The translations under genes were made by a program, and so were the position numbers. From Desulfobaculum xiamenense (GTDB lineage: Bacteria; Desulfobacterota; Desulfovibrionia; Desulfovibrionales; Desulfovibrionaceae), in contig NZ_JAATJA010000003.1 of assembly GCF_011927665.1 (NCBI RefSeq), positions 1 to 64,000 of the forward strand: a DNA stretch of 64,000 nucleotides, written 5' to 3'. The notes under the pieces are model-generated. The model was given only the letters and a program-made list of their open reading frames with translations, searched no databases and was not told where the DNA came from. Below, in pieces: positions 1-64,000 of the stretch (position 1 is the stretch's first letter; each line of letters opens with the position of its first letter).

Positions 1-68
1 GCGATCCGATTTTATCGAACCGCAAAGCTGACTTTTAAGGCAATTCGTTCAAGATCGACACGACTCGC

Positions 69-88
69 TATTTAATTGTCAAAGACCA
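69..88 (-). promoter_or_regulatory. rRNA operon leader, boxA-like antitermination element
   Basis: On the minus strand this reads TGGTCTTTGACAATTAAATA, close to the boxA found in bacterial rRNA leaders (E. coli TGCTCTTTAACAAT). NusB/S10-type antitermination complexes load on boxA. With the promoter array at 187-490 pointing the same way, it implies that a 16S rRNA gene starts just beyond the left edge of the window. The 16S gene itself is not visible. Confidence 0.7.
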
Positions 89-141
89 AATCCGCTGTTT
101 AAGCGAAGTTCAACTTACCGAGCGTAACTCGGCTCGTCAAG

Positions 142-177
142 GCCCTTTCGGGCATTTGGTTGGCCTTTCAGCCAACC
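142..177 (-). other. Two short hairpins in the rRNA leader transcript
   Basis: GCCC-TTTC-GGGC (142-153) and GGTTGGC-CTTTCA-GCCAACC (158-177) are adjacent inverted repeats between the nearest rRNA promoter and boxA. They would fold in the leader RNA. Neither is followed by a T run on the minus strand, so they are more likely leader-processing or antitermination structures than terminators. Confidence 0.45.
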
Positions 178-186
178 GCGGAGAGC

Positions 187-215
187 CTTCTATCGGAAGC
201 GTTTTGCTCCGTCAA
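187..215 (-). promoter_or_regulatory. rRNA promoter, copy nearest the leader
   Basis: Minus strand: TTGACG (210-215), 17-bp spacer, TAGAAG (187-192). An A7 tract preceded by TTTG lies a little upstream of the -35 box, like an UP element. The stretch after the -10 is GC-rich, a feature associated with stringent (ppGpp) control. It is one of four promoters of the same design. Confidence 0.75.
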
Positions 216-272
216 GCCCTTCGTGAAACTTTTTTTCAAACCGTTCGGCGTGTTGCCGAAGCGGTGTTGAGT

Positions 273-301
273 GCTCTACTCGTCCGCGTTGCGTCCGTCA
301 A
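273..301 (-). promoter_or_regulatory. rRNA promoter, second tandem copy
   Basis: Minus strand: TTGACG (296-301), 17-bp spacer, TAGAGC (273-278), again with an A7 tract upstream of the -35. It sits 86 bp from the first copy, in the same direction. Confidence 0.72.
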
Positions 302-362
302 GCCCTCATGCAATCTTTTTTTCAATCGCGCCGGACGGTTATCGTCGTTGGCGCGGTTGTGG

Positions 363-391
363 TGACTACTCCGACTCGTCGTAGCAGTCAA
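363..391 (-). promoter_or_regulatory. rRNA promoter, third tandem copy
   Basis: Minus strand: TTGACT (386-391), 17-bp spacer, TAGTCA (363-368), with the same upstream TTTG-plus-A-tract element. It is 90 bp from the second copy. Confidence 0.68.
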
Positions 392-461
392 CCCTCAAGA
401 TCACTTTTTTTCAAATTGCCGTTTCGGAGCGGCTGTTGCCTTTTCCGTGCGGCGGAGGGCG

Positions 462-490
462 GTTCTAGGCAAAACGCCCTCCCACGTCAA
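462..490 (-). promoter_or_regulatory. rRNA promoter, most upstream tandem copy
   Basis: Minus strand: TTGACG (485-490), 17-bp spacer, TAGAAC (462-467). The upstream A/T tract is shorter and less regular than in the other three copies. It starts about 90 bp after the stop codon of the YcaO gene, which is transcribed in the same direction. Confidence 0.65.
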
Positions 491-580
491 CAGCTTTTCT
501 CACTTTTTACGATCTTTCCAAAGGCCCATTGAAATCATTGGTCTTTTTCTAAACGATTATCACCCTCTCCGCCCCAGCCA

Positions 581-2242
581 TCATGCCCCGACGAACAGAC
601 GCGGAGACAGACGCGACGATCTGTCGAAGTCCGGCAGCAGTTCCAAGCCCGGCACAATCGCCCGCACCACCGGATAACGCAGGTCCCTGCGCATCAGATC
701 GGCATACAGCGGCTCGCGTCCGCTGGCCGAAAGGGTCTGCTCCACGAGACGTAGGTCCCCTTCGATGCTCCCTGTGGAATGATCCGGCAAATCCTCGATG
801 CACACGACAGGCAGTTCGGCAGGCCCCGGCAACGACGCGGGCCCGAACGGGAACGGATAAGGCACCTCCAACATGGCCGAGACGATGGCCTTCGCCCCGC
901 ACAGCCCTGCCGAAGCCCCCTTCGCCACCTGCCCCTGCGGTCCCGTGGCAAAGGCCCGATAACAGGGAATGCCAAGGGCCGAGGTACACTCCGCAAACAG
1001 CACATCCAGCCCACGCTTACGGTAGTTCTCCAGCAGCTCGCGCACCTGCCGATCCCGACTCTCAATCCTGAACCACCGCTCGGGGGCAACCGTGGACACG
1101 GTTTCCGCGTCCCGCTCCACGACTTCGAGCAGCGCGCCGAGCCGCGCCTGCGCCATAGTGCTGCCCGAGGCAAGCCCCGTCGAACCGAATCCGCCGAACA
1201 GCGACGGCTCATCAAGGTTACAGAAGAGGAAGACGAACTGCGCCGGAACGAGAAGCGTCCCGCCACCCGGCCTGTCGCAGGGCAACCAATGCAACGGCTC
1301 GTCGGCATACGGAGCATCCACGGGGAGCGCATTGGGATCGAGGGCATCGCGCCCATCACGCCGCAGTTCCGACAGCCTCGCACAGACGAGGTCGCGCCCG
1401 GCGGCGAGATCGGGCAACGCAAGGCCGTCCACATCGACCCAGCTCGAATAGCGCTCCACAACCTCCATGACCACCGAGGCCCACGCGACGTCGAAGGTCA
1501 GCCCTTTACCGTAGGACATGAACACGCCGTCCAGATCGTAATCCAACCTGCCGTTTCGCACCGTTACCCGCCGCTTCCACTGGCGGACCAGCCCCACGGG
1601 CGACAGCGAATCCGTATGCCGGGCCTGCTGACTCATGGCCACGCCCGCGGCCTCAAGCCGCCCCTCGGCCTCCCGAGCCGTGGCTTCAGCGGACGGCCCA
1701 CCGCCCTTGCGCGCACGCTTCACACGCTGCGCAGCGATATCCGTCACGCTGACGAATCCCTCGTTGGCCGCTGCGATCTCCTCCGGCGAAAACGGCAGCG
1801 CCAGCCCGGCCTGCGCCGACGTCGGCATTGGAGCATGCGCGACCTTGTTCTCCCTGAAAATGGCTCCCCACGCGGCATGCACATCCTGACCGGGGCGCGC
1901 CGCGGCGCGAAGCTCTACCAACGGAGACGCGGACAACTCGCCCTCGGACGCGGGGCCATCCAGCCCCAGAGCGCGCGCACGCTCCGGCTGTCCAAGCACG
2001 CATTCCCGGACCAATCCACTCACGAGCGGATCATCGCCATGGAGATCGAGCATATTGCGCAAGGCCGCGTCGTCGAGGCGCTGCACGAGGGTCAGGGCAT
2101 GGACATGCATGTAATCGTCCATGGGGCACGCGCGCAGATGGGCAAGCGCCGCGTCCAGATCGACATCCCCCTTCGGCACGCATGCGGCAAACCCCACCGT
2201 GGCCTGCGTATCAAGCACTCTGAATTCGTATTCCATGGTCAT
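581..2242 (-). CDS. YcaO-domain protein with long N-terminal extension
   Basis: 553 aa. The C-terminal half carries YcaO hallmarks: FMSYGKG near residues 241-247, then ExxER signatures at about 260-264 (MEVVERY) and 373-377 (LEVVERDA), which form the ATP/Mg site of the family. YcaO enzymes use ATP to activate peptide amides, in azoline and thioamide formation and, in E. coli, in an accessory role in ribosomal S12 modification. The first 200 residues, largely helical-looking, match nothing I recognise. The proline-rich C-terminus of azoline-forming YcaOs is absent. An AAGGAG lies 13 nt before this ATG but only 1 nt before the ATG at 2254, so the start is uncertain (2236, 2242 or 2254). No precursor peptide or partner E1 gene is adjacent, so the substrate is unknown. 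Confidence 0.82.
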   Translation of the reverse strand: MTMEYEFRVLDTQATVGFAACVPKGDVDLDAALAHLRACPMDDYMHVHALTLVQRLDDAALRNMLDLHGDDPLVSGLVRECVLGQPERARALGLDGPASEGELSASPLVELRAAARPGQDVHAAWGAIFRENKVAHAPMPTSAQAGLALPFSPEEIAAANEGFVSVTDIAAQRVKRARKGGGPSAEATAREAEGRLEAAGVAMSQQARHTDSLSPVGLVRQWKRRVTVRNGRLDYDLDGVFMSYGKGLTFDVAWASVVMEVVERYSSWVDVDGLALPDLAAGRDLVCARLSELRRDGRDALDPNALPVDAPYADEPLHWLPCDRPGGGTLLVPAQFVFLFCNLDEPSLFGGFGSTGLASGSTMAQARLGALLEVVERDAETVSTVAPERWFRIESRDRQVRELLENYRKRGLDVLFAECTSALGIPCYRAFATGPQGQVAKGASAGLCGAKAIVSAMLEVPYPFPFGPASLPGPAELPVVCIEDLPDHSTGSIEGDLRLVEQTLSASGREPLYADLMRRDLRYPVVRAIVPGLELLPDFDRSSRLSPRLFVGA

Positions 2243-2312
2243 CTCGCGAGCCATTCTCCTTATAATGCGACTTTGGCCGAGAACCGAAGCCCCCGCCCGG
2301 ACACCGCATGCA

Positions 2313-2341
2313 GAAAACGGCGCGCCCCAAGGGACGCGCCG
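2313..2341 (-). terminator. Terminator after the adenosine-specific kinase
   Basis: Minus strand: stem CGGCGCG/CGCGCCG (arms 2335-2341 and 2318-2324) with a 10-nt loop, followed by GTTTTC. It lies just downstream of the stop at 2367 and separates that gene from the YcaO gene. Confidence 0.65.
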
Positions 2342-2366
2342 CCTGCCGCATGCCGACGAAAGCGGC

Positions 2367-2849
2367 CTAGAACTTGTACCCAATGGCGCGCAGGAAGCCC
2401 TTGCGCCTCGCGATCTCCTCGTCATCCTCGATGCCCGCCGAGGCGAAGCCGTCGATGACGCCCATGATGCCCCGGCCCTGCTCGGTCTCGGCCACCACGA
2501 CCTGCGTGGGGTTGGCGGTGGCACAGAACAGGCGCACCACTTCGGGCACGTTCTGGATGACATTGACGATATTGATGGGGAACATGTCTTTCATAAAGAT
2601 AATGAAACTGTGCCCGCAGGCCAGCGACATGGCGTTGCGCTTGGCCAGTTCGATGCACTCCTCGTCGGTGCCACTCCAGCGCACGAGGCGCTTGTCCGAG
2701 GCCTCGCAGAAGGCGAGACCGAACTTCGCGAAGGGAACGGCGGACACCACGGCCTCGTGAATGTCCTCGACGGTCTTGATGAAATGGGACTGGCCAAGGA
2801 TGAAGTTCATATCTGCGGGCTTCTCGATGGCAATGGTGGTCAGCTGCAT
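2367..2849 (-). CDS. Adenosine-specific kinase family protein (PF04008)
   Basis: 160 aa, the usual length for this small single-domain family, known from archaea and some bacteria. Members bind adenosine or adenine nucleotides, and phosphorylation of adenosine to AMP has been proposed. The conserved core is present: LACGHSFIIFMKDMFPINI (about residues 77-95), then PEVVRLFCATANP and a C-terminal GRGIMGVIDG. An AGGAG-type ribosome site precedes the ATG. The gene has its own promoter (2921-2949) and terminator (2313-2341), so it is probably monocistronic. The family assignment is firm; the physiological substrate is less so. Confidence 0.85.
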   Translation of the reverse strand: MQLTTIAIEKPADMNFILGQSHFIKTVEDIHEAVVSAVPFAKFGLAFCEASDKRLVRWSGTDEECIELAKRNAMSLACGHSFIIFMKDMFPINIVNVIQNVPEVVRLFCATANPTQVVVAETEQGRGIMGVIDGFASAGIEDDEEIARRKGFLRAIGYKF

Positions 2850-2920
2850 GTTCGCGCTCCTCCGCCATGGGCGGGATATGTGATGAAGTGTTCGTGCGTT
2901 TTACGAATCATGAAGGGCGC

Positions 2921-2949
2921 ATAGTACGAAACCTTTTCGCGCAGGGCAA
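2921..2949 (-). promoter_or_regulatory. Sigma70-like promoter for the adenosine-specific kinase
   Basis: Minus strand: TTGCCC (2944-2949), 17-bp spacer, TACTAT (2921-2926), about 70 bp before the ATG at 2849. Confidence 0.5.
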
Positions 2950-3067
2950 ATCCCGCAATCCCCGGTCCCGACGTCCGAGCGCATGGCCTCCATGCTCGAA
3001 AATCGGCCTCGGGCACGGTTGCCGCACGTCCGCAAGGGGGGTAGGCTTATCCAACGAGGTGCCACAC

Positions 3068-4057
3068 ATGCCCATTCTCCCCATACCCGACTATTCGCCA
3101 CCGGCCATGCTGGCCAACGGCCACGTGCAAAGCATCGCCCCCTCGCTCATCCGCCCCGTACCGCACGTGGATTACGTGCGCGAGCGCATGGACACCAAGG
3201 ACGGCGACTTCATCCTGCTGGACTGGAGCTTCGCGTCCGGTCCCGGCGGCTCCGAGCGACTGGTCATCGTGACCCACGGGCTGGAAGGCCATTCGCGGCG
3301 CAAGTACGTCTGCGGCATGGCCCGCGCCCTGAACCGTGCCGGATGGGACGTGCTGGCCCGCAACTGCCGCGGCTGCGGCGGGGAAATGAACCGCCTACCG
3401 CGTTTCTACCACAGTGGCGAAATCGAGGACCTGCACGCGACGGTGCACCACGCGCTGGCCGTGGGGCGCTATCGGCAAATCGCGCTGGTCGGCTTCAGCA
3501 TGGGCGGCAACCAGACGCTGCGGTATCTCGGGCTCGATCCGGACCGCGTCCCCCGCGAGATTTGCGCCGCCGTCGCGGTTTCCGCGCCCTGCGACCTCGC
3601 CGACTCCGTACGCAAGCTCGAATCGCTTCCGGCCGGCCGCATCTACGTGGAGTATCTCCTGCACAGCCTGCGCGCCAAGGTGCGGGCCAAGCACGCCATG
3701 TTCCCGGATATCTTCGACATCACGGGTCTCGACGCCATCTCCACCTTCAGGGAGTTCGACGAACGCTACACAGCTCCGCTGTTCGGCTTCGAAAACGCCG
3801 AGGACTACTGGCGCAAGGCCAGCTCCCGCCCGGTACTACGCGACATCCGCGTACCAACGCTCATCCTCAACGCCAAGGACGATCCCTTCCTCGGGCCGCG
3901 CTGCTATCCCGAGGACGAAGCCCGCGAGAACCCGAACCTGTATCTGGAAACGCCCGAATCCGGCGGCCACGTCGGGTTTATCCTACTCGACCCGGCTGGC
4001 GAATTCTGGTCCGAGAAGCGCAGCGCAGCATTCCTCAACGAACACACGCCGGCCTGA
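3068..4057 (+). CDS. YheT-family alpha/beta hydrolase
   Basis: 329 aa. The N-terminus NGHVQSIAPSLIR is typical of the YheT/ABHD1 group. Catalytic elements are in order: HGLEGH (residues 70-75, oxyanion region), nucleophile elbow GFSMGG with Ser144, acid Asp271 or Asp272 in NAKDDPF, and His301 in GGHVGF. The substrate is not known for bacterial members; an esterase or lipase activity is expected. The ATG at 3068 is preceded by GAGGT at suitable spacing, while the open frame further upstream lacks a ribosome site. A GNAT gene follows after 35 nt and is probably cotranscribed. Confidence 0.86.
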   Translation: MPILPIPDYSPPAMLANGHVQSIAPSLIRPVPHVDYVRERMDTKDGDFILLDWSFASGPGGSERLVIVTHGLEGHSRRKYVCGMARALNRAGWDVLARNCRGCGGEMNRLPRFYHSGEIEDLHATVHHALAVGRYRQIALVGFSMGGNQTLRYLGLDPDRVPREICAAVAVSAPCDLADSVRKLESLPAGRIYVEYLLHSLRAKVRAKHAMFPDIFDITGLDAISTFREFDERYTAPLFGFENAEDYWRKASSRPVLRDIRVPTLILNAKDDPFLGPRCYPEDEARENPNLYLETPESGGHVGFILLDPAGEFWSEKRSAAFLNEHTPA

Positions 4058-4092
4058 CCGGCCAACCCTCAACCCGACCACATTCCGATCAA

Positions 4093-4614
4093 ATGAACAG
4101 AATCATCATCCGCGACGTCCTCATCTCCGATCTGCCCGACATCGTCGCCCTCAACGAACATGCCGTCCCAGCCGTCAATAGCGTGGACGAAGGCTTCATG
4201 CGCACGTCCATGGACCGCGCCGCCTACTTCCGCGTCGTCGAACAAAGCGCCCAGCCCGGACGCGTGGCCGGCTTCATGATCGGCTACACGCCCGAGGCCT
4301 CCTACGAGAGCGAAAACTTCCAGTGGTTCAAGGGACACTATCCGTCCTTCGTCTACATCGACCGCATCGTCATCGCGCCATTCGCCCAGCGCATGGGCAT
4401 CGGCACCGCCCTGTACGACAACATCTCCCGATTCGCCAGCGAGACGACCGGCACCGTGACCTGCGAGGTCAACATCCGCCCCCGAAACGACGACTCGCTG
4501 GCCTTCCACGCCCACTGCGGGTTCCGCGAGGTGGGCACACAGGAAACCAAGGGCGGCACCGTCGCCGTCTCCCTGCTGGTCAAGGAATTGGCCCCGGCCA
4601 GTGCCGCGCATTGA
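4093..4614 (+). CDS. GNAT-family N-acetyltransferase
   Basis: 173 aa. The central segment FVYIDRIVIAPFAQRMGIGT has the beta4 strand and the R/Q-x-x-G-x-G/A acetyl-CoA pyrophosphate loop of GNAT enzymes, followed by the late signature FHAHCGFREVG. The family transfers an acyl group from acyl-CoA to an amine; the acceptor cannot be read from sequence. The start is chosen because the longer open frame overlaps the hydrolase gene in another frame and the family begins with a short beta strand such as RIIIRDV. It lies 35 nt after the hydrolase. Confidence 0.85.
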   Translation: MNRIIIRDVLISDLPDIVALNEHAVPAVNSVDEGFMRTSMDRAAYFRVVEQSAQPGRVAGFMIGYTPEASYESENFQWFKGHYPSFVYIDRIVIAPFAQRMGIGTALYDNISRFASETTGTVTCEVNIRPRNDDSLAFHAHCGFREVGTQETKGGTVAVSLLVKELAPASAAH

Positions 4615-4641
4615 CCTTTTCTGGTCAACATCACGACATAT

Positions 4642-4670
4642 TTGACAAAGCGGACATTTCTCCCTAGCCC
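4642..4670 (+). promoter_or_regulatory. Candidate sigma70 promoter for the histidine kinase
   Basis: TTGACA (4642-4647), 17-bp spacer, TAGCCC (4665-4670). The -35 box is perfect and the -10 weak. It lies 86 bp before the kinase ATG. Confidence 0.5.
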
Positions 4671-4755
4671 ATGAGGATGCCGGGACGGATTCACCGCCCC
4701 GGCACTCCGGCCCGGCCCATCGGCAAGGCCTTCCTCCGCACGCCAGGGAGTATGC

Positions 4756-6915
4756 ATGAAGTCCGCCCGCTCGCTACCCGCCCTGATCATCGCCGTCGTC
4801 TGGCTCACCGTCGGTGCCGACATGGCCGTCTATCGGGCGGATATTCTCAACCAGTGGACGACTATCCAGCAAAACATCGCCGAACAGGGGGCCAGATCAA
4901 GCCGCGTGTGGCTGGAGCTGTTGGTGGAGGAGCAGGGGCTCCCCGTCAATGCCGCAGCGCACGAGACCTTCCGCAAGTTCGCCGCCCCCATCCGCCTGCT
5001 CGACTCCGGCCACGCATGGCTGTTCAGGGACAACACCCTCGTTGCCGGGCTCGATGAGACCATGCCTGCCGATTCCATCATGCGCATCGACGAACTGTGC
5101 GCCATGCGGGGATGCCCGACCGATACCGAGGGCCTCGGACTGCTTCGCGCCGCCATCGAGGGCCGCACAAGCGGACAGGGCTTCTTTACGCTGTCGACCG
5201 AACGCGGCCGGGAGCGGGCGGCATGGGCCACCTTCGACGCCGCAGGAACCACATGGACGTTCGGCATCTCCACGCCGGACAGCGAAATTCTCCTGCACAC
5301 GGCCAGTCCCTCGCGAATTCTCCCCTCGATTCTGGGCGCGCTGGCGATGACGGTTCTCGTCATCGCCCTGTTCCGCGCCAACCATCACCGCCTAGAGCTC
5401 AGCCGCAAGATGAACGACACCCTCGGCGAACTCGTCGAAAGGCGCACACGCGACCTCTCCAACGCCAATGGAGAGCTCAAGCGCCAACTCGCTCGACGGA
5501 TTCTGGCGGAACGCAGACTGCGCGAAAACCGCGAGCAGTTGAAGGCGCTCGTCGAAAACTCTCCGGACATCATCGCGCGTTTCGACCGATCCGCACGCCA
5601 CCTCTACGTCAACTCGCGCATCTCGAAATACGTGGACACCCCGCGCGAGGAAATCGTCGGCAAGACACCCCGCGAGCTCGGCCTCTGCCCGGAGTTCTGC
5701 GCAACCATTGATGCGCGCATCGAGGAAGCCTTCCGTACGAGAAGTCTGGTGCGCACCCGCCTCGTCTTTGACGGTCCGAATGGCCGCACCCACTTCGACT
5801 GGCGGCTCTCGCCGGAGTTCTCCTCCGGCGGAGTGGTGCGCACGGTGCTCAGCTTCGCGCGCGACGTCACCGCCCTGCGCCTTTCCGAAGAACGCCTACG
5901 CCGCAGCGAGGAGCAATACCGCCTGCTCGTGGAGCACCAAAGCGACATGGTCGTGAACGTCTCGCCTTCGGGACGCATCCTCTTTGCCAGCCCGTCCTTC
6001 TGCTCGCTTTTCGCCCTGCCCGAAGACCGGGTGCGCGGCTGCAAGGTCCTGAAAATCGTTCCCCGACCCGAACGCCGCGCCATCGCGGACGTATTCAGAC
6101 AGGCCATCACCGCCACCGATCCACTCTCCATAGAATTCCAGGCGAGCACCCCAGCCGGCCCGCGCTGGCTGGCCTGGACGGGTCGCGTCGTCCACGGCGC
6201 GGATGGCGAGACGAACTCCGTGGTGGCCATAGGGCGCGACGTGACCACCGCCAAGGTGTACGAAACCCGCATCCAGGAATCCCTGCTGGAAAAGGAAACC
6301 CTGCTTCAGGAAATCCACCACAGGGTCAAGAACAACCTCCAGATCGTCAGCAGTCTACTGGAGCTTGCCATGGCGCGCATCTCGTCGACGACAGACCGCG
6401 CCGTGCTCATGGACATCACCACCAAGATTCAGGGCATGGCGCTGATCCATAATCAAATATACAGCTCGGACAGCTTCGAGAGCGTGAACATCGCCGACTA
6501 TGGCCGCGCCCTGTGCCGCAACCTCGTCCGGTCCTACGGCGCACAGGACATCGCGCCACACTTCGACACCGAGGACATCCACCTGTCCATCCAGCACGCC
6601 ATTCCCTGCGGCATCGTGCTCAACGAACTGTTTTCCAACGTCATAAAGCACGCCTATCCCGACGGTCAGGGCGGTTCTCTCGGCTTCAGCGTGCGCGGCG
6701 ATGACGGCTGCGTGCGGATATGCGTCTCGGATAACGGCCGCGGTTTTCCGGACGACGCCGCAACCACGACGCTCGGCATGAAGCTGGTTTCCAACATCGT
6801 CACCTACCAGCTCCACGGCTCCCTCGATATTCGCGTGGAGGACGGAACGCGCATCGACGTCGTCTTTCCTGCGGCCGATGCCCCCGCGCGTGCATACGAT
6901 TCCGTATCGGCCTGA
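4756..6915 (+). CDS. Membrane sensor histidine kinase, two PAS domains, HisKA_2 type
   Basis: 719 aa. Transmembrane segments near residues 8-25 and 188-208 flank a periplasmic sensor region of about 160 residues. Then come a short coiled linker, PAS domains at about 262-375 and 384-497, and a HisKA_2 dimerisation motif IHHRVKNNLQIVSSLLEL with phospho-accepting His521. The ATPase domain has an N box (NELFSNVIKHAYP, 623-635) and G1 box (SDNGRGF). HisKA_2 kinases often act with unlinked response regulators, and no regulator gene is adjacent. The start is supported by GGGAG 5 nt upstream. The signal sensed is unknown. Confidence 0.9.
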   Translation: MKSARSLPALIIAVVWLTVGADMAVYRADILNQWTTIQQNIAEQGARSSRVWLELLVEEQGLPVNAAAHETFRKFAAPIRLLDSGHAWLFRDNTLVAGLDETMPADSIMRIDELCAMRGCPTDTEGLGLLRAAIEGRTSGQGFFTLSTERGRERAAWATFDAAGTTWTFGISTPDSEILLHTASPSRILPSILGALAMTVLVIALFRANHHRLELSRKMNDTLGELVERRTRDLSNANGELKRQLARRILAERRLRENREQLKALVENSPDIIARFDRSARHLYVNSRISKYVDTPREEIVGKTPRELGLCPEFCATIDARIEEAFRTRSLVRTRLVFDGPNGRTHFDWRLSPEFSSGGVVRTVLSFARDVTALRLSEERLRRSEEQYRLLVEHQSDMVVNVSPSGRILFASPSFCSLFALPEDRVRGCKVLKIVPRPERRAIADVFRQAITATDPLSIEFQASTPAGPRWLAWTGRVVHGADGETNSVVAIGRDVTTAKVYETRIQESLLEKETLLQEIHHRVKNNLQIVSSLLELAMARISSTTDRAVLMDITTKIQGMALIHNQIYSSDSFESVNIADYGRALCRNLVRSYGAQDIAPHFDTEDIHLSIQHAIPCGIVLNELFSNVIKHAYPDGQGGSLGFSVRGDDGCVRICVSDNGRGFPDDAATTTLGMKLVSNIVTYQLHGSLDIRVEDGTRIDVVFPAADAPARAYDSVSA

Positions 6916-7034
6916 CCCGCTCCCTCCATGGCCGCACGAACATGGCGCCACGATTCGTGCGACATATCCCATTTGATTTCCTTCCGATTTGTGCCAAAAC
7001 GGAACAAACGGAACGGACAGCAAGGGGCGGCGCA

Positions 7035-8465
7035 ATGCTCAACGAAGCCTACAGAAATCTGTGCATCTACCACGTCCACGACGGCCTGCGCGACGGGCTT
7101 TCGCATTACTCGCAGCTCTCGCGGGCGGCCCTCGTCTACGCGGAAGGCCCACAGAGTACCGTGCGCGTCCACGATCCGCAGAACCTGCTGCGCGGACACG
7201 AACCGATACTCGAAAAGGTCTTTCTCGCCGACGACGCATGGCGGCGCTGCAAACACCCCGGCGAACGCATCGCTCCCTTCGAGCTGGAACCGTGCGAAGC
7301 CCTGTCCATGGCGGGGCTGATCACGCACAGTTCGCGCTCCCGCGCCATCCACCACCAATCATGGTTCACGGAGCACCACCCGGACCTGTGTTCCACCGGG
7401 CCAACGGAGCGCTGGCTGGAACACGCGGCGTGGATGCTCTCGCAGGCCTTCGCTTCGGAAAACGTCCTCCAACTCGACATCGCCGGATCGGTCCTACAGG
7501 GCTGGGCCACGCACGCCGTGCGCAACCACATCGTCGATTCGCGCGCACAGCGCATGGGCATGGACACCCAACTGCGCATCTACCCCACCCTCGACGCCAT
7601 CCTCGGCATCTCGAAAACGCTGGAGGAAGGCGCATGGCCGCGCGGGCGGCTGTGTTTCGTGGAGCCATCCCTCATGGACCGCGTGCACTTCCTGGCCCGA
7701 TTCACGGAAATGGAGCGCCCCCTGCTGCAACACCACAAGCATGTGCGCAAGCTCATGCAGTCCGTGGAAGACACGCCGCACGCCCTCGTCTCGGACGGCA
7801 GGCACATCGTCGGCATCGGTTCGGGCATGATGCCCGGATCGCACCTGACGGCCTGCTTCCACGGCAACCACGGCTTTCTCCAGCTCGACGGCGAGACGGT
7901 GTGCAGCGTGCTCGACGGCGGATTCCATTCCACCAACCGCAAGCCGAACCTCGTCCAGCTTGAGGAAATGCTCATCGAGACAAACCTCGGCGACGAGGAA
8001 CGCCACAGCCTCTTCGGCATCGTCACGGACATTGTGCGCAGCACCCAGGAGCGCAAGCACGGGTGCACCATCGTCCTCGACTTCAAAACGCCCATCGTGC
8101 CCATCGCCGGGCAGCACCTCGAAACGCCCATCGATCTCGAACTCGAAGGGCTGCTGCCGGTGGCCCAGTCTCTGGCCAAGGTGGACGGCGCGCTGCACAT
8201 CGGCGCGGACCGTCGCCTGTACGGATTCGGATGTCTGCTCGACGGCCAACGCGTGGTCGGAGAGGACCGCTCGCGCGGGGCTCGCTACAACTCCGCGCTG
8301 CGCTTCACGACGGGGCACGACGACCTCGTGGTCATCGTGGTGTCATCGGACCGCCCGGTGTCCATCATACAGGGCGGCGTGGAGGTCACGGCGGCCTGCC
8401 CGCTCCTCCCGCTTCGAGGGAGTTGCGGCACGCCACCGCGCCTTGAGGATTGGATCAGCGAATAG
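7035..8465 (+). CDS. DisA_N/DAC-domain protein, putative cyclic di-nucleotide synthase
   Basis: 476 aa. The C-terminal part has diadenylate cyclase (DAC) features: DGALHIGADRRLYGFG from residue 384, with the DGA metal-binding motif, and RGARYNSALR from 414, matching the GTRHRAA segment of DisA/CdaA. The about 350-residue N-terminal part resembles the sensor regions reported to accompany DAC domains in proteobacteria, with no clear membrane segment. DAC enzymes condense two ATP to c-di-AMP. The second motif is RYN rather than RHR, so activity and product need testing. The ATG follows a GGGG-rich site at 7024-7027. The gene stands alone between the histidine kinase and convergent chemotaxis genes. 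Confidence 0.75.
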   Translation: MLNEAYRNLCIYHVHDGLRDGLSHYSQLSRAALVYAEGPQSTVRVHDPQNLLRGHEPILEKVFLADDAWRRCKHPGERIAPFELEPCEALSMAGLITHSSRSRAIHHQSWFTEHHPDLCSTGPTERWLEHAAWMLSQAFASENVLQLDIAGSVLQGWATHAVRNHIVDSRAQRMGMDTQLRIYPTLDAILGISKTLEEGAWPRGRLCFVEPSLMDRVHFLARFTEMERPLLQHHKHVRKLMQSVEDTPHALVSDGRHIVGIGSGMMPGSHLTACFHGNHGFLQLDGETVCSVLDGGFHSTNRKPNLVQLEEMLIETNLGDEERHSLFGIVTDIVRSTQERKHGCTIVLDFKTPIVPIAGQHLETPIDLELEGLLPVAQSLAKVDGALHIGADRRLYGFGCLLDGQRVVGEDRSRGARYNSALRFTTGHDDLVVIVVSSDRPVSIIQGGVEVTAACPLLPLRGSCGTPPRLEDWISE

Positions 8466-8466
8466 C

Positions 8467-8883
8467 CTATACCTTGCGCCGTCTCGCCCGCGCCAGTTCA
8501 AGGGCGTCGCGCAGGGAAATCATGTGTTCGCTCACGTCCACGTCGGCGCAGTCGGGAACGTTCTCGGCCAGATCGCGCAGCACGTCGATTCCATCGAGTA
8601 GCGCCGTCACAAGGTCCGCGTCCGGCCGAATCTCCCCGGTGCGGATGCGCCCAAGGATATTCTCCAGCCAGTGCGACAGGCGCTCCATGCTATGCAGCTT
8701 GAGTAGCCCGGCACCGGCCTTCACGGAGTGCGCCGCGCGGAATATCTCGTTGACGACCTCCTCCACGGAAGCCCCATCGAGATGCTCCAAATGCAGGATA
8801 CCCGTCTCCAACTCCACGAGCCGATCACGGGTCTCGTCCACGAAGGCCTCCATGACCTCCTGATCCTGCTGGAAATCCATCAT
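8467..8883 (-). CDS. Hpt-domain phosphotransfer protein
   Basis: 138 aa, a single domain resembling the CheA N-terminal Hpt. The phospho-accepting His52 lies in FRAAHSVKAGAGLL, with K55 and the small residues usual in the Hpt helix. Such proteins relay phosphate between receiver domains. The ATG overlaps the stop of the preceding CheV gene by four bases (ATGA), so the two are translationally coupled, and CheV's receiver is the obvious partner candidate (inference). Confidence 0.85.
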   Translation of the reverse strand: MMDFQQDQEVMEAFVDETRDRLVELETGILHLEHLDGASVEEVVNEIFRAAHSVKAGAGLLKLHSMERLSHWLENILGRIRTGEIRPDADLVTALLDGIDVLRDLAENVPDCADVDVSEHMISLRDALELARARRRKV

Positions 8884-9842
8884 GCCCCGGCGTCTCCGGA
8901 TTTGTGACCTTCGAGGATGGCGATGGCGCGTTCGGCCATGCTGTCCATGTCCGGCTTGGCAATCTGATCCACGGCACCGACGGATTCGCCCTTGTGTCGC
9001 AACTCGCTGGTGATGAGCGACGAATAGAGGATGACCGGCAGCGCCTTGAGCTGCTCGTCATCCTTGATGCTCTTGGTCAGGGTGAAGCCGTCCATGAGCG
9101 GCATCTCAATGTCGGCGATGACGATGTCGAGCACGTCGAGGATGCCTTTGCCCTGCTCCTTGGCCTGCTTGCCCATCCGCCGGACATGGTCCAGCGCCTC
9201 CTGCCCGTTGCTGACGACATGCAGATCGAAGTTGGCGGCTTCGAGATTCTTGCGCAGCATGAGGCGGATTGTTGGGGAATCGTCAGCGACGAGGGCACGG
9301 TAACGGCGGGACGCGACAACGCGCGGCGCTTCGTCCGGCTTGAGGCTCGCCGGTTCCAACGCGGAAAGGATTTGCTCCAGATCGAGGAGCTGGATGAAAT
9401 GGTCTTCGCGCCGGACCATGCCGATGATGCACGAAGTGCCCATGCGCGTCACGAACTCGTGGGGCGGGGCGACATCCTGCCAGCCCACGCGGTGGATCTC
9501 CGTAACGCCGGAGACGAGAAATCCCGTCACGGCCTTGGAGAACTCCGTCACCATCACCACCTCGTACTCGTGGGCGTTGCGGTCGATGCCGAGCCATACA
9601 GCGAGGTCGAGCACAGGCACGATATGCTTGCGTAGCGAGATGGTGCCCATGTAGCACGGGTTCGATGCCGACTCCGGCGGGTCGAGGGTCGGACTTTCGA
9701 TGACCTGCATCACCTTGGCCACGTTGACGCCGAAATAACTCGGAACGGGGTCCTTGCTCCCCGGAACGGTCTCGTTGATGAACAGTTCGAGGATCTCAAG
9801 CTCGTTCGTCCCCGTTTCCAGCAAAATGTCGCTTCTGGCCAT
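8880..9842 (-). CDS. cheV: CheV chemotaxis coupling protein (CheW-REC)
   Basis: 320 aa. Residues about 25-165 form a CheW-like domain that couples receptors to CheA (GTISLRKHIVPVLDL; HFIQLLDLEQIL). Residues about 180-315 form a receiver domain with D187/D188, phospho-acceptor D244 (VIADIEMPLMDG) and K296. CheV is thought to tune receptor-CheA coupling and to act as a phosphate sink. The ATG at 9842 has a GGAGG site just upstream. The coupled downstream Hpt gene suggests a small phosphorelay. Confidence 0.9.
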   Translation of the reverse strand: MARSDILLETGTNELEILELFINETVPGSKDPVPSYFGVNVAKVMQVIESPTLDPPESASNPCYMGTISLRKHIVPVLDLAVWLGIDRNAHEYEVVMVTEFSKAVTGFLVSGVTEIHRVGWQDVAPPHEFVTRMGTSCIIGMVRREDHFIQLLDLEQILSALEPASLKPDEAPRVVASRRYRALVADDSPTIRLMLRKNLEAANFDLHVVSNGQEALDHVRRMGKQAKEQGKGILDVLDIVIADIEMPLMDGFTLTKSIKDDEQLKALPVILYSSLITSELRHKGESVGAVDQIAKPDMDSMAERAIAILEGHKSGDAGA

Positions 9843-9974
9843 GCCTTTCCTCCCTTGAAAAGCCGGCGGACCGGCGGCGCTACTCTCCACCGTCCCTTGT
9901 ACCCTGTGCAGAATTTTTGCGCAACGCCTGCCCGGTTCTCCGCCGCCTCTCCCGCCTTTTCACGCCACAAACGC

Positions 9975-10004
9975 AAAAGGCCCCGTCCAATGGACGGGGC
10001 CTTT
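9975..10004 (-). terminator. Terminator of the proB end of the ribosomal-protein operon
   Basis: Nearly perfect 14-bp inverted repeat AAAGGCCCCGTCCA/TGGACGGGGCCTTT with a one- to two-base centre, ending in CCTTTT on the minus strand. It lies 28 nt after the proB stop and shields cheV from upstream transcription. Confidence 0.8.
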
Positions 10005-10031
10005 CGAAAAATCACAGCGCAACGTGGAGGA

Positions 10032-11168
10032 TCACACGGCGGCGTCAAGGAGCATGTTGTCCCTGTGGATGGCCTCGGGATACGGGCAATCGCCGAGGAT
10101 GTCCGCGATGTCGCCACTTCTACGGCCGGTTATACGCCGAAGGTCTGCGGAATCGTAGTTGGACAGGCCAACGCCGAGGGTATCGCCGGATTCGTCCTTG
10201 ATGAACACCAGCGCGCCGGGGCCGAAGTTGCCGTCCACGCTGTCGATGCCAGCGGGAAGAAGGCTCTTGCCCTGCGTGGTGAGGGCCTTGGCCGCACCCG
10301 GGTCCACCACAACGCTGCCCGAGGGCGTCTTGTTGTAGGCCAACCAAAACTTGCGCCGCGAGATGGGATGCGCCTCCGGCACCACCCACGTGCCTATCGG
10401 CTCGCCGGAGAACACGCGGTCGAGCACGTAGCGTTCCCTGCCGGAGACGATGAGCGTCGGCACGCCAAGCTGCGCCACGCGCCGGGCAGCGAGGAGCTTG
10501 GAATACATGCCGCCCGTGCCCACGGAGGTCTTACCGTCGCAGGTGGTGTCCAAATCGAGGCAGGAAATGTTTTCGATGCATTCGAGGCAGCGCGCCTCGG
10601 GGTCCTTGTCCGGATTGGCGTCGTACACGCCGGAGGCAGAGGTGAGGTTCACGAACAGATCGGCCTGCACGAGGTTGACGACAAGGCTCCCGAGCGAGTC
10701 GTTGTCGCCGAACTTGAGTTCCTGCACGGCGACGGTGTCGTTCTCGTTGACCACGGGAATGGCCTTCCAGTCGAGCAGCGTTCGAAATGTATTGAGGGCG
10801 TTGAGGAATCGGCTGCGACTGCGCAGGTCGTCGCGGGTGAGGAGAATCTGGGCGGACACCTTGCCGTAGCGCGCGAAGGCCTCGTCGTAGGCGTGCATGA
10901 GGCGGCTCTGGCCCACTGCCGATGCCGCCTGCCGCGCCGGAAGACCGGTGATCTCGGCGTGGAGCACCTTGCGCCCCGCCGCCACGGCACCGGAACTGAC
11001 CAGCACGATATCCAGCCCGCGATCATGCAACGTCGCGAGCTGATCGGCCAGACGGTTCACGACCCGCAGGTCCAGACCATCCTCGCCGGTCAGGACAGCG
11101 CTGCCGACCTTGACCACCACCCGTTTCGCTTCAGAAAGAACGCGCGTGCGTTCGGCCATCCAGTCCAT
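10032..11168 (-). CDS. proB: Glutamate 5-kinase
   Basis: 378 aa. It phosphorylates L-glutamate in the first step of proline synthesis. The amino-acid kinase domain (about 1-255) shows KVGSAVLTG, LVSSGAVAAG, VVNENDTVAV and GTGGMYSKLLAA. A C-terminal PUA domain (about 275-370) follows, as in the long ProB form. The ATG at 11168 is preceded by GGAAGG with 7-nt spacing, better than the GTG six bases upstream. It follows obg after 69 nt and is the last gene before the terminator. The partner proA is not in the window. Confidence 0.95.
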   Translation of the reverse strand: MDWMAERTRVLSEAKRVVVKVGSAVLTGEDGLDLRVVNRLADQLATLHDRGLDIVLVSSGAVAAGRKVLHAEITGLPARQAASAVGQSRLMHAYDEAFARYGKVSAQILLTRDDLRSRSRFLNALNTFRTLLDWKAIPVVNENDTVAVQELKFGDNDSLGSLVVNLVQADLFVNLTSASGVYDANPDKDPEARCLECIENISCLDLDTTCDGKTSVGTGGMYSKLLAARRVAQLGVPTLIVSGRERYVLDRVFSGEPIGTWVVPEAHPISRRKFWLAYNKTPSGSVVVDPGAAKALTTQGKSLLPAGIDSVDGNFGPGALVFIKDESGDTLGVGLSNYDSADLRRITGRRSGDIADILGDCPYPEAIHRDNMLLDAAV

Positions 11169-11237
11169 GTTCACGCCTTCCGGAAGATGAGGAGTCAGAT
11201 TGCGAAAACTTTCTGGGTCCTTGCTCCATCGCCCCGT

Positions 11238-12254
11238 CTAGCGGGGGTCGCCGCCATGGTACAGCCGCCACATCTCCTTCACAAGGGCTTCGACACCCAC
11301 TCCGCCAAGGGCGGAGATGAAGAAGATGGATCGTCCATCGGCCTTTGCGCGTCGGCGCAGCTCCGCAAGGGCGTCCTCGTCGATGAGGTCGATCTTGTTG
11401 ATCACCTGCACCTGATGGCGCGCGGCAAGCTCCTCGGCGTAGCGGGCGAGTTCCTCGTTGAGCAGGTCGAAGCCAGCCCACGGGTTCTCCACGTCGATGT
11501 CCTCGGCGGAAAGGATATGCACGAGGAAGCGGGTGCGCTCCACATGCTTGAGGAAGCGGTGCCCGAGGCCCTGACCTTCGTGCGCGCCCTCGATGAGGCC
11601 GGGAATGTCGGCCACCACGAAGTGCTCGCCGATGTCGTCGATGAGCACGCCGAGGTTCGGCGTAAGCGTGGTGAACGGATACGGCGCGATCTTGGGCCGC
11701 GCCGCGGAAATGGCGGAGATGAAGGTGGACTTGCCCGCGTTGGGCAGGCCGAGCAGGCCAGCGTCCGCGAGAATCTTCAGCTCAAGGCGCAGGCTCTTCT
11801 CCTCGCCCTCGCCACCGGGCTGGGCGAAGCGCGGCGTGCGCATGGTGGACGTCTTGAAATGCTCGTTGCCGAAGCCGCCACGTCCGCCCTTGCAGACGGC
11901 GACCTCCTGCCCGTCGACGGCGAGATCCGCCACGAGCCTTTCGCCGCCCTCTTCATCGGCCTCGAAGAGCATGGTGCCCACAGGAACCTCGATGATGAGA
12001 TCCTCGGCGTTGCGGCCGCAGCACTGGCTGCCCATGCCGGGCTGCCCGTTCTTGGCCTCGTAGAGACGCTTGAGACGAAAGTCGTACAGCGTGAGAAGCT
12101 TGGACGACGCACGGAAAACGACGTCGCCGCCCTTGCCGCCGTCGCCGCCATTGGGACCGCCCTTGGGCACGTGGGCCTCGCGGCGAAACGAAACGCAGCC
12201 GTTGCCACCATGCCCCGACCGAACAGTGATCCTTGCTTCATCAACGAAGCGCAT
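11238..12254 (-). CDS. obg: Obg/CgtA ribosome-associated GTPase
   Basis: 338 aa. An N-terminal glycine-rich Obg fold (residues 1-158, with GHGGNGCVSFRRE and PNGGDGGKGGDV) precedes the GTPase domain: G1 GLPNAGKST (169-177), G2 region FTTLTPNLG, G3 DIPG (216-219), G4 NKID (286-289). Obg acts in 50S assembly and stress or ppGpp response. It lacks the C-terminal extension seen in some species. GGGAG precedes the ATG. Placement after rplU-rpmA is the classic order. Confidence 0.96.
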   Translation of the reverse strand: MRFVDEARITVRSGHGGNGCVSFRREAHVPKGGPNGGDGGKGGDVVFRASSKLLTLYDFRLKRLYEAKNGQPGMGSQCCGRNAEDLIIEVPVGTMLFEADEEGGERLVADLAVDGQEVAVCKGGRGGFGNEHFKTSTMRTPRFAQPGGEGEEKSLRLELKILADAGLLGLPNAGKSTFISAISAARPKIAPYPFTTLTPNLGVLIDDIGEHFVVADIPGLIEGAHEGQGLGHRFLKHVERTRFLVHILSAEDIDVENPWAGFDLLNEELARYAEELAARHQVQVINKIDLIDEDALAELRRRAKADGRSIFFISALGGVGVEALVKEMWRLYHGGDPR

Positions 12255-12283
12255 ACTCGACTCCCTGCGGAAAACCGCACATA

Positions 12284-12316
12284 AAAAACGGGCGGACGAC
12301 GCAAGCGCCGTCCGCC
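12284..12316 (-). terminator. Hairpin with T run between rpmA and obg
   Basis: Minus strand: GGCGGACG/CGTCCGCC stem followed by a run of six T. It is a good intrinsic terminator shape, so it probably lets rplU-rpmA be made in excess over obg-proB by partial read-through. Confidence 0.7.
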
Positions 12317-12342
12317 TCGGAAAATGCTCTACCGCGAAAGGC

Positions 12343-12612
12343 CTAGGCCTCGGCGGGAATCACGCAAACCCGGGTCTTGACCTTCTTGTGGCGCGTGTAC
12401 TTCTCGAACTTCACCTCGCCGTCGATGAGGGCGAACAGGGTGTAGTCCCTGCCCATGCCAACATTCGGGCCGGCATGGAACTTGGTGCCCAGCTGGCGAA
12501 CGAGGATATTGCCGGCCAGAACCTGCTGACCGCCGAAGCGCTTGACGCCTCTTCTCTGACCGATGGAATCGCGACCGTTTCTGGAGCTGCCGCCTGCTTT
12601 CTTATGAGCCAT
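12343..12612 (-). CDS. rpmA: 50S ribosomal protein L27
   Basis: 89 aa. It begins [20 protein letters not shown], the canonical L27 N-terminus reaching toward the peptidyl transferase centre, followed by [19 protein letters not shown]. There is no N-terminal cleavage extension of the Firmicutes type. It lies 21 nt downstream of rplU. Confidence 0.97.
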
Positions 12613-12633
12613 TTCAGTACTCCTTTTCGGACC

Positions 12634-12945
12634 TTAGGCCTCGATGGCCTTGATCTTGATCGTGGTGAAGTCCTGCCTGTGGCCCTGCTTCTTCATGAAA
12701 CCCTTGCGGCGGCGCTTGTGGAAAACGATGATCTTCTTGTCGCGGCCGTGGCCAACGACTTCGCAGGAGATCTTCGCGTTGCCAACGAAAGGCTGACCAA
12801 CGGTCACATCGCCGGACTTATCCACCAGCAGAACCTTGTCCAGAACCAGCTCGGAACCGGCCTCTGCCTGAATCTTCTGAATGTTAATCGTGCGGCCTTC
12901 CTCAACACGGAACTGCTTGCCGCCGGTCTCAACTATTGCATACAT
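12634..12945 (-). CDS. rplU: 50S ribosomal protein L21
   Basis: 103 aa. MYAIVETGGKQFRVEEG at the N-terminus and the basic segment HKRRRKGFMKKQGHRQDFT are typical of L21, which binds 23S rRNA. GGAGG precedes the ATG. It is the first gene of rplU-rpmA-(terminator)-obg-proB, driven by the promoter at 12977-13006. Confidence 0.97.
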   Translation of the reverse strand: MYAIVETGGKQFRVEEGRTINIQKIQAEAGSELVLDKVLLVDKSGDVTVGQPFVGNAKISCEVVGHGRDKKIIVFHKRRRKGFMKKQGHRQDFTTIKIKAIEA

Positions 12946-12976
12946 GACCTGTTACCTCCAAAGAAAGAGAGAGGGG

Positions 12977-13006
12977 TTGATACCCGACAAACCGACGGAA
13001 AGTCAA
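12977..13006 (-). promoter_or_regulatory. Sigma70 promoter of rplU-rpmA
   Basis: Minus strand: TTGACT (13001-13006), 18-bp spacer, TATCAA (12977-12982), 32 bp before the rplU start. It begins only 20 bp after the stop of the upstream diguanylate cyclase gene. Confidence 0.65.
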
Positions 13007-13025
13007 GCCCCCATCCCCAAGTTTT

Positions 13026-14063
13026 TTACGATGCACCGTGAATGCGCACCTGATTGCGGCCATTGCGTTTGGCCTCGTAGAGAGCCGAATCCGCGGCCTG
13101 CACAAGGCGCTCGGCGTGGTGATCAGCCCACGAGGGCAGTATCTCCGCCACACCCACGGATATGGTCATCCTGAGGTCCTTGGCCAGAACCTCGCCATCT
13201 ATGCTCTTGACCTCGAACCGGTACTTCTCGACGCTCCTGCGGATATGCTCCGCGAGGTCGAGGGCTTCCTTCCGGTCGAGTCCCGGCGCCATGACCACGA
13301 ACTCCTCTCCGCCGTAACGGACGGGCAGGCAACCATCGCCGCAGCGCGAGGCAGTGCCCTTGCGGATGAGTTCCGCGATGATCCGAAGCGCCTGGTCACC
13401 GATCTGGTGGCCGTAGGTATCGTTTATCCGCTTGAAAAAATCAATGTCGAGCATGAGCAGCGACACGGTATCTCCGCACGTGTCCGGACACAGCTCCGCC
13501 AGCCTCTCATCGAGGGCGCGGCGGTTGGCCAGCCCGGTCAGCGCGTCGGTATGCGCGAGCCGTCGCAGTGTATGCGCATCCTCGTCCATGGCGCTGACCA
13601 CGCGCCGAAAGGAATCGCGCAGGCGCTCCACCATCCGGTCCGGCGGCATGCCGCTTTGCACCGTCTGCACCGTCTCTTCGCCCAAATCCTGCACCTCGCC
13701 GGAACGCCGCCTGATCACGGAGCCGAACTCCTCAAGCAGCGTGGTTGATTCCTGCAAGGCCGCCTTGAGCTTTTCCCGGTAGGGAGAGGTGACGATCTCC
13801 TCCTGGCGCCGCGAAACCTCGGCGTAGGCGGCATCGCTGAAGTCCCGCCGTTTGACGAGCTCCAGAAACAGCTCATGGATTGCCGCCTTCTGCGCATCGG
13901 ACAAGGTGTCGTTGTACTCAAGGCTGCGCATGTACAGAATGAGCGAGTGCCACTTCGGATGCGACGGAACGCCGGCCTTGGCCAGAAGGTGGCACAACCG
14001 GTGCTGGTCGGGATAGATGCAGTCTTTGCTCACGCTCTGTTCTTGGCCCGCGAGGGGCGGCAT
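13026..14063 (-). CDS. Diguanylate cyclase (GGDEF), soluble
   Basis: 345 aa. A helical N-terminal region (about 1-165) of unknown function precedes a GGDEF domain: HTDALTGLANRRALDERL, LDIDFFKRINDTYGHQIGD and the active loop RYGGEEF with GGEEF at 251-255. It makes c-di-GMP from two GTP. A possible RxxD inhibitory site (RCGD, 240-243) is two residues further from the active loop than usual, so product inhibition is doubtful. No transmembrane segment is seen. No clear ribosome site precedes the ATG at 14063 or a GTG at 14033, so the start is uncertain. It lies 96 nt after comF. Confidence 0.88.
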   Translation of the reverse strand: MPPLAGQEQSVSKDCIYPDQHRLCHLLAKAGVPSHPKWHSLILYMRSLEYNDTLSDAQKAAIHELFLELVKRRDFSDAAYAEVSRRQEEIVTSPYREKLKAALQESTTLLEEFGSVIRRRSGEVQDLGEETVQTVQSGMPPDRMVERLRDSFRRVVSAMDEDAHTLRRLAHTDALTGLANRRALDERLAELCPDTCGDTVSLLMLDIDFFKRINDTYGHQIGDQALRIIAELIRKGTASRCGDGCLPVRYGGEEFVVMAPGLDRKEALDLAEHIRRSVEKYRFEVKSIDGEVLAKDLRMTISVGVAEILPSWADHHAERLVQAADSALYEAKRNGRNQVRIHGAS

Positions 14064-14159
14064 TGGCTAATCGGTGGACGTTCAGGGCTTACGGCAAGGG
14101 TCCGGCGCAACGGAGCCAGCGGTCATCTTAACCAACTATGCCCCGAGGCACCAGCTTTT

Positions 14160-14927
14160 TCACGCTTCCGGAGTCCGGGCCAGCACCAGCACCTCCACCC
14201 GCGCAGCTCCTGCGCGAAGAAGCGCCCGCGTCGCGGCTTCCAGCGTTCCGCCCGTAGTCATCACGTCATCGACGAGCAAAATGGCGCGCCCAGCGACGCA
14301 TGCGTCAGCCTCGAAGGCCCCACGAACGTTCTCGCGCCGCCGCGCGGCGGAAAGCCCGAGTTGCGGAACGGTTTCCACCCGCCGTGTCAGCGCCTGTGGC
14401 GCAAGCTCGCAGCCGGGGCGGCACACGGCGCGCGCCAGTTCGAGGCTCTGATTGTAGCCTCGATGGCGGAGCCGTCGCGGATGCAGCGGAACGGGGACTA
14501 CCAGCCATCCGCCAAAAGCGCCAGCATCATCGAGGCTCCCCGGCCAGCCATCTCGGACGCAGGCCTCCCGAACAAAACGCCCAAGCAACGCAGAGCGCCC
14601 GAGTCGCGACGAAAACTTGAACTCCAGCACCAGCCGCCTCAGCGCCCCCGCATACGCCCCATGGAAGTGAAACGCCGCCCAAGGTCTAGGCGCGCGTCTG
14701 CATGCGCCACACAGGTACACCGGGGCCTCGGCGTCGGCATAGAGCGCGCCGCACAACGGGCAGTGCCCGCCAAGCCTCGGCGCAAGTTCTCCGGCGCAGC
14801 GCGGACACAGCTCTCCCCCGCCAGAACCGAGGGCAGCGCCGCACGCCGCACATCGCGCCCACAACGTGCGCAGGGCGCGGCGCAATCCGCCAAGTCCGCC
14901 CCACGCGCACCGGCCGCTTCGCAGCAC
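14160..14927 (-). CDS. comF: ComF-family phosphoribosyltransferase-like protein
   Basis: 255 aa. An N-terminal double zinc ribbon (CAACG, CPRCAG, CPLCG, CGACRR within the first 80 residues) precedes a phosphoribosyltransferase domain with the PRPP loop LLVDDVMTTGGTLE and the conserved HPRRLRHRGYNQS. ComF proteins assist DNA uptake and recombination in competent bacteria, but are widespread and often uncharacterised elsewhere. Translation starts at GTG, sharing one base with the upstream stop (TAGTG) and with GAGG upstream, so it is coupled to the flavin reductase-like gene. Confidence 0.88.
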   Translation of the reverse strand: MLRSGRCAWGGLGGLRRALRTLWARCAACGAALGSGGGELCPRCAGELAPRLGGHCPLCGALYADAEAPVYLCGACRRAPRPWAAFHFHGAYAGALRRLVLEFKFSSRLGRSALLGRFVREACVRDGWPGSLDDAGAFGGWLVVPVPLHPRRLRHRGYNQSLELARAVCRPGCELAPQALTRRVETVPQLGLSAARRRENVRGAFEADACVAGRAILLVDDVMTTGGTLEAATRALLRAGAARVEVLVLARTPEA

Positions 14928-15565
14928 TAGGCCTCGGCGCGTTCAAGCGCCTCGCGGGCGGCCTCGCGGCCAAGGTTCTCCAGCGCGGCCACGGCCTCGG
15001 CGTTGGCTTCGAGATCACCGGCCTCGTCCAGCCCCCGGAACAGGAGTGGCGGCTGCAACTCGAAGTTGAACACATCGAGGAAGTACTTGAGCGTAAGCAG
15101 ACTTCCCTCGAAAAGCTTATCCCCCTGCGAGCGTCCGGCAATGAGGCAGACATAGGCCTTGCGCCGAGGCAGGGCGGCCATGACGGGGTCGCCGTCCTGC
15201 CTGCGCATATAGTAGCACTGGCTGCGGTCGATCCACGCCTTGAGTTGCGCCGGGACGTGATAGAAGTAGATGGGCGAGGCGAGGAAGACATAGGGCGCAT
15301 TCAGCATCATCTGAAACAGACGCCCGCTGTGGTCCATGTCGGCCAGATAGCACGCCCGCTTGGGGTCATGCTTGCAACGGTAGCAGGACACGCACGGCTC
15401 CACGCGGAACCGACGCAGATAGTCAACCCGCAGCTCAAGACCCGCCGCCATCGCCCCATGCGTGAAGAGGGCCGCGGCGCGGTCGCTGTTTCCACCGGGT
15501 CGGGGGCTGCACGAAATGATGGCCGGACGGCCAGCCTCCCCTGCCCTGTCATTCGATTGAATCAT
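14927..15565 (-). CDS. NADPH-dependent FMN reductase-like flavoprotein with Cys-rich motif
   Basis: 212 aa, flavodoxin-like fold. The phosphate loop is SCSPRPGGNSDRAA, and ASPIYFYHVPAQLKAWIDR is the conserved flavin-binding segment of the iron-sulfur flavoprotein/FMN reductase family. CVSCYRCKHDPKRAC (about residues 58-72) has the spacing of family members that bind a cluster or use thiols. The ATG at 15565 lies 6 nt after AGAGGA; an ATG six bases earlier abuts it. The first 17 bases overlap the end of the TusA-like gene, which implies coupling. Electron donor and acceptor are unknown. Confidence 0.85.
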   Translation of the reverse strand: MIQSNDRAGEAGRPAIISCSPRPGGNSDRAAALFTHGAMAAGLELRVDYLRRFRVEPCVSCYRCKHDPKRACYLADMDHSGRLFQMMLNAPYVFLASPIYFYHVPAQLKAWIDRSQCYYMRRQDGDPVMAALPRRKAYVCLIAGRSQGDKLFEGSLLTLKYFLDVFNFELQPPLLFRGLDEAGDLEANAEAVAALENLGREAAREALERAEA

Positions 15566-15806
15566 TACCATTCCTCTTTGCGTGTACGAATACGACGCGA
15601 ACATGTTCGCCGTCCTCGGACACATTCATCCGCCAGACGTCGTTCATGCGGCGCTGGTCCTCAAGGGAGGCGAGCGCCCCGCTCTGGACCAGAACCTCGA
15701 TCACCGAGGCGCGAGACAGGCGAAGGTACCACCCCACCTCAAGTCCCACGCCTCAGCACTTGTCGCGCAGATCGAGAAAAATCCGATTCCCCTGTCCTTC
15801 CTGCAT
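15549..15806 (-). CDS. TusA-like selenoprotein with in-frame TGA (Sec) at codon 18
   Basis: 85 aa if TGA at 15753-15755 is read as selenocysteine. The ATG at 15806 lies 2 nt after the upstream MBL stop and has GAGG 8 nt before it. The frame runs 17 codons (ending LDLRDKC), then TGA, then 67 codons to a true TGA at 15549. The product aligns along its length with TusA (81 aa in E. coli): LDxxGLxC matches LDLRDKCU, so Sec falls on the catalytic Cys19 position. SVIEVLV and EDGEHVRVVFV match later TusA strands. TusA relays persulfide sulfur; a Sec form could handle sulfur, selenium or redox chemistry (inference). Alternatives: a nonsense-mutated pseudogene, or a shorter protein from the GTG at 15749. 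Keeping both flanking overlaps and the TusA pattern on both sides of the TGA argues for recoding. Confidence 0.72.
15718..15755 (-). promoter_or_regulatory. Candidate bacterial SECIS hairpin at the TGA codon
   Basis: Immediately after the TGA the minus strand can form GAGGT/ACCTT (15736-15740 with 15723-15727) closing an 8-nt loop GGGGTGGT, and an outer AGGCG/CGCCT (15749-15753 with 15718-15722), with an 8-nt bulge on the 5' side. TGA-to-loop distance is 17 nt and the loop begins with G, both within the range reported for bacterial SECIS elements. Stems of this size also arise by chance in GC-rich DNA. Confidence 0.45.
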
Positions 15807-15808
15807 GG

Positions 15809-16447
15809 CTAGTACCTCATGCCCGGTCCGTCGGGCTGAAAGAAGGGGTTGTGCACCATCTCGTCCCCCACCGTGGTGGCCGGACCGTGCCCGGAATAGA
15901 GCACCGTCTCCGGCGGCAGGGTGAAGATGCGCCGCTCCACCGACCGAACGAGGGTCGGCATGCTCCCGCCGGGAAAATCCGTGCGCCCGACGGCTCGCGA
16001 AAAGATGAGATCGCCCACGAAGGCCGCACCGGCCTCGGGGAAATGAAAGGTCAGACTGCCGCGCGTGTGTCCGGGCGTGGCCAGCACATTGCAGCGCTGG
16101 CCGATGAATTCGGTCTCGCCCTCGGTCAGCGGCTCGAAGGCGAAATCGTCCACGCGGGGGAAGCCCATGGCTCCGCCGCGCCCCACCTCCGTTTCCAGCA
16201 GGTAGGCATCATCGGCGCTGGCGCACACGGACGCACCCGTGGCCGCCGAAAGGGCCGCCACTCCATAAATATGGTCGAAATGCAGATGCGTGACCAGCAC
16301 CCGCTCCAACACGAGGCCCTCGGCCTTGAGGACCGCGAGCACCTCGTCGGGCTCGCCGCCGGGATCGACGAACAGAGCGCGCCCACCCTCGGAGAGCAGA
16401 TAGCCGTTGGTCATGAGCGGGCCAAGCTCGAAGGTCCGAATCAGCAT
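15809..16447 (-). CDS. MBL-fold metallo-hydrolase, glyoxalase II-like
   Basis: 212 aa. The metal-binding motif THLHFDH (H54, H56, D58, H59) and later ligands in ATPGHTRGS, GDLIF and SGHGPATT are all present, which indicates an active two-metal site. The small single-domain form resembles YcbL/GloB-like thioesterases; persulfide dioxygenases share the fold but I see no feature specific to them. The ATG shares one base with the nitroreductase stop (TGATG), and its own TAG is 2 nt before the TusA-like ATG. It is the second gene of a tightly coupled operon. Confidence 0.88.
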   Translation of the reverse strand: MLIRTFELGPLMTNGYLLSEGGRALFVDPGGEPDEVLAVLKAEGLVLERVLVTHLHFDHIYGVAALSAATGASVCASADDAYLLETEVGRGGAMGFPRVDDFAFEPLTEGETEFIGQRCNVLATPGHTRGSLTFHFPEAGAAFVGDLIFSRAVGRTDFPGGSMPTLVRSVERRIFTLPPETVLYSGHGPATTVGDEMVHNPFFQPDGPGMRY

Positions 16448-16968
16448 CAGAACGCCTCCAACAGCAGCGTTTCCAGCGGCTGGCGCGAACTCGCGCCCGG
16501 ATGTGCCGGATGGCCAATGGCGAGAAAGGCCATCAGCTCGTAGCGCTCCCCAGACAGGGACAGCGCGTCGAGCACCTGATCCGCCTGATTGACGATCTCG
16601 CCCAGCCACACGCCGCCAAGTCCGATGGAATGCGTGGCCAGCAGCATGTTTTGGATGCAGGCCCCTGCGGTCTGATGATCCTTCAGCGGAGAATACATGG
16701 CGTCGCGATCGAGAAACACGCCCACCAGCAGCCCGCAGGCCTCGACGACGGCCCCGTACTTCGTACACCCGGCCAGCGCATGGACGCGCGCATCACCGGG
16801 CCACAGGCACAGAAAGCGCCACGGCTGGTTGTTGAGACCACTCGGCGCGAAGCGCCCCGCCTCGACGATGGTCAGCGCATCTTCACGCGTCACAGGCTCG
16901 CCCGTAAAGCGGCGCACACTACGGCGCTCGCGGATGGCCTGCAGCACAACGTTGTCCCTCTCAGTCAT
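16447..16968 (-). CDS. Nitroreductase-family flavoprotein
   Basis: 173 aa. An FMN-binding start, AIRERRSVRRFTGEPV, is followed by APSGLNNQPWRFL and the C-terminal ELMAFLAIGHPA, the three usual signatures of NAD(P)H:FMN nitroreductase-fold proteins. The natural substrate is unknown. The ATG at 16968 has GGAGG at ideal spacing; longer open frame upstream has no start support. It is the first gene of the operon running to comF. No clear promoter could be placed in the 459-bp spacer. Confidence 0.88.
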   Translation of the reverse strand: MTERDNVVLQAIRERRSVRRFTGEPVTREDALTIVEAGRFAPSGLNNQPWRFLCLWPGDARVHALAGCTKYGAVVEACGLLVGVFLDRDAMYSPLKDHQTAGACIQNMLLATHSIGLGGVWLGEIVNQADQVLDALSLSGERYELMAFLAIGHPAHPGASSRQPLETLLLEAF

Positions 16969-17427
16969 GATTCCTCCGCCCCTGTTCGAATATCCGGCAT
17001 GGGGCGACCAGACTTTGACCGAAGAACCGCATCTTGTCCAGAGCATCATCTTTGTCCATACAAGCGATTGCGCAGGCAACGAGACTCGTCGAGGAAGCAA
17101 CGACAACGCACAAGTAAAGCCATAGCGAATTTTCCGCATGATATATGCGTCATCCACCCGACAGCTCGTCCGCCGCGCCACAGGTTTACAGACGTCGAAC
17201 CGCACACGGCCCCAGCATGATCGGCATAACATATCGCGACTCACCCATCGGTCATACGGCTTGCATGACCACGCTACATGGCAAACGGACATCGCACCCC
17301 CGAAAATGCTCCGCACACCCCGCTGCGACGCGCACCATGACTGCGCACAATGGCACGAGCGCACACCGGGCAACGCAATCAGCCGCATCCGCTTGAACTC
17401 CCGCCCGAGGCGCGGTATGCCCCGGAC
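16969..17427. other. Divergent intergenic region, no gene recognised
   Basis: 459 bp between divergent genes. It is less GC-rich than its surroundings, with stretches such as CATGATATATGCG, and must hold the nitroreductase-operon promoter and one for the TPR gene. I could not pick a confident -35/-10 pair on either strand. Open frames inside lack ribosome sites. Confidence 0.4.
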
Positions 17428-19803
17428 ATGAGCGCGCACACTTCACTTCTTCCGGACAACGGCCCCGCACTGGACCGCCGCGACCTCATCTCCTTCGAGC
17501 ACCTGCTGCAAAAGGAAATCGCCGCGTTCCTCCCCTTCACGTCCTACAGCCTCTTCTTCCCGCGCAGCCTCGACGGCGGCGGCGCGTGGGAAGGCCTGCG
17601 TAGCGGCATGGCCGTGCATCTGCCAGAGGAGGAAAAGGTCTTCCTCCCGCTGGTGCTGGACGAACGCATGCTCGGCGTCTTCGCCGCGCGCGGCGTGAAG
17701 ATCGAGGATTCGCCCTCGCTGGCCAGCTCCCTTGCCGCCATGGCAGGCATGTGCATGCAGAAGCTCCAGCTCTACAAGGCCAGCATCACCGACCCGCTGA
17801 CCGGGCTGGCCAACGCGGCGCACTTCCTGCGCACCCTTGGCGACGAAGTTTCGGCCCTACGCGACTGCATGGTTCCCGGCTCCGGCTCCTGCATGCGCGG
17901 CGACAGCTCCGGGCCCGCAGGCGGCTTCTGCGTCATGCACATCCTGCTCGCGGACATGCATCGCTGGCAGGACCGCTACGGCTACGCCTTCGGTGACCGC
18001 GCCATCGCGGCTGCGGCCAGCGTGGTCTCGAAGGCCCTGCCCGAGGACGCGCTCGCCGCTCGCCTGTCCGACGATTCCCTCGCCGTGCTGTGGCCGGGTG
18101 CCGCCGCCGACGCGGGACGCAAGCTGGCCAACCGCCTCGCCGCACGGCTGGAGACCTTCACCATCACGGACACGGTCCTCGATCAGGAGCTTGCGCTGTC
18201 GGCACTGGTGGGCGTGGTCCACTACCCCGTGGACATGACCGACCGCGCCCTGCACCAGCCCGTGCGCGAACAGGCCGGAGCCCTCACGGCCAAGGCCACA
18301 CGCGCCGCCCAGCGCGCCCTGCGCGGCAAGGCCCTCGGCTTCGGGCAAATCGTGCAGGAAGGCGGACGTGTTCGCGAGGTGCTGCCCCTCAACCGCCTGA
18401 CCATCAACCTCGGGCGCAACGTGGGCGCTGCCGAAGGTCAGCGCTTCCTCGTGTGGTCCGACGACCACGGCGGCGGGCCGGACACCGCGCCCATGTGTAA
18501 GGGCGAAGTGCTACTCATGGAAATCCGCCCGGATTCCGCGCTGGCCGACATCATGCACCTCTCCGACCCGGCGTGGACCATCGCCGCCGGGGACAGGCTG
18601 ACCCTCGCGCCGGAGGCGGAATGCGCACGCTTCGCCCGCGCGGACGACGGTCCCCACCGCGATATGCTCACCGGGCAGCTCCTCTACGCCGACTTTCAGG
18701 AGGCCTTCGCCAGCGCACGCGACGGTCTCGAACGCTTCTCCCTCGTCCTCGTCCGGCTCCCCGACCAGAATGGCGACGACGCACAGGTCCGCACCGAGGC
18801 CCACCTGCGCGACGTATCCGCCACCTGCGCGTCCGTCTTCGGCCCGCGTGCCGTAGGCGGCCGCTTCAGCATCGGTAGCGTCATCTGGTTCCTGCCCGAC
18901 ATCACGGGGCGCAAGGCCGCCTCGCTATGCCGCGCCGTGCGCAAGCGTCTGGAACGCTCTATCGACACGCCGCCCGCCTTCGGCGTGGCCACCTTCCCGT
19001 ATCTCACCTTCTCGCGCGCGGACACGCTGGACAACGTGCGCAAAGCGCTCGACTACGCCCAACTGCTCCCCGCGCCGAGCATCGCGCTCACGGATTCCGT
19101 GGCGCTCAACATTAGCGCAGACAGAATGTTCGCGCAGGGCCGGCTCTACGACGCCATCGAGGAATACAAGCTGTCCCTGCTGGCGGACCGCACCAACGCC
19201 GTGGCCCGCAACTCGCTTGGCATCTGCCTCGCCCGCGCGGGCGAGCTGTCGCAGGCCAAGCGCCAGTTCCGCACCGTGTTCACCAACGACCCCACGGACC
19301 TCTTCGCGCACTACAATTACGGCTACGCCTGCCAGAAGATGAAACAGTACGACGACGCCCGCGACGCCTACGAGCAGTGCCTGCGCCTCGACCCGAAGCA
19401 CATCTTCAGCCATGTCCGCCTCGGCGAGCTGCTCCAGCGCGAAGGCCGCTTCGACGACGCCCGCGAGCGCTACACCCGCGCCGCCGCCATCCGGGGTGGC
19501 GAAGGCCTGACCCGTCGCTACCTCGCCCGCCTCGCCCTTGCGCAGGGCCGTGCCGACGAGGCCCGCGAGCACCTGCATCAGGCCCTCATCCACGACCCCA
19601 AGGACGCCGTATCCCTGCACCTCATGGCGCGGCTGTACCTCGACAACGGCGAAGATCCGCAGGTGGCCGAATCCCTCGCCCGCCAGTCCGCCGCCCTCGT
19701 GCCGCAGCAGCCCGCCTTCTGGAAGGAACTGGCCCGCGCACTCACGGCGCAGGGCCGCACCGAAGAGGCGCACGAAGCCCTCGCCCGCGCCGAAGCGCTC
19801 TAG
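17428..19803 (+). CDS. Large TPR protein with degenerate GGDEF-like domains
   Basis: About 791 aa, no membrane segment. An N-terminal region of about 110 residues leads into a GGDEF-type linker DPLTGLANAAHFL, but the active loop has become ARLSDDSLAVLWP in place of RxGGDEF. A second, more diverged copy (DMLTGQLLYADFQEAF to VGGRFSIGSVIWFLP) follows. The last about 230 residues are TPR repeats (YDAIEEYKLSLLADRTNAVA and later units). Cyclase activity is therefore unlikely; a c-di-GMP-independent scaffold is more plausible. The ATG at 17428 was chosen because the ATG at 17350 lacks a ribosome site, but neither is strong. A good terminator follows. Confidence 0.72.
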   Translation: MSAHTSLLPDNGPALDRRDLISFEHLLQKEIAAFLPFTSYSLFFPRSLDGGGAWEGLRSGMAVHLPEEEKVFLPLVLDERMLGVFAARGVKIEDSPSLASSLAAMAGMCMQKLQLYKASITDPLTGLANAAHFLRTLGDEVSALRDCMVPGSGSCMRGDSSGPAGGFCVMHILLADMHRWQDRYGYAFGDRAIAAAASVVSKALPEDALAARLSDDSLAVLWPGAAADAGRKLANRLAARLETFTITDTVLDQELALSALVGVVHYPVDMTDRALHQPVREQAGALTAKATRAAQRALRGKALGFGQIVQEGGRVREVLPLNRLTINLGRNVGAAEGQRFLVWSDDHGGGPDTAPMCKGEVLLMEIRPDSALADIMHLSDPAWTIAAGDRLTLAPEAECARFARADDGPHRDMLTGQLLYADFQEAFASARDGLERFSLVLVRLPDQNGDDAQVRTEAHLRDVSATCASVFGPRAVGGRFSIGSVIWFLPDITGRKAASLCRAVRKRLERSIDTPPAFGVATFPYLTFSRADTLDNVRKALDYAQLLPAPSIALTDSVALNISADRMFAQGRLYDAIEEYKLSLLADRTNAVARNSLGICLARAGELSQAKRQFRTVFTNDPTDLFAHYNYGYACQKMKQYDDARDAYEQCLRLDPKHIFSHVRLGELLQREGRFDDARERYTRAAAIRGGEGLTRRYLARLALAQGRADEAREHLHQALIHDPKDAVSLHLMARLYLDNGEDPQVAESLARQSAALVPQQPAFWKELARALTAQGRTEEAHEALARAEAL

Positions 19804-19823
19804 CCATCCGTCATCGCACAATA

Positions 19824-19859
19824 AAAAACGCCGGAAGGGGCAACCCTTCCGGCGTTTTT
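19824..19859. terminator. Bidirectional terminator between convergent genes
   Basis: AAAAACGCCGGAAGGG/CCCTTCCGGCGTTTTT with a 4-nt loop. A and T runs on both flanks serve the TPR gene on + and the radical-SAM gene on -. Confidence 0.88.
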
Positions 19860-19893
19860 CATTTCAATGTCCGATGCGGCGACGCGGACGGGA

Positions 19894-22569
19894 CTAGTCC
19901 TGCGGCGCGTCCATCCACTGGTGGAGCTTACGCAGGACGAAACGGTCCTGCGTGAGGCCGGGCAGCACCTCCAGCACCAGCTTGAGGGGGTTCACGTACT
20001 TCACGCTCCAGTCGAAGCGGATAGCCACGGCGGACTCGCCCTCGGCCGCGCTTCGTGCCACGCAGCGCCGGATGTCCACGGTACGCGGGCCCTTCTTGGT
20101 GTCCCGCGTCCAGAGGATTTCCGTGCGCTCCATGGCCTCGGCCCAGCGGGCAATCCACTGCGGCGCATCGTCGGCGAGGAAGCACAGTTCGTAGTCCTCC
20201 GCCGCGGCCTGCTGCGTCTTGCCGGTCAGGGGCAGAGTTTCGATGCGCACGAGGTCGAAGCCGATGGGCAGCTCGCGCGACAGACAGCGGGCCAGTTCGT
20301 CCATGGGCATGTTCTCGCGCAGAACGAGGTTGAACCATTCGGATTCGCTCTCCACGCCCACGGGCAGCGCCATGCCGAAGGACATGCGCGGCAGCGGGTG
20401 GAAGCCTGCGGAGAAGCTGACGGGAACGCGCGCGCGACGCAGCACGCGCTCCAGCATGAGCTGCATCTCCACCTGACTGATGAAGCGGGCCAGCCCCTTC
20501 TTGGCATGCCAGATGCGGTAGTTGACAGCCTTGTCCGCCAGCTTGCCGATGGACGGCGGCATGGGGCGTCCGCGCCGGACCTCCTTTTCGGGGGTCTCGG
20601 GGACTTCGGCGGCGGCCTCTGTCACCGCGCCGTCGGCAATGTCCTCCACACGCAGATCGGCGGTGGTGGCGTGGGCGTTGGCCTCCTCGGTGGCATCGCT
20701 CTGGTCGCGCTGGGAGAAGACCACGCGGGGACGGATTTCGACCTCGGCCGACTGGCGGACAAGTTCCGAGGTCCGGCCGTCGTGGTTACACACGCCGCAA
20801 TTCCGGCAGACATGATAACGGCAATCCGGGGTCAGACGGCCTTCGAGGGCGCGTCTGCGCTCGGTGGCGAGATACTCCTTGCGCACGCCGGGGTGCAGGT
20901 GATCCCACGGCAGGGGCGCATCCACGTCACGCGCGGCGAGAAAGTCCATGGGGTCCAGACCTTCCTCGGCCATGGCCTCCATCCACTTGTCGAGATCGAG
21001 ATGGTCGGTCCAACTGGTGAACAGCGCGCCCTTGGCGTAGGCGCGTTCCACCACGGGAGCCAGCCGCCTGTCGCCGCGCGAGAAGACGCCTTCGAGGAAG
21101 CTCATCTGCGGCATATGCCAGCGCAGCTTGAGGCGCTTGTAGGGAGCCATGGCCTTGCGCAGGTAGTCCACGCGCTCGCGCACCTCGTCCATGGTGAGCT
21201 GGCGCTCCCACTGGAAGGGGGTGTGCGGCTTGGGCACGAAGGGCGACACGGCGGCGGTGACCTGCAGGCGCTTCACGTCGCGCCCGGCGCAGTCGCGCAC
21301 CTTGAGGCAGAGATCGACGATGGCGTCGAGGTCCTCGAAGGTCTCGGTGGGCAGGCCGAGCATGAAGTACAGCTTCACCTGCTGCCAGCCGCGGTCGAAG
21401 AGCTTGCGCACGTGGGTCACGAGGCCTTCCTCGGTGATGCCCTTGTTAATGACGTCGCGCAGGCGCTGGCTTCCGGCCTCGGGCGCAATGGTCGCGCCGG
21501 TGCGGCGGATGGAGGACATAAGCTCCATGATCCGCTCGCTCACGGAGCCGACACGCAGCGACGGCAGGGAGATGGACACCTGCTCGCGGCGGCAGCGGCT
21601 GAAGCTCTGCTCGAAAAGATGTTCGAGGGCGGAATAGTCGCCCGTGGACAGGGACAGGAAGGACAGGTCCTCGTAGCCCGTGGCAGCCAGACCATCGGCG
21701 ATGAGGCTGTCGAGGGTGTGCGGGTCACGCTCGCGGGCGGGACGATAGATCATGCCCGCCTGACAGAAACGGCAGCCGCGCGTGCAGCCTCGAGCGATCT
21801 CCACGGCCAGCCGGTCATGGACGGGCTGGGCGAAGGGCACGATGTGACGCACCGGGAAGGGGGTGTCCTCCATGCTGGCCACGATGGCCTTCTCCACAAA
21901 GGGATAGTCCTCGTACAGCGGGCGGGGTGCCTCCGTGCCGCCGGGGCTGTTGAAGAACGCCGGGACGTACACGCCGGGCAGGCTGCGCAGATCCTCCAGC
22001 AGTTCGCGGCGCGACTTGCCCGTGCGCTTGGCCTCGGCCACGCGTTCGAGCAGGCGCATCTGCACGTCCTCGCCGTCGCCCAGAATCATGCAATCGATGA
22101 ACGGCGCGATCGGCTCGGAATTGAAGGTGCAGCCGCCGCCAGCCAGCACCAGCGGAGCGCTGCCGAGGGGCAGGTCCAACCGATCCTCGGCCCGCAGCGC
22201 AATGCCGCCAAGATCCATCATGTACAGGATGTTGGTGAAGCACAGCTCGTGCGTGACGTGAAAGCCCACCACGTCCATGGCGGACAGCGGCGTGTCGGAT
22301 TCAAGGGTGCACAGCGCCTCGCCGCGTTCGCGCAACAGCGCGGCAACCTCGTCGCCGGGGGCGAATACACGCTCGGCCCAGAAGTCCTCGCGCTCGTTTA
22401 TGATTCCGTAGAGGATCTTCTGCCCGAGGTAGGACATGCCCACTTCGTAGAGGTCCGGAAAGGCCAGCGCCATCCGCACGCAAACCGCGCCGGGGTCCTT
22501 GTGCACGCTTCCGGGCTCGGTTCCCAGATAGCGGCTGGGGCCTTCAAAAAGCGGGAGTAAAGCTCGCAT
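19894..22569 (-). CDS. Fused radical-SAM protein (TIGR03960) and DUF2344 (TIGR03936)
   Basis: 891 aa. The N-terminal part looks like a B12-binding-type domain without clear cobalamin ligands. The radical-SAM core has RGCTRGCRFCQAG near residue 265, which binds the 4Fe-4S cluster that cleaves S-adenosylmethionine, and STGDYSALEHL later. An extra Cys cluster, CRYHVCRNCGVC, lies before the junction. The last about 220 residues, from YRIWHAKKGLARFISQ, are a DUF2344 domain encoded separately in many bacteria. The neighbourhood of these proteins elsewhere often includes ribosomal and RNase E/G genes; the substrate is not known to me. GGAGG precedes the ATG. Confidence 0.9.
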   Translation of the reverse strand: MRALLPLFEGPSRYLGTEPGSVHKDPGAVCVRMALAFPDLYEVGMSYLGQKILYGIINEREDFWAERVFAPGDEVAALLRERGEALCTLESDTPLSAMDVVGFHVTHELCFTNILYMMDLGGIALRAEDRLDLPLGSAPLVLAGGGCTFNSEPIAPFIDCMILGDGEDVQMRLLERVAEAKRTGKSRRELLEDLRSLPGVYVPAFFNSPGGTEAPRPLYEDYPFVEKAIVASMEDTPFPVRHIVPFAQPVHDRLAVEIARGCTRGCRFCQAGMIYRPARERDPHTLDSLIADGLAATGYEDLSFLSLSTGDYSALEHLFEQSFSRCRREQVSISLPSLRVGSVSERIMELMSSIRRTGATIAPEAGSQRLRDVINKGITEEGLVTHVRKLFDRGWQQVKLYFMLGLPTETFEDLDAIVDLCLKVRDCAGRDVKRLQVTAAVSPFVPKPHTPFQWERQLTMDEVRERVDYLRKAMAPYKRLKLRWHMPQMSFLEGVFSRGDRRLAPVVERAYAKGALFTSWTDHLDLDKWMEAMAEEGLDPMDFLAARDVDAPLPWDHLHPGVRKEYLATERRRALEGRLTPDCRYHVCRNCGVCNHDGRTSELVRQSAEVEIRPRVVFSQRDQSDATEEANAHATTADLRVEDIADGAVTEAAAEVPETPEKEVRRGRPMPPSIGKLADKAVNYRIWHAKKGLARFISQVEMQLMLERVLRRARVPVSFSAGFHPLPRMSFGMALPVGVESESEWFNLVLRENMPMDELARCLSRELPIGFDLVRIETLPLTGKTQQAAAEDYELCFLADDAPQWIARWAEAMERTEILWTRDTKKGPRTVDIRRCVARSAAEGESAVAIRFDWSVKYVNPLKLVLEVLPGLTQDRFVLRKLHQWMDAPQD

Positions 22570-22649
22570 CTATGCCTCCGGCGGGCCGCAGCGGACCGCC
22601 TCTGATGATTCCCTGCGCGCGGGACACACGCCAATCCGCGCAACGCATC

Positions 22650-22677
22650 AAAAAAGGGGCGACCCGTAGGCCGCCCC
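22650..22677 (-). terminator. Terminator after the small 119-aa protein gene
   Basis: Minus strand: GGGGCG/CGCCCC stem, 10-nt loop, then TTTTTT. It lies between the stop at 22701 and the radical-SAM gene start. Confidence 0.75.
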
Positions 22678-22700
22678 GGAAAAACGTCGGGCCGGGTCCG

Positions 22701-23060
22701 CTATTTCTTGAACAGCTGGGACAGGTCCGAAATCTTGCCGCCCTTTCCGTCACCCATGCCGCCGAGACCGTGCAGGTCACCGGGGCGAGCGATGGTCAGG
22801 TTCGAGGAAGCCTCAAGGTACTTGGTCTTCAGTTCCTCGGGGCAGTTCTTGTATTCGTAGATGACGTGGTCGAGGGAAATCTCGGCGTCGATGTCGGTGT
22901 CGAAGGGGTAGCCGAAGGGCAGAAGCAGCATCTGCACGCCCTGCTGCGTGGGAACGGACTGCAGGACGGCGGCGTCACGCATGAGGCGAGCTTCGCCATC
23001 GTACTTGCCGATGAGCATTTCGCCGTTGATGAGCTTCACCAGTCGAATGTCGTAAGCCAT
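22701..23060 (-). CDS. Conserved hypothetical protein, possible Sm-like barrel
   Basis: 119 aa. I do not recognise a named family. The first about 60 residues alternate as in a small beta barrel (IRLVKLINGEMLIGKYDGE, then VLQSVPTQQGVQMLLLPFG), reminiscent of Sm/LSm folds. The C-terminus is glycine- and lysine-rich (GLGGMGDGKGGK). It has its own promoter (23094-23122), an AGGAG ribosome site and a terminator, so it is a well-defended single gene. An RNA-binding role is only a guess from fold impression. Confidence 0.65.
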   Translation of the reverse strand: MAYDIRLVKLINGEMLIGKYDGEARLMRDAAVLQSVPTQQGVQMLLLPFGYPFDTDIDAEISLDHVIYEYKNCPEELKTKYLEASSNLTIARPGDLHGLGGMGDGKGGKISDLSQLFKK

Positions 23061-23093
23061 GATGAGGTGTCTCCTTGATCAGAATTCACGTGG

Positions 23094-23122
23094 AACGTAG
23101 GGACTCGCACCAGCCCTGTCAA
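23094..23122 (-). promoter_or_regulatory. Sigma70 promoter of the 119-aa protein gene
   Basis: Minus strand: TTGACA (23117-23122), 17-bp spacer, TACGTT (23094-23099), 34 bp before the ATG at 23060. Confidence 0.65.
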
Positions 23123-23181
23123 GCGCCGCAGCGACGCGCGGCGCGCCCTTCGCCCCAGCCTGCGGGCGACATTGGAGAATC

Positions 23182-23991
23182 TCAGGCGGCCGCCCCGGCC
23201 TTCTCTTCGACGCCGCGCAGAAACTTGCGGATGGTGACGTTCGTGGGGTCAAGCTCCAGCGCCCTGCGCGAGAGCGTCACGGCCTGATCGAAACGCTTAC
23301 CCGCTGCGAACAGGCGCGCCATGCCGAAGAGCATGTTCGGCGTATCGCCGCCCTTCTTCTGCTCGCGCTGGAAATACTCCAGACCGCGCTTCAAGTCCTT
23401 GGTCTTTATCGCGGCGTCGCAGAGCATCTCGCAGGCACGGCGGCCATCGGGGTCGATCTCCAGCGCGCGGCGCAAGTACTCGAAGGACTCCGAATGAAAA
23501 TTCGCGGCCTGAAGGCGCTCGGCAATCATCATGAACAGCGCGTTCTCGTCCACATGCAGGTCCACGGCCTCGCGGAAGGACTGCTGCGCCTCCTGAATCA
23601 TGCCCCGCTCAAGATGGCGGGTTCCGGCGAGCAGCGCGCGGTCCAGCTTGAGCTTGCGCTCGCGCATGGCCTCCATGGCCTCGTTGTCCGCCTCGCCCTG
23701 GATGGTCTTGATAATGGGCACAATGGCGGCGAGGAGCTGCTTCTCCTGCCCTCGCGTCCAGGCAAGGGGCTTGGCGTGCAGGCGCTTGACCGCCTCCAGC
23801 CCGGCGACGTTGCCGACGTTCTCGCGCAAGAGGTTGCCGATGCGCTGCATGTCCACCGAATGGATGGTGTGCTTGAGCATGAGCGTGAGCGCCTCGGCGA
23901 GGGACATGAGGCTTTTTAGTTCCTCACCCTTGCGATACGAAAGGCGGCAGCGATTCAGGTGCTGCTCGACGAGCTTGGCCACATTGGACAT
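23182..23991 (-). CDS. TPR-repeat protein
   Basis: 269 aa, soluble and mostly helical. The C-terminal half contains tetratricopeptide-like units (SESFEYLRRALEIDPDGRRA; FDQAVTLSRRALELDPTNVT). The N-terminal about 120 residues are an unclassified helical domain. The ATG at 23991 was preferred over the ATG six bases earlier because AAAGGG lies 6 nt from it but abuts the other. It is divergent from the cNMP-binding gene. The partner is unknown. Confidence 0.75.
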   Translation of the reverse strand: MSNVAKLVEQHLNRCRLSYRKGEELKSLMSLAEALTLMLKHTIHSVDMQRIGNLLRENVGNVAGLEAVKRLHAKPLAWTRGQEKQLLAAIVPIIKTIQGEADNEAMEAMRERKLKLDRALLAGTRHLERGMIQEAQQSFREAVDLHVDENALFMMIAERLQAANFHSESFEYLRRALEIDPDGRRACEMLCDAAIKTKDLKRGLEYFQREQKKGGDTPNMLFGMARLFAAGKRFDQAVTLSRRALELDPTNVTIRKFLRGVEEKAGAAA

Positions 23992-24198
23992 AGACATCCC
24001 TTTTTGTTCGAGGAATTGCACAGGATGACGCATCGGTTCGCGATGCCACGACGCGCCCACATGTTTCCATAACAATTTTGAAGGAGTTTTTGAAGATTTC
24101 CGATGCACCCCCGCCAATTGGCGAGACCTGTTGCCGTGGCGGCCATTTTCCGGATACACTGGTTCCCTGCGCACATCACACGGGCAAGGGAATCTGCC

Positions 24199-24708
24199 AT
24201 GAAGGAATCTCCGTACCTTGAGGGGCGTCTAGACCTCCTCGACAGCATGAAGAAGATGCAGGCCTTCGCCCCGCTTGGCGACAGGCAGCTCGCCACCATT
24301 CTTTCCCTCAGTAAGATACGCACCTACTCGAAGGGCGAACCCATCATCACGCAGGGTTCCTTCGAAAGCTGGATCTACTTCATCATCAGCGGCAGCGTGC
24401 GCGTAGAGCGCGACGGACGCAAGATCGGCGAACTGCAGGGCAGCGGCGCGGTCTTCGGCGAGATGGGGATCATCGACGGCACCGAGCGCTCGGCCTCTGT
24501 CGTGGCCCACTCGGACGTGATGGTTCTCTGTGTGGACGCGTCATTTCTCGACCGCATGGAAGACGTGGACAGGGCCTCGTGCTACACTCTCTTCTACAAG
24601 CTCTTCGCGACGATTCTCGCGGAACGCCTGCGACAGACCAGTGACGAACTGGCGCAGGCCAAGGAAAAGATGGCCGTCCTGCGCAGGCGCATCGTGGACA
24701 GTCCATGA
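24199..24708 (+). CDS. Cyclic nucleotide-binding domain protein without DNA-binding domain
   Basis: 169 aa. It has a CRP-type cNMP-binding beta roll: GEPIITQGSFESWIYFIISG, then GAVFGEMGIIDGTERSASV in the phosphate-binding cassette position. A C-terminal helix replaces the helix-turn-helix, so it is not a transcription factor by itself. The cassette has GEMG and TERSAS, matching the G-E and R-S/T-A residues that hold the cyclic phosphate. AAGGG precedes the ATG at 24199. The next gene is an MCP, 121 nt downstream on the same strand, which suggests a shared signalling role (inference). Confidence 0.8.
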   Translation: MKESPYLEGRLDLLDSMKKMQAFAPLGDRQLATILSLSKIRTYSKGEPIITQGSFESWIYFIISGSVRVERDGRKIGELQGSGAVFGEMGIIDGTERSASVVAHSDVMVLCVDASFLDRMEDVDRASCYTLFYKLFATILAERLRQTSDELAQAKEKMAVLRRRIVDSP

Positions 24709-24829
24709 TGCATCATGGCTAAAACGGCCTGCCCGCATTGCCTTTCACAGCAATTGCGGATAGCTCTGAACGAGGCTTCATACAGCGCCACAAAACCACC
24801 CCAACCTGCGCAACACGGGAGAACCGATC

Positions 24830-26827
24830 ATGGGCACGACTGTCGCCATCCCGGCCAGCAGACCATCCATTCTCATCCTCGCCGCCGCCATCGCGGTACT
24901 GTGCATCGCGGCAGGCGCGGCAGGCAGTCTCCTTGCGGGCGGCGTCGCCGCGCTGATCGGTCTCGTCCTCGCACTGGCCCTCTTCCTGCGGGCAAAAGCC
25001 AACGACCGCAGCACAAGCGACCAGCTCGAACTCCTCCACCGCGACATCGAAGCCTATCGACAGGAATCAGTCCTGCTCTCCCGCGCGCTCGAAGCGGCAG
25101 ACCTGCCCATGGCCGTCTGCGCCGACGCGGAAACCCTGTGGGCCGCCAGCACATCCATGGCCAAGACCATCGGAGCGCACTCGGCCTCCGAACTGCGCGG
25201 GCTGTCCCTGCGCGAGGTCTTCGGTGAACGCATCGCCATGGACATCGCCAGACAGGGCGGGCATGGCGTCATCGAGGGAACACTCGAAGCCTCCGGCGCA
25301 CCCGTGCGCATCCACATCGGCCGCGACCGCGACACCGGCGTCTTCGTCCTCCAGCTTGCGGACATGAAGAAGGAAGCCAACGCCTGCGACGAAATCGCCA
25401 AGGAACGCGAACAGTTCAAGAAGGCTGCGGAATCCATCAACCAGCTCGCCCAGCGGCTGGCCAGTTCGTCCGAGCTCATGAGCGCCCATGCCGACGAGCA
25501 GGCCGCCGGGTCCAAGCGCCAGAAGGAGCAGACCCAGGCCGTGGCCCACGCCGTGGAGCGGATGATGGAAGCCGTGCTGCTGGTAGCCCAGAACGCCACG
25601 GCCACCTCCGAGGTCGCCGAAGAGGCGCGGACCGAGGCCGTGGACGGCGTGGAGCTGGTCAAGCAAGCCGTCGCGCGCATCAATGCCCTTTCGGAATCAG
25701 CCAAGGGCCTCGCCAAGGAGCTTGCCGAACTCGACACCCGCGCGGGCGAGATCGGCCGCATCATCGGCGTCATCAACGACATCGCGGACCAGACCAACCT
25801 GCTGGCCCTCAACGCCGCCATCGAAGCCGCCCGTGCGGGCGACGCCGGGCGCGGCTTCGCCGTGGTTGCCGACGAGGTCCGAAAGCTCGCCGAAAAGACC
25901 ATGGACGCCACAAAGGAAGTCGAACGGGCCATCCGCACCATCCAGAATTCCGCCAAGTCCGCCGTGGACTCCATGACCGTCACCGGCAAGCAGGTCGAGG
26001 AGAGCACGGACCTCTCCAACCGGGCCGGACATTCCCTCGAAAAGGTCATGGGCAGCATCGACGACATGGTCGGGCGCGTGGCCCACATCGCCACGGCGGC
26101 GGACGAGCAGTCCTCCCACGCGGAGGAAATCTCCCGCAGCGTCGACGACATCGCGGACATCGCCCGCGACGCCGACGAGGGCGCAGCGCAGCAGGCCTTT
26201 GCCACGCGCGATCTGGCCAAGCTGTCGAGCGAGCTGCTCTCGCTGTCCAGCGTCGGGGGCGCGCGCGACGCCGCGCACCATGCCCGCCGCAAGGGCGAGG
26301 GCATGATGAAGGGCGTGTTGCCCAAGCTCATGCATGATTTCGTCAAGGAACAGCTGGGAGACAAGGCCCTGAAGGCCGTCGAGACCAAACTCGGCGATAT
26401 CGTCTTCCTGCCTACGGAGAGCTATCCGGACCATCTGCTCGTCGAAATGGCCGACGCAGCCGCCGAGGCCACGGGCATGCGGCGCGACGAGGTGCTGCGC
26501 AAGCTCGGCCTCTTCACCATCGGCGGCTTCCACAAGCTCTATCGCCGCTACTTCAAGGCCAAGACGCTCAAGGACTTCCTGATGTCCATGAACGACACCC
26601 ATGCCGATGTCATCCGCGACATGCCCGGTGTCATCCCCCCACGCTTCACCTTCGAGGACAAGGGCAAAGTGCTGTTCATGAACTACAAGTCCAAGCGCGC
26701 GCTGTTCAGCTACTTCCACGGCATCATCGAAGGCGCGGCGGCCTTCTACAAGGAATCCGTCACCGTGAAGCTCAAGCCGCTGGACAAGGAAACCGCCCGC
26801 GCCGAAATCCACTTCAACGAGCACTGA
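24830..26827 (+). CDS. Methyl-accepting chemotaxis protein with C-terminal H-NOX domain
   Basis: 665 aa. Two hydrophobic segments in the first about 60 residues leave almost no periplasmic part. A PAS-like region (about 75-165) follows, then an MCP signalling domain with the hairpin-tip signature DIADQTNLLALNAAIEAARA. From residue 493 the protein matches H-NOX: proximal haem His591 in NDTH and the propionate clamp YKSKR at 619-623, at nearly the same domain numbering as known H-NOX (His102, YxSxR 131-135). H-NOX binds NO or O2 on haem; here it should signal to the flagellar motor through CheA. In well-known clostridial fusions H-NOX precedes the MCP part, whereas here it follows it. GGGAG precedes the ATG. 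Confidence 0.9.
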   Translation: MGTTVAIPASRPSILILAAAIAVLCIAAGAAGSLLAGGVAALIGLVLALALFLRAKANDRSTSDQLELLHRDIEAYRQESVLLSRALEAADLPMAVCADAETLWAASTSMAKTIGAHSASELRGLSLREVFGERIAMDIARQGGHGVIEGTLEASGAPVRIHIGRDRDTGVFVLQLADMKKEANACDEIAKEREQFKKAAESINQLAQRLASSSELMSAHADEQAAGSKRQKEQTQAVAHAVERMMEAVLLVAQNATATSEVAEEARTEAVDGVELVKQAVARINALSESAKGLAKELAELDTRAGEIGRIIGVINDIADQTNLLALNAAIEAARAGDAGRGFAVVADEVRKLAEKTMDATKEVERAIRTIQNSAKSAVDSMTVTGKQVEESTDLSNRAGHSLEKVMGSIDDMVGRVAHIATAADEQSSHAEEISRSVDDIADIARDADEGAAQQAFATRDLAKLSSELLSLSSVGGARDAAHHARRKGEGMMKGVLPKLMHDFVKEQLGDKALKAVETKLGDIVFLPTESYPDHLLVEMADAAAEATGMRRDEVLRKLGLFTIGGFHKLYRRYFKAKTLKDFLMSMNDTHADVIRDMPGVIPPRFTFEDKGKVLFMNYKSKRALFSYFHGIIEGAAAFYKESVTVKLKPLDKETARAEIHFNEH

Positions 26828-26895
26828 CCCGCGCTGCCAAAGCGGCACCCTCCGATGACGCCGCACACGGCGGCGTCCCCCACACAAAAACGACA

Positions 26896-26928
26896 AGCGG
26901 CCCGACCGGGAATCCCGGCCGGGCCGCT
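26896..26928. terminator. Bidirectional terminator between MCP and RND genes
   Basis: Long GC stem AGCGGCCCG..CCGGG / CCCGG..CGGGCCGCT with an AAT loop, followed by TTTCATT on + and by a mixed T/G stretch on -. Confidence 0.75.
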
Positions 26929-26950
26929 TTCATTCGCGCCGCAGGACAGG

Positions 26951-29900
26951 TCAGCGCATCTCGCGCCGCCGCTTCTCCCAGCCGACGAAGAACATGAACA
27001 GACTCGGAATGACGAACACCGTGAACACCGTGGACAGGGCAAGGCCACCGAGGATCACCGAGCCGAGGCCCCGGTAGAGTTCGGAACCCGGCCCCGGCGC
27101 AACAGCCAGCGGCAGCATGCCGAAGATGGACGTCATGGCGCTCATATAGATGGGGCGCAACCGCGTACGCACGGATTCCACCACCGCGTCCAGCGCCTCC
27201 ATCCCGCCCTCGCGCATGTTGTTCAGGCTCTGATGCACGATGAGGATGGCGTTATTCACCACCACACCGATGAGGATAACGAAGCCGAGCATGGTCACCA
27301 CGTCCAGCGGCTGATAGGCCACCAACGCGTTCTCCAACCGCAGGCCAAGGAAGCCCCCGGCGGCGGCAAGCGGCACCGTGAACAGGATGACCAGCGGATA
27401 CAGGAAATTCGAGAACAGCGAGGACATGAGCAGATAGATGATGACCACCGCCAGCACGAAGTTCCATTGCAGGGCCTGACGCGTCACCGTCAGCTTGTCC
27501 GCCGCGCCCGCGAGGCGCACGTCCACGCCCGCAAGTAGCCCGGTCTTGCCAATCTCTGGGATGATGCCGTCACGAAGCGTCTCCATGGCCTGCTCCAGCG
27601 GCAGGGTCTCCGGCGGCGTGACTTCGAGGGTCACGGTACGGCGGCGCTCCAGATGGCGAATTTCCGTAATGCCAAGCGTGCGTTCAAGGTCCATGAGCGA
27701 CGACACCGGCACCAGCGCCCCGCCCGGCGTGGCCAGCTGGGCCGCAACGAGCGCCTCCGGCGTGGTGATGTCCTCCTCCGAGGCCTTGAGTACAAGGTCA
27801 ATCTTCTTCTTTCCCTCCTCCTTGAACTCGCCGATCTTGCGGCCGTCCATGAGCACGTCAACGGCGGTGCCCACCTCGGCGGCGGTCATCTGCGCGGCGC
27901 GCACCCTGTCGCGCCGTGGCGTCAGCCGCACCTCGGGAAAGGTCAGTTCAAGGGACGGGTTGGGGCGAATCTGCGTGCCCGGAATGGCCTGACTGATAGC
28001 CCCGAAAAGCGCCCCGCCCGCAGCGGTGAGCTGCTCCAGACTGTCGCCGGACAGGTCGAGGTCGATGGCCCGCCCGCCGCCGAGGCGATCCTGAAAGATG
28101 CCCGCCTGAAGGCTCACGCCAAAGGTGCCGGGGATGGAATTGACGATGCGCGTCATTGGGCCGAGCAGTTCCCCGGCCCGCTGCTCGTGATGCGAGACCA
28201 CGCCGAAGATGTTGAAGCTCGGCGCGCCGACGTAGAAGAGATTGTGGATGCCCGGTAGCCCCTCCCATTCCTTGTGGTCCAGAAGCGGCCCCACGCCCTC
28301 GAAGATGCGCCTACCCATGTCGTCCTTCTCCGAAACCGAAAGACCCGGCGGCGGAATGAGGATGTTGATCAGCAGATTCCTATTGCCCTGCGGCAGGTAC
28401 TCCATCTTGGGCAGAAAGACCCACGCGGCGAGCACCGCGAACAGCGTGAGTGAGGTCACGGTGAGCGCGCGCGTCGTCCGGTTGGTCAGCGCGGCGCGGG
28501 TGAGCGCCATCATGAAGCCGGACACGGACGAGCCGAGAACGTCGAAGAACCGCCACAGCCTGCCGTGACGACTGATGCCGCCCCCCTCCCCCGCTCGCGC
28601 CCTGCGGCGTTCGGACAGGCCGAAGAGCTGGTGACAGAGCATGGGAATCACGGACACGGACACGAACAGCGAAATGCTCACCGCACAGGTCACGGCGATG
28701 GCGATGTCCTTGAACAGCTGCCCCGCTTCCTCCTCCATGAACACCACCGGCAGGAACACCGCCACAGTGGTCAACGTGGAGGCGAGCACCGCGCCCCACA
28801 CCTCGCGGGTGCCGTCGTAGGCGGCGGCCAGCGGCGACTTGCCGAGCTGGCGTCGATGCCGGTCGATGTTCTCCAGCACCACGATGGCGTTATCCACCAG
28901 CATGCCCACGGCGAAGGAGATGCCCGCGAGGGATACCACGTTCAGGTTGCGCCCGAAGGCGGCCATGAAGATGAACGAACCGATGATGCTGATGGGTATG
29001 GCCACGGCCACGATGACCGTGGACGACAGACTGCGCAGGAATATCAGCAGCACGGCCACCGCGAGCATGCCGCCGATGAGGATGTTGCGCTTCACGAGGT
29101 CGATGGCACCGAGGATGTAGGGGCGCTGGTCGTAGGCCCAATCGAGGAACACGCCGTTGTCGCGCAGCTTCCCGGCGTTGAGGGTCTGCACGGTGTCCCA
29201 CACCGCGTCGGTGAGGCGCAGCACGTTGGCCCCCGGCTCCGGCTTCACGCCAATGGATATGCCGGGTTTGCGGTTGTGCATGATGGACGCCACGCGCTTC
29301 TCGTAGCCGTAGGCGGCGTGGCCCACATCGCGCAGACGGATGCGCCGCTCGCCCGTGGAACTGACCACCATGTCCTCAATCTCTTCCGGCGTGTGGAACT
29401 CGCCGATGGAACGGATGCGGTACTCCCTGCGCCCAAGCTCCATGTTGCCGGCAGAAACGCTCACATTCTCGGCCGCGAGCACAGCCATGAGCCGCTCCAC
29501 GGTCAACCCGTGGGCGGCGAGCTTCGCCGGGTCGATGACCACGTGCATCTCGCGCTCCGTGCCTCCGCCGACGAAGAGCTCGGCCACGCCCTCGACGCGT
29601 TCCAGATACTGGCGCACATCGTTCTCGAAGAAGGTGCGGTAGGTGTCGATGGGCGTCTCGTTCCCCGGCAGATTCTTGAGCATCATCCAGATGACGGGGT
29701 TGGCGGATTCGCCGGTGGCGCTGATGATGGGCTTGTCCGCCGTGAGCGGATAGGAGGGCACCTCGTTGAGCTTGTTGGACACACGCAACAGCGCATCGTC
29801 CACGTCGGTGCCGATACGGAAGGTCAGGGACAGGCGGCCCTGCCCGGTCAGGGAACGGCTTTCCATCTCCACGAGACCGACCACGCCCTTGAGCACCTTC

Positions 29901-30103
29901 TCCTGCTCCTCGATGATGTCGCGCTCGATCTCGTAGGGGGTCGCGCCGATCCAATCCGTGGTCACGGTGATCTCGGGTTCGGTCACCGTCGGCGTGAGCT
30001 GATAGGGCATTCCAGACAGGCCGATGAGGCCGAACAGCACGACGAGGATGACGCCCACGAGAACGGTCACGGGCTTTCTGATGGAATACTGAATGAAGTC
30101 CAT
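26951..30103 (-). CDS. RND efflux transporter permease (AcrB/MexB type)
   Basis: 1050 aa, the usual RND length. The N-terminus MDFIQYSIRKPVTVLVGVIL begins TM1. The central helix has GISFAVGMLVDNAIVVLENI, in the position of the proton-relay Asp of AcrB, and the C-terminal repeat has the matching GFVILIGVVVNNAILIVHQ. Two large periplasmic loops follow TM1 and TM7. It exports hydrophobic or other compounds by proton antiport with the adaptor encoded just upstream. The ATG at 30103 has GGAGAG at good spacing. No outer-membrane factor gene is adjacent. Confidence 0.93.
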   Translation of the reverse strand: MDFIQYSIRKPVTVLVGVILVVLFGLIGLSGMPYQLTPTVTEPEITVTTDWIGATPYEIERDIIEEQEKVLKGVVGLVEMESRSLTGQGRLSLTFRIGTDVDDALLRVSNKLNEVPSYPLTADKPIISATGESANPVIWMMLKNLPGNETPIDTYRTFFENDVRQYLERVEGVAELFVGGGTEREMHVVIDPAKLAAHGLTVERLMAVLAAENVSVSAGNMELGRREYRIRSIGEFHTPEEIEDMVVSSTGERRIRLRDVGHAAYGYEKRVASIMHNRKPGISIGVKPEPGANVLRLTDAVWDTVQTLNAGKLRDNGVFLDWAYDQRPYILGAIDLVKRNILIGGMLAVAVLLIFLRSLSSTVIVAVAIPISIIGSFIFMAAFGRNLNVVSLAGISFAVGMLVDNAIVVLENIDRHRRQLGKSPLAAAYDGTREVWGAVLASTLTTVAVFLPVVFMEEEAGQLFKDIAIAVTCAVSISLFVSVSVIPMLCHQLFGLSERRRARAGEGGGISRHGRLWRFFDVLGSSVSGFMMALTRAALTNRTTRALTVTSLTLFAVLAAWVFLPKMEYLPQGNRNLLINILIPPPGLSVSEKDDMGRRIFEGVGPLLDHKEWEGLPGIHNLFYVGAPSFNIFGVVSHHEQRAGELLGPMTRIVNSIPGTFGVSLQAGIFQDRLGGGRAIDLDLSGDSLEQLTAAGGALFGAISQAIPGTQIRPNPSLELTFPEVRLTPRRDRVRAAQMTAAEVGTAVDVLMDGRKIGEFKEEGKKKIDLVLKASEEDITTPEALVAAQLATPGGALVPVSSLMDLERTLGITEIRHLERRRTVTLEVTPPETLPLEQAMETLRDGIIPEIGKTGLLAGVDVRLAGAADKLTVTRQALQWNFVLAVVIIYLLMSSLFSNFLYPLVILFTVPLAAAGGFLGLRLENALVAYQPLDVVTMLGFVILIGVVVNNAILIVHQSLNNMREGGMEALDAVVESVRTRLRPIYMSAMTSIFGMLPLAVAPGPGSELYRGLGSVILGGLALSTVFTVFVIPSLFMFFVGWEKRRREMR

Positions 30104-30182
30104 GCGTCTCTCCGAGTGCGCCCTTGCGGCGGATGAACGGAAGGGGCGCGCCCGCCGAGGCGAAGCGCGCACGAAGAAGCGG

Positions 30183-31250
30183 CTAGCGGGGAACCACGGT
30201 CACACTCTGGCCCGGACGAAGGCGCTCGTTGCCCTTGATCACGATATCCATGCCCTCGGCCAGCCCCTCGCCGCTCACGGCGGCCTCGAGGCCGAAATAC
30301 TCGGTGACGGTCACCGGCACCGGCCGCGCCGCGCCATCGGCCACGGCGAAGAGCATCTGCCCCTGCGCGGAGCCGAGCACGGCATCGCGCGGAACCACGA
30401 CGGAACGTACGGGAGCGGCCACCGGCAAGCGAACCTCGGCCTCCATGCCCTGCGCGAGCCCCTCGGGATGCTCCACGCGCACCTTCACGGGGAAGGTCCG
30501 CGTGGCCACGTCGCCCTCGGGAATGATGGCGATGACGCGCCCGACATGGTCGCGCCCAGCGACACGCACGGGAACCTCGATCCCCACGCGCAGGTGGGCC
30601 AGCGTGGCCGCGGGCACGTTGACGCGCACGTCCACGGCGTCGTCCCGGGCAAGCACGGCCACCACGACACCGGGCGCGAGCCATTCCCCGCGATCCACGC
30701 GGCGCGAGAGCACCACACCGGAATACGGTGCGGCAACGGCGGCCTTGGCAAGCTCGATGTCCATGCGCGCCACATCGGCCGCAAGGGCGTCGGCACGACG
30801 CTCAAGCTCCACGACCCGGTAACGGGAGTTGTCGTAATCCTGTTCGGAGATGGACCTGCTTTCAAACAGGCTGGAAAGGCGGGCGAATTCGAGGCGTTCC
30901 CGTTCGAGGGCCGCACGGGATTCGGCCAGCGCCGCGCGGGATGCGGCGAGGCTCTTTTCGAGCAGGCTCGTGTCGGTTTCCACGAGCAGCTCCCCGCGGC
31001 GCACGCGCGCGCCGTCCTCGACGCGCACGCGAACAACGCGGCCGCCAACTTCGGCAGCCACGTCGGACACCTCGGGAAAATACACCGTCCCCAGATATGC
31101 CGCCCGTGGGACGACATCTCTGGACACGGCCTTGACCACCACGACCTTCGCCGGAGGCGGGCCTTGGCGATCCGTGCCCTCCTGCGCAAGGGCAGGAGGG
31201 GCAAAAAGCAGAACGAGGGCGGATACCACTGGGAGCATCAGACGCAGCAT
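30183..31250 (-). CDS. RND efflux periplasmic adaptor (HlyD/AcrA family)
   Basis: 355 aa. A cleavable signal peptide (about residues 1-22, ending ALAQ) is followed by a lipoyl-type half (VGGRVVRVRVEDGARVRRGE), a coiled hairpin (about 95-150), the second lipoyl half (VAAPYSGVVLSRRVDRGEWL), and beta-barrel and membrane-proximal domains. There is no lipobox Cys. It bridges the permease to an outer-membrane channel. GGAGG precedes the ATG. It lies between the MarR gene and the permease in one operon. Confidence 0.92.
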   Translation of the reverse strand: MLRLMLPVVSALVLLFAPPALAQEGTDRQGPPPAKVVVVKAVSRDVVPRAAYLGTVYFPEVSDVAAEVGGRVVRVRVEDGARVRRGELLVETDTSLLEKSLAASRAALAESRAALERERLEFARLSSLFESRSISEQDYDNSRYRVVELERRADALAADVARMDIELAKAAVAAPYSGVVLSRRVDRGEWLAPGVVVAVLARDDAVDVRVNVPAATLAHLRVGIEVPVRVAGRDHVGRVIAIIPEGDVATRTFPVKVRVEHPEGLAQGMEAEVRLPVAAPVRSVVVPRDAVLGSAQGQMLFAVADGAARPVPVTVTEYFGLEAAVSGEGLAEGMDIVIKGNERLRPGQSVTVVPR

Positions 31251-31280
31251 GGAGACCTCCAGCCGCCCTCTCGGCGGCAC

Positions 31281-31745
31281 CTAGCTGGCGGTTTCGCGCA
31301 TGTCGAGGATATGGTTGCACAGCGTATTGAGCATGCGCACCAGTTCCTCCTGCTCCTGCGAACTCAGGCAGGAAAATGCCTTCGTGGCCAGATCCATGAC
31401 GAAGGGCATGATTTCGCCCCGCAGTTCACGGCCGCGCGGCGTGAGATAGATCTTGTAGGTCCGACGGTCGGACGGATCCTTCTCGCGGTAGACAATGCCT
31501 TTCCCCTCAAGCACGTCTATCATGCGCGTGATGTTCGCGGTATCCTTGAAGGACAGTTCGGCGAGCTCCTTCTGCGAGCGGCCTTCCTGCTCCCACAGGT
31601 GACACAGCAAAGCCCACTGCTCGCTGGTCACGTCGATACCGGCTTCACGAAGATATCGTCTCAATTCGAACTTGATGGCCTTGCCCGTGCGAGCGATAAC
31701 ATAGCCAGGATAATTAGACAGAAAGTATTTTTCTTCAATAAGCAT
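31281..31745 (-). CDS. MarR-family transcriptional regulator
   Basis: 154 aa, one winged helix-turn-helix domain: TSEQWALLCHLWEQEGRSQ, ELAELSFKDTANITRMIDVLE and the wing REKDPSDRRTYKIYLT. It is the first gene of the efflux operon. A near-palindrome at 31762-31781 covers the -10 of the promoter just upstream, so the protein most likely represses itself and the pump, with release by a pump substrate (family knowledge plus inference). The ribosome site is a rather distant GAGG. Confidence 0.92.
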   Translation of the reverse strand: MLIEEKYFLSNYPGYVIARTGKAIKFELRRYLREAGIDVTSEQWALLCHLWEQEGRSQKELAELSFKDTANITRMIDVLEGKGIVYREKDPSDRRTYKIYLTPRGRELRGEIMPFVMDLATKAFSCLSSQEQEELVRMLNTLCNHILDMRETAS

Positions 31746-31761
31746 AGTGCAACATCCCCTC

Positions 31762-31781
31762 TAGTGAGTGCTCACCCACTA
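31762..31781. promoter_or_regulatory. Probable MarR operator over the efflux-operon promoter
   Basis: TAGTGAGTGCTCACCCACTA is a 20-bp inverted repeat with 8 of 10 arm positions matching. It includes the -10 hexamer of the promoter at 31776-31804 and ends 16 bp before the regulator's ATG, a typical autorepression site. Confidence 0.62.
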
Positions 31782-31804
31782 TCCCCGCAACGCTTGTGTG
31801 TCAA
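31776..31804 (-). promoter_or_regulatory. Sigma70 promoter of marR-adaptor-permease operon
   Basis: Minus strand: TTGACA (31799-31804), 17-bp spacer, TAGTGG (31776-31781). Confidence 0.6.
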
Positions 31805-32028
31805 TGGTTTTCAGGCGCGGACAGTGGTCCCCGCGCACGAATCGGTTTCCCCCCATCCATATTTGCGATATATTTCCCAATGTGGGGGCCGTCCGGCACG
31901 GGGCGAAGCGCAACTTCGTGCGACAGGCGAGCCTTATAGCAAATGATGATTGCGACAACAACTGTTTCATTACTCAATCATTTGCCTTTGATCGACGGGC
32001 ACATGCAGCGCACGCCCCGGAGGACGAC

Positions 32029-33288
32029 ATGTCCATGTCCGACCACAGCGTCTCCGTCATCATCCCCGTGCGGGACAATCCGACCGAAACGGCCGAATGC
32101 CTCGACGCGCTTCGCGCCACCGCCGCCGACGCGGCCATGGACGTCATCGTCGTGGACAACGGCTCGCGCGAGGACAACGTCCGCGCCTGCCGCGAACGGC
32201 TCGTGACGCTGTTTCCCGGCTCATCCACCTTCGTCGCCCTCGGGCGCAACGCGAACTTCGGCCCGGCCTGCAACATCGGCGCGAAGAACGCCCGCTCGGA
32301 CCTGCTGTTCTTCCTCAACAACGACACCATTCCCGAGGACGGGTGGCTCGCCCCGCTCATCGGCGCCTTCGATCATGACAACGGCGTGGGCGCGGTGGGG
32401 CCACTGCTTCTCTACCCCGGCACGCGCACGGTGCAGCACCTCGGCATCGCCATCCATCCGGGCGGCGGGCCGGAGCACCTCTACTCGCACATTCCGGGCG
32501 ACCATCCGCTATGTCAGGTCCGTCGCCCGCTTCAGGCCCTCACCGCCGCCGCGCTCATGATCCCGCGCGCCCTGTTCGAAGACATCGGCGGCTTCCACGA
32601 GGAATACCGCAATGGTTTCGAGGATATGGAGCTGTGCTGCCGCATCCGCCAGCGCGGGCTGAACCTGCGCGTGATGCCCGGTAGCGTGATCCTGCATATC
32701 GGCGGGCGCACCGAAGGACGATTCGACAACGAACTGCACAACGGCATGCTCCTCGCCAACCGCTGCGACGACTGCTTCCGGCCGGACTTCCACACCCTCA
32801 TCGCCCGCGACGGCTTCGAGATGCGCCTCACCTCCGCGCTGGACCCCTACCCGGCGCTTCCCGCCACGCGCAGCACGGAACTCATGCGCGAATACGGAGA
32901 AAGCTCCATGTCCGCCCTGCTGGACGTACTACAACGAAAAATATTCTGGGAAGAAGGCTACGAACTGGCCATAGGGCGGCTGGAATCCAGCGGAGACCTC
33001 GACGCGGCACTCTGCGTGCGCCTCACGCAGCTTCTGTTCATGCCCCACGGCAAAAACGCCTCGGCGCTGGCCGAACTGGCCACGCGCCTCGGCCAGACGG
33101 ACATCGCGCAGGCCGCCGCCGCCACACGCGACGAAATAGCGGCCCGCGAGGCCGACGCGACAGCCCTGCGCCAGACGGCGCGCGCCCTGTCCACGCTCTA
33201 CGAACGAATGGAGGACCAGCGCAACGCCGCGCTCTACGCGAACTGGATCACCGCAAACCTCGGTTGTGCCACCGCATCGGCACCCTGA
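32029..33288 (+). CDS. Glycosyltransferase family 2 with helical C-terminal extension
   Basis: 419 aa. The GT-A fold has VSVIIPVRDN, VVDNGS (about 41-46), the metal-binding NNDT (97-100) and GFHEEYRNGFEDMELCCRI, resembling rhamnosyl-type GT2 enzymes. Residues about 290-419 form a helical tail without sugar-transfer motifs. The ATG at 32029 has GGAGG 5 nt upstream; the open frame further upstream is not supported. It is divergent from marR, and the next gene is htpG, so it is not obviously part of the glycan cluster at 35575. Confidence 0.86.
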   Translation: MSMSDHSVSVIIPVRDNPTETAECLDALRATAADAAMDVIVVDNGSREDNVRACRERLVTLFPGSSTFVALGRNANFGPACNIGAKNARSDLLFFLNNDTIPEDGWLAPLIGAFDHDNGVGAVGPLLLYPGTRTVQHLGIAIHPGGGPEHLYSHIPGDHPLCQVRRPLQALTAAALMIPRALFEDIGGFHEEYRNGFEDMELCCRIRQRGLNLRVMPGSVILHIGGRTEGRFDNELHNGMLLANRCDDCFRPDFHTLIARDGFEMRLTSALDPYPALPATRSTELMREYGESSMSALLDVLQRKIFWEEGYELAIGRLESSGDLDAALCVRLTQLLFMPHGKNASALAELATRLGQTDIAQAAAATRDEIAAREADATALRQTARALSTLYERMEDQRNAALYANWITANLGCATASAP

Positions 33289-33383
33289 CGCCCCTCACAC
33301 CCGGCTCCCCTCGGCACGGGCCTTACGCCCGCTCTCCCGCCACGCCCGTCGTCCGCAATGGACCTCGACCGTCCCTCCCCCTC

Positions 33384-33411
33384 TTGACATCCCACCGCAC
33401 AGACTTAGCTT
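33384..33411 (+). promoter_or_regulatory. Candidate promoter of htpG
   Basis: TTGACA (33384-33389), 16-bp spacer, TAGCTT (33406-33411), 35 bp before the ATG. It is vegetative-like; a heat-shock sigma factor site is not clear. Confidence 0.5.
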
Positions 33412-33445
33412 TCTGCCAAATTTTCCGACAATCGAGGAGGACATC

Positions 33446-35344
33446 ATGGCCACCAATTCTACGCATACGTTCAAAGCCGAGATCACCCAGCTTCTCGACA
33501 TCATCACCAACTCCATCTACACAAATCGCGACATCTTCCTGCGCGAACTCGTCTCCAACGCGTCTGACGCCATGGACAAAGTCCGCTTCCTGTCCGCCAG
33601 CGGAACGGAGCTCGCCGACGCCGAAGCCGAACTGCGCATCGACATCACCTGCGACAAGGACGCCCACGTCATCACCGTCGCCGACACCGGCATCGGCATG
33701 ACCAGCGAGGAGCTGGTGGAAAACATCGGCACCATCGCCCATTCCGGCTCCGCCACCTTCATGGCCGAGGCCGCCAAGAACGGCACCAAGGCCGACTCCA
33801 TCATCGGCCGCTTCGGCGTGGGCTTCTACTCCGTATTCATGGTCGCCCGCGAGGTGAGCATCACCACCCGCTCCGGCCAGCCCGGAGCCACCCCCGTGGT
33901 CTGGACCTCCACCGGCACCGGCAGCTACACCATCGCCGAGGCCGAGGGCGACAACCCGCGCGGCACCACCATCCGCATCACCCTCAAGGACGAGGCCACC
34001 GAGTTCGCCGATCCCGAGCGCCTGCGCTCCATCATCCGCGAGCACTCGAACTTCGTGTCGTTCCCCATCTTCGTGGACGGCGAACGGGTCAACACCCAGC
34101 CCGCCCTGTGGCGCGAACCCAAGTTCCAGATCACCAAGGAACAGTACGACGACTTCTACACGTTCCTGACCTACGACTCCAAGGCCCCGCAGGACACCCT
34201 GCACATCGCCGTGGACGCGCCCGTGCAGTTCAACGCGCTGCTCTTCGTCCCGGACATGACCTCCGGAAACTTCTTCAACGATCCGGAGAAATACGGCCTC
34301 GACCTCTACGTGCGCCGCGTGCTCATCGCCCGCCGCCACAAGGATCTCATCCCGCAGTACCTCGGCTTCATGCGCGGCGTGGTGGACACCGAGGACCTGC
34401 CCCTCAACATCTCCCGCGAGACGCTTCAGGAGAATCTGCTCATCGGGAAGATCCGCAGCACCGTCACCAAGCAGGTGCTCGCGCGGCTGACCAAGCTGGC
34501 GCAGGACGACGCCGATGCCTACGCCAACTTCTGGCGCAACCATCACAAGGTCTTCAAGCTCGGCTACGGCGACTACGCCAACCGCGACGCCTTCGCGGAC
34601 CTGCTGCGCTTCAACTCCTCCGCAGACGCGGACGCCGAGGGCCTGACCTCGCTTGCCGACTACGTCTCGCGCATGAAGGACGGCCAGAAGGACATCTACT
34701 TCATCTCCGGCACCAGCCGCGAGGCCATCCGCCTGAACCCCCACGGCGAAATCTTCCGCCGCAAGGGCATTGAGGTGCTCTACCTCTACGAGCCCATCGA
34801 CGAGTTCATCCTCGACGCCCTGCGCCAGTACAAGGACCACGACCTCGTGGCCGCCGAGCAGGCCGACATGGCCGCCCTCGACGCCTTCGCCGATGCGGAG
34901 GACACCGCCGCCGCGCCCGAGGCCCTCGGTGCCGACGACGAGAGGACCTTCGAGGACATGATCGCCACCATGAAGTCCATCCTCGGCGAACGGGTGGAGG
35001 ATGTGCGCATCTCCCGCCGCCTCAAGGACAGCCCGGCCTGCCTCGTCAGCCCCGACGGCGGCATGAGCTCCCAGATGCAGAAGATGCTCCAGATCATGTC
35101 CAAGGACACCACGCCCCCGGTGAAGATCCTCGAAATCAACCGCGACCACGCCATGGCCAGAAATCTGCTGCGCATCTTCAAGAAGGACCGCGACGACGCC
35201 TTCTTCCGCTCCGCCACCGAGCACATCCTCGAATCCGCCCTGCTTCAGGAGGGCTACCTCGACGATCCCCACGCGCTGGTGGCGCGCATGAACGAGCTGC
35301 TGGAGAAGTCCAGCGGCTGGTACGCCGAAATCCGGCACGTCTAG
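33446..35344 (+). CDS. htpG: HtpG (Hsp90) molecular chaperone
   Basis: 632 aa. The N-terminal GHKL ATPase carries FLRELVSNASDAMDKVRF, VADTGIGMTSEELVENIGTIA and GRFGVGFYSVFMVA. The middle domain has LNISRETLQENLLI with the catalytic Arg, and the C-terminal dimerisation domain reaches residue 632. HtpG is an ATP-dependent chaperone that remodels client proteins after heat or oxidative stress. GAGGAGG precedes the ATG at good spacing. It is monocistronic, with promoter and terminator of its own. Confidence 0.96.
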   Translation: MATNSTHTFKAEITQLLDIITNSIYTNRDIFLRELVSNASDAMDKVRFLSASGTELADAEAELRIDITCDKDAHVITVADTGIGMTSEELVENIGTIAHSGSATFMAEAAKNGTKADSIIGRFGVGFYSVFMVAREVSITTRSGQPGATPVVWTSTGTGSYTIAEAEGDNPRGTTIRITLKDEATEFADPERLRSIIREHSNFVSFPIFVDGERVNTQPALWREPKFQITKEQYDDFYTFLTYDSKAPQDTLHIAVDAPVQFNALLFVPDMTSGNFFNDPEKYGLDLYVRRVLIARRHKDLIPQYLGFMRGVVDTEDLPLNISRETLQENLLIGKIRSTVTKQVLARLTKLAQDDADAYANFWRNHHKVFKLGYGDYANRDAFADLLRFNSSADADAEGLTSLADYVSRMKDGQKDIYFISGTSREAIRLNPHGEIFRRKGIEVLYLYEPIDEFILDALRQYKDHDLVAAEQADMAALDAFADAEDTAAAPEALGADDERTFEDMIATMKSILGERVEDVRISRRLKDSPACLVSPDGGMSSQMQKMLQIMSKDTTPPVKILEINRDHAMARNLLRIFKKDRDDAFFRSATEHILESALLQEGYLDDPHALVARMNELLEKSSGWYAEIRHV

Positions 35345-35371
35345 CCAGCACCGCGAACCACGCATCCATCA

Positions 35372-35406
35372 CGGGGCACCCGTCGCACACGGCGACGGGT
35401 ACCCCG
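35372..35406 (+). terminator. Terminator of htpG
   Basis: Stem GGGGCACCCGTCGC/GCGACGGGTACCCC with one mismatch and a short loop, followed by TTTCCTTTCC. Confidence 0.72.
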
Positions 35407-35574
35407 TTTCCTTTCCCCCGCCCCGCCCCACGACGACCGCGACATTTTCCCAACGCATTGACACCACATCGAAATGTCACGTATTTTCCCATACTGAACC
35501 GAAAGACCAGACCCGCGGCCCGCCCCAGACAGCGCGCCGCGGCCTTCCCGACCTCACCGAACACCGGGGAATCC

Positions 35575-36876
35575 ATGCGAAAGGCCCTTCTGCTCGGCCT
35601 GCTGGGCGGCATGAACATCGTCGTACTCTTCGCCGCGCAGTGGCTGGTGGTCACCACCCTCGGCGCGGGACGCGAGGCGGACGCGTTCTTCGCGAGCCTC
35701 GTGGTGCCGCAGCTCATCATCGGCGTGGTCAGCGGTGCGCTGATTCCGGTGCTCGTCCCGGTGCTGGCCGTGCGCGAGGGCGACGACTTCTCCCGCACCG
35801 CGTGGAGCGTCTTCCTGTACGGCGCTCTGGCCTTTGCGGCGCTGTGCGCTGTCTTTGCCCTCTCAGCCCCGCTGTGGACTGCGCTCATCGTGCCCGGCTT
35901 CGACGCCGAAGCGCGCGCCCTCACCGTGGCGCTGGCTCCGCCGCAGTTCGCGGCCACCTTCCTCGCCGCGCTGACGTGGATGACCATGAGCATGAACCAC
36001 GCCCGCCAGCGCTTCTATCGCGTGGAGCTGGCAGGCCTGCTGGCGGGCACGCTGATGCTGTCTCTCATGGCGTGGGTGCTGCCGCATCACGGCGTGGTGC
36101 CCGCCGCATGGACCATGACCGTAAAACCGCTGGTCCACACCCTGCTCCTCGCCCACGTCCTCGGTCCCTACCGCCGTCCCCAACGCTCCGACGAGGGGCT
36201 TGCCACCGCCATTTTGCGCATGCGCCCGCTCATCCTCGGCAACGCCTACTACAAGTCCGGAACCTGCGTGGACCGCATTCTGGCCTCCATGGCCCCGGCG
36301 GGCGACATGTCGCTCCTGCACATGGGCACGCAGATATACAGCGCGGGGCAGATCGTTCTGGACAAGGGCATCTCCGCCCCGGCGCTTCCCGCGCTGGCCC
36401 ACGCCGCCGAAGCGCACCGGGAAGACGACTTCCGGCGCATCGGGGGACGCCGCTTCGCCGCCGCGACGGGTGTGGCCCTCGGCTGTTTCGCGCTCCTCGC
36501 CCTTGCGGGCCGGCCACTGCTGGACCTGACCTTCGGCTATCGCCAGTTCACGTCCGATGACACGCTACGGCTATGGGTGCTGCTCATGGCCCTTGGCGGC
36601 GTGTGGCTCGGCGGCGCTGCGGGGCAGATTCTCGCCAACTGCTTCTACGCACGGGGGGATTCCACAACGCCCACCCGCATCGGCGTCTTCGGCTTCACCA
36701 TCGGCCTCGGGGCCAAGGTCGCCGGATTCCTCATCGCGGGGGTGACGGGAATCGCCATCGGCACAAGCCTGTACTATCTTCTCAACGCCGCGCTCCTCGC
36801 ATGGTTCCTGCGCCGAACGCTCCACGCGGCGGACACACTCACCACTCGGGGGTTCCATGAGGCACCACATGTCTGA
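35575..36876 (+). CDS. MurJ/MviN-like MOP-superfamily lipid-linked flippase
   Basis: 433 aa with 11-13 hydrophobic segments. The order of helices and motifs (LGAGREADAFFAS, KSGTCVDRILAS, QIVLDKGISAPALPAL, GDSTTPTRIGVFGF) follows the MurJ family; it is shorter than E. coli MurJ (511 aa). With glycosyltransferase, methyltransferase and AsnB genes downstream, it more likely moves a lipid-linked surface glycan than lipid II (inference). The ATG at 35575 opens the first transmembrane helix. The last 20 bases overlap the next gene. Confidence 0.78.
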   Translation: MRKALLLGLLGGMNIVVLFAAQWLVVTTLGAGREADAFFASLVVPQLIIGVVSGALIPVLVPVLAVREGDDFSRTAWSVFLYGALAFAALCAVFALSAPLWTALIVPGFDAEARALTVALAPPQFAATFLAALTWMTMSMNHARQRFYRVELAGLLAGTLMLSLMAWVLPHHGVVPAAWTMTVKPLVHTLLLAHVLGPYRRPQRSDEGLATAILRMRPLILGNAYYKSGTCVDRILASMAPAGDMSLLHMGTQIYSAGQIVLDKGISAPALPALAHAAEAHREDDFRRIGGRRFAAATGVALGCFALLALAGRPLLDLTFGYRQFTSDDTLRLWVLLMALGGVWLGGAAGQILANCFYARGDSTTPTRIGVFGFTIGLGAKVAGFLIAGVTGIAIGTSLYYLLNAALLAWFLRRTLHAADTLTTRGFHEAPHV

Positions 36877-37831
36877 ACCGTCCGCACCCATCTTCACCGA
36901 AGCGCCCTGCCCGCTGGGCTGCACCAGCGGGGACACGGTCCTGCTCACGGGGCGCGACCGCTCGCACGGCATGCCCGACACGTTTCGCGTGCTGCGCTGC
37001 AACACCTGCGGTGTGGCCCGCACCTCGCCGCGCCCCACGCCCGAGGCCATGCCCCTGTTCTATCCCGACGACTACAGTCCTTACGAGGGAACGCGGATGG
37101 ACGACACGGCCATCGCGCGCAAGATGGCTCCATGGCGCAGGGCGCTGCGCTCCGTCTTCCGCTTCGACACGCAGGCCGTGCCCCCGTGCCAACCGGGCCG
37201 TCTGCTCGACGTGGGCTGCGCATCCGGCGCATACATTCAGTTCATGGCCGCGCAGGGCTGGGACGTAGCGGGCATCGAACCCTCGCCCAGCGCCTCGGCC
37301 CATGCGCGAAGCCAGGGGCTAAACGTGCACACGGGAACCCCGCAGGACGCCCCGGCACCGGACACGCCCTACGATCTCGTCACGGCGTGGATGGTGGTGG
37401 AACACCTCTTCGACCCCGTCGGCACCCTGCGCCTGCTGCACGGCTGGACGCGCCCCGGCGGATGGCTGGCCATCTCCGTGCCGGACATCTCCGCCCTCGA
37501 ATTCAAAATCTTCGGCGAAACGTGGTATCCACTGCAGGATCCCACCCATCTCCTCCACTTCACCCCGGAGTCCATCGCCCGCCTGCTTGCGGCAGCGGGA
37601 TGGACCACCACCCGCGTCATCCACCAACGCACCCTCGCCAATCTGCTGGGCAGCATGGGCAATGCGCTGCTGGACACTCCGCGCACCAGCGCCCTCGGCC
37701 GTCTCCTGCTGCGCAGGACGGAAACCCCCGGCATCCTCAACCACGCTCTGTATCCGCTGGCCGCGCTGGCCGCCGCCTGCGGACAGACCGGACGAATGAC
37801 CGTATGGGCGCGCAGGGACGAACGGACGTGA
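36857..37831 (+). CDS. SAM-dependent methyltransferase with zinc-ribbon N-terminus
   Basis: 324 aa. An N-terminal zinc-binding segment uses C18/C22 and C48/C51, followed by the class I methyltransferase motif RLLDVGCASGAY (about 116-126) and acidic loop GIEPSPSA. The organisation resembles family-23 methyltransferases common in polysaccharide clusters, which act on sugars. Two starts are possible: ATG 36857 (GGGGG 4 nt upstream) and ATG 36869 (GAGG 6 nt upstream). It overlaps the flippase gene and ends in a GTGA overlap with the next gene. Confidence 0.85.
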   Translation: MRHHMSEPSAPIFTEAPCPLGCTSGDTVLLTGRDRSHGMPDTFRVLRCNTCGVARTSPRPTPEAMPLFYPDDYSPYEGTRMDDTAIARKMAPWRRALRSVFRFDTQAVPPCQPGRLLDVGCASGAYIQFMAAQGWDVAGIEPSPSASAHARSQGLNVHTGTPQDAPAPDTPYDLVTAWMVVEHLFDPVGTLRLLHGWTRPGGWLAISVPDISALEFKIFGETWYPLQDPTHLLHFTPESIARLLAAAGWTTTRVIHQRTLANLLGSMGNALLDTPRTSALGRLLLRRTETPGILNHALYPLAALAAACGQTGRMTVWARRDERT

Positions 37832-38796
37832 CCCATCCGCTGGTCACGATCATGATCCCCACCCGCAACCAGCGGGAACTGGTGGGCGACGCCGTCCGAA
37901 GCGCCCTCGCGCAGGACTATCCGAATCTTGAGGTCGTGGTCTCGGACGACGCCTCCACAGATGGAACCGCGCAAGCCCTCGCCCCCCTCGCGGACGCCCC
38001 GCGCCTTCGCCTCTTCGTCAACGAGACCAATCTGGGCCGCGTGGGCAACTATCGCCACACACTGACCGAACGCGCCAACGGCGAATGGGTGCTGAATCTC
38101 GACGGCGACGACCGGCTCACCGCGCCGGACTTCATCTCCCACGCGGTGGCCGCCGCGCGGACCGCGCAGGACGTAATGCTCGTCTGCGGCCGTCACGCGG
38201 AGCTTTTCCCCGATGGCTCCCGCAGGATTCCGCCGGTCAACGCATCCGCACCGCCGCTCATGAGCGGACGGGACTTCCTGCTGGTCCTGCCGGACCAGCG
38301 CGTCAACGTGCTTCACCTCGCCACCCTCTACCGACGCGAAACGGCCCTCGCCATCGGCTTCTACGGCATGGACGTTCTGAGTAGCGACTGGGAATCCCTC
38401 TACCGCCTCGCCCTCGAAGGCTCCGTGGCCTTCATCCCGGACATCGCGGGGGACTGGCGCAGGCATCCGGGCAGCGCGGGACTTGGCGCGCCCCTCGCCC
38501 AGCGCATCGCCAACCTCGGCATCTTCGATTCCGTGGCCGATGCGGCCCTGCGCCGACGCGTCCTCACAAGCGAGGAGGCCAACGGCTGGCGCAGGCGCAT
38601 GCTCGCCATCGAAGCGCGCGGCATCCTGCATACGGAATGCGCCCGAGGCGGCCCCGCAGCACTGGTCCGGGCCATCGCCCAGTTCCATGCGCACGGACGC
38701 GGCGGGGCGGCCATGGGTGCTCTGCTGTCCCTCGCCTCGCCCACAACGTGGCTCAAACGCCGTGCCAGGCGCAGGCAGATGGAGGAGGTCCGCTGA
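37828..38796 (+). CDS. Glycosyltransferase family 2
   Basis: 322 aa. GT-A signatures are present: VTIMIPTRNQRELVGDAVRS, EVVVSDDASTDGT and the metal-binding NLDGDDRLT. It adds a sugar from a nucleotide donor to a surface glycan; donor and acceptor are not readable. A GTG start overlapping the methyltransferase stop (GTGA) is chosen; the in-frame ATG at 37804 is possible but lies inside the preceding gene. It is followed by asnB after 1 nt. Confidence 0.85.
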   Translation: MTHPLVTIMIPTRNQRELVGDAVRSALAQDYPNLEVVVSDDASTDGTAQALAPLADAPRLRLFVNETNLGRVGNYRHTLTERANGEWVLNLDGDDRLTAPDFISHAVAAARTAQDVMLVCGRHAELFPDGSRRIPPVNASAPPLMSGRDFLLVLPDQRVNVLHLATLYRRETALAIGFYGMDVLSSDWESLYRLALEGSVAFIPDIAGDWRRHPGSAGLGAPLAQRIANLGIFDSVADAALRRRVLTSEEANGWRRRMLAIEARGILHTECARGGPAALVRAIAQFHAHGRGGAAMGALLSLASPTTWLKRRARRRQMEEVR

Positions 38797-38797
38797 C

Positions 38798-40726
38798 ATG
38801 TGCGGCATCGCCGGATTCCTCGCCTTCCACCCCGTGGACGCGGCCAGCGCCGAGGCCGTGGCCGGTGCCATGGCCGACAGCCTCGCCCATCGCGGACCGG
38901 ACGACCGGGGCGTCTGGGTCGATGCCGCGTCCGGCGTGGGCCTCGGGCACCGCAGACTGTCCATCCTCGACCTCTCGCCCGCCGGGCACCAGCCCATGCG
39001 CTCGCGCTGCGGGCGCTACGTGGTGGTCTACAACGGCGAAATCTACAACCACCTCGCCCTGCGCCGCGAGCTGGCACCGCTCGGGCACAGCTTTTCCGGT
39101 GGCTCCGACACGCAGACCATGCTCGCTGCCTTCACCCAGTGGGGCATCCGCGACACGCTGCCCCGCCTACGCGGCATGTTCGCCATGGCCGTCTGGGACA
39201 CCCACGAACGCACCCTGACCCTCGTGCGCGACAGACTCGGCATCAAGCCGCTCTATCACGGCCAGTGCGGAGGTACCTTCATCTTCGGCTCCGAACTCAA
39301 GGCCCTTCGCGCGCACCCGGACTTCGCCGCTGGCGTGGACCGCGACGCGCTGGTGCGCTACCTGCGCCTCGGCTACATTCCAGCCCCACTGTCCATCCAC
39401 GAAGGCGTGCGCAAGCTCGCGCCGGGCACCATGCTCACCGTGAACGCCGCCACGGGCCGCAGCGAAACGCACGCCTACTGGAGCGTGGACGAGGTCTGGG
39501 AACGCGGCGCACACACGCCCTTCGCAGGTTCTGCCGAGGACGCCGCCCGGATGCTTGAGGATCTCGCCACCGACGCGGTGCGCTGCCGCCTCATCTCGGA
39601 CGTCCCCCTCGGAGCCTTCCTTTCCGGCGGAATCGATTCATCCACAGTGGTCGCCCTCATGTGCCGCGCCGCGCCGGATCGGGTGCGCACCTTCTCCATC
39701 GGCTTCCCGGAATCGGGCTTCGACGAATCGGACCACGCCGCGCGCGTGGCCGCACACCTCGGCACGCGGCATACGTCCTTCCGCCTCGGCCCCGCAGACC
39801 TGCTGGCCGCCGTGCCCGACATCCCGCGCCATTTCGACGAACCCTTCGGCGATGCCTCGCAGATTCCGACGCTGCTCCTGTGCCGCCTCGCACGGGAGCA
39901 CGTCACGGTGTGCCTGTCCGGCGACGGCGGCGACGAATTGTTCTCGGGCTACACGCGCTACGGCGAGACGGCCCGCGCATGGGCGGCCCTCTCGCGCATC
40001 CCGCGTTCCCTGCGAAGCGCCTGTGCCCACGCCCTCGCCGCCCTGCCGGGCGCCATCCACGCACACCTCGGCCGCCGGGGTAAGGCCATCGCATGGCGGG
40101 CCGACGCCATCGCCGCCCCAGACATGGCCAGCGTCTACGACCGGTTCCTCGCGCACCATCCGCGCCCGCACGAGCTGGTTCCCGGTGCGTCCCCGCCGCT
40201 CGTGCCACCCCTCGCCCCCGGCGACCCATGGCACGCCATGAGCCGCCGCGACCTCGGCGACTACCTGCCCGACGACATCCTAACCAAGGTGGACCGAGCG
40301 AGCATGGCCGTGGGCCTCGAAGCCCGCGTGCCGCTGCTCGATCATCATCTCGTCGAGTTCGCGGCCACGCTCCCCACGCACCTCAAGCGCGACGGACAGT
40401 GCACAAAGCGCCCACTGCGCGACGTGCTGGGCCGCCACGTGCCACCGGAGTTGACCGAGCGGCCCAAGATGGGCTTCACCGTCCCCGTGGAGCACTGGCT
40501 GTCCGCAGAACTGCGCGACTGGTGCGCGGACATGCTCGCGCAGGACGCCGTGCGCGCCGCAGGCCTGCTGGACCCGCCCGCCGTCACCCGCATCCGCGAC
40601 GCCTACCTTGCCGGACAGACCTCGTGGCACTCGTGCATTTGGGATATGCTGATGCTCCAGGCGTGGCACGACGCGGCCCGCGCGCCGTCCGCCGCGCAAC
40701 CGGCGGACAAATCCGATGAAATTTGA
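38798..40726 (+). CDS. asnB: Asparagine synthase (glutamine-hydrolysing)-like, glycan cluster
   Basis: 642 aa. The N-terminal Ntn amidotransferase uses Cys2 (MCGIAGFLAF) and has AHRGPDDRGVW and YNGEIYN; the C-terminal synthetase has the PP-loop AFLSGGIDSSTVVAL and CLSGDGGDELFSGY. In glycan clusters such paralogues often amidate sugar acids rather than make asparagine. GGAGGAGG lies about 9 nt before the ATG. It closes the gene run that began at 35575, all overlapping or nearly so. Confidence 0.9.
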   Translation: MCGIAGFLAFHPVDAASAEAVAGAMADSLAHRGPDDRGVWVDAASGVGLGHRRLSILDLSPAGHQPMRSRCGRYVVVYNGEIYNHLALRRELAPLGHSFSGGSDTQTMLAAFTQWGIRDTLPRLRGMFAMAVWDTHERTLTLVRDRLGIKPLYHGQCGGTFIFGSELKALRAHPDFAAGVDRDALVRYLRLGYIPAPLSIHEGVRKLAPGTMLTVNAATGRSETHAYWSVDEVWERGAHTPFAGSAEDAARMLEDLATDAVRCRLISDVPLGAFLSGGIDSSTVVALMCRAAPDRVRTFSIGFPESGFDESDHAARVAAHLGTRHTSFRLGPADLLAAVPDIPRHFDEPFGDASQIPTLLLCRLAREHVTVCLSGDGGDELFSGYTRYGETARAWAALSRIPRSLRSACAHALAALPGAIHAHLGRRGKAIAWRADAIAAPDMASVYDRFLAHHPRPHELVPGASPPLVPPLAPGDPWHAMSRRDLGDYLPDDILTKVDRASMAVGLEARVPLLDHHLVEFAATLPTHLKRDGQCTKRPLRDVLGRHVPPELTERPKMGFTVPVEHWLSAELRDWCADMLAQDAVRAAGLLDPPAVTRIRDAYLAGQTSWHSCIWDMLMLQAWHDAARAPSAAQPADKSDEI

Positions 40727-40759
40727 CCTGCGTCACTTCCCTCCCGGGGAATTCGGACT

Positions 40760-40807
40760 TATACTCTCGGATATGAAAACGCCCGGGAGAAATGCACCTC
40801 TCGGGCG
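40760..40807 (+). promoter_or_regulatory. nifU leader: -10 box and 5' hairpin
   Basis: TATACT (40760-40765) is a good -10 without a recognisable -35. CTCCCGGG (40741-40748) upstream and CCCGGGAG (40782-40789) downstream form an inverted repeat around it, which could be an operator. The second arm also pairs with CTCTCGGGC (40799-40807) to make a 9-bp leader hairpin. A regulator of the IscR/Rrf2 type would be natural but cannot be shown. Confidence 0.42.
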
Positions 40808-40830
40808 ATACGCTGCCAGGAGACACGCTC

Positions 40831-41667
40831 ATGTGGGAATATACCGACAAGGTTAAGGAATATTTTCTGGAGCCGAAGAACGTCGGCTCCATCGACGACG
40901 CCAACGCCGTGGGCGAAGTGGGAAGCCTCGCCTGCGGTGACGCGCTGAAGCTGTTCCTCAAGATCGAAGACGGCGTCATCACCGACGCCAAGTTCCAGAC
41001 CTTCGGCTGCGCCAGCGCCATCGCCTCCAGCTCCGCCCTCACCGAACTGCTCAAGGGCAAGACCATCGACGAGGCGCAAAAGATCACCAACAAGGACATC
41101 GCCGACTTCCTCGGCGGTCTGCCCAAGGAAAAGATGCACTGCTCCGTCATGGGTCAGGAGGCCCTCGAAGCGGCCATCAAGAACTACTATGGCGAGAAGG
41201 TCGAAAAGGTCGAGCTTGAGGGCGAACTCGTCTGCCACTGCTTCGGCGTGACCGACGAACTCATCCGCCGCGCCATCCGCGAGAACGACCTGAAGACCGT
41301 TGAGGACGTGACCAACTTCACCAAGGCCGGCGGCGGCTGCGGCGACTGCGTCCCCCGCATTCAGGAACTCCTCGACGAGGTGCGCGGACAGGCGCACACC
41401 GAGGCACCGGCGGAGAAGAAGCCCCTGACCAACATCCAGCGCATGCAACTGGTGATGCAGGTCATCGACGAGGAAATCCGCCCCAGCCTGCGCAAGGACA
41501 AGGGCGACATCGAGCTCGTGGACATCACGGGCACCGTGGTGCAGGTGGCCCTGCGCGGCGCGTGCACCAACTGTCCGGCAAGCCAGCTCACCCTCACCGA
41601 CTTCGTGCAGAAGACCCTGCGCGAGCTGGTCGATCCCGACATCGTGGTGAAGGAGGTCTCCGCATGA
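40831..41667 (+). CDS. nifU: NifU Fe-S cluster scaffold, full three-domain form
   Basis: 278 aa. The IscU-like domain has C35, C60 and C104; the central [2Fe-2S] BFD-like domain has C135/C137 and C170/C173 (CHCFGVTD; GGGCGDC); the C-terminal Nfu domain has C245/C248 (CTNCPAS). The full form assembles clusters on sulfur from NifS. In non-diazotrophic anaerobes this pair is the housekeeping system; no other nif gene is in the window. AGGAG precedes the ATG. It overlaps nifS by four bases. Confidence 0.95.
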   Translation: MWEYTDKVKEYFLEPKNVGSIDDANAVGEVGSLACGDALKLFLKIEDGVITDAKFQTFGCASAIASSSALTELLKGKTIDEAQKITNKDIADFLGGLPKEKMHCSVMGQEALEAAIKNYYGEKVEKVELEGELVCHCFGVTDELIRRAIRENDLKTVEDVTNFTKAGGGCGDCVPRIQELLDEVRGQAHTEAPAEKKPLTNIQRMQLVMQVIDEEIRPSLRKDKGDIELVDITGTVVQVALRGACTNCPASQLTLTDFVQKTLRELVDPDIVVKEVSA

Positions 41668-42857
41668 GCCAGCGCACCGTCTACCTCGACAATAACGCCA
41701 CCACGCAGGTCGCCCCGGAAGTTCTGGAAGAGATGCTTCCCTTCTTCTCGGAGCTTTACGGCAACCCGTCCTCCATGCACGCCTTCGGCGGTCAGGTCGG
41801 CCACAGCATCGACGAGGCCCGCGCCCGCGTGGCGGCGGGGCTCGGCTGCGAGCCCGGCGAAATCCTCTTCAACGCCTGCGGCACCGAGGGCGACAACACC
41901 GCCATCCACTCCGCCCTGTCCGCACAGCCGGACAAGCGGCACATCATCACCACCCGCGTGGAGCACCCCGCCGTGCTCACCGTGGCCCAGAAGCTGGAAA
42001 AACGCGGTTATGACGTGACCTACCTCGGCGTGGACGAGCACGGCCGCCTCGACCTCGACGAACTGCGCGACAGCCTGCGCGACGACACGGCCCTCGTGTC
42101 CGTCATGTACGCCAACAACGAAGTGGGCAACGTCTATCCCTTGCCGGAGATCGCTCAAATCGTTAAGGAACGCGGTGCGCTCCTGCATACGGACGCCGTG
42201 CAGGCCGTGGGTAAGATTTCCATCGACCTCGCGAAACTGCCCGTGGATTTCCTCGCCCTGTCCGGGCACAAGCTACACGCGCCCAAGGGCGTGGGAGCGC
42301 TGTTCGTGCGGCGCGGCACGCGTTTTCGGCCCTTCCTCCTGGGTGGGCATCAGGAGCGCGGACGCCGGGCGGGCACGGAGAACACCGCGGGCATCGTGGC
42401 CCTCGGCAAGGCCATGGAACTGGCCACCTCGCACATCGAGGAGGAGAACACCCGCGTGAAGGCACTGCGAGACAGGCTGGAAAAGGGCCTCATGAGCGCC
42501 ATCCCGGATACGCGCCTCAACGGCGACCCGGAACACCGGCTGCCCAACACGGCCAATATCTCCTTCAAGTATGTAGAGGGTGAGGCCATCCTGCTGCTCA
42601 TGGACCGGCTGGGCATCTGCGCAAGCTCCGGCTCGGCCTGCACGTCGGGCAGTCTGGAACCTTCGCACGTACTGCGGGCCATGGGCGTGCCCTTTACCTT
42701 CGCCCACGGCTCCATCCGCTTCTCCCTGTCCCGCTACAACACGGACGCGGATGTGGACCTCGTGCTGGCGGAAATGCCCGCCATCATCAAACGGCTGCGG
42801 GAGATCAGCCCCTTCAGGAACGGCGACGGTCCGGAACTGCCGCCCTGCACCTGTTAG
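41664..42857 (+). CDS. nifS: NifS-type cysteine desulfurase
   Basis: 397 aa. PLP-lysine K203 in [10 protein letters not shown], His101 in VEHPAVL and the persulfide Cys326 in SSGSACTSG are present with the short active loop of group I enzymes. It releases sulfur from cysteine to NifU. The ATGA overlap with nifU and cysK 13 nt downstream put cysteine use and supply in one transcript. The C-terminus PPCTC carries two extra cysteines. Confidence 0.95.
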
Positions 42858-42870
42858 ACAAGGAACGGCA

Positions 42871-43809
42871 ATGAACATCGCGGACGACATCACCCGCCTC
42901 GTGGGCGGCACCCCGCTGGTGTACCTGAACAAGGTCACCGAGGGCGCACCCGCACGCGTTGCGGCGAAGCTCGAATTCTTCAACCCCTGCGGTTCCGTGA
43001 AGGACCGCGTGGGCGTGAACCTCATCCTCGACGCCGAAAGTCGGGGACTTCTCGCCCCCGGCGCGACGGTGGTGGAACCCACCAGCGGCAACACCGGCAT
43101 CGGTCTGGCCTGCATGTGCGCCGTGCGCGGCTACAGGCTCATCCTGACCATGCCGGAGAGCATGAGCATCGAACGCCGCACCCTGCTTGCCGGATTTGGC
43201 GCGCAGATCGTGCTGACCCCGGCTGCTGAGGGCATGTCCGGCTCCATCGAGCGGGCGCGGCAGATCGTGGCGGAAACTCCCGGTGCGTTCATGCCGCTGC
43301 AGTTCGACAATCCGGCCAACCCGGCCATCCACGAATGCACCACCGGCAGCGAAATCTGGGACGACACCGACGGCGAGGTGGACATCTTCATCTCCGCAGT
43401 CGGCACCGGCGGCACACTCACCGGCACGGCGCGCGCCCTCAAGGCCAAAAAACCCGAAGTGCGCGTGGTGGCTGTGGAACCCGCCGACTCTCCCGTCATC
43501 TCCGGCGGCAAACCCGGCCCGCACGGCATTCAGGGCATCGGCGCCGGATTCATCCCCAAAAACCTCGACACGAGCCTCGTTGACGAGGCCTTCCCCGTCG
43601 CCACCGAGGACGCGCTGGCCATGGCCCGCCGCCTCATGCGCGAGGAAGGCATCATGTGCGGCATCTCGGCCGGAGCGGCGGTGCACGCCGCCGTGGAGAT
43701 GGCCCGCCGCCCAGAAAACGCGGGCAAGCTCGTCGTGGTCATCATCCCCGATACCGGAGAACGGTATCTGAGCACCGCACTGTTCGCCGACGCGCGCGGA
43801 CAGTCCTGA
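42871..43809 (+). CDS. cysK: Cysteine synthase (O-acetylserine sulfhydrylase)
   Basis: 312 aa. PLP lysine K44 in [11 protein letters not shown], the substrate loop TSGNTGIG and the phosphate-binding GTGGTLTG match CysK. It makes cysteine from O-acetylserine and sulfide, which is abundant inside a sulfidogenic cell. AAGGA lies upstream of the ATG. It sits between nifS and cysE. Confidence 0.95.
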
Positions 43810-43823
43810 GGAGTAACCGCAAT

Positions 43824-44705
43824 ATGGGCTTCATGGACGACGTCATCGACCAACTGTGCGCACCGGGTTCCTACGAATCAGTGTACCACAGCCCCAAGCG
43901 CCACGCCCCCATGCCCTCGGTGGAGATTCTCACCGAGATCGTAAGCAGGCTGCGCGCCGTGCTGTTCCCCGGCTACTTCGGACATTCCGAGGTGGAGCCG
44001 GAGAACATGCGCTACCACATCGGCACCAACCTCGACAAAATCCGCCGTCTGCTCACTGAGCAGATCAACCGCGGGCACTGTTTCGTGTGCGCCCTTGAGG
44101 ACCTCGACTGTACCCGCTGCGAGGAAGAGGCCGAGCGGACCTGCCGCAGGTTCATCGAAGCCCTGCCCGAACTGCGTCGCCTGCTGGCTACGGACGTCAT
44201 GGCCGCCTACGAGGGCGACCCCGCCGCCGTCGGCCCCGGGGAAACCATCTTCTGCTACCCCAGCATCCACGCAGTGACCAACTACCGCATCGCCCACGCG
44301 CTCCAGAGCCTCGGCGTACGGCTCATTCCGCGCATCATCACGGAAATGGCCCACTCCGCCACGGGTATCGACATCCACCCCGGAGCGCACATCGGCGAGC
44401 ACTTCTTCATCGACCACGGCACAGGCACCGTCATCGGCGAGACCTGCGTCATCGGCCGCAACGTGCGCCTGTATCAGGGCGTGACGCTCGGCGCGAAGAG
44501 CTTCCCCAAGGACGAGGACGGCGTGCTCATCAAGGGCATCGCCCGCCACCCCATCGTGGAGGACGACGTCATCGTCTACTCCGGGGCGACCATCCTCGGC
44601 CGCGTCACCATCGGCAAGGGCGCGGTCATCGGCGGCAACGTGTGGCTCACCCGCGACGTGCCCGCAGGCACCCGCGTACTCCAGACGCCCGCCGATCAGG
44701 AATAG
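43824..44705 (+). CDS. cysE: Serine O-acetyltransferase (EpsC/SATase type)
   Basis: 293 aa. An N-terminal helical domain is followed by left-handed beta-helix hexapeptides: TGIDIHPGAHIGEHFFIDHG, GTVIGETCVIG and a late IGGNVWLTRDVP. It supplies O-acetylserine to CysK. The protein lacks the C-terminal DGI tail of E. coli CysE that binds CysK, as is usual for the EpsC type. GAGGAG lies about 9 nt before the ATG. It is the last gene of the operon. Confidence 0.93.
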   Translation: MGFMDDVIDQLCAPGSYESVYHSPKRHAPMPSVEILTEIVSRLRAVLFPGYFGHSEVEPENMRYHIGTNLDKIRRLLTEQINRGHCFVCALEDLDCTRCEEEAERTCRRFIEALPELRRLLATDVMAAYEGDPAAVGPGETIFCYPSIHAVTNYRIAHALQSLGVRLIPRIITEMAHSATGIDIHPGAHIGEHFFIDHGTGTVIGETCVIGRNVRLYQGVTLGAKSFPKDEDGVLIKGIARHPIVEDDVIVYSGATILGRVTIGKGAVIGGNVWLTRDVPAGTRVLQTPADQE

Positions 44706-44763
44706 CTCGGCGCGGCTCACGGCGCACGGCACCCATCCCGCACGCCCCATCCACATGAATAAG

Positions 44764-44806
44764 AACGGGGACCGGACGCTTACGCATCCGGTCCCCGTTT
44801 TCTTTT
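44764..44806 (+). terminator. Terminator of nifU-nifS-cysK-cysE
   Basis: AACGGGGACCGGA/TCCGGTCCCCGTT with a 10-nt loop, followed by TTCTTTTCT. It may also serve the convergent diguanylate cyclase gene. Confidence 0.85.
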
Positions 44807-44831
44807 CTGTACATCGCCCGTTCAGAGCGGA

Positions 44832-47042
44832 TCACACATCGAGGGGGCTCGCCAACATCACCCGGTTTCGCCCGGCTTCCTTGGCCGCGTAGAGTGCTGC
44901 GTCGGAGGTGGCGATGAGCGCATCCACGCTGGAGGCATGGGCCGGATATTCGCTCACGCCGAGGGAAATGGTCACGTTCAGCTTCTGATCGCCATGGCGG
45001 ATCTTCATGCGATTCTCCACCGCCGAGCGAATCTCCTCGGCACGGCGCTCCGCATTGCCAGCCGTCGCCCCAGGCAGGATGAGCATGAACTCCTCGCCCC
45101 CGAAGCGGCAGGCGATGTCCTCGGCGCGGCTCAGGGTGCGCAGGGTCTCGCCGAGCCTGCGCAACACCTCGTCGCCCAGTTCGTGCCCGTAGGTATCGTT
45201 GAAGCGCTTGAAATGGTCCACGTCGAGCAGGATAACGCTCAGACTGTGTCCATGACGCTCGCTTCGGCTGAACTCCCGCACGAGGGATTCCTCCATGTGA
45301 CGCCGATTGTACAGGCCCGTCAGCGGATCGCGGATAGACTGCTCGCGCAGGGACTCGCGCAGGCGCAGGTTGGACAGGGTGAGCGCCACATGCTCGGCCA
45401 CAACCACGAGGTGCTGCTCGGCAGTCACGGCGTAGCGTTGCAGGCGTTCCTGATCCATGGTCTGGGTATCGGGCGGGAACAATGCGCTCAAAAGCCCAGT
45501 GACCTTGCCATGGGCGATGAGCGGCACGCAGATGGCACCCGTGGTCGGCTCCGGCTGGAAATGCTGACAGGGCGGCCCCTCGCCGGGCCGCGCCACGATG
45601 TGTGTCTGCCCGCGCCGCAAAGCCCAGCACGATTCCCGCGTGAACAGCGACCGTCCGCAGAAGCCCTCGCCCCACGAGGCCACGCATTCAAGCAGCCCCG
45701 TCTCGTCGTTATGGATATTGAGCATGCCCGAGGTTCCGGGCAACAGGCTCGCCGCGTTGGAGGCCACGATAGAGAAAATCTCGTTCTCGCTACGGCAGGC
45801 CTGAAGGAAATCGACCATGGTGTTGATGCGCACGGTGGCGCGGTTGCGCCGTTCGAGGCGCTCGACCACAGTGTTGAGATCGTCGTTGGTCCGCGCGAGT
45901 TCGGCGTAGGCCGCGGTACGCTCGCCGTTGGCGCGGGCCACGATCCACGCTCCAGCGGACACGAGCAGAAGCAGCATGCCGTAGCCGAACAGGTAGGACC
46001 GATTCTGAGCGGACAGCAGCCCGGCCAGCACGGATTCCGGCACATGGGACACGAGCACCCACCGCACCGTGCGTCCCGGCAGCCCACGCGCCCCGGCCGT
46101 CTCGACGCGAAACATCCGCTGGGCCTCATGCCCGGCAACCGCCACCGGGTCGATGGTGTCGAAGCTGTACAGGCCTGCGGCATCCCGGAACTGCCCCGTC
46201 CCATCGACGCCAATGCGCGACCATACCTCGGGGTTCTCCACGGCCATGGTCAGGCTCTTGCCGTCCTCACGCATGAATCCCCATTCCTGCTCCGGATTGG
46301 GACCAAGCATCCAATAGCCATCCTCGTCGAGCATCATGATCTGCCCCGGCGAGTTGACGTGTCGCACGCGTAATTCGTCGAACAGCCGTCCGCCGTTGAA
46401 CGCAATGAGTACTCGCCCAACGGGCTTTCCGGAGCGGGCGAAAACCGGCGCGATAAGCCGCAGCCGTGGCTGGAGCGGCACCCGCGCCTCGCCACGCGCG
46501 CTACCCAGATCGAATCGCGACACGAGCAACTCGCCACGCCCGAGGTCGCGCGCATGCAGATAATCCTCCCGCACAAAGCGCTCCATGCCGTCGCTCGCGC
46601 CAATGCTTCGCACGCCCCCCCGATCCGCCCACACGCCAGCGATGGTCCGCCCCGCGTCGTCGATGAACCGAATCTCCCCGTACACGCCACGGGTGCGGGC
46701 AAAGCGGGCCAACGCCTCGCCAAGGCGTGTGGAATCGACATGCGTTTCGGGACTCAGACCATCCTCGGTCAACGCATACATACCGGACAGAAACAGCAGA
46801 TCCGAGACGACCATTTGCAGATTGCGCTCCACGATGGCCTTCTCAGTGACAATGCGATTGCGCTCCATGTCGATGAGGGATTCGAGCGTACGCTGGGACT
46901 CCTTGAAGTACAGCATCAGCGCCACGGCGGATAGCGCCATGACGAGCGGCACGAATATCTTCACGAAATGCAGCCCCATGGCGGCCAGATTCCGCATCAC
47001 GGCACCATTTTCCTTCGAAACGCTCTGTCCATTCGCCGCCAT
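44832..47042 (-). CDS. Membrane diguanylate cyclase (Cache-GAF-GGDEF)
   Basis: 736 aa. TM1 near residues 26-46 and TM2 near 352-372 flank a periplasmic Cache-like sensor of about 300 residues. A coiled linker, a GAF-like domain (about 405-560) and a GGDEF domain follow, with IRDPLTGLYNRRHMEESL, LDVDHFKRFNDTYGHELGD and active loop CRFGGEEF (GGEEF 648-652). RAED five residues before it is a proper RxxD inhibitory site, so c-di-GMP feedback is expected. GGAG lies 6 nt before the ATG. The ligand is unknown. Confidence 0.92.
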   Translation of the reverse strand: MAANGQSVSKENGAVMRNLAAMGLHFVKIFVPLVMALSAVALMLYFKESQRTLESLIDMERNRIVTEKAIVERNLQMVVSDLLFLSGMYALTEDGLSPETHVDSTRLGEALARFARTRGVYGEIRFIDDAGRTIAGVWADRGGVRSIGASDGMERFVREDYLHARDLGRGELLVSRFDLGSARGEARVPLQPRLRLIAPVFARSGKPVGRVLIAFNGGRLFDELRVRHVNSPGQIMMLDEDGYWMLGPNPEQEWGFMREDGKSLTMAVENPEVWSRIGVDGTGQFRDAAGLYSFDTIDPVAVAGHEAQRMFRVETAGARGLPGRTVRWVLVSHVPESVLAGLLSAQNRSYLFGYGMLLLLVSAGAWIVARANGERTAAYAELARTNDDLNTVVERLERRNRATVRINTMVDFLQACRSENEIFSIVASNAASLLPGTSGMLNIHNDETGLLECVASWGEGFCGRSLFTRESCWALRRGQTHIVARPGEGPPCQHFQPEPTTGAICVPLIAHGKVTGLLSALFPPDTQTMDQERLQRYAVTAEQHLVVVAEHVALTLSNLRLRESLREQSIRDPLTGLYNRRHMEESLVREFSRSERHGHSLSVILLDVDHFKRFNDTYGHELGDEVLRRLGETLRTLSRAEDIACRFGGEEFMLILPGATAGNAERRAEEIRSAVENRMKIRHGDQKLNVTISLGVSEYPAHASSVDALIATSDAALYAAKEAGRNRVMLASPLDV

Positions 47043-47322
47043 CGCATGCTCCGTATCGTTTCACCGCAAGCCGATTGTTTTCTCGAATCATGCAGAAAGC
47101 ATCGGCCCATGACAACGCAAAGTCAATCCTTGCATTTTCCACCAACGAAAAGGATCGAAACATCACGTTTCAACCAACACGACGCGACCGTCACACCACC
47201 ATGACAAAACGGACACCATTCTATTGCATTTTTTCAACAGCCATGACAACGTTCAATTGTCTGGAAAAAATAACTTCCAACACAATGATGCTGGCAACAC
47301 TCGAATTCCACGGAGAACAGAC

Positions 47323-47508
47323 ATGACTATCCACTTCTACGACGCCAGTGAACTCCCCCGCGAAGACATCGAAGTCCGCTGTCCCACCTGCGGCCACACG
47401 GCCACTCACCCCTACCGGGAACGCAAGAGGTATTCGGACATCTGTCTCAAGTGCCAGCGGCGCTACAGCGTGCACATCTTCAATGGCGGCATGGTCGTCG
47501 TCGAATAG
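47323..47508 (+). CDS. Small zinc-ribbon protein
   Basis: 61 aa. Two CxxC knuckles (C20/C23 in CPTCGH and C41/C44 in CLKCQ) separated by 17 residues form one zinc ribbon. I do not recognise a named family. The ATG has GGAG 8 nt upstream. It sits alone in an A/T-richer segment between the diguanylate cyclase (divergent) and the DMT exporter. A nucleic-acid or protein-docking role is possible. Confidence 0.7.
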   Translation: MTIHFYDASELPREDIEVRCPTCGHTATHPYRERKRYSDICLKCQRRYSVHIFNGGMVVVE

Positions 47509-47574
47509 CGCATCGCCCAGATCAGGCCGCAGGATGTTGCCTTCCAAACGGAAGCGGGATATTGCTTTGCGGCC

Positions 47575-48483
47575 ATGAACGCCCGCATTCTCAAAGCCAA
47601 CATTCTGCTGCTCGTCACGGCCGCCATCTGGGGCTCGGGCTTCGTCGCCCAGCGCTCCGGCATGGACTACGTCGGTCCCATGACCTTCAACGCCGTGCGC
47701 TTCGCCATAGGTGCGCTGTCGCTCCTGCCACTTCTGATCTGGCACGACCGCAAGGGCATCCCTGCCGTCTCTCCGGGAGTGAAGCCAAACTTCATCTTCC
47801 TCGGCGCTCTGGCCGCAGGCACCGCCCTATTCTGCGCCGTGAGCCTCCAGCAGATCGGCATGATCCACACTCCCGCCGCCAAAGCGGGCTTCATCACCGG
47901 ACTCTACGTGGTCATCGTGCCCTTCCTCGGCCTCGCCCTCGGGCAGCGGCCGGGAGTCGGCGGCTTCATCGGCACTGCCGCCGCAGCCGTAGGCCTGTAC
48001 CTCGTCTCCGTCACCAAGGACTTCACCATCGCCCCCGGCGACACCTACGTCATCATCGGCGCGGTGCTCTGGGCCGGGCACATGCAGGTCCTCGGCTGGC
48101 TGTCCCCGAAGCTCGACGGCGTGCGCCTCGCCTTCGGCCAGTTCGCCGTGTGCTCCGTCCTGTGTACCGCAAGCGCCCTCGCCTTCGAGGACGTTACCCT
48201 CGCTGGCATCGCCGCGGGCTGGATTCCCATCGTGTACGGCGGCATCATGCCCGTGGGCGTGGCCTTCACGCTCCAGATCATCGCCCAGAAAGACGCCCCG
48301 CCCACCCACGCGGCCATCATCCTCAGCCTTGAAGCCGTGTTCGCTGCCTTCGGTGGCTGGCTCATCCTCGGCGAAACCCTGACCACTCGCGCCATGTTCG
48401 GCTGCGCCCTCATGCTCGCAGGCATGCTCGCCGCCCAGCTGTGGCCCGAGCGCCAGCCCGCAACAGCCGCGGCCCGCTCCTAG
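47575..48483 (+). CDS. DMT-superfamily (EamA) permease
   Basis: 302 aa with ten hydrophobic segments in two EamA halves; AAIWGSGFVAQRSGMDYVGP in TM1-2 and SLEAVFAAFGGWLILGE near TM9 are the usual DMT signatures. These carriers export amino acids or other metabolites. The ribosome site is weak (GCGGG). It is 66 nt after the zinc-ribbon gene and may be cotranscribed. Confidence 0.88.
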   Translation: MNARILKANILLLVTAAIWGSGFVAQRSGMDYVGPMTFNAVRFAIGALSLLPLLIWHDRKGIPAVSPGVKPNFIFLGALAAGTALFCAVSLQQIGMIHTPAAKAGFITGLYVVIVPFLGLALGQRPGVGGFIGTAAAAVGLYLVSVTKDFTIAPGDTYVIIGAVLWAGHMQVLGWLSPKLDGVRLAFGQFAVCSVLCTASALAFEDVTLAGIAAGWIPIVYGGIMPVGVAFTLQIIAQKDAPPTHAAIILSLEAVFAAFGGWLILGETLTTRAMFGCALMLAGMLAAQLWPERQPATAAARS

Positions 48484-48709
48484 CGAACCGTCATCCTCCC
48501 CGGCGCACGCACCCGGCGTGCGCCCCGCAGCCGCTCGGCGGCCGCATTTCCCTTCGTACCACACCTCGCTTGCCCTACGCACCCCGTAGCCGCCCCTCGT
48601 CTTTCCGTCACCATCGCCCACGCTCCGCACCCACTGTTCCCGCACCCCATCCCTGACCATATTATCCACTTGAAATCATTATCCTTCGTCCCTTTCTCGC
48701 CAGTCCCCC

Positions 48710-48738
48710 TTGACGATGCGCCGCATCCGCATTATTGA
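48710..48738 (+). promoter_or_regulatory. Sigma70 promoter of the ArsR/efflux pair
   Basis: TTGACG (48710-48715), 17-bp spacer, TATTGA (48733-48738). Confidence 0.62.
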
Positions 48739-48768
48739 ACGGTTAAACATATGAACAACCATTCACAT
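48736..48768. promoter_or_regulatory. ArsR/SmtB-type operator in the leader
   Basis: Two nested inverted repeats: TGAACGGTT/AACCATTCA (48736-48744 and 48757-48765, one mismatch) and ATATGAA/TTCACAT (48749-48755 and 48762-48768). TGAA-N-TTCA spacing is the core of SmtB/ZiaR/CadC operators. It lies between the -10 and the ribosome site, so bound repressor would block transcription. Confidence 0.6.
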
Positions 48769-48780
48769 GATGAGGTTTCC

Positions 48781-49158
48781 ATGAACGGCCACCGCGACAC
48801 CTGCGATGCCACCTGCAAGCATCCCGACGCCATAGAGAAAGTCCGACGACACTCCCACGCCACCGAGCGCTTCTCCGAGCTTGCCGACCTGTTCAAGGTA
48901 TTGGGCGACCCGACCCGCGTGCGCATCCTGCATGCGCTGTCGGTCACGGAGCTGTGCGTGTGCGACATCGCGGCGCTTCTGTGCATGACGTCGTCGGCCG
49001 TCTCCCACCAGTTGCGGCTGCTGCGGCAGGCAAAGCTGGTGCGCAACCGCAAGGACGGCAAGTCCGTCTACTACGCGCTAGACGACGACCATGTCCGCCT
49101 GCTCATGGATCAGGGCCTCGCGCATGTGCTGGAGGACCGCTCCGGGCGGACCGATTGA
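48781..49158 (+). CDS. ArsR/SmtB-family metal-sensing repressor
   Basis: 125 aa. The winged helix has LGDPTRVRILHALS and SSAVSHQLRLLRQAKLV. Both known metal sites can be read: alpha3N with C59/C61 in ELCVCD plus N-terminal C8/C12, and alpha5 with D102-x-H104-x10-H115-xx-E118. This pattern resembles ZiaR/CadC/SmtB sensors of Zn or Cd/Pb. The ATG at 48781 has GAGG 5 nt upstream; the ATG at 48751 lies inside the operator and lacks one. It is coupled in one operon to a metal exporter 28 nt downstream. Confidence 0.9.
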   Translation: MNGHRDTCDATCKHPDAIEKVRRHSHATERFSELADLFKVLGDPTRVRILHALSVTELCVCDIAALLCMTSSAVSHQLRLLRQAKLVRNRKDGKSVYYALDDDHVRLLMDQGLAHVLEDRSGRTD

Positions 49159-49186
49159 TCACCACTTTCCAAAGGCGACACGCACC

Positions 49187-50260
49187 ATGAACTTTCTCGA
49201 AACCTTCGCCGGGGAAACCTGGCTCATCCTGAACGAAGCCGCGCCGTACGTGCTGTTCGGCTTCGCCGTGGCCGCGCTGGTCAAGGCGCTGGTCCCGGAC
49301 GACCTCGTGGCCCGACACCTCGGCCGCAACTCGTACCGTTCGGTGCTCAAGGCCTCCATCCTCGGCGTCCCGCTCCCGCTGTGCTCGTGCGGCGTCATCC
49401 CTGCGGCCGCGGGCTTGCGGCGGCAGGGCGCAAGCAAGGGCGCGACCACCGCCTTCCTCATCTCCACCCCCGAAACCGGCGCGGATTCCATCGCCGTGAC
49501 GTGGGCGCTCCTCGACCCGGTGATGACCATCCTGCGCCCCCTCTCCGCCCTCATCACCGCCACCGCCGCAGGGCTCATCGTCAACGCGCTGCCCGACGAA
49601 AAGACCCCGGCCGAGCGCACGCTGCCCATGGCCCACTCCTGCGGATGCGGCGGAGCCTGCGCAACACCGGCGCATGCCGAAACCACTCGCCCGCCCCTGC
49701 CCCAGCGCATCAAAGACGGTTTCCGACACGCCTTCGGCGAAATGCTCGCCGACATCGGCGTGTGGCTGCTGGCGGGTACCGTGGCCGCAGCGCTCATCAG
49801 CGCGCTGGTTCCTGCGGGATTCATCGAGAATTCTCTCGGCGGCGAACTCGGTTCCCTCGTGGTCATGCTGGTGATTGGCGTGCCGCTCTACATCTGCGCC
49901 ACGTCCTCCACGCCCATCGCGGCATCGCTGGCCCTCAAGGGCCTGTCCCCCGGCGCGGCCCTCGTGTTTCTGCTGGCCGGACCGGCCACGAACACCGCCA
50001 CCATCGCCGTGGTCTCGCACATCCTCGGGCGCAAGGCCGTGGTGGCCTACATCGGCACCATCGCCGTCTGCTCGCTGGCGCTGGGCTGGCTGACCAACCG
50101 CCTCTACGCCGCCCTCGGCCTCGACATCGCCTCGTGGATTCACAAGGCGGGGACGGAATCCACCTCCGTCTTCTCCATTGTCTGTACGGTGCTCCTTCTC
50201 GCACTCATCGCCCGCAGCGTGATCATGGGCCGAAAGCACGGACACAACCACTCCCACTGA
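49187..50260 (+). CDS. SO_0444-family Cu/Zn efflux permease (ArsP/DUF318-like)
   Basis: 357 aa, about eight to ten membrane helices in two halves joined by a Cys/His-rich loop (HSCGCGGACATPAH). The hallmark PLPLCSCGVIPAA (C66, C68) is in the first half and GVPLYICATSSTPIA in the second. The C-terminus is His-rich (HGHNHSH). The family exports copper or zinc, or organoarsenicals in ArsP. The SmtB-like repressor upstream points to Zn, Cd or Pb here (inference). The ribosome site is poor, so translation may depend on the upstream gene. Confidence 0.86.
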   Translation: MNFLETFAGETWLILNEAAPYVLFGFAVAALVKALVPDDLVARHLGRNSYRSVLKASILGVPLPLCSCGVIPAAAGLRRQGASKGATTAFLISTPETGADSIAVTWALLDPVMTILRPLSALITATAAGLIVNALPDEKTPAERTLPMAHSCGCGGACATPAHAETTRPPLPQRIKDGFRHAFGEMLADIGVWLLAGTVAAALISALVPAGFIENSLGGELGSLVVMLVIGVPLYICATSSTPIAASLALKGLSPGAALVFLLAGPATNTATIAVVSHILGRKAVVAYIGTIAVCSLALGWLTNRLYAALGLDIASWIHKAGTESTSVFSIVCTVLLLALIARSVIMGRKHGHNHSH

Positions 50261-50418
50261 CCATCCGACGCGCGGACGGGCCACCGTCCGCGCGTCATCC
50301 CAAGGCCAACGCGACGACACACCACAAAACACCGACGCCAGCACCACACGCATGAGCAACGCAACGCATGGCCCAATCTCCACATTTTGGCCTATACCGG
50401 GCATTTTTGCCGATGCAC

Positions 50419-50446
50419 TTGACATTTCCACTTGCGGCAGTATTAT
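50419..50446 (+). promoter_or_regulatory. Strong sigma70 promoter without a following ORF
   Basis: TTGACA (50419-50424), 16-bp spacer, TATTAT (50441-50446). It is the best consensus promoter in the window outside the rRNA array, and no coding start follows for about 370 bp. Confidence 0.7.
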
Positions 50447-50451
50447 TAGTC

Positions 50452-50657
50452 AACAGGAATGGTCCTGATGCGATACACGCCGACATGGCGCACCGCCAGC
50501 AGGAGGGTATGTGGGACAAGAGCCATTGCACCATAACGGGCGTATCGAGACGCCCCGCGAAACCCTGCCGCGCAAGATGTTTCCCTAGGGCTGAAGCCAG
50601 TGACTGGCTCCGGGATTCAGTCGGATAACCGATAAAAGCGCATCGGCGGGTTTCCTT
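50452..50657 (+). ncRNA. ssrS: Probable 6S-like regulatory RNA
   Basis: About 205 nt from the predicted start. The two ends fold into one long hairpin: AGGAA/TTCCT (50455-50459 with 50652-50656), GATGCG/CGCATC (50467-50472 with 50639-50644), CCGAC/GTCGG (50480-50484 with 50620-50624). A central bubble of 10 and 11 nt follows, then GCCAG/CTGGC (50495-50499 with 50604-50608) and CAG..AGGG/CCCT..CTG. Length and central bubble are those of 6S RNA, which mimics an open promoter and holds sigma70 RNA polymerase. The 3' bubble side can instead form GCCAG-TGA-CTGGC, the kind of switch that releases polymerase. No conserved primary sequence was checked, so a different structured RNA remains possible. 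Confidence 0.5.
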
Positions 50658-50813
50658 TTGCCCGCGCCCCCCCCTCCCGGACCGCCCTCACGCCCCTCCT
50701 TCCACCCACTGCCCCACCCACCGCCATGCGATACATCGTATGGATTCCCCTCCCTTTTTGGTGTACCCAAAGCGCTGGACACATCGACAGCACAACACCG
50801 GGACAGTCTGCAC

Positions 50814-52070
50814 ATGCCGAGCTTCATCCACGCGGGGGACATCCATCTCGACAGCCCCCTCAAAGGCCTTGAGCGCTACGACGGCGCACCGGCCGAAGAG
50901 GTCCGCGCCGCCACGCGCCGCGCCCTCGACACCCTCGTCACCTACACCCTCGACGAAGGCATCCCTCTCGTCGTCCTCGCGGGCGACATCTACGACGGAG
51001 ACTGGAAGGACTTCCAGACCGGACTCTTCTTCGCCAGCCAAATGACGCGCCTGCGCCACGGCGGCGTGCGCGTGGTCATGCTCCACGGCAATCACGACGC
51101 CGCCAGTTCCATCACCCGTCACCTGCCCCTGCCGGAAAACGTCACCGTGCTCGACTCGCGCCAGCCGCAGACCGTCGTTTTCGACGACCTCACCGTCGCC
51201 GTGCATGGCCAAAGCTTCCCTACCCCGGCGGTCACTGAAAACCTCGCCGCGAACTATCCCACAGCAATTGCCGGACTTTTCAACATCGGCCTGCTGCACA
51301 CCGCTGCCAGCGGCAGCGAGGGGCACGCCAACTATGCCCCGTGCAGCATGGCGGACCTCGCGGCAACGGGCTACGACTACTGGGCGCTGGGCCACGTCCA
51401 CGACCACAAGATCCTCGGCACAGAGCCGCCGGTGGTCTACTGCGGTTGCCTGCAAGGCCGCCACATCCGCGAGACCGGTCCCAAGGGCTGCGTGCGCGTG
51501 GATGTCGACGCCTCGGGCCACGCCGTCCACACCTTCGTCCCGATGGATGTCATGCGCTGGGCGTCCGTCGCCGTGGACGCCACTGACGCCGCCACGACGC
51601 ACGACATCGCCGAGCGTTTCGCGACCGCCCTTGGGGACGAACTGCGCGCCGCAGAGGGCCGCCCGCTGGCCGTGCGCCTGACCATCACCGGAGCCTGCGC
51701 GGCCCACGCCGAACTGTCGGCGGACCCGGACAGAACCGCCGCGCTCATCCGCCACGCCGCCACGGACGCCAGCGCCGCACGGGCATGGGTGGAAAAGATC
51801 ATCCTCGCCACGAGCGCCCCGGTGGATGTGGCGGCGCTACGCTCCTCGAACACCCCGCAGGGCGAACTGCTGCGCTATCTGGACCGGCTGGAATCCGGCG
51901 ACGAAAATTTCGACGATCTGGGCTTCGACATTGCCGACCTGCGGACCAAGCTCCCCGCCGCCATAGACCTCCCGGACACGAGCGACCCAGCCGTGCGCTC
52001 GGCCCTTGTGCGCGACGCGCGTGAGCTACTCTTGGCGCGCATCGTGGCCCACTCCGGAGACGTCGCATGA
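50814..52070 (+). CDS. YhaO/SbcD-like metallophosphoesterase (DNA repair nuclease subunit)
   Basis: 418 aa. Calcineurin-like motifs run in order: HAGDIHLD (residues 6-13), LAGDIYDGDW, MLHGNHDA and GHVHDHKI, together binding two Mn ions as in Mre11/SbcD. A C-terminal helical part of about 150 residues should contact the ATPase. The next gene overlaps by four bases (ATGA) and encodes a YhaN-like ATPase, so the two form a nuclease-ATPase complex related to SbcCD and Mre11-Rad50. The ATG is preceded only by a weak GGGA. Confidence 0.88.
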   Translation: MPSFIHAGDIHLDSPLKGLERYDGAPAEEVRAATRRALDTLVTYTLDEGIPLVVLAGDIYDGDWKDFQTGLFFASQMTRLRHGGVRVVMLHGNHDAASSITRHLPLPENVTVLDSRQPQTVVFDDLTVAVHGQSFPTPAVTENLAANYPTAIAGLFNIGLLHTAASGSEGHANYAPCSMADLAATGYDYWALGHVHDHKILGTEPPVVYCGCLQGRHIRETGPKGCVRVDVDASGHAVHTFVPMDVMRWASVAVDATDAATTHDIAERFATALGDELRAAEGRPLAVRLTITGACAAHAELSADPDRTAALIRHAATDASAARAWVEKIILATSAPVDVAALRSSNTPQGELLRYLDRLESGDENFDDLGFDIADLRTKLPAAIDLPDTSDPAVRSALVRDARELLLARIVAHSGDVA

Positions 52071-55000
52071 AATTCCTGACGCTCAACCTCGAAGCCTACG
52101 GCCCGTTCACGAACAGCGCGCTGCGCTTCTCCGCCAACGGATTCGGCCTGCACGTCGTCTACGGTCCCAACGAGGCAGGCAAAAGCTCCGCCCTGCGCGC
52201 CCTGACCAACCTGCTCTACGGCATCCCCGAACGCACGCAGGACGACTTCATCCATCAGACGAAGCACCTGCGCATCGGCGCGCGCATCGCCGGAAACGAC
52301 GGCGCAACCCTCGACATTATCCGCCGCAAGGGCCGCAAGAACACGCTCCTCGACGCCACCGGCCAGCCTATGGACGAGGGCGCGCTCGCCTCGCACCTCT
52401 CCGGCGTCAGCCGCGAGACCTTCGAAACGCTCTTCGGCATCAGCCACCGCACCCTGTCCGAGGGCGGGCGCGACATCCTGCGCTCCGGCGGCGGACTTGG
52501 CGAAAGCCTGTTCGCGGCGGGGTCCGGCATCGCCAACCTGCGCGACATTCTCGACGCCCTTCGCGCCGAGCAGGACGCCCTGTTCACCCCGCGCGGCAGA
52601 AATCAACGCCTCAATGCCGCGCTGACCCAACATGCCGCCAAGGTGCAGGAGGCCCGCGATCTGGCCACCGCGCCCCGCGTCTTCGAGGAACTTCGCGAAG
52701 AGTTCGACCGGCGTAGCGCGGAACGCAACGCTATCCAGCGCGACATCGACGACCTCACCCGCCGCGTCAGCCGTCTGGACCGCCTGTGCTCGGCGCGGCC
52801 GATCATCCTGCGCAGGGACGCGCTCCTCGCCGAGCAGGCGCACGTGGCAAACGCCCCCCTGCTGGCGGACGATTTTGCCAGACGCCGGGAGGCCGCGCAG
52901 ACCGCCCTCGCCGAGCAGAGCGCCCTTCGCGCGCGGCTCGCTGGCGACGTGTCACGGCTCACCACCGACATCGCCGCCCTCGACGTGCCCGAGGCGCTTC
53001 TCGACATGGCCGCGCGCGTGGAAAAAGTGGCGACGACCGAAAGCGCCCATCGCAAGGCCCAGCTGGACCGCCCCCGCATCGAGGGCGAATGTGCCGAATT
53101 CCGCACCCGTGCCACGCGCCTGCTGGCCGGACTGCGCCCGGACCTCGACCTCGCCGACGCGGGATGCCTGCGCCTGAACAGACCCCAGCGCGAAACCATC
53201 CGTAGCGCCGGGGAACAGCTCACCCGCGCCACGGACCGCCAAAGCGCGGCCGAACAGGCCCAGCGGGACACCACCCGCGCCCTCGACACGGCCCGCACGG
53301 CTCTCGACGCGCTTCCCGCCGCTCCCGACGTCACTGAACTCGCGGCCACCATCACCCGCGCCCAGTCCTTCGGCGACCTGCGCACGCGCTACGCCGAGGC
53401 CCTCAAGGAACATCAGACGGCCCAAAAGGACGTGCAAACGCTCCTCGATCGCCTCCCCCTATGGCAGGGAGACATCGACAAACTGACGGCCCTTCCCGTC
53501 CCGCCCGAGGAGTCCGTCCGCACCGCCGAGGCCGACGCACAGCGCCTCGACGATGCGGCCCGCACTCTCGATACGGACATCGACCGCCTGCGCCACGAAC
53601 GCCTGCGCCGCGCGGCCGACCTCGAACAGGCCAGTTCCGGCGGCACGGTGCCCGACCACGCCGAACTCGCCGCCGCCCGCAGCGAGCGCGACCGGACATG
53701 GCGGCTCGTGCGCGAGGCGTGGTGCGAGAAAAGCGACGCCTACCGTGCCGAATTCGAAACCCCCACAGCCCTTGCCGACACGTTCGACCGCCGCCTGCAC
53801 GAGGGCGACGCCACCGCGGACGACATGTTCCGCCACGCCGAGCGCGTCACCCTGCGCGAAACCGCCCAGAGCGACCTGCGCCGCATCGACGCCGAACTTA
53901 CGCAGCTCACTGACCAGAAAAAACGGCTTGAGCGCGAACGCGAGGACTTCACCGCGCGCTGGGCCGCGTTGTGGAACCCCTGCGGCATAACGCCCCTCGA
54001 CCCCGCAGGCATGCGCGGCTGGCTGGGCATGCGCGCCGAAGCCCTACGCCACGCCGAAACCCTGCGTTCCAGACGCCAGACCATGGACGGCATCGGGGAC
54101 ACCGTCCGCGCCTGCATCGACGACATCACCGCATGCATGACGGCCCTCGCCCAGCCCCTCGACGCGGATACGCGCCTCCAAAACGCCATCGCCCGCGCCG
54201 AGGCGCTCGTGCGCGACGCCGAAACCACACGCCAGACGCGCTGCGACATGGAGCGGGAAATCCGTCGCCTCGCCGCCGAAGCGCAGACTGCCAAGGCCGT
54301 AGCCGAGGACGCCGCGACTCTGCACGAAAAAGCCCGTCTGGACTGGAAACAGGCCATTGCTCCCCTCGGCCTCGCCAGCATCCCCGCACCGCGCGAGGCC
54401 TTCGCCGCCCTCGACGACATCACGGACCTCTTCGTAGCGCTGGACGAGGCGGCCTCGCGCCGCACGCGCATCGACGACATCGACCGGGAATTCGCCGCAT
54501 TCTCCACCGAGGTGAACGCGCTGACCGCAGCCCTCGCGCCGGAGCTGACCACACTTCGCCCCGAGGACGCCGCATCGCAGCTTGGGGTGCGCCTCAATCA
54601 GACACGGGCCAATGCCGAAAAACGCGCCCTCCTCTCCGCTCAACTTGCGGACGCCCGCTCGGCACTCGGCGAAACGGAAACGGCCATCGCCCGCGCCGAG
54701 GCGCACCTTCGCGCCATGTGCGCCGAGGCCAACGTGACCACCGCCGACGCGCTCCCCAAAGCCGAAACAGCCTCCGCCCGCCGCAGGGAGACTGAAAAGG
54801 CCCTGCGCGAAGCGGAAAACCAGATTCTGACCTTCACCGGAACGGATGACCCCACGGCCTTTGCCGACGAGGTCACAGACACCGACCCCGACGCCGCCAA
54901 CGCCGAACTGGCCCGCCTCACCACGGAGCGCGACAGGGCCGAAGAACAGCGCACCGCGCTGGACCGCGAAATCGGCAGCCTGAAGACCCGCCTCGACGCG

Positions 55001-55567
55001 CTGGACGGGCGCTCCCGCGCGGCGACCTGCGCGGAGGAAGCGGAACAGGTGCTGGCAGGCATGCAGACCGACGTGGACCGCCTCGTACGGCTGCGGCTGG
55101 CCTCCGCCGTGCTGACCACCGAAATCGAACGCTACCGCCGCGAACACCAGAACCCCGTGCTGACCCGCGCCGCAAAGCTCTTCAGCACGCTGACCCTCGG
55201 CTCCTTCGACGGCCTACGGGCCGACATCGGCGAGGGCGACGAGCCGGTGCTCATGGGCACGCGCAACGGCGACCAACGCATCGAGGTCGCCGCCATGAGC
55301 GACGGCACGCGCGACCAGCTCTACCTGAGCCTGCGGCTTGCCGCGCTCTCCCACTATCTGGACGCCAATCCGCCGCTGCCCTTTGTGGTGGACGACATCC
55401 TCGTGCATTTCGACGACGACCGCTCCCGCGCGACGCTTGGCGTTCTCGCGGAACTGGCGCGCCGGACGCAGGTGATCTTCTTCACCCACCACACGCGCCT
55501 GTGCGAACTGGCCCGCGACGCCGTTCCCCACGATCTTCTTCTCGAACTGAATCTTCCCGGATGCTAG
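52067..55567 (+). CDS. YhaN-like AAA_27 ATPase with long coiled coils (SbcC/Rad50 type)
   Basis: 1166 aa. Walker A is GPNEAGKSS at 33-41 within an N-terminal lobe typical of YhaN (LEAYGPFTNSALRF). The middle about 800 residues are charged and coiled-coil-like, and I see no CxxC zinc hook like that of Rad50. The C-terminal lobe has an ABC-signature-like MSDGTRDQLYLSLRLAAL and Walker B FVVDDILVHFDDDR. It should clamp DNA and drive the YhaO partner. Translation is coupled to yhaO through ATGA. Confidence 0.9.
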   Translation: MKFLTLNLEAYGPFTNSALRFSANGFGLHVVYGPNEAGKSSALRALTNLLYGIPERTQDDFIHQTKHLRIGARIAGNDGATLDIIRRKGRKNTLLDATGQPMDEGALASHLSGVSRETFETLFGISHRTLSEGGRDILRSGGGLGESLFAAGSGIANLRDILDALRAEQDALFTPRGRNQRLNAALTQHAAKVQEARDLATAPRVFEELREEFDRRSAERNAIQRDIDDLTRRVSRLDRLCSARPIILRRDALLAEQAHVANAPLLADDFARRREAAQTALAEQSALRARLAGDVSRLTTDIAALDVPEALLDMAARVEKVATTESAHRKAQLDRPRIEGECAEFRTRATRLLAGLRPDLDLADAGCLRLNRPQRETIRSAGEQLTRATDRQSAAEQAQRDTTRALDTARTALDALPAAPDVTELAATITRAQSFGDLRTRYAEALKEHQTAQKDVQTLLDRLPLWQGDIDKLTALPVPPEESVRTAEADAQRLDDAARTLDTDIDRLRHERLRRAADLEQASSGGTVPDHAELAAARSERDRTWRLVREAWCEKSDAYRAEFETPTALADTFDRRLHEGDATADDMFRHAERVTLRETAQSDLRRIDAELTQLTDQKKRLEREREDFTARWAALWNPCGITPLDPAGMRGWLGMRAEALRHAETLRSRRQTMDGIGDTVRACIDDITACMTALAQPLDADTRLQNAIARAEALVRDAETTRQTRCDMEREIRRLAAEAQTAKAVAEDAATLHEKARLDWKQAIAPLGLASIPAPREAFAALDDITDLFVALDEAASRRTRIDDIDREFAAFSTEVNALTAALAPELTTLRPEDAASQLGVRLNQTRANAEKRALLSAQLADARSALGETETAIARAEAHLRAMCAEANVTTADALPKAETASARRRETEKALREAENQILTFTGTDDPTAFADEVTDTDPDAANAELARLTTERDRAEEQRTALDREIGSLKTRLDALDGRSRAATCAEEAEQVLAGMQTDVDRLVRLRLASAVLTTEIERYRREHQNPVLTRAAKLFSTLTLGSFDGLRADIGEGDEPVLMGTRNGDQRIEVAAMSDGTRDQLYLSLRLAALSHYLDANPPLPFVVDDILVHFDDDRSRATLGVLAELARRTQVIFFTHHTRLCELARDAVPHDLLLELNLPGC

Positions 55568-55580
55568 AAAGGAGCACGCG

Positions 55581-55838
55581 ATGCCATACATCACGCAGGA
55601 CCGCCGCGAAGCCTTCGACGACCTTCTCGAACAGCTCGCGGCCAATGTCGAGAGCGAAGGGGAAATGAACTACTGCATCTACAGGCTGGCCTCGCTGGTG
55701 GTCGAGCGCACGGGCGAAAGCTACGCCAAGCTCGCCATGTGTTCGAGCGCCATGGAACACGCCAAGCTCGAATGGTACCGCAGGCATCTCGCCCCCTACG
55801 AAGACCGCAAGATCGCCGAAAACGGCGACATTCGCTGA
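55581..55838 (+). CDS. Small DUF6899-like protein
   Basis: 85 aa. [19 protein letters not shown], then [21 protein letters not shown] and [20 protein letters not shown] at the C-terminus match the pattern I know for DUF6899 proteins, which occur in phages and diverse bacteria with unknown function. AAGGAG lies 8 nt before the ATG. It follows the ATPase by 13 nt and precedes fcl by 14 nt, so it is probably in the same transcript. Confidence 0.72.
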
Positions 55839-55852
55839 CACACGGAGCCGCC

Positions 55853-56791
55853 ATGCACAGGGACTCGAAAATCTACGTCGCCGGACACCGGGGCCTTGTC
55901 GGCTCGGCCATCGTCCGCGCCCTCGGCCGCGCCGGATACGGCAACATCATAACCGCCACCCACGCCCAGTGCGACCTCACCGAACAGGCCGCCGTGCGCG
56001 ACTTCCTCGCCCTGCACAAGCCGGAATACGTCTTTATGGCCGCGGCGCGCGTGGGCGGCATCCTCGCCAACGACACCCGCCCGGCGGAATTCATCCGCGA
56101 CAACCTCGCCATCGAAACAAATATCATCCACGAGGCATGGGCCAGCGGCGTCCGCAAATTCCTGTTCCTCGGCTCGTCGTGCATCTATCCGCGCCTCGCT
56201 CCGCAGCCCATGCGCGAGGAGCACCTGCTCACGGGACCGCTGGAATCCACCAACGAGTGGTACGCCATCGCCAAGATAGCGGGCATCAAGATGTGTCAGG
56301 CCTATCGCCGCCAGTACGGGTTCGACGCCATAAGCCTCATGCCGACCAACCTCTATGGCCCCGCCGACAACTTCGACCCGGTGAGCTCCCACGTGGTGCC
56401 CGCCCTCATCCGCAAGTTCCACGAGGCCAAGGCCTTGGGCGCGAAGCAGGCCTCGGTATGGGGCACCGGCACGCCCCGGCGCGAATTCCTGCACGTGGAC
56501 GACCTCGCCGAAGCCTGCGTGTTCCTCATGCGCAACTACTCCGGCGAGGACATCGTCAACGTCGGCACCGGTCGCGACATGAGCATCCGCGAACTGGCAG
56601 AGATGATCCGCGACATCGTCGGCTTCGACGGAGACATCGTCTTCGACGCCTCCCGCCCCGACGGCACGCCGCAAAAACTCCTCGACGTGTCGAGGCTCAC
56701 GGCGCTTGGCTGGCACCCAGCGCGCGACCTCCGCGAGGGGCTCGCCGAAACCTACGCATGGTTCACGGCCAACGCCGCGTCCCGCGCCTAG
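55853..56791 (+). CDS. fcl: GDP-L-fucose synthase
   Basis: 312 aa, short-chain dehydrogenase fold. NAD(P) loop [16 protein letters not shown], catalytic Ser in [11 protein letters not shown], and Tyr/Lys in [10 protein letters not shown] are present, as is [11 protein letters not shown]. It turns GDP-4-keto-6-deoxymannose into GDP-L-fucose for surface glycans. CGGAG lies 5 nt before the ATG. The matching gmd gene is not in the window. It may feed the glycan cluster at 35575-40726. Confidence 0.93.
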
Positions 56792-56843
56792 GCCCCCGCT
56801 ACACAGCAGCCCACACGGGGCATCCCGTCCCTGGTCCAAACAA

Positions 56844-56868
56844 AAACCCCCGCCAATGGCGGGGGTTT
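56844..56868. terminator. Bidirectional terminator between fcl and the MucR-like gene
   Basis: AAACCCCCGCCA/TGGCGGGGGTTT with a one-base loop centre and A/T on both flanks. Confidence 0.85.
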
Positions 56869-56896
56869 CTTCCCTGTGTCCTACGACGGGAGGAGG

Positions 56897-57307
56897 CTAT
56901 TTCTTGCCGCGACGGGCTTCCTTCCTCTTCTCCCACAGCTTCATGTCTTTCATCTTCTTGCGGCGCTCGCGCTGCAGGGCCTTACAGATGAGCGGGGTGC
57001 CCTTCTTATAGCCCCATTTCTCGCGGTATTCGTCCGGGGTCAGGCCGAACTTGGCGAGATTCTTCTTGGTGAGTATCTTGTAGGGCTTGCCGTCTTCGAG
57101 ATTGATGATGGACTTCTCGCGGATGGCCTTGCGCGGGTCGACATCCGGCTCGTACTTCTCCTCCACGCGCGGCGTGCCCTCGGAAATTCCCCTGATGCCG
57201 TCGGCCAGCTTCCTGACCATGGACGTGATTTCCTCTTCGGTCAGGGTGCGCACGCTGGCCTGCGCCTTGACGATCTCCAGCGCTTCCTTCAAGTAATCAT
57301 CCATCAT
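56897..57307 (-). CDS. MucR/Ros-family regulator lacking zinc ligands
   Basis: 136 aa. The C-terminal half follows Ros/MucR: IINLEDGKPYKILTKKNLAK then FGLTPDEYREKWGYKKGTPL, ending in a basic tail. In classical members this region holds a Cys2His2 zinc finger; here the Cys pair and His pair are replaced, as in other zinc-less MucR-like proteins. The N-terminal helical region is of the kind used for oligomerisation. AGGAG lies 5 nt before the first of two adjacent ATGs. It is monocistronic with a bidirectional terminator. Palindromes at 57392-57418 may be its own site. Confidence 0.86.
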   Translation of the reverse strand: MMDDYLKEALEIVKAQASVRTLTEEEITSMVRKLADGIRGISEGTPRVEEKYEPDVDPRKAIREKSIINLEDGKPYKILTKKNLAKFGLTPDEYREKWGYKKGTPLICKALQRERRKKMKDMKLWEKRKEARRGKK

Positions 57308-57805
57308 GGCATCTCCTTGTTTACAGCCGGGGCATATCGCCTGCCGTGCATGATGTCAGAAAGAGAAAGACTTCCGACGACTCCAGCCACAACAGTACTT
57401 CATACTGTATCTAGTATGTTGCATATTTGCCCTATCAAATCAACCCCATTTTTCACGAAGCGATATACCTTCACACGCACAGTGAACATCGCACCAAAAA
57501 CGTGGAGAACCGCCACTATCCCCTGCATCTTCGCATCCACAGAGCATCCCCACCACAACATGAACATGCGGCTCTCTCCGAAAAACTCGCAGTAGCATCG
57601 GCAAACGGCTCGAAACCGGACGTCTTCCGTAAACCGCGTGACCATTTTCCCCCGAAACGGCCGCTCACCCGCCATCCACTGCGCGCACGCCCCAAAGACG
57701 AGCCGCAATCGCCCCAAAGCGGATTTACAAGGACACGGAATGGACTTATAGACCATGACTACCGGACGATGGCACACGCCCTCGCAACCGCACGCAGGAG
57801 GACAC
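57308..57805. other. Intergenic region between MucR-like gene and a small ORF
   Basis: 498 bp, distinctly richer in A/T than its surroundings. It contains the overlapping palindromes at 57392-57418 but no coding frame with a ribosome site. I see no RNA gene or repeat in the rest. Confidence 0.45.
57392..57418. promoter_or_regulatory. Overlapping palindromes upstream of the MucR-like gene
   Basis: ACAGTA-N5-TACTGT (57392-57408) overlaps CATACT-N6-AGTATG (57401-57418). Position, about 85-110 bp before the ATG, and A/T content suit an operator, possibly for autoregulation, since MucR-type proteins bind A/T-rich sites. Confidence 0.4.
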
Positions 57806-58045
57806 ATGAAATACATCATCTTCGAGGATTTCTCCGGCCGCCCCTGCCCGTTCATTTTTCCCGACAAGATCAGGCATGAGGAGATGCGGGAGCAGCTTCC
57901 GTATTCCGTCGTCATCTCCGCAGGATACGTGGACATGATCGGCGGAAGGCTCGTCTGCCACGGCGTCGCGAAGGAACTCGGCACACAGGCTGGACCAGAC
58001 GACGCAACCATGATCGCCGCAAATTTCGAACCCGCTGAAGGCTGA
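57806..58045 (+). CDS. Conserved hypothetical small protein
   Basis: 79 aa; no family recognised. MKYIIFEDFSGRPCPFIFPD, then VVISAGYVDMIGGRLVCHG, suggest a compact alpha/beta protein with no membrane segment. A clear AGGAGG site lies at proper spacing before the ATG at 57806, and a terminator follows, so it is very likely real and monocistronic. Confidence 0.68.
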   Translation: MKYIIFEDFSGRPCPFIFPDKIRHEEMREQLPYSVVISAGYVDMIGGRLVCHGVAKELGTQAGPDDATMIAANFEPAEG

Positions 58046-58070
58046 CCAAGCCCTTCAGGAAAGAGAGAGC

Positions 58071-58109
58071 AACGCCCCCCGGCACACCGCTAGGGGGCGT
58101 TCGTTTTTC
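58071..58109 (+). terminator. Terminator of the small 79-aa gene
   Basis: AACGCCCCC/GGGGGCGTT stem with a 13-nt interior including CGGCACACCG, followed by CGTTTTTC. Confidence 0.72.
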
Positions 58110-58181
58110 TGCGCCACTTACGACGATTGCGCTAACCGCCGTGCATGCTATCATGAGCCGATTCCCTGCGGAGGATGGTGC

Positions 58182-61100
58182 ATGCACCCCACAGAGCCGA
58201 CTCGTCCACAGCCCACACGCCCCCCGCGCCGTCGCGCACGCGTCGCCGCGCTCCTCATCGCCGCACCGTTCGCCGCGCTCATCGCCCTCGCCGCCCTCAT
58301 CGCCCTGCGTCCGGACCTCGCCCTGCCCATGGCCATACGCGCGGCCGCAATGGCAGGAATCCACCTGACCGTCGAAAACGCCACCTTCACGCCTTCGCCG
58401 CCCTCACTGCGCCTTGCGGGCGTCGGCATCGAGACCTCGGACTCCCGCCTGTCCGCCAGCGTTCCAAGCTGTTCCATCGTCTTCTCCCCGGCAGCCCTCC
58501 TTCGCGGCGAGCGCTGGATAGCCGCCATAGAGGCGCAGTCCCCGCGCGTACGCCTGACCGTGCGGGCCTCGGAAGGCTCCGGTACCGGCCCGCCCCCACT
58601 CCGCCTTCCACGCGCCATCGGGCACCTGCGCGTCGCCGATGCGGGCATGGACATAGCCGCCCCCGGCTGGAGTGCGGCGCTCACGGGCTGCACCATCGAC
58701 GCCGCACCGGACGGGTCCGACATGCTGCTCACCCTCGCCGCTGAAGCCGCCGTCCACACGGACGCCGCCACGGGCCTCGCCAGCCGGAGCAATGCCTCCC
58801 TGACCGCACGCTGCACCTTCCACCCGGACGGTCGCGCCCGCGCGATCATGACCGCGGCCCCCCTCTCCATCGCTACGCCCCACGTCGGGGCCTCGGGCAC
58901 GCTGTCCGTCGGTGCCAGCATGGATGGCACTCGGCTCGACGTGGACTCGCTGGAACTGCGCCTCGACGACGCCACACTTCCCATTGCCGAGGCCAACGCG
59001 ACCATCACGCCAGGGCCGCTGACCCTGTCCCTGCGCGGCGGTGTGGACCTCGCCACTTCGGACGCCACCCTCGCCGGACTCGAACTGCACGTCGGCGACT
59101 GGCTGGAGGCGGCAGGCTCCGCGCAGGCGGACCGTAGCGGACTGCGTCACGCCGCGTTGCAGGCGCTCGTGCCGGACGTTGCCCTTGCGCTCGCCGTCCT
59201 CGCCCCGCTTCTACCTGCGGAAATCGCCAACTGGTCAGCCTCGGGCGCGCTGTCCCTCTCGCTCGTCGCGGAGCCGCCAACCCCAGACGCCGCACCGGAC
59301 GCCGCGCCGGAACTGCACGCACAGGTGGAGGTGCCGAAGCTCGCCGTCCACTCCGCGCGCCACGGCACGCGCCTCGACATTTCCGGCACCGTCGATGCCA
59401 CCGCGCCACTCACCGCCCCCAGCGCCAACGCCACGGCCCTCTCGGGCATGCTGCGCCTGCGGGGCAGTCATGCATCGCCTGCCCTCGGCGTCTCGGACCT
59501 CGACGCCCGCGTCACCCTCTCGGGCACGGCAAACGCGCCAGTGGCGGATCGCATTGAGGTGAAGTTCCCGGCCCGCGCCCTGACCATCGCGGGCACGAGG
59601 CTCGCGCTGGGCGACATCACCGCCACGGCTGGCCTGCGCCTCGACGCCGGAACCCTGCACGCCACAACCTTGCACATCGAGAAACTGCGCATCGCCGAAA
59701 CGCGCCTCGGCACCGCAGACGGCGACCTGCGCATTCCCCTCGCCGATCCGACGGCATCGCGGATACGCCTGACCCTGCGCGCCGCGCCGCTGGCCACGCT
59801 GGCCGCCATCCTCGACGAATCGAAGCTCCTCCCCGTACGACTCCCCACTCCATCAGGGCACGCCGACATCGCGCTCCTCGCCGACCCCGCGCCCGGCGGA
59901 ACACGCCTGCGGGCCAACGCGGACATAACAGACGCAGGTTTCGCCACGGACGACGGCATGATACTCACAAGCGGAATCCATGCGCTCTTCACGGCGGAAG
60001 TCGCGGCATCGCCAAAGCGCCCCTTCACCCTCACCGCGAACGTCGACCACGGGGAACTGCTGTGGAGCACCGTGTACCTGAACCTCGGCGACATGCCGCT
60101 GGCTGCCGACGTCTCAGGCACAGCGCCAGACGAACGCACCCTCGCAGACCTACGTGCCCACCTGCGCTTCGCCGGACTGTGCACGGCCGACGTCGCCCGC
60201 GCCCACCTCGCCCTCGCCGACGACAAAACGGCCTACGCCGGGCGCATCGACATCCGCGCCGACGACCTGTCCGGCCTATTCCGCACCTTTGTGCTCGAAC
60301 CGCTGGGGGCCATTCGGCCGGAACTCGCAGGCAGCGCCATCGACGGGCAGCTGCAACTCGGGGCGGACATCACGGGTGACACGACCAGCACGGACGCGGC
60401 GGGGCGCATCGCCCTGCGCGACATGACCATCGCCGCTCCCGCATGGGACGTGGTCATCGAGGATGCGCAACTCGACCTGCCCTTCGCCTACGCCTTCGGC
60501 CGCACGCCGCCCACTCCGAAACCGCCGACAACCGACGCATGGGGCCGCCTGCGCGTCGCTCGCCTGCATCTGCCCACGGGCAACGCCACGGCCATGGACG
60601 TTGGCATCGCCCTCCAGCCCAACCGGCTTGTGCTGCGCGATGCCGCCGTTATGCCGCTATTCGGCGGCCGCCTCACCCTCGACGGACTGCGCGTGAACGA
60701 TCCGCTGGGCAAAGCCTTCGCCGCAACGTGCCGCGCCAGAGTTGAAGACCTCAACCTCGCGGCATTGCCCACCGGCATCCCGCTTGAAGGCCTCATCTCG
60801 GGAAGCCTCGGGCACGTCAGTATCAACACGCAGGAACTTGCGGCATCGGGGTCACTTTCCGGCTCCTTCTTCGGCGGACGGCTCGACCTCGGTGGCGTCT
60901 CCGTGCGCCGCCCCCTGTCCACGGGACGCGTCATCGGTGTGGACAGACTGCACATCCCGGGCATCGACCTCGCCCGCATGAGCGAGGCCCTCGGCATCGG
61001 GCGCATCACGGGCCGTCTCGACTGGATGACCGACGGCCTGCGCGTGGCCTACGGCCAACCCGTGGCCTTCACCATGACCATGCGCTCCGTGCCCACGCGC

Positions 61101-61448
61101 GGCGTCAGCCAACGGGTGAGCCTCAAGGCCGTGGACTCGATCTCCGTCATCGGAACGGGACAGGGGCTGGCGGGGGTGGGCGTCGGGGCCTTCGCCTCGG
61201 CCTTCAAGGACTTCGGCTACGCCGTCATCGGCATCGGCTGCGAACTCGACGACGACATTCTCTCCGTGCGAGGACTCCACCGCGATGGCAATATGGAGTA
61301 TCTCATCAAGAAGCCCCTGCTGTTCGGCATCAACGTCATCAACCGCAACCCGGACAACCGCATCTCCTTCTCCGACATGATGGAGCGCATCCGCCGCGTG
61401 ACGGCCAAGCGCCCGGAGAACGCGGACACCGGCAAGGAGGCACCGTGA
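58182..61448 (+). CDS. YdbH-like (AsmA-like/DUF748) envelope lipid-transport protein
   Basis: 1088 aa. A basic N-terminus and one membrane anchor (about residues 21-43) precede a long periplasmic beta-rich body with repeated strands, as in AsmA-like bridges that carry phospholipid between membranes. The C-terminal part from LEGLISGSLGHVSINTQEL to the end matches the YdbH arrangement, and the adjoining DUF1318 gene supports it, as in E. coli ydbH-ynbE-ydbL. It is longer than E. coli YdbH (879 aa). GGAGG lies 7 nt before the ATG. Its stop overlaps the next ATG (TGATG). Confidence 0.78.
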   Translation: MHPTEPTRPQPTRPPRRRARVAALLIAAPFAALIALAALIALRPDLALPMAIRAAAMAGIHLTVENATFTPSPPSLRLAGVGIETSDSRLSASVPSCSIVFSPAALLRGERWIAAIEAQSPRVRLTVRASEGSGTGPPPLRLPRAIGHLRVADAGMDIAAPGWSAALTGCTIDAAPDGSDMLLTLAAEAAVHTDAATGLASRSNASLTARCTFHPDGRARAIMTAAPLSIATPHVGASGTLSVGASMDGTRLDVDSLELRLDDATLPIAEANATITPGPLTLSLRGGVDLATSDATLAGLELHVGDWLEAAGSAQADRSGLRHAALQALVPDVALALAVLAPLLPAEIANWSASGALSLSLVAEPPTPDAAPDAAPELHAQVEVPKLAVHSARHGTRLDISGTVDATAPLTAPSANATALSGMLRLRGSHASPALGVSDLDARVTLSGTANAPVADRIEVKFPARALTIAGTRLALGDITATAGLRLDAGTLHATTLHIEKLRIAETRLGTADGDLRIPLADPTASRIRLTLRAAPLATLAAILDESKLLPVRLPTPSGHADIALLADPAPGGTRLRANADITDAGFATDDGMILTSGIHALFTAEVAASPKRPFTLTANVDHGELLWSTVYLNLGDMPLAADVSGTAPDERTLADLRAHLRFAGLCTADVARAHLALADDKTAYAGRIDIRADDLSGLFRTFVLEPLGAIRPELAGSAIDGQLQLGADITGDTTSTDAAGRIALRDMTIAAPAWDVVIEDAQLDLPFAYAFGRTPPTPKPPTTDAWGRLRVARLHLPTGNATAMDVGIALQPNRLVLRDAAVMPLFGGRLTLDGLRVNDPLGKAFAATCRARVEDLNLAALPTGIPLEGLISGSLGHVSINTQELAASGSLSGSFFGGRLDLGGVSVRRPLSTGRVIGVDRLHIPGIDLARMSEALGIGRITGRLDWMTDGLRVAYGQPVAFTMTMRSVPTRGVSQRVSLKAVDSISVIGTGQGLAGVGVGAFASAFKDFGYAVIGIGCELDDDILSVRGLHRDGNMEYLIKKPLLFGINVINRNPDNRISFSDMMERIRRVTAKRPENADTGKEAP

Positions 61449-62041
61449 TGCAACGGATCACTCGCGTTCTCGGCTGGATAGGCATCCTCGGCATGCTCGC
61501 GGCCTGCGTGACCGTGAACATCTACTTCCCGGCCGCCGAGGTGCGGCAGGCTGCGGACAAGATCGTCGATGACGTATACGGCGCAACGCCGCAAAAAACG
61601 CCCGCGCCCGAGAGCCCGAAGGCCAAACCCGGTGACTCCAGCGCCCTGCCGACGATCCTCGCGCTCCTCGGCCCACGCGCGGCCCACGCGCAGGACGCCA
61701 CAACCGTCAGCAACGCCGCCATTCGCGGCCTCAAGGACCAGATACAAAACGACCACACCGCGCTCGTGCCCTACTACACCAGCGGGCACGTCGGCATCGG
61801 GCGAGACGGCTCGCTCGCACTGCGTGACGGCGGCGGGCTGAACATGCAGCAGCTCGCGCAGGTCAAGCGCCTCATCGCGGCGGACAACTCCACCCGCGCG
61901 GCGCTCTACGCCGAGGTGGCCAAGGCCCTGCAGACCACGGAGACGGACAAGGTCCGCGCCATCTTCGCCGACACATGGCGCGCCAAGGCCGCGGCAGGTT
62001 GGTGGATTCAGGACGATTCCGGCGCATGGCGGCAAAAGTAG
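61448..62041 (+). CDS. DUF1318 (YdbL-like) lipoprotein
   Basis: 197 aa. A lipoprotein signal ends LAAC with Cys20; a YnbE-like stretch VTVNIYFPAAEVRQAADKIV follows, then a variable linker and the DUF1318 domain (SGHVGIGRDGSLALRD to ADTWRAKAAAGWW). In E. coli YnbE is a separate outer-membrane lipoprotein that stacks on YdbH, and YdbL is periplasmic; this protein looks like a fusion of the two roles (inference). The ATG at 61448 is 7 nt after GGAGG and overlaps the ydbH-like stop. Confidence 0.78.
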   Translation: MQRITRVLGWIGILGMLAACVTVNIYFPAAEVRQAADKIVDDVYGATPQKTPAPESPKAKPGDSSALPTILALLGPRAAHAQDATTVSNAAIRGLKDQIQNDHTALVPYYTSGHVGIGRDGSLALRDGGGLNMQQLAQVKRLIAADNSTRAALYAEVAKALQTTETDKVRAIFADTWRAKAAAGWWIQDDSGAWRQK

Positions 62042-62096
62042 CCAACGTGGCTGAAACACCGCCGCCCACAGCGGCACAAGCCAAAGGAGAACCGCG

Positions 62097-62366
62097 ATGA
62101 CAGTGACGGCAGCGGCACTTGAGGCCAAGATACGCGAAATGTACCCGGAACTGGACAGCCATTCCCTTGATGTCAACGTCATGGCCGACGCCGCCACTGG
62201 CGACTGGCTGGTGACCATCGACAAAGGCGGCACGACATTAAGTACCCGCATCACGGACGCGGACGCGCGGGAATGTCTGGAGGGCGTCAAGTGCGTCCAC
62301 CTCGGCGTGCAGATCGGCACATTCATCAAAAACTACTGCCTTGGGGGCGGTGCCTGCATCACCTAG
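62097..62366 (+). CDS. Conserved hypothetical protein
   Basis: 89 aa; I do not recognise the family. ALEAKIREMYPELDSHSLDV at the start and EGVKCVHLGVQIGTFIKNY near the end look like a small alpha/beta fold with two cysteines in the last quarter. GGAGAA lies before the ATG. It is 55 nt after the lipoprotein gene and before a strong terminator, so it is probably the last gene of the ydbH-like operon. Confidence 0.66.
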   Translation: MTVTAAALEAKIREMYPELDSHSLDVNVMADAATGDWLVTIDKGGTTLSTRITDADARECLEGVKCVHLGVQIGTFIKNYCLGGGACIT

Positions 62367-62400
62367 GGCTTGCCAATGCATGACGGGAACTTATCCTGTT

Positions 62401-62430
62401 GGGCGGGGTGACAGCATCCCCGCCCTTTTT
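62401..62430 (+). terminator. Terminator of the ydbH-like operon
   Basis: GGGCGGGG/CCCCGCCC stem (62401-62408 with 62418-62425), 9-nt loop, then TTTTT. Confidence 0.85.
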
Positions 62431-62553
62431 CGCGTGCCATCCGGTCCGTTTGCAGGTACACACGTCATGCGACCATCCGGTACGCGCACCCGTCCCACAC
62501 ATGCGGCCCACGCTGAAGCGGACGGAAACCCAAGGAGATTTCAGGAGTGACAG

Positions 62554-64000
62554 ATGCTTCGCAAACTTGTTCTGCTCATCGGGGCGCTGTGCATGAGCGC
62601 ATCGCTTAACGCCGCACCGACGGCTTTCGCGCAGACCGGCCCGGCACTCTCGGTTCTGCCCAACGGTCTCAAGGTCCTCGTCCAGCGCGACACGCGCTTC
62701 CCGCTGGTGTCGCTGCGCCTGTACGTGCACGCCGGTTCCGCCTTCGAGCAGCCGGAACAGGCGGGCATAAGCCACCTGCTGGAGCACATGGTCTTCAAGG
62801 GCTCCGAACACCGCGCAGCGGGACAGGTGGCCGAGGACGTCGAAGGCGCGGGCGGCTACCTGAACGCCTCCACCAGCTTCGACTACACCGTCTACAAGAT
62901 CGACGTCCCGGCCGAGCGCATCGAGCTTGGCCTCGACGTTCTTAAGGATATGACCTTCGGCGCATCCATCGACCCCGAGGAGCTGGAGCGAGAGAAGAAG
63001 GTCGTCCTCGCCGAACTGGAGCGCGGCGAGGACTCGCCCACAAGCCGCCTGTTCCAGTCCATCCAACCGATGCTGTGGAAGGGCACGCCCTACGCGTGGC
63101 CCATCATCGGCTACCGTGACACCGTGTCCGCCATCACCCGCGACAACATCCGCAACTACGTGGCCCGCCACTACCAGCCGCAGTCCATGCTGGCCGTGGT
63201 CTGCGGCGACGTGAATGAAGCCGACGCCCTCGCCCTCGTGGAAAAATACTTCGGCGAGCTGCGAAACGACGTGACCATCACGCCCAAACAGCCCCTGCCG
63301 CTGCCGGAAAACGGCGGTCCGCGCTACGCCGTGGCCAAGGGTCCGTGGAACAAGGCCTACGTTGCGCTGGCCTTCCCCCTGCCAAGCCTGCATTCCGACG
63401 ACGTGCCCGGCCTCGACCTGTTGAGCCACATGCTCGGCGGCGACGACACCTCGCGCCTGTACCGCCGCTTCAAATACGAGCTCGGCCTCGTGGACAGCAT
63501 CTCCGCTTTCAGCATGACGCTCGATCAGGCCGGGATGCTCTACGTGTCCGCCGTGCTCGACGCCGACAAGCTCGAAAAGTTCTGGACCGAACTCCACGCC
63601 ACGCTGGCCGCCCTCGGCGCAGACAGCTTCACGGACGGCGAACTGCGCCGCGCCCGCCTGAATCTGGAGGACTCGCTGTACTCCTCCAAGGAGACCATCG
63701 GTGGGCTGACCTCCAAAATCGGCTACTTCCAGTTCTTCGAAAACGGCGTTGACGCCGAGGACCGCTACATCTCGCGCATGGAGGCCGTGGACCGCGCCGA
63801 GCTCGGGCGGCTCATCGCCACCTACATCTCCCCCGAATCCATGTGCGTGGCCGTGCAGTTGCCCGACAACGGCGACGAGCCGCAAAAGGTCGAGGCCTCC
63901 CTCGCCGCTGCCGTGAACAAGGCGTGGCCGGGAACGACCGCCAAGCGCCACGCCGATGCGGCTGGCAGCCGTGGCGACACCGAGACCATCGACCTCGGCA
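62554..64000 (+). CDS. M16-family zinc peptidase, secreted (truncated by window end)
   Basis: At least 482 aa; the frame is open to the right edge. A signal peptide (residues 1-27, AFAQ) is followed by the inverted zinc motif HLLEH (H74, E77, H78) and the third ligand E154 in VVLAELE, at the family's usual 76-residue distance. The second, non-catalytic M16 half has started (GPRYAVAKGPWNKAYVALAF). Processing-peptidase-like periplasmic proteases of this kind degrade or trim peptides. AGGAG lies 8 nt before the ATG. Confidence 0.92.
   Translation, partial: MLRKLVLLIGALCMSASLNAAPTAFAQTGPALSVLPNGLKVLVQRDTRFPLVSLRLYVHAGSAFEQPEQAGISHLLEHMVFKGSEHRAAGQVAEDVEGAGGYLNASTSFDYTVYKIDVPAERIELGLDVLKDMTFGASIDPEELEREKKVVLAELERGEDSPTSRLFQSIQPMLWKGTPYAWPIIGYRDTVSAITRDNIRNYVARHYQPQSMLAVVCGDVNEADALALVEKYFGELRNDVTITPKQPLPLPENGGPRYAVAKGPWNKAYVALAFPLPSLHSDDVPGLDLLSHMLGGDDTSRLYRRFKYELGLVDSISAFSMTLDQAGMLYVSAVLDADKLEKFWTELHATLAALGADSFTDGELRRARLNLEDSLYSSKETIGGLTSKIGYFQFFENGVDAEDRYISRMEAVDRAELGRLIATYISPESMCVAVQLPDNGDEPQKVEASLAAAVNKAWPGTTAKRHADAAGSRGDTETIDLG

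Follow-up and report, generated by a model that had tools for sequence, protein, structure and literature searches.

The minus strand of the DNA analysed here (the window: 64,000 nucleotides of Desulfobaculum xiamenense, positions 1 to 64,000 of contig NZ_JAATJA010000003.1) very probably encodes a TusA-like selenoprotein. The probability of this reading is put at about 0.92, a figure that applies to the identity of the gene and not to its specific role. An earlier note on this DNA had proposed a selenoprotein, and the proposal is supported by four lines of evidence. The in-frame UGA is conserved among relatives, a SECIS-like hairpin begins at it, the genome has selA, selB, selC and selD, and a related family has Cys at the exact position of the selenocysteine (Sec).

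The gene and its in-frame UGA

The gene (15549..15806, minus strand), recognized from its relatives and its predicted fold, begins with an ATG at 15806 and ends with a TGA at 15551-15549, this stop included in the span. Its product has 85 residues with Sec at residue 18. The UGA read as Sec is codon 18 (15753..15755, minus strand; TGA at 15755-15753) and directly follows the codon for Cys17. Upstream, the stop codon of a gene for an MBL-fold hydrolase (TAG, 15811-15809) is separated from the ATG by 2 nt. A GAGG inside the 3' end of that gene (15815..15818, minus strand) is a putative ribosome-binding site, judged by its position. At the other end, the Sec gene overlaps the start of a flavoprotein gene (ATG at 15565) by 17 nt. 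The earlier note had described just this arrangement, and the 85-residue frame through the TGA, its coordinates, the 2-nt gap, the GAGG and the 17-nt overlap all agree with the sequence. It had also held that plain ORF calling yields only a 66-aa fragment from a GTG. That is indeed the only ORF listed here (15749-15549).

The reading needs a genome that can decode Sec. The note had pointed to selA, selB, selC and selD as a check, and a search of the genome (3.64 Mb, 8 contigs) found all four. selC (tRNA-Sec) scores 80.5 bits, selB 394, selA 599 and selD 337, all above the curated cut-offs.

Conservation and spread of the UGA

Relatives were sought in 199 genomes of the window's family with a query in which C was written for Sec (E <= 0.01). 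Matches were found in 109 of the 199, with a TGA inside in 108 of the 112 match rows and no stop in the other four. An order-level search matched 91 of 150 genomes, 88 of these with a TGA inside. A script parsed 64 loci into 55 UGA orthologs, one ortholog with Pro (L090), six members of the Cys family, one spurious locus and one empty one. The UGA therefore lies at the same codon in 55 of 56 orthologs, L090 being the exception. A few of the 55 UGA loci come from the same contig or have the same 51-nt sequence, leaving 52 distinct. L106 (E 0.022) and L095 (no match) were left out as non-members; L107 (G240) carries the Sec gene.

Random stops or frameshifts in relatives had been named beforehand as grounds for giving up the reading. 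They were looked for and the reading stood. None of 63 matches from relatives has a TAA or TAG within the first 30 codons. Terminal stops are mixed among 53 distinct UGA-bearing sequences, which had been selected for their UGA (TGA 34, TAG 12, TAA 7). The residues around the UGA are also kept. In a first alignment of 29 sequences D12, R14, C17, Sec18, G19, G21, E23, G25, W26, Y27, L28, R29 and W58 are invariant, and in 47 more diverse sequences, again selected for UGA, only D12, Sec18 and L28 are. Cys-Sec-Gly is present in 51 of the 56 orthologs. The dN/dS ratio, taken from 63 non-independent pairs, is about 0.30 in the part before the UGA and 0.22 in the part that follows (0.29 in the stretch past the hairpin); both flanks of the UGA are under purifying selection.

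Two orthologs depart from the rule in different ways. In L129 Cys17 is replaced by Gly while the UGA and the hairpin are kept, and Sec may matter more than the Cys that precedes it. In L090 (G252, minus strand, about base 6430 of the reverse complement) Cys-Pro-Cys stands where the congener L102 has Cys-Sec-Gly. The L090 gene adjoins an MBL gene, and its 51 nt fold at -13.3 kcal/mol versus -22.4 kcal/mol for L102. This is a possible natural case of Sec loss. A variation of another kind is seen at the C terminus of L049, L055, L057, L061, L062 and L126 (Nitratidesulfovibrio or Desulfovibrio where named), which have a tail rich in Gly, Pro and His with HTGGHGKE or the like as its last residues.

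How far does the gene spread? An alignment scan of an 84,980-species collection with one narrow pattern returned 24 loci, labelled Solidesulfovibrio, Nitratidesulfovibrio, Pseudodesulfovibrio, Desulfovibrio or Desulfovibrionaceae, with one 'Proteobacteria bacterium'. A single-protein scan of genome contigs returned no match, compared with these 24, and tblastn against plasmids returned none either. Searches at the phylum level found matches in 5 of 297 genomes and in 7 of 395. Apart from one weak partial match in each, these genomes belong to the same family. In G405 (E 0.008) and in G318 (E 0.0038), both outside the order, the match spans only part of the model and has no stop inside; these two were taken as chance. 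Divergent members do escape the profile, as G208 was not matched in the order search and yet has a UGA member (L193).

A SECIS-type hairpin at the UGA

A SECIS-type hairpin starts at the UGA (15704..15755, minus strand), as judged from the minimum free energy in the window and from stem pairing in 53 sequences. The family's upper stem-loop falls at 15722..15741 (minus strand), which is positions 15-34 from the UGA with the loop at 22-27. In the window, the 52 nt that start with the UGA have a folding energy of -32.7 kcal/mol (z -5.6), and none of 200 dinucleotide shuffles did as well. The family tells the same story. Across 53 distinct 51-nt windows (alignment A5), positions 15-21 and 28-34 are paired in 95.1% of cells, whereas a shifted partner gives only 38-67%. 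The stem has 25 double-change cells, and none of 500 shuffles scored as high. Pair 19/30 is G-C in 25 sequences, A-U in 19 and G-U in nine, with no mismatch.

Another clue comes from the codons that make up the stem. Rare ones are common in it, with ATA for 17 of 19 Ile and GTA for 22 of 31 Val. In reference genes (those for MBL, flavoprotein and nitroreductase, where a locus has them) the same codons make up 14.9% and 11.8%. In the stem GTA is mostly paired with TAC and ATA with TAT. The covarying pairs and the rare codons are not explained by the protein alone, and by these computed patterns the hairpin is under selection. Of the 53 sequences, 51 have a better fold than their synonymous shuffles have on average (mean z -1.7). 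The z value is below -2 in 21 of 53 and -3.6 in the window; two of the 53 fold no better than their own shuffles.

The loop has features of its own. G23 is invariant, and GGU or AGU occupies positions 22-24 in 40 of the 53 sequences. In E. coli fdhF a GGU stands at the same spot (the letters were matched to fdhF and the position was counted by hand). The window lies outside those 40. Its loop is GGGUGG, with GGG at 22-24, and its best fold moves the stem by a few bases. The consensus fold has five pairs only and the lower stem is absent. A SECIS hairpin whose apical loop contains G/U is present immediately downstream of the UGA, and a match to an Rfam family is absent. A scan of 15640-15800 gave no SECIS family, only chance matches far under the gathering scores.

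What if the TGA were simply an ordinary stop, or the gene a decaying one? The plain ORF list does end or start at this codon. This explanation would nevertheless have to account for the UGA that 55 of 56 orthologs share, the conservation of the two flanks, covariation in the SECIS stem and the Cys homologs described below, and it has almost no probability left.

Fold and relation to TusA/SirA

The earlier note had called the protein TusA-like with Sec at the position of the catalytic Cys. The predicted fold and an intermediate Cys family uphold this, but direct sequence homology does not. The AlphaFold model (pLDDT 82, pTM 0.67) has the order beta-alpha-beta-alpha-beta-beta. The best VIA-align row is SirA-like 3hz7 (Z 9.8, rmsd 1.9, 69 aligned), followed by YeeD/TsuB (9.6 and 9.2), TusA (3lvj 8.5, 3lvk 8.4) and 1dcj (8.0; YhhP, named TusA). 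The six best rows are thus all SirA, TusA or TsuB (Z 8.0-9.8), with an Smr domain tying at 8.0. Foldseek on its own gave no match at E <= 0.001 and put weak, mixed folds on top.

Sequence comparisons were less favourable. Pfam TusA (PF01206) matched none of 29 members at E <= 1 and none of 47 at E <= 0.1. An NCBIfam scan gave no TusA, its best E of 0.077 belonging to a methyltransferase model. Sequence searches of the PDB found no TusA homology, and PHROGs gave no match for two proteins. A direct profile comparison with TusA reached just 29% over 36 columns, so direct homology was rejected as the basis for the assignment; the link needed the fold and the Cys family.

Taken as a model-based result, a TusA/SirA-like fold with Sec at the position of the TusA catalytic Cys (Cys19) is supported. 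The register of Sec on Cys19 comes from the Cys-family profile and the Asp+6 spacing, without residue-level superposition. The likeness to TusA/SirA (PF01206; E. coli TusA, YeeD/TsuB and the N-terminal domain of YedF) lies in the fold and in an Asp six residues ahead of the active chalcogen. The differences are Sec for Cys, Cys-Sec-Gly for the CPxP motif, which is absent from the Sec family, and a conserved E-x-G-W-Y-L-R afterwards.

YedF/SirA-like proteins (TIGR03527) share a TusA-type N-terminal domain and a tie to selenium. They differ in that YedF, as described in PMC5322559, has Cys in a CPxP motif and also a DsrE domain; this genome encodes it in a gene of its own (L063). TGA-bearing matches to the YedF model (in G201, G202, G207, G215, G219 and others) were considered as Sec-containing TusA proteins and rejected, since the ten loci that were read are ordinary CPQP TusA genes with terminal stops.

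A related family with Cys in place of Sec

A second family, found in the same taxonomic order, lacks the UGA. At the position aligned with Sec, 30 of 30 of its sequences (taken from 30 genomes) have Cys, and the next residue is Gly or Asn. Some genomes have both families (e.g., G029 and G097). This unnamed family (alignment A6, e.g. L164:3045-3302) is homologous to the Sec family over most of its length. The Sec profile (A2) and the Cys profile (A6) match at 98.5% (E 2.6e-15, 77 columns) with Cys under Sec. In turn, the Cys-family profiles match the TusA profile at 61-77% (E 8e-5 to 2e-5) with Cys under Cys. Pfam TusA matched none of the six Cys-family members scanned, and a profile search of the PDB with the family gave 0 matches. 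The Cys-family model (pLDDT 79) finds the same structural neighbours with Z up to 7.8 and an Smr domain at 7.6, values that a merely common arrangement could also produce.

Apart from the missing UGA, the Cys family differs from the Sec family in its Cys-Gly-x-x-Pro motif and in its place next to mnmE. The mnmE gene is directly upstream in 15 of 20 long loci (L162-L181; Pfam on L164). It is absent from the other 17 of 37 loci scanned, made up of ten short ones (L152-L161) and L091-L097. In L092, hypF lies near the Cys-family gene. MnmE acts on the same uridine as the Tus system. PMC11097638 assigns the 2-thiouridine of mnm5s2U tRNA to the Tus system and reports that tusAD transcripts go up on selenium depletion in Methanococcus. 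The Cys family is a candidate for carrying sulfur to the wobble modification of tRNA.

Place among known selenoproteins

The earlier note had referred to SirA/TusA-like selenoproteins in bacterial surveys. This did not hold up. The surveys consulted name no selenoprotein of SirA/TusA type, and the SirA-like protein in them is the Cys-containing YedF, with which PMC2432076, PMC5322559 and PMC4607533 are concerned. A 2026 inventory lists 119 prokaryotic selenoprotein families (PMC13188914, Table 1). Its Table 1 has no fitting entry, those entries known only from CDD or PANTHER having been compared by name and motif alone, and a term search of its main text found none of SirA, TusA, YedF and Desulfovibrio. 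No listed selenoprotein family was matched across that table, NCBIfam 20 and Pfam. In the text of a 2022 review (PMC9312934) no selenoprotein fits, with 0 occurrences of SirA and TusA, and a literature search for TusA or SirA with selenocysteine found no such selenoprotein in open-licence papers.

Adjacent Cys and Sec are not peculiar to this family. HgcA, SaoC, SaoL, MbdU, KCU-star and others in the inventory have a Cys-Sec motif as well (PMC13188914). By their listed models these are separate families, and NCBIfam and Pfam scans of A1 and A2 members match none of them.

The gene is present in over half of the sampled Desulfovibrio-type sulfate reducers (108 of 199 genomes in the family and 88 of 150 in the order, with TGA) and missing from the 2026 inventory, Pfam and NCBIfam. 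If the reading is right, TusA/SirA joins the Sec-carrying folds of that inventory (PMC13188914). How might it have been overlooked? deep-Sep may by its own statement miss selenoproteins without Cys homologs, and on Desulfomicrobium orale (2,783,374 nt) it reported six known and 0 new selenoproteins (PMC12013277). The present case suggests that selenoprotein finders which demand a Cys homolog can overlook families whose Cys relatives are distant.

Neighbouring genes

Three genes on the minus strand surround the Sec gene in the window. The first gene of the conserved cluster encodes an FMN protein of the nitroreductase family (16447..16968; PF00881, E 2.3e-24; PDB 3e39, E 5e-55). It is followed by the upstream neighbour, the MBL-fold hydrolase of GloB/YcbL type (15809..16447; PF00753, E 7e-28; PDB 7ev5, 2zwr, 7l0b and 2xf4). 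The HxHxDH motif of the hydrolase is kept in 42 of 43 sequences. C119, eight residues ahead of a conserved His, is kept in 41 of 43 relatives and might be a partner thiol. The downstream neighbour is a flavodoxin-fold FMN protein (14927..15565; PF03358, E 1.5e-13) with a C-x2-C-x2-C-x7-C motif (C58 to C72, codons at 15350..15394). All four cysteines (C58, C61, C64 and C72) are present in 44 of 44 sequences, the window included, in the compact pattern of iron-sulfur flavoproteins.

The earlier note had placed the gene between the MBL and flavoprotein genes. This is the usual context, but a variable one. Among the 55 loci the flavoprotein is downstream in 44 and the MBL gene upstream in 43, and 38 of these 43 MBL genes end no more than 202 nt from the UGA. 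In 11 of the 55 none of the three neighbours was found nearby; some of these stretches are short and five of the 11 are labelled Solidesulfovibrio. Sixteen further flavoprotein loci comprise 12 in which MBL and flavoprotein genes are directly adjacent, three without MBL there and one with the Sec gene. Because the nitroreductase, MBL and flavoprotein genes occur together without the Sec gene, they form a unit of their own into which the Sec gene was inserted or from which it was lost. Co-occurrence with the flavoprotein across genomes was rejected as a sign of a functional link; it is uninformative, since a flavoprotein match occurs in 145 of 150 genomes.

The overlap with the flavoprotein raises one more scenario. 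Perhaps the gene is mainly a selenium sensor, a regulatory switch in which the supply of Sec gates the passage of ribosomes to the overlapping flavoprotein start. The 17-nt overlap in the window would suit this. However, the protein downstream of the UGA is conserved and the gene is also found away from the flavoprotein, which makes a switch highly improbable.

Possible role of the selenoprotein

The protein may be a persulfide reductase or a redox-active carrier of sulfur, a role suggested here tentatively and at less than even odds. The hints taken for it are the Cys motif of the flavoprotein, the gene cluster and the position of the Cys family beside mnmE. A more specific version is possible but doubtful. 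It is a selenium-based sulfur carrier that would hold sulfane sulfur on Sec and release it reductively through the Cys-Sec pair and a dedicated iron-sulfur flavoprotein.

SelB and tRNA-Sec very probably decode the UGA at codon 18, aided by the hairpin that begins there. The product is then an 85-residue protein of TusA/SirA-like fold with Lys-Cys-Sec-Gly, in which Sec takes the place of the catalytic Cys. In the suggested role, the selenolate, which sits where helix 1 begins and where TusA bears its persulfide, would accept sulfane sulfur (persulfide, polysulfide or thiosulfate-derived). Cys17 would then resolve this by forming a Se-S bond, sulfide would be set free, and the flavoprotein of iron-sulfur type encoded next door would reduce the Se-S pair. 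Such a Cys17-Sec relay is not universal, because L129 has Gly for Cys17. The gene thereby connects selenium with sulfur trafficking in a way that can be tested. If the selenium-based carrier is real, sulfate reducers would put selenium to a new use in their sulfur metabolism, with a protein related to a Cys carrier that is associated with the modification of tRNA.

A Cys-Sec pair with flavin neighbours could also serve defence against peroxide or oxygen, with the pair reducing peroxides or mending oxidised thiols and the flavoprotein feeding it. Iron-sulfur flavoproteins of methanogens reduce O2 and H2O2, and this was counted for defence. Two observations do not fit. The predicted fold is nearest to TusA/SirA, with no thioredoxin or peroxiredoxin among the VIA-align rows shown, and mnmE comes just before the Cys-family gene in 15 of 20 long loci, which points to sulfur transfer. 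A defence role is therefore unlikely.

The sulfur-carrier reading must also be set beside a selenium carrier, which would pass selenide or perselenide on to SelD or to different acceptors. The TusA-type fold is compatible with this, and YedF and SirA-like proteins have been tied to selD (PMC2432076, PMC5322559). On the other hand, selD is on another contig (C5) in this genome, and Sec synthesis goes on independently of the gene. SelB is over the curated cut-off in 167 of 199 family genomes versus 108 with the gene, and several SelB-positive genomes are without it (e.g., G113, G153, G175, G182 and G195). The figure of 196 of 199 for SelB at a loose E-value takes in other GTPases (controls match in 14 of 14). 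A selenium carrier is accordingly distinctly unlikely. Loss of SelB was also considered as the reason for absence of the gene and rejected; because SelB is present in genomes without the gene, absence is not simply a matter of lost Sec decoding. The selD gene itself (G000:C5:132442-133365, L132) holds one in-frame TGA, and SelD may be a selenoprotein in this genome as well.
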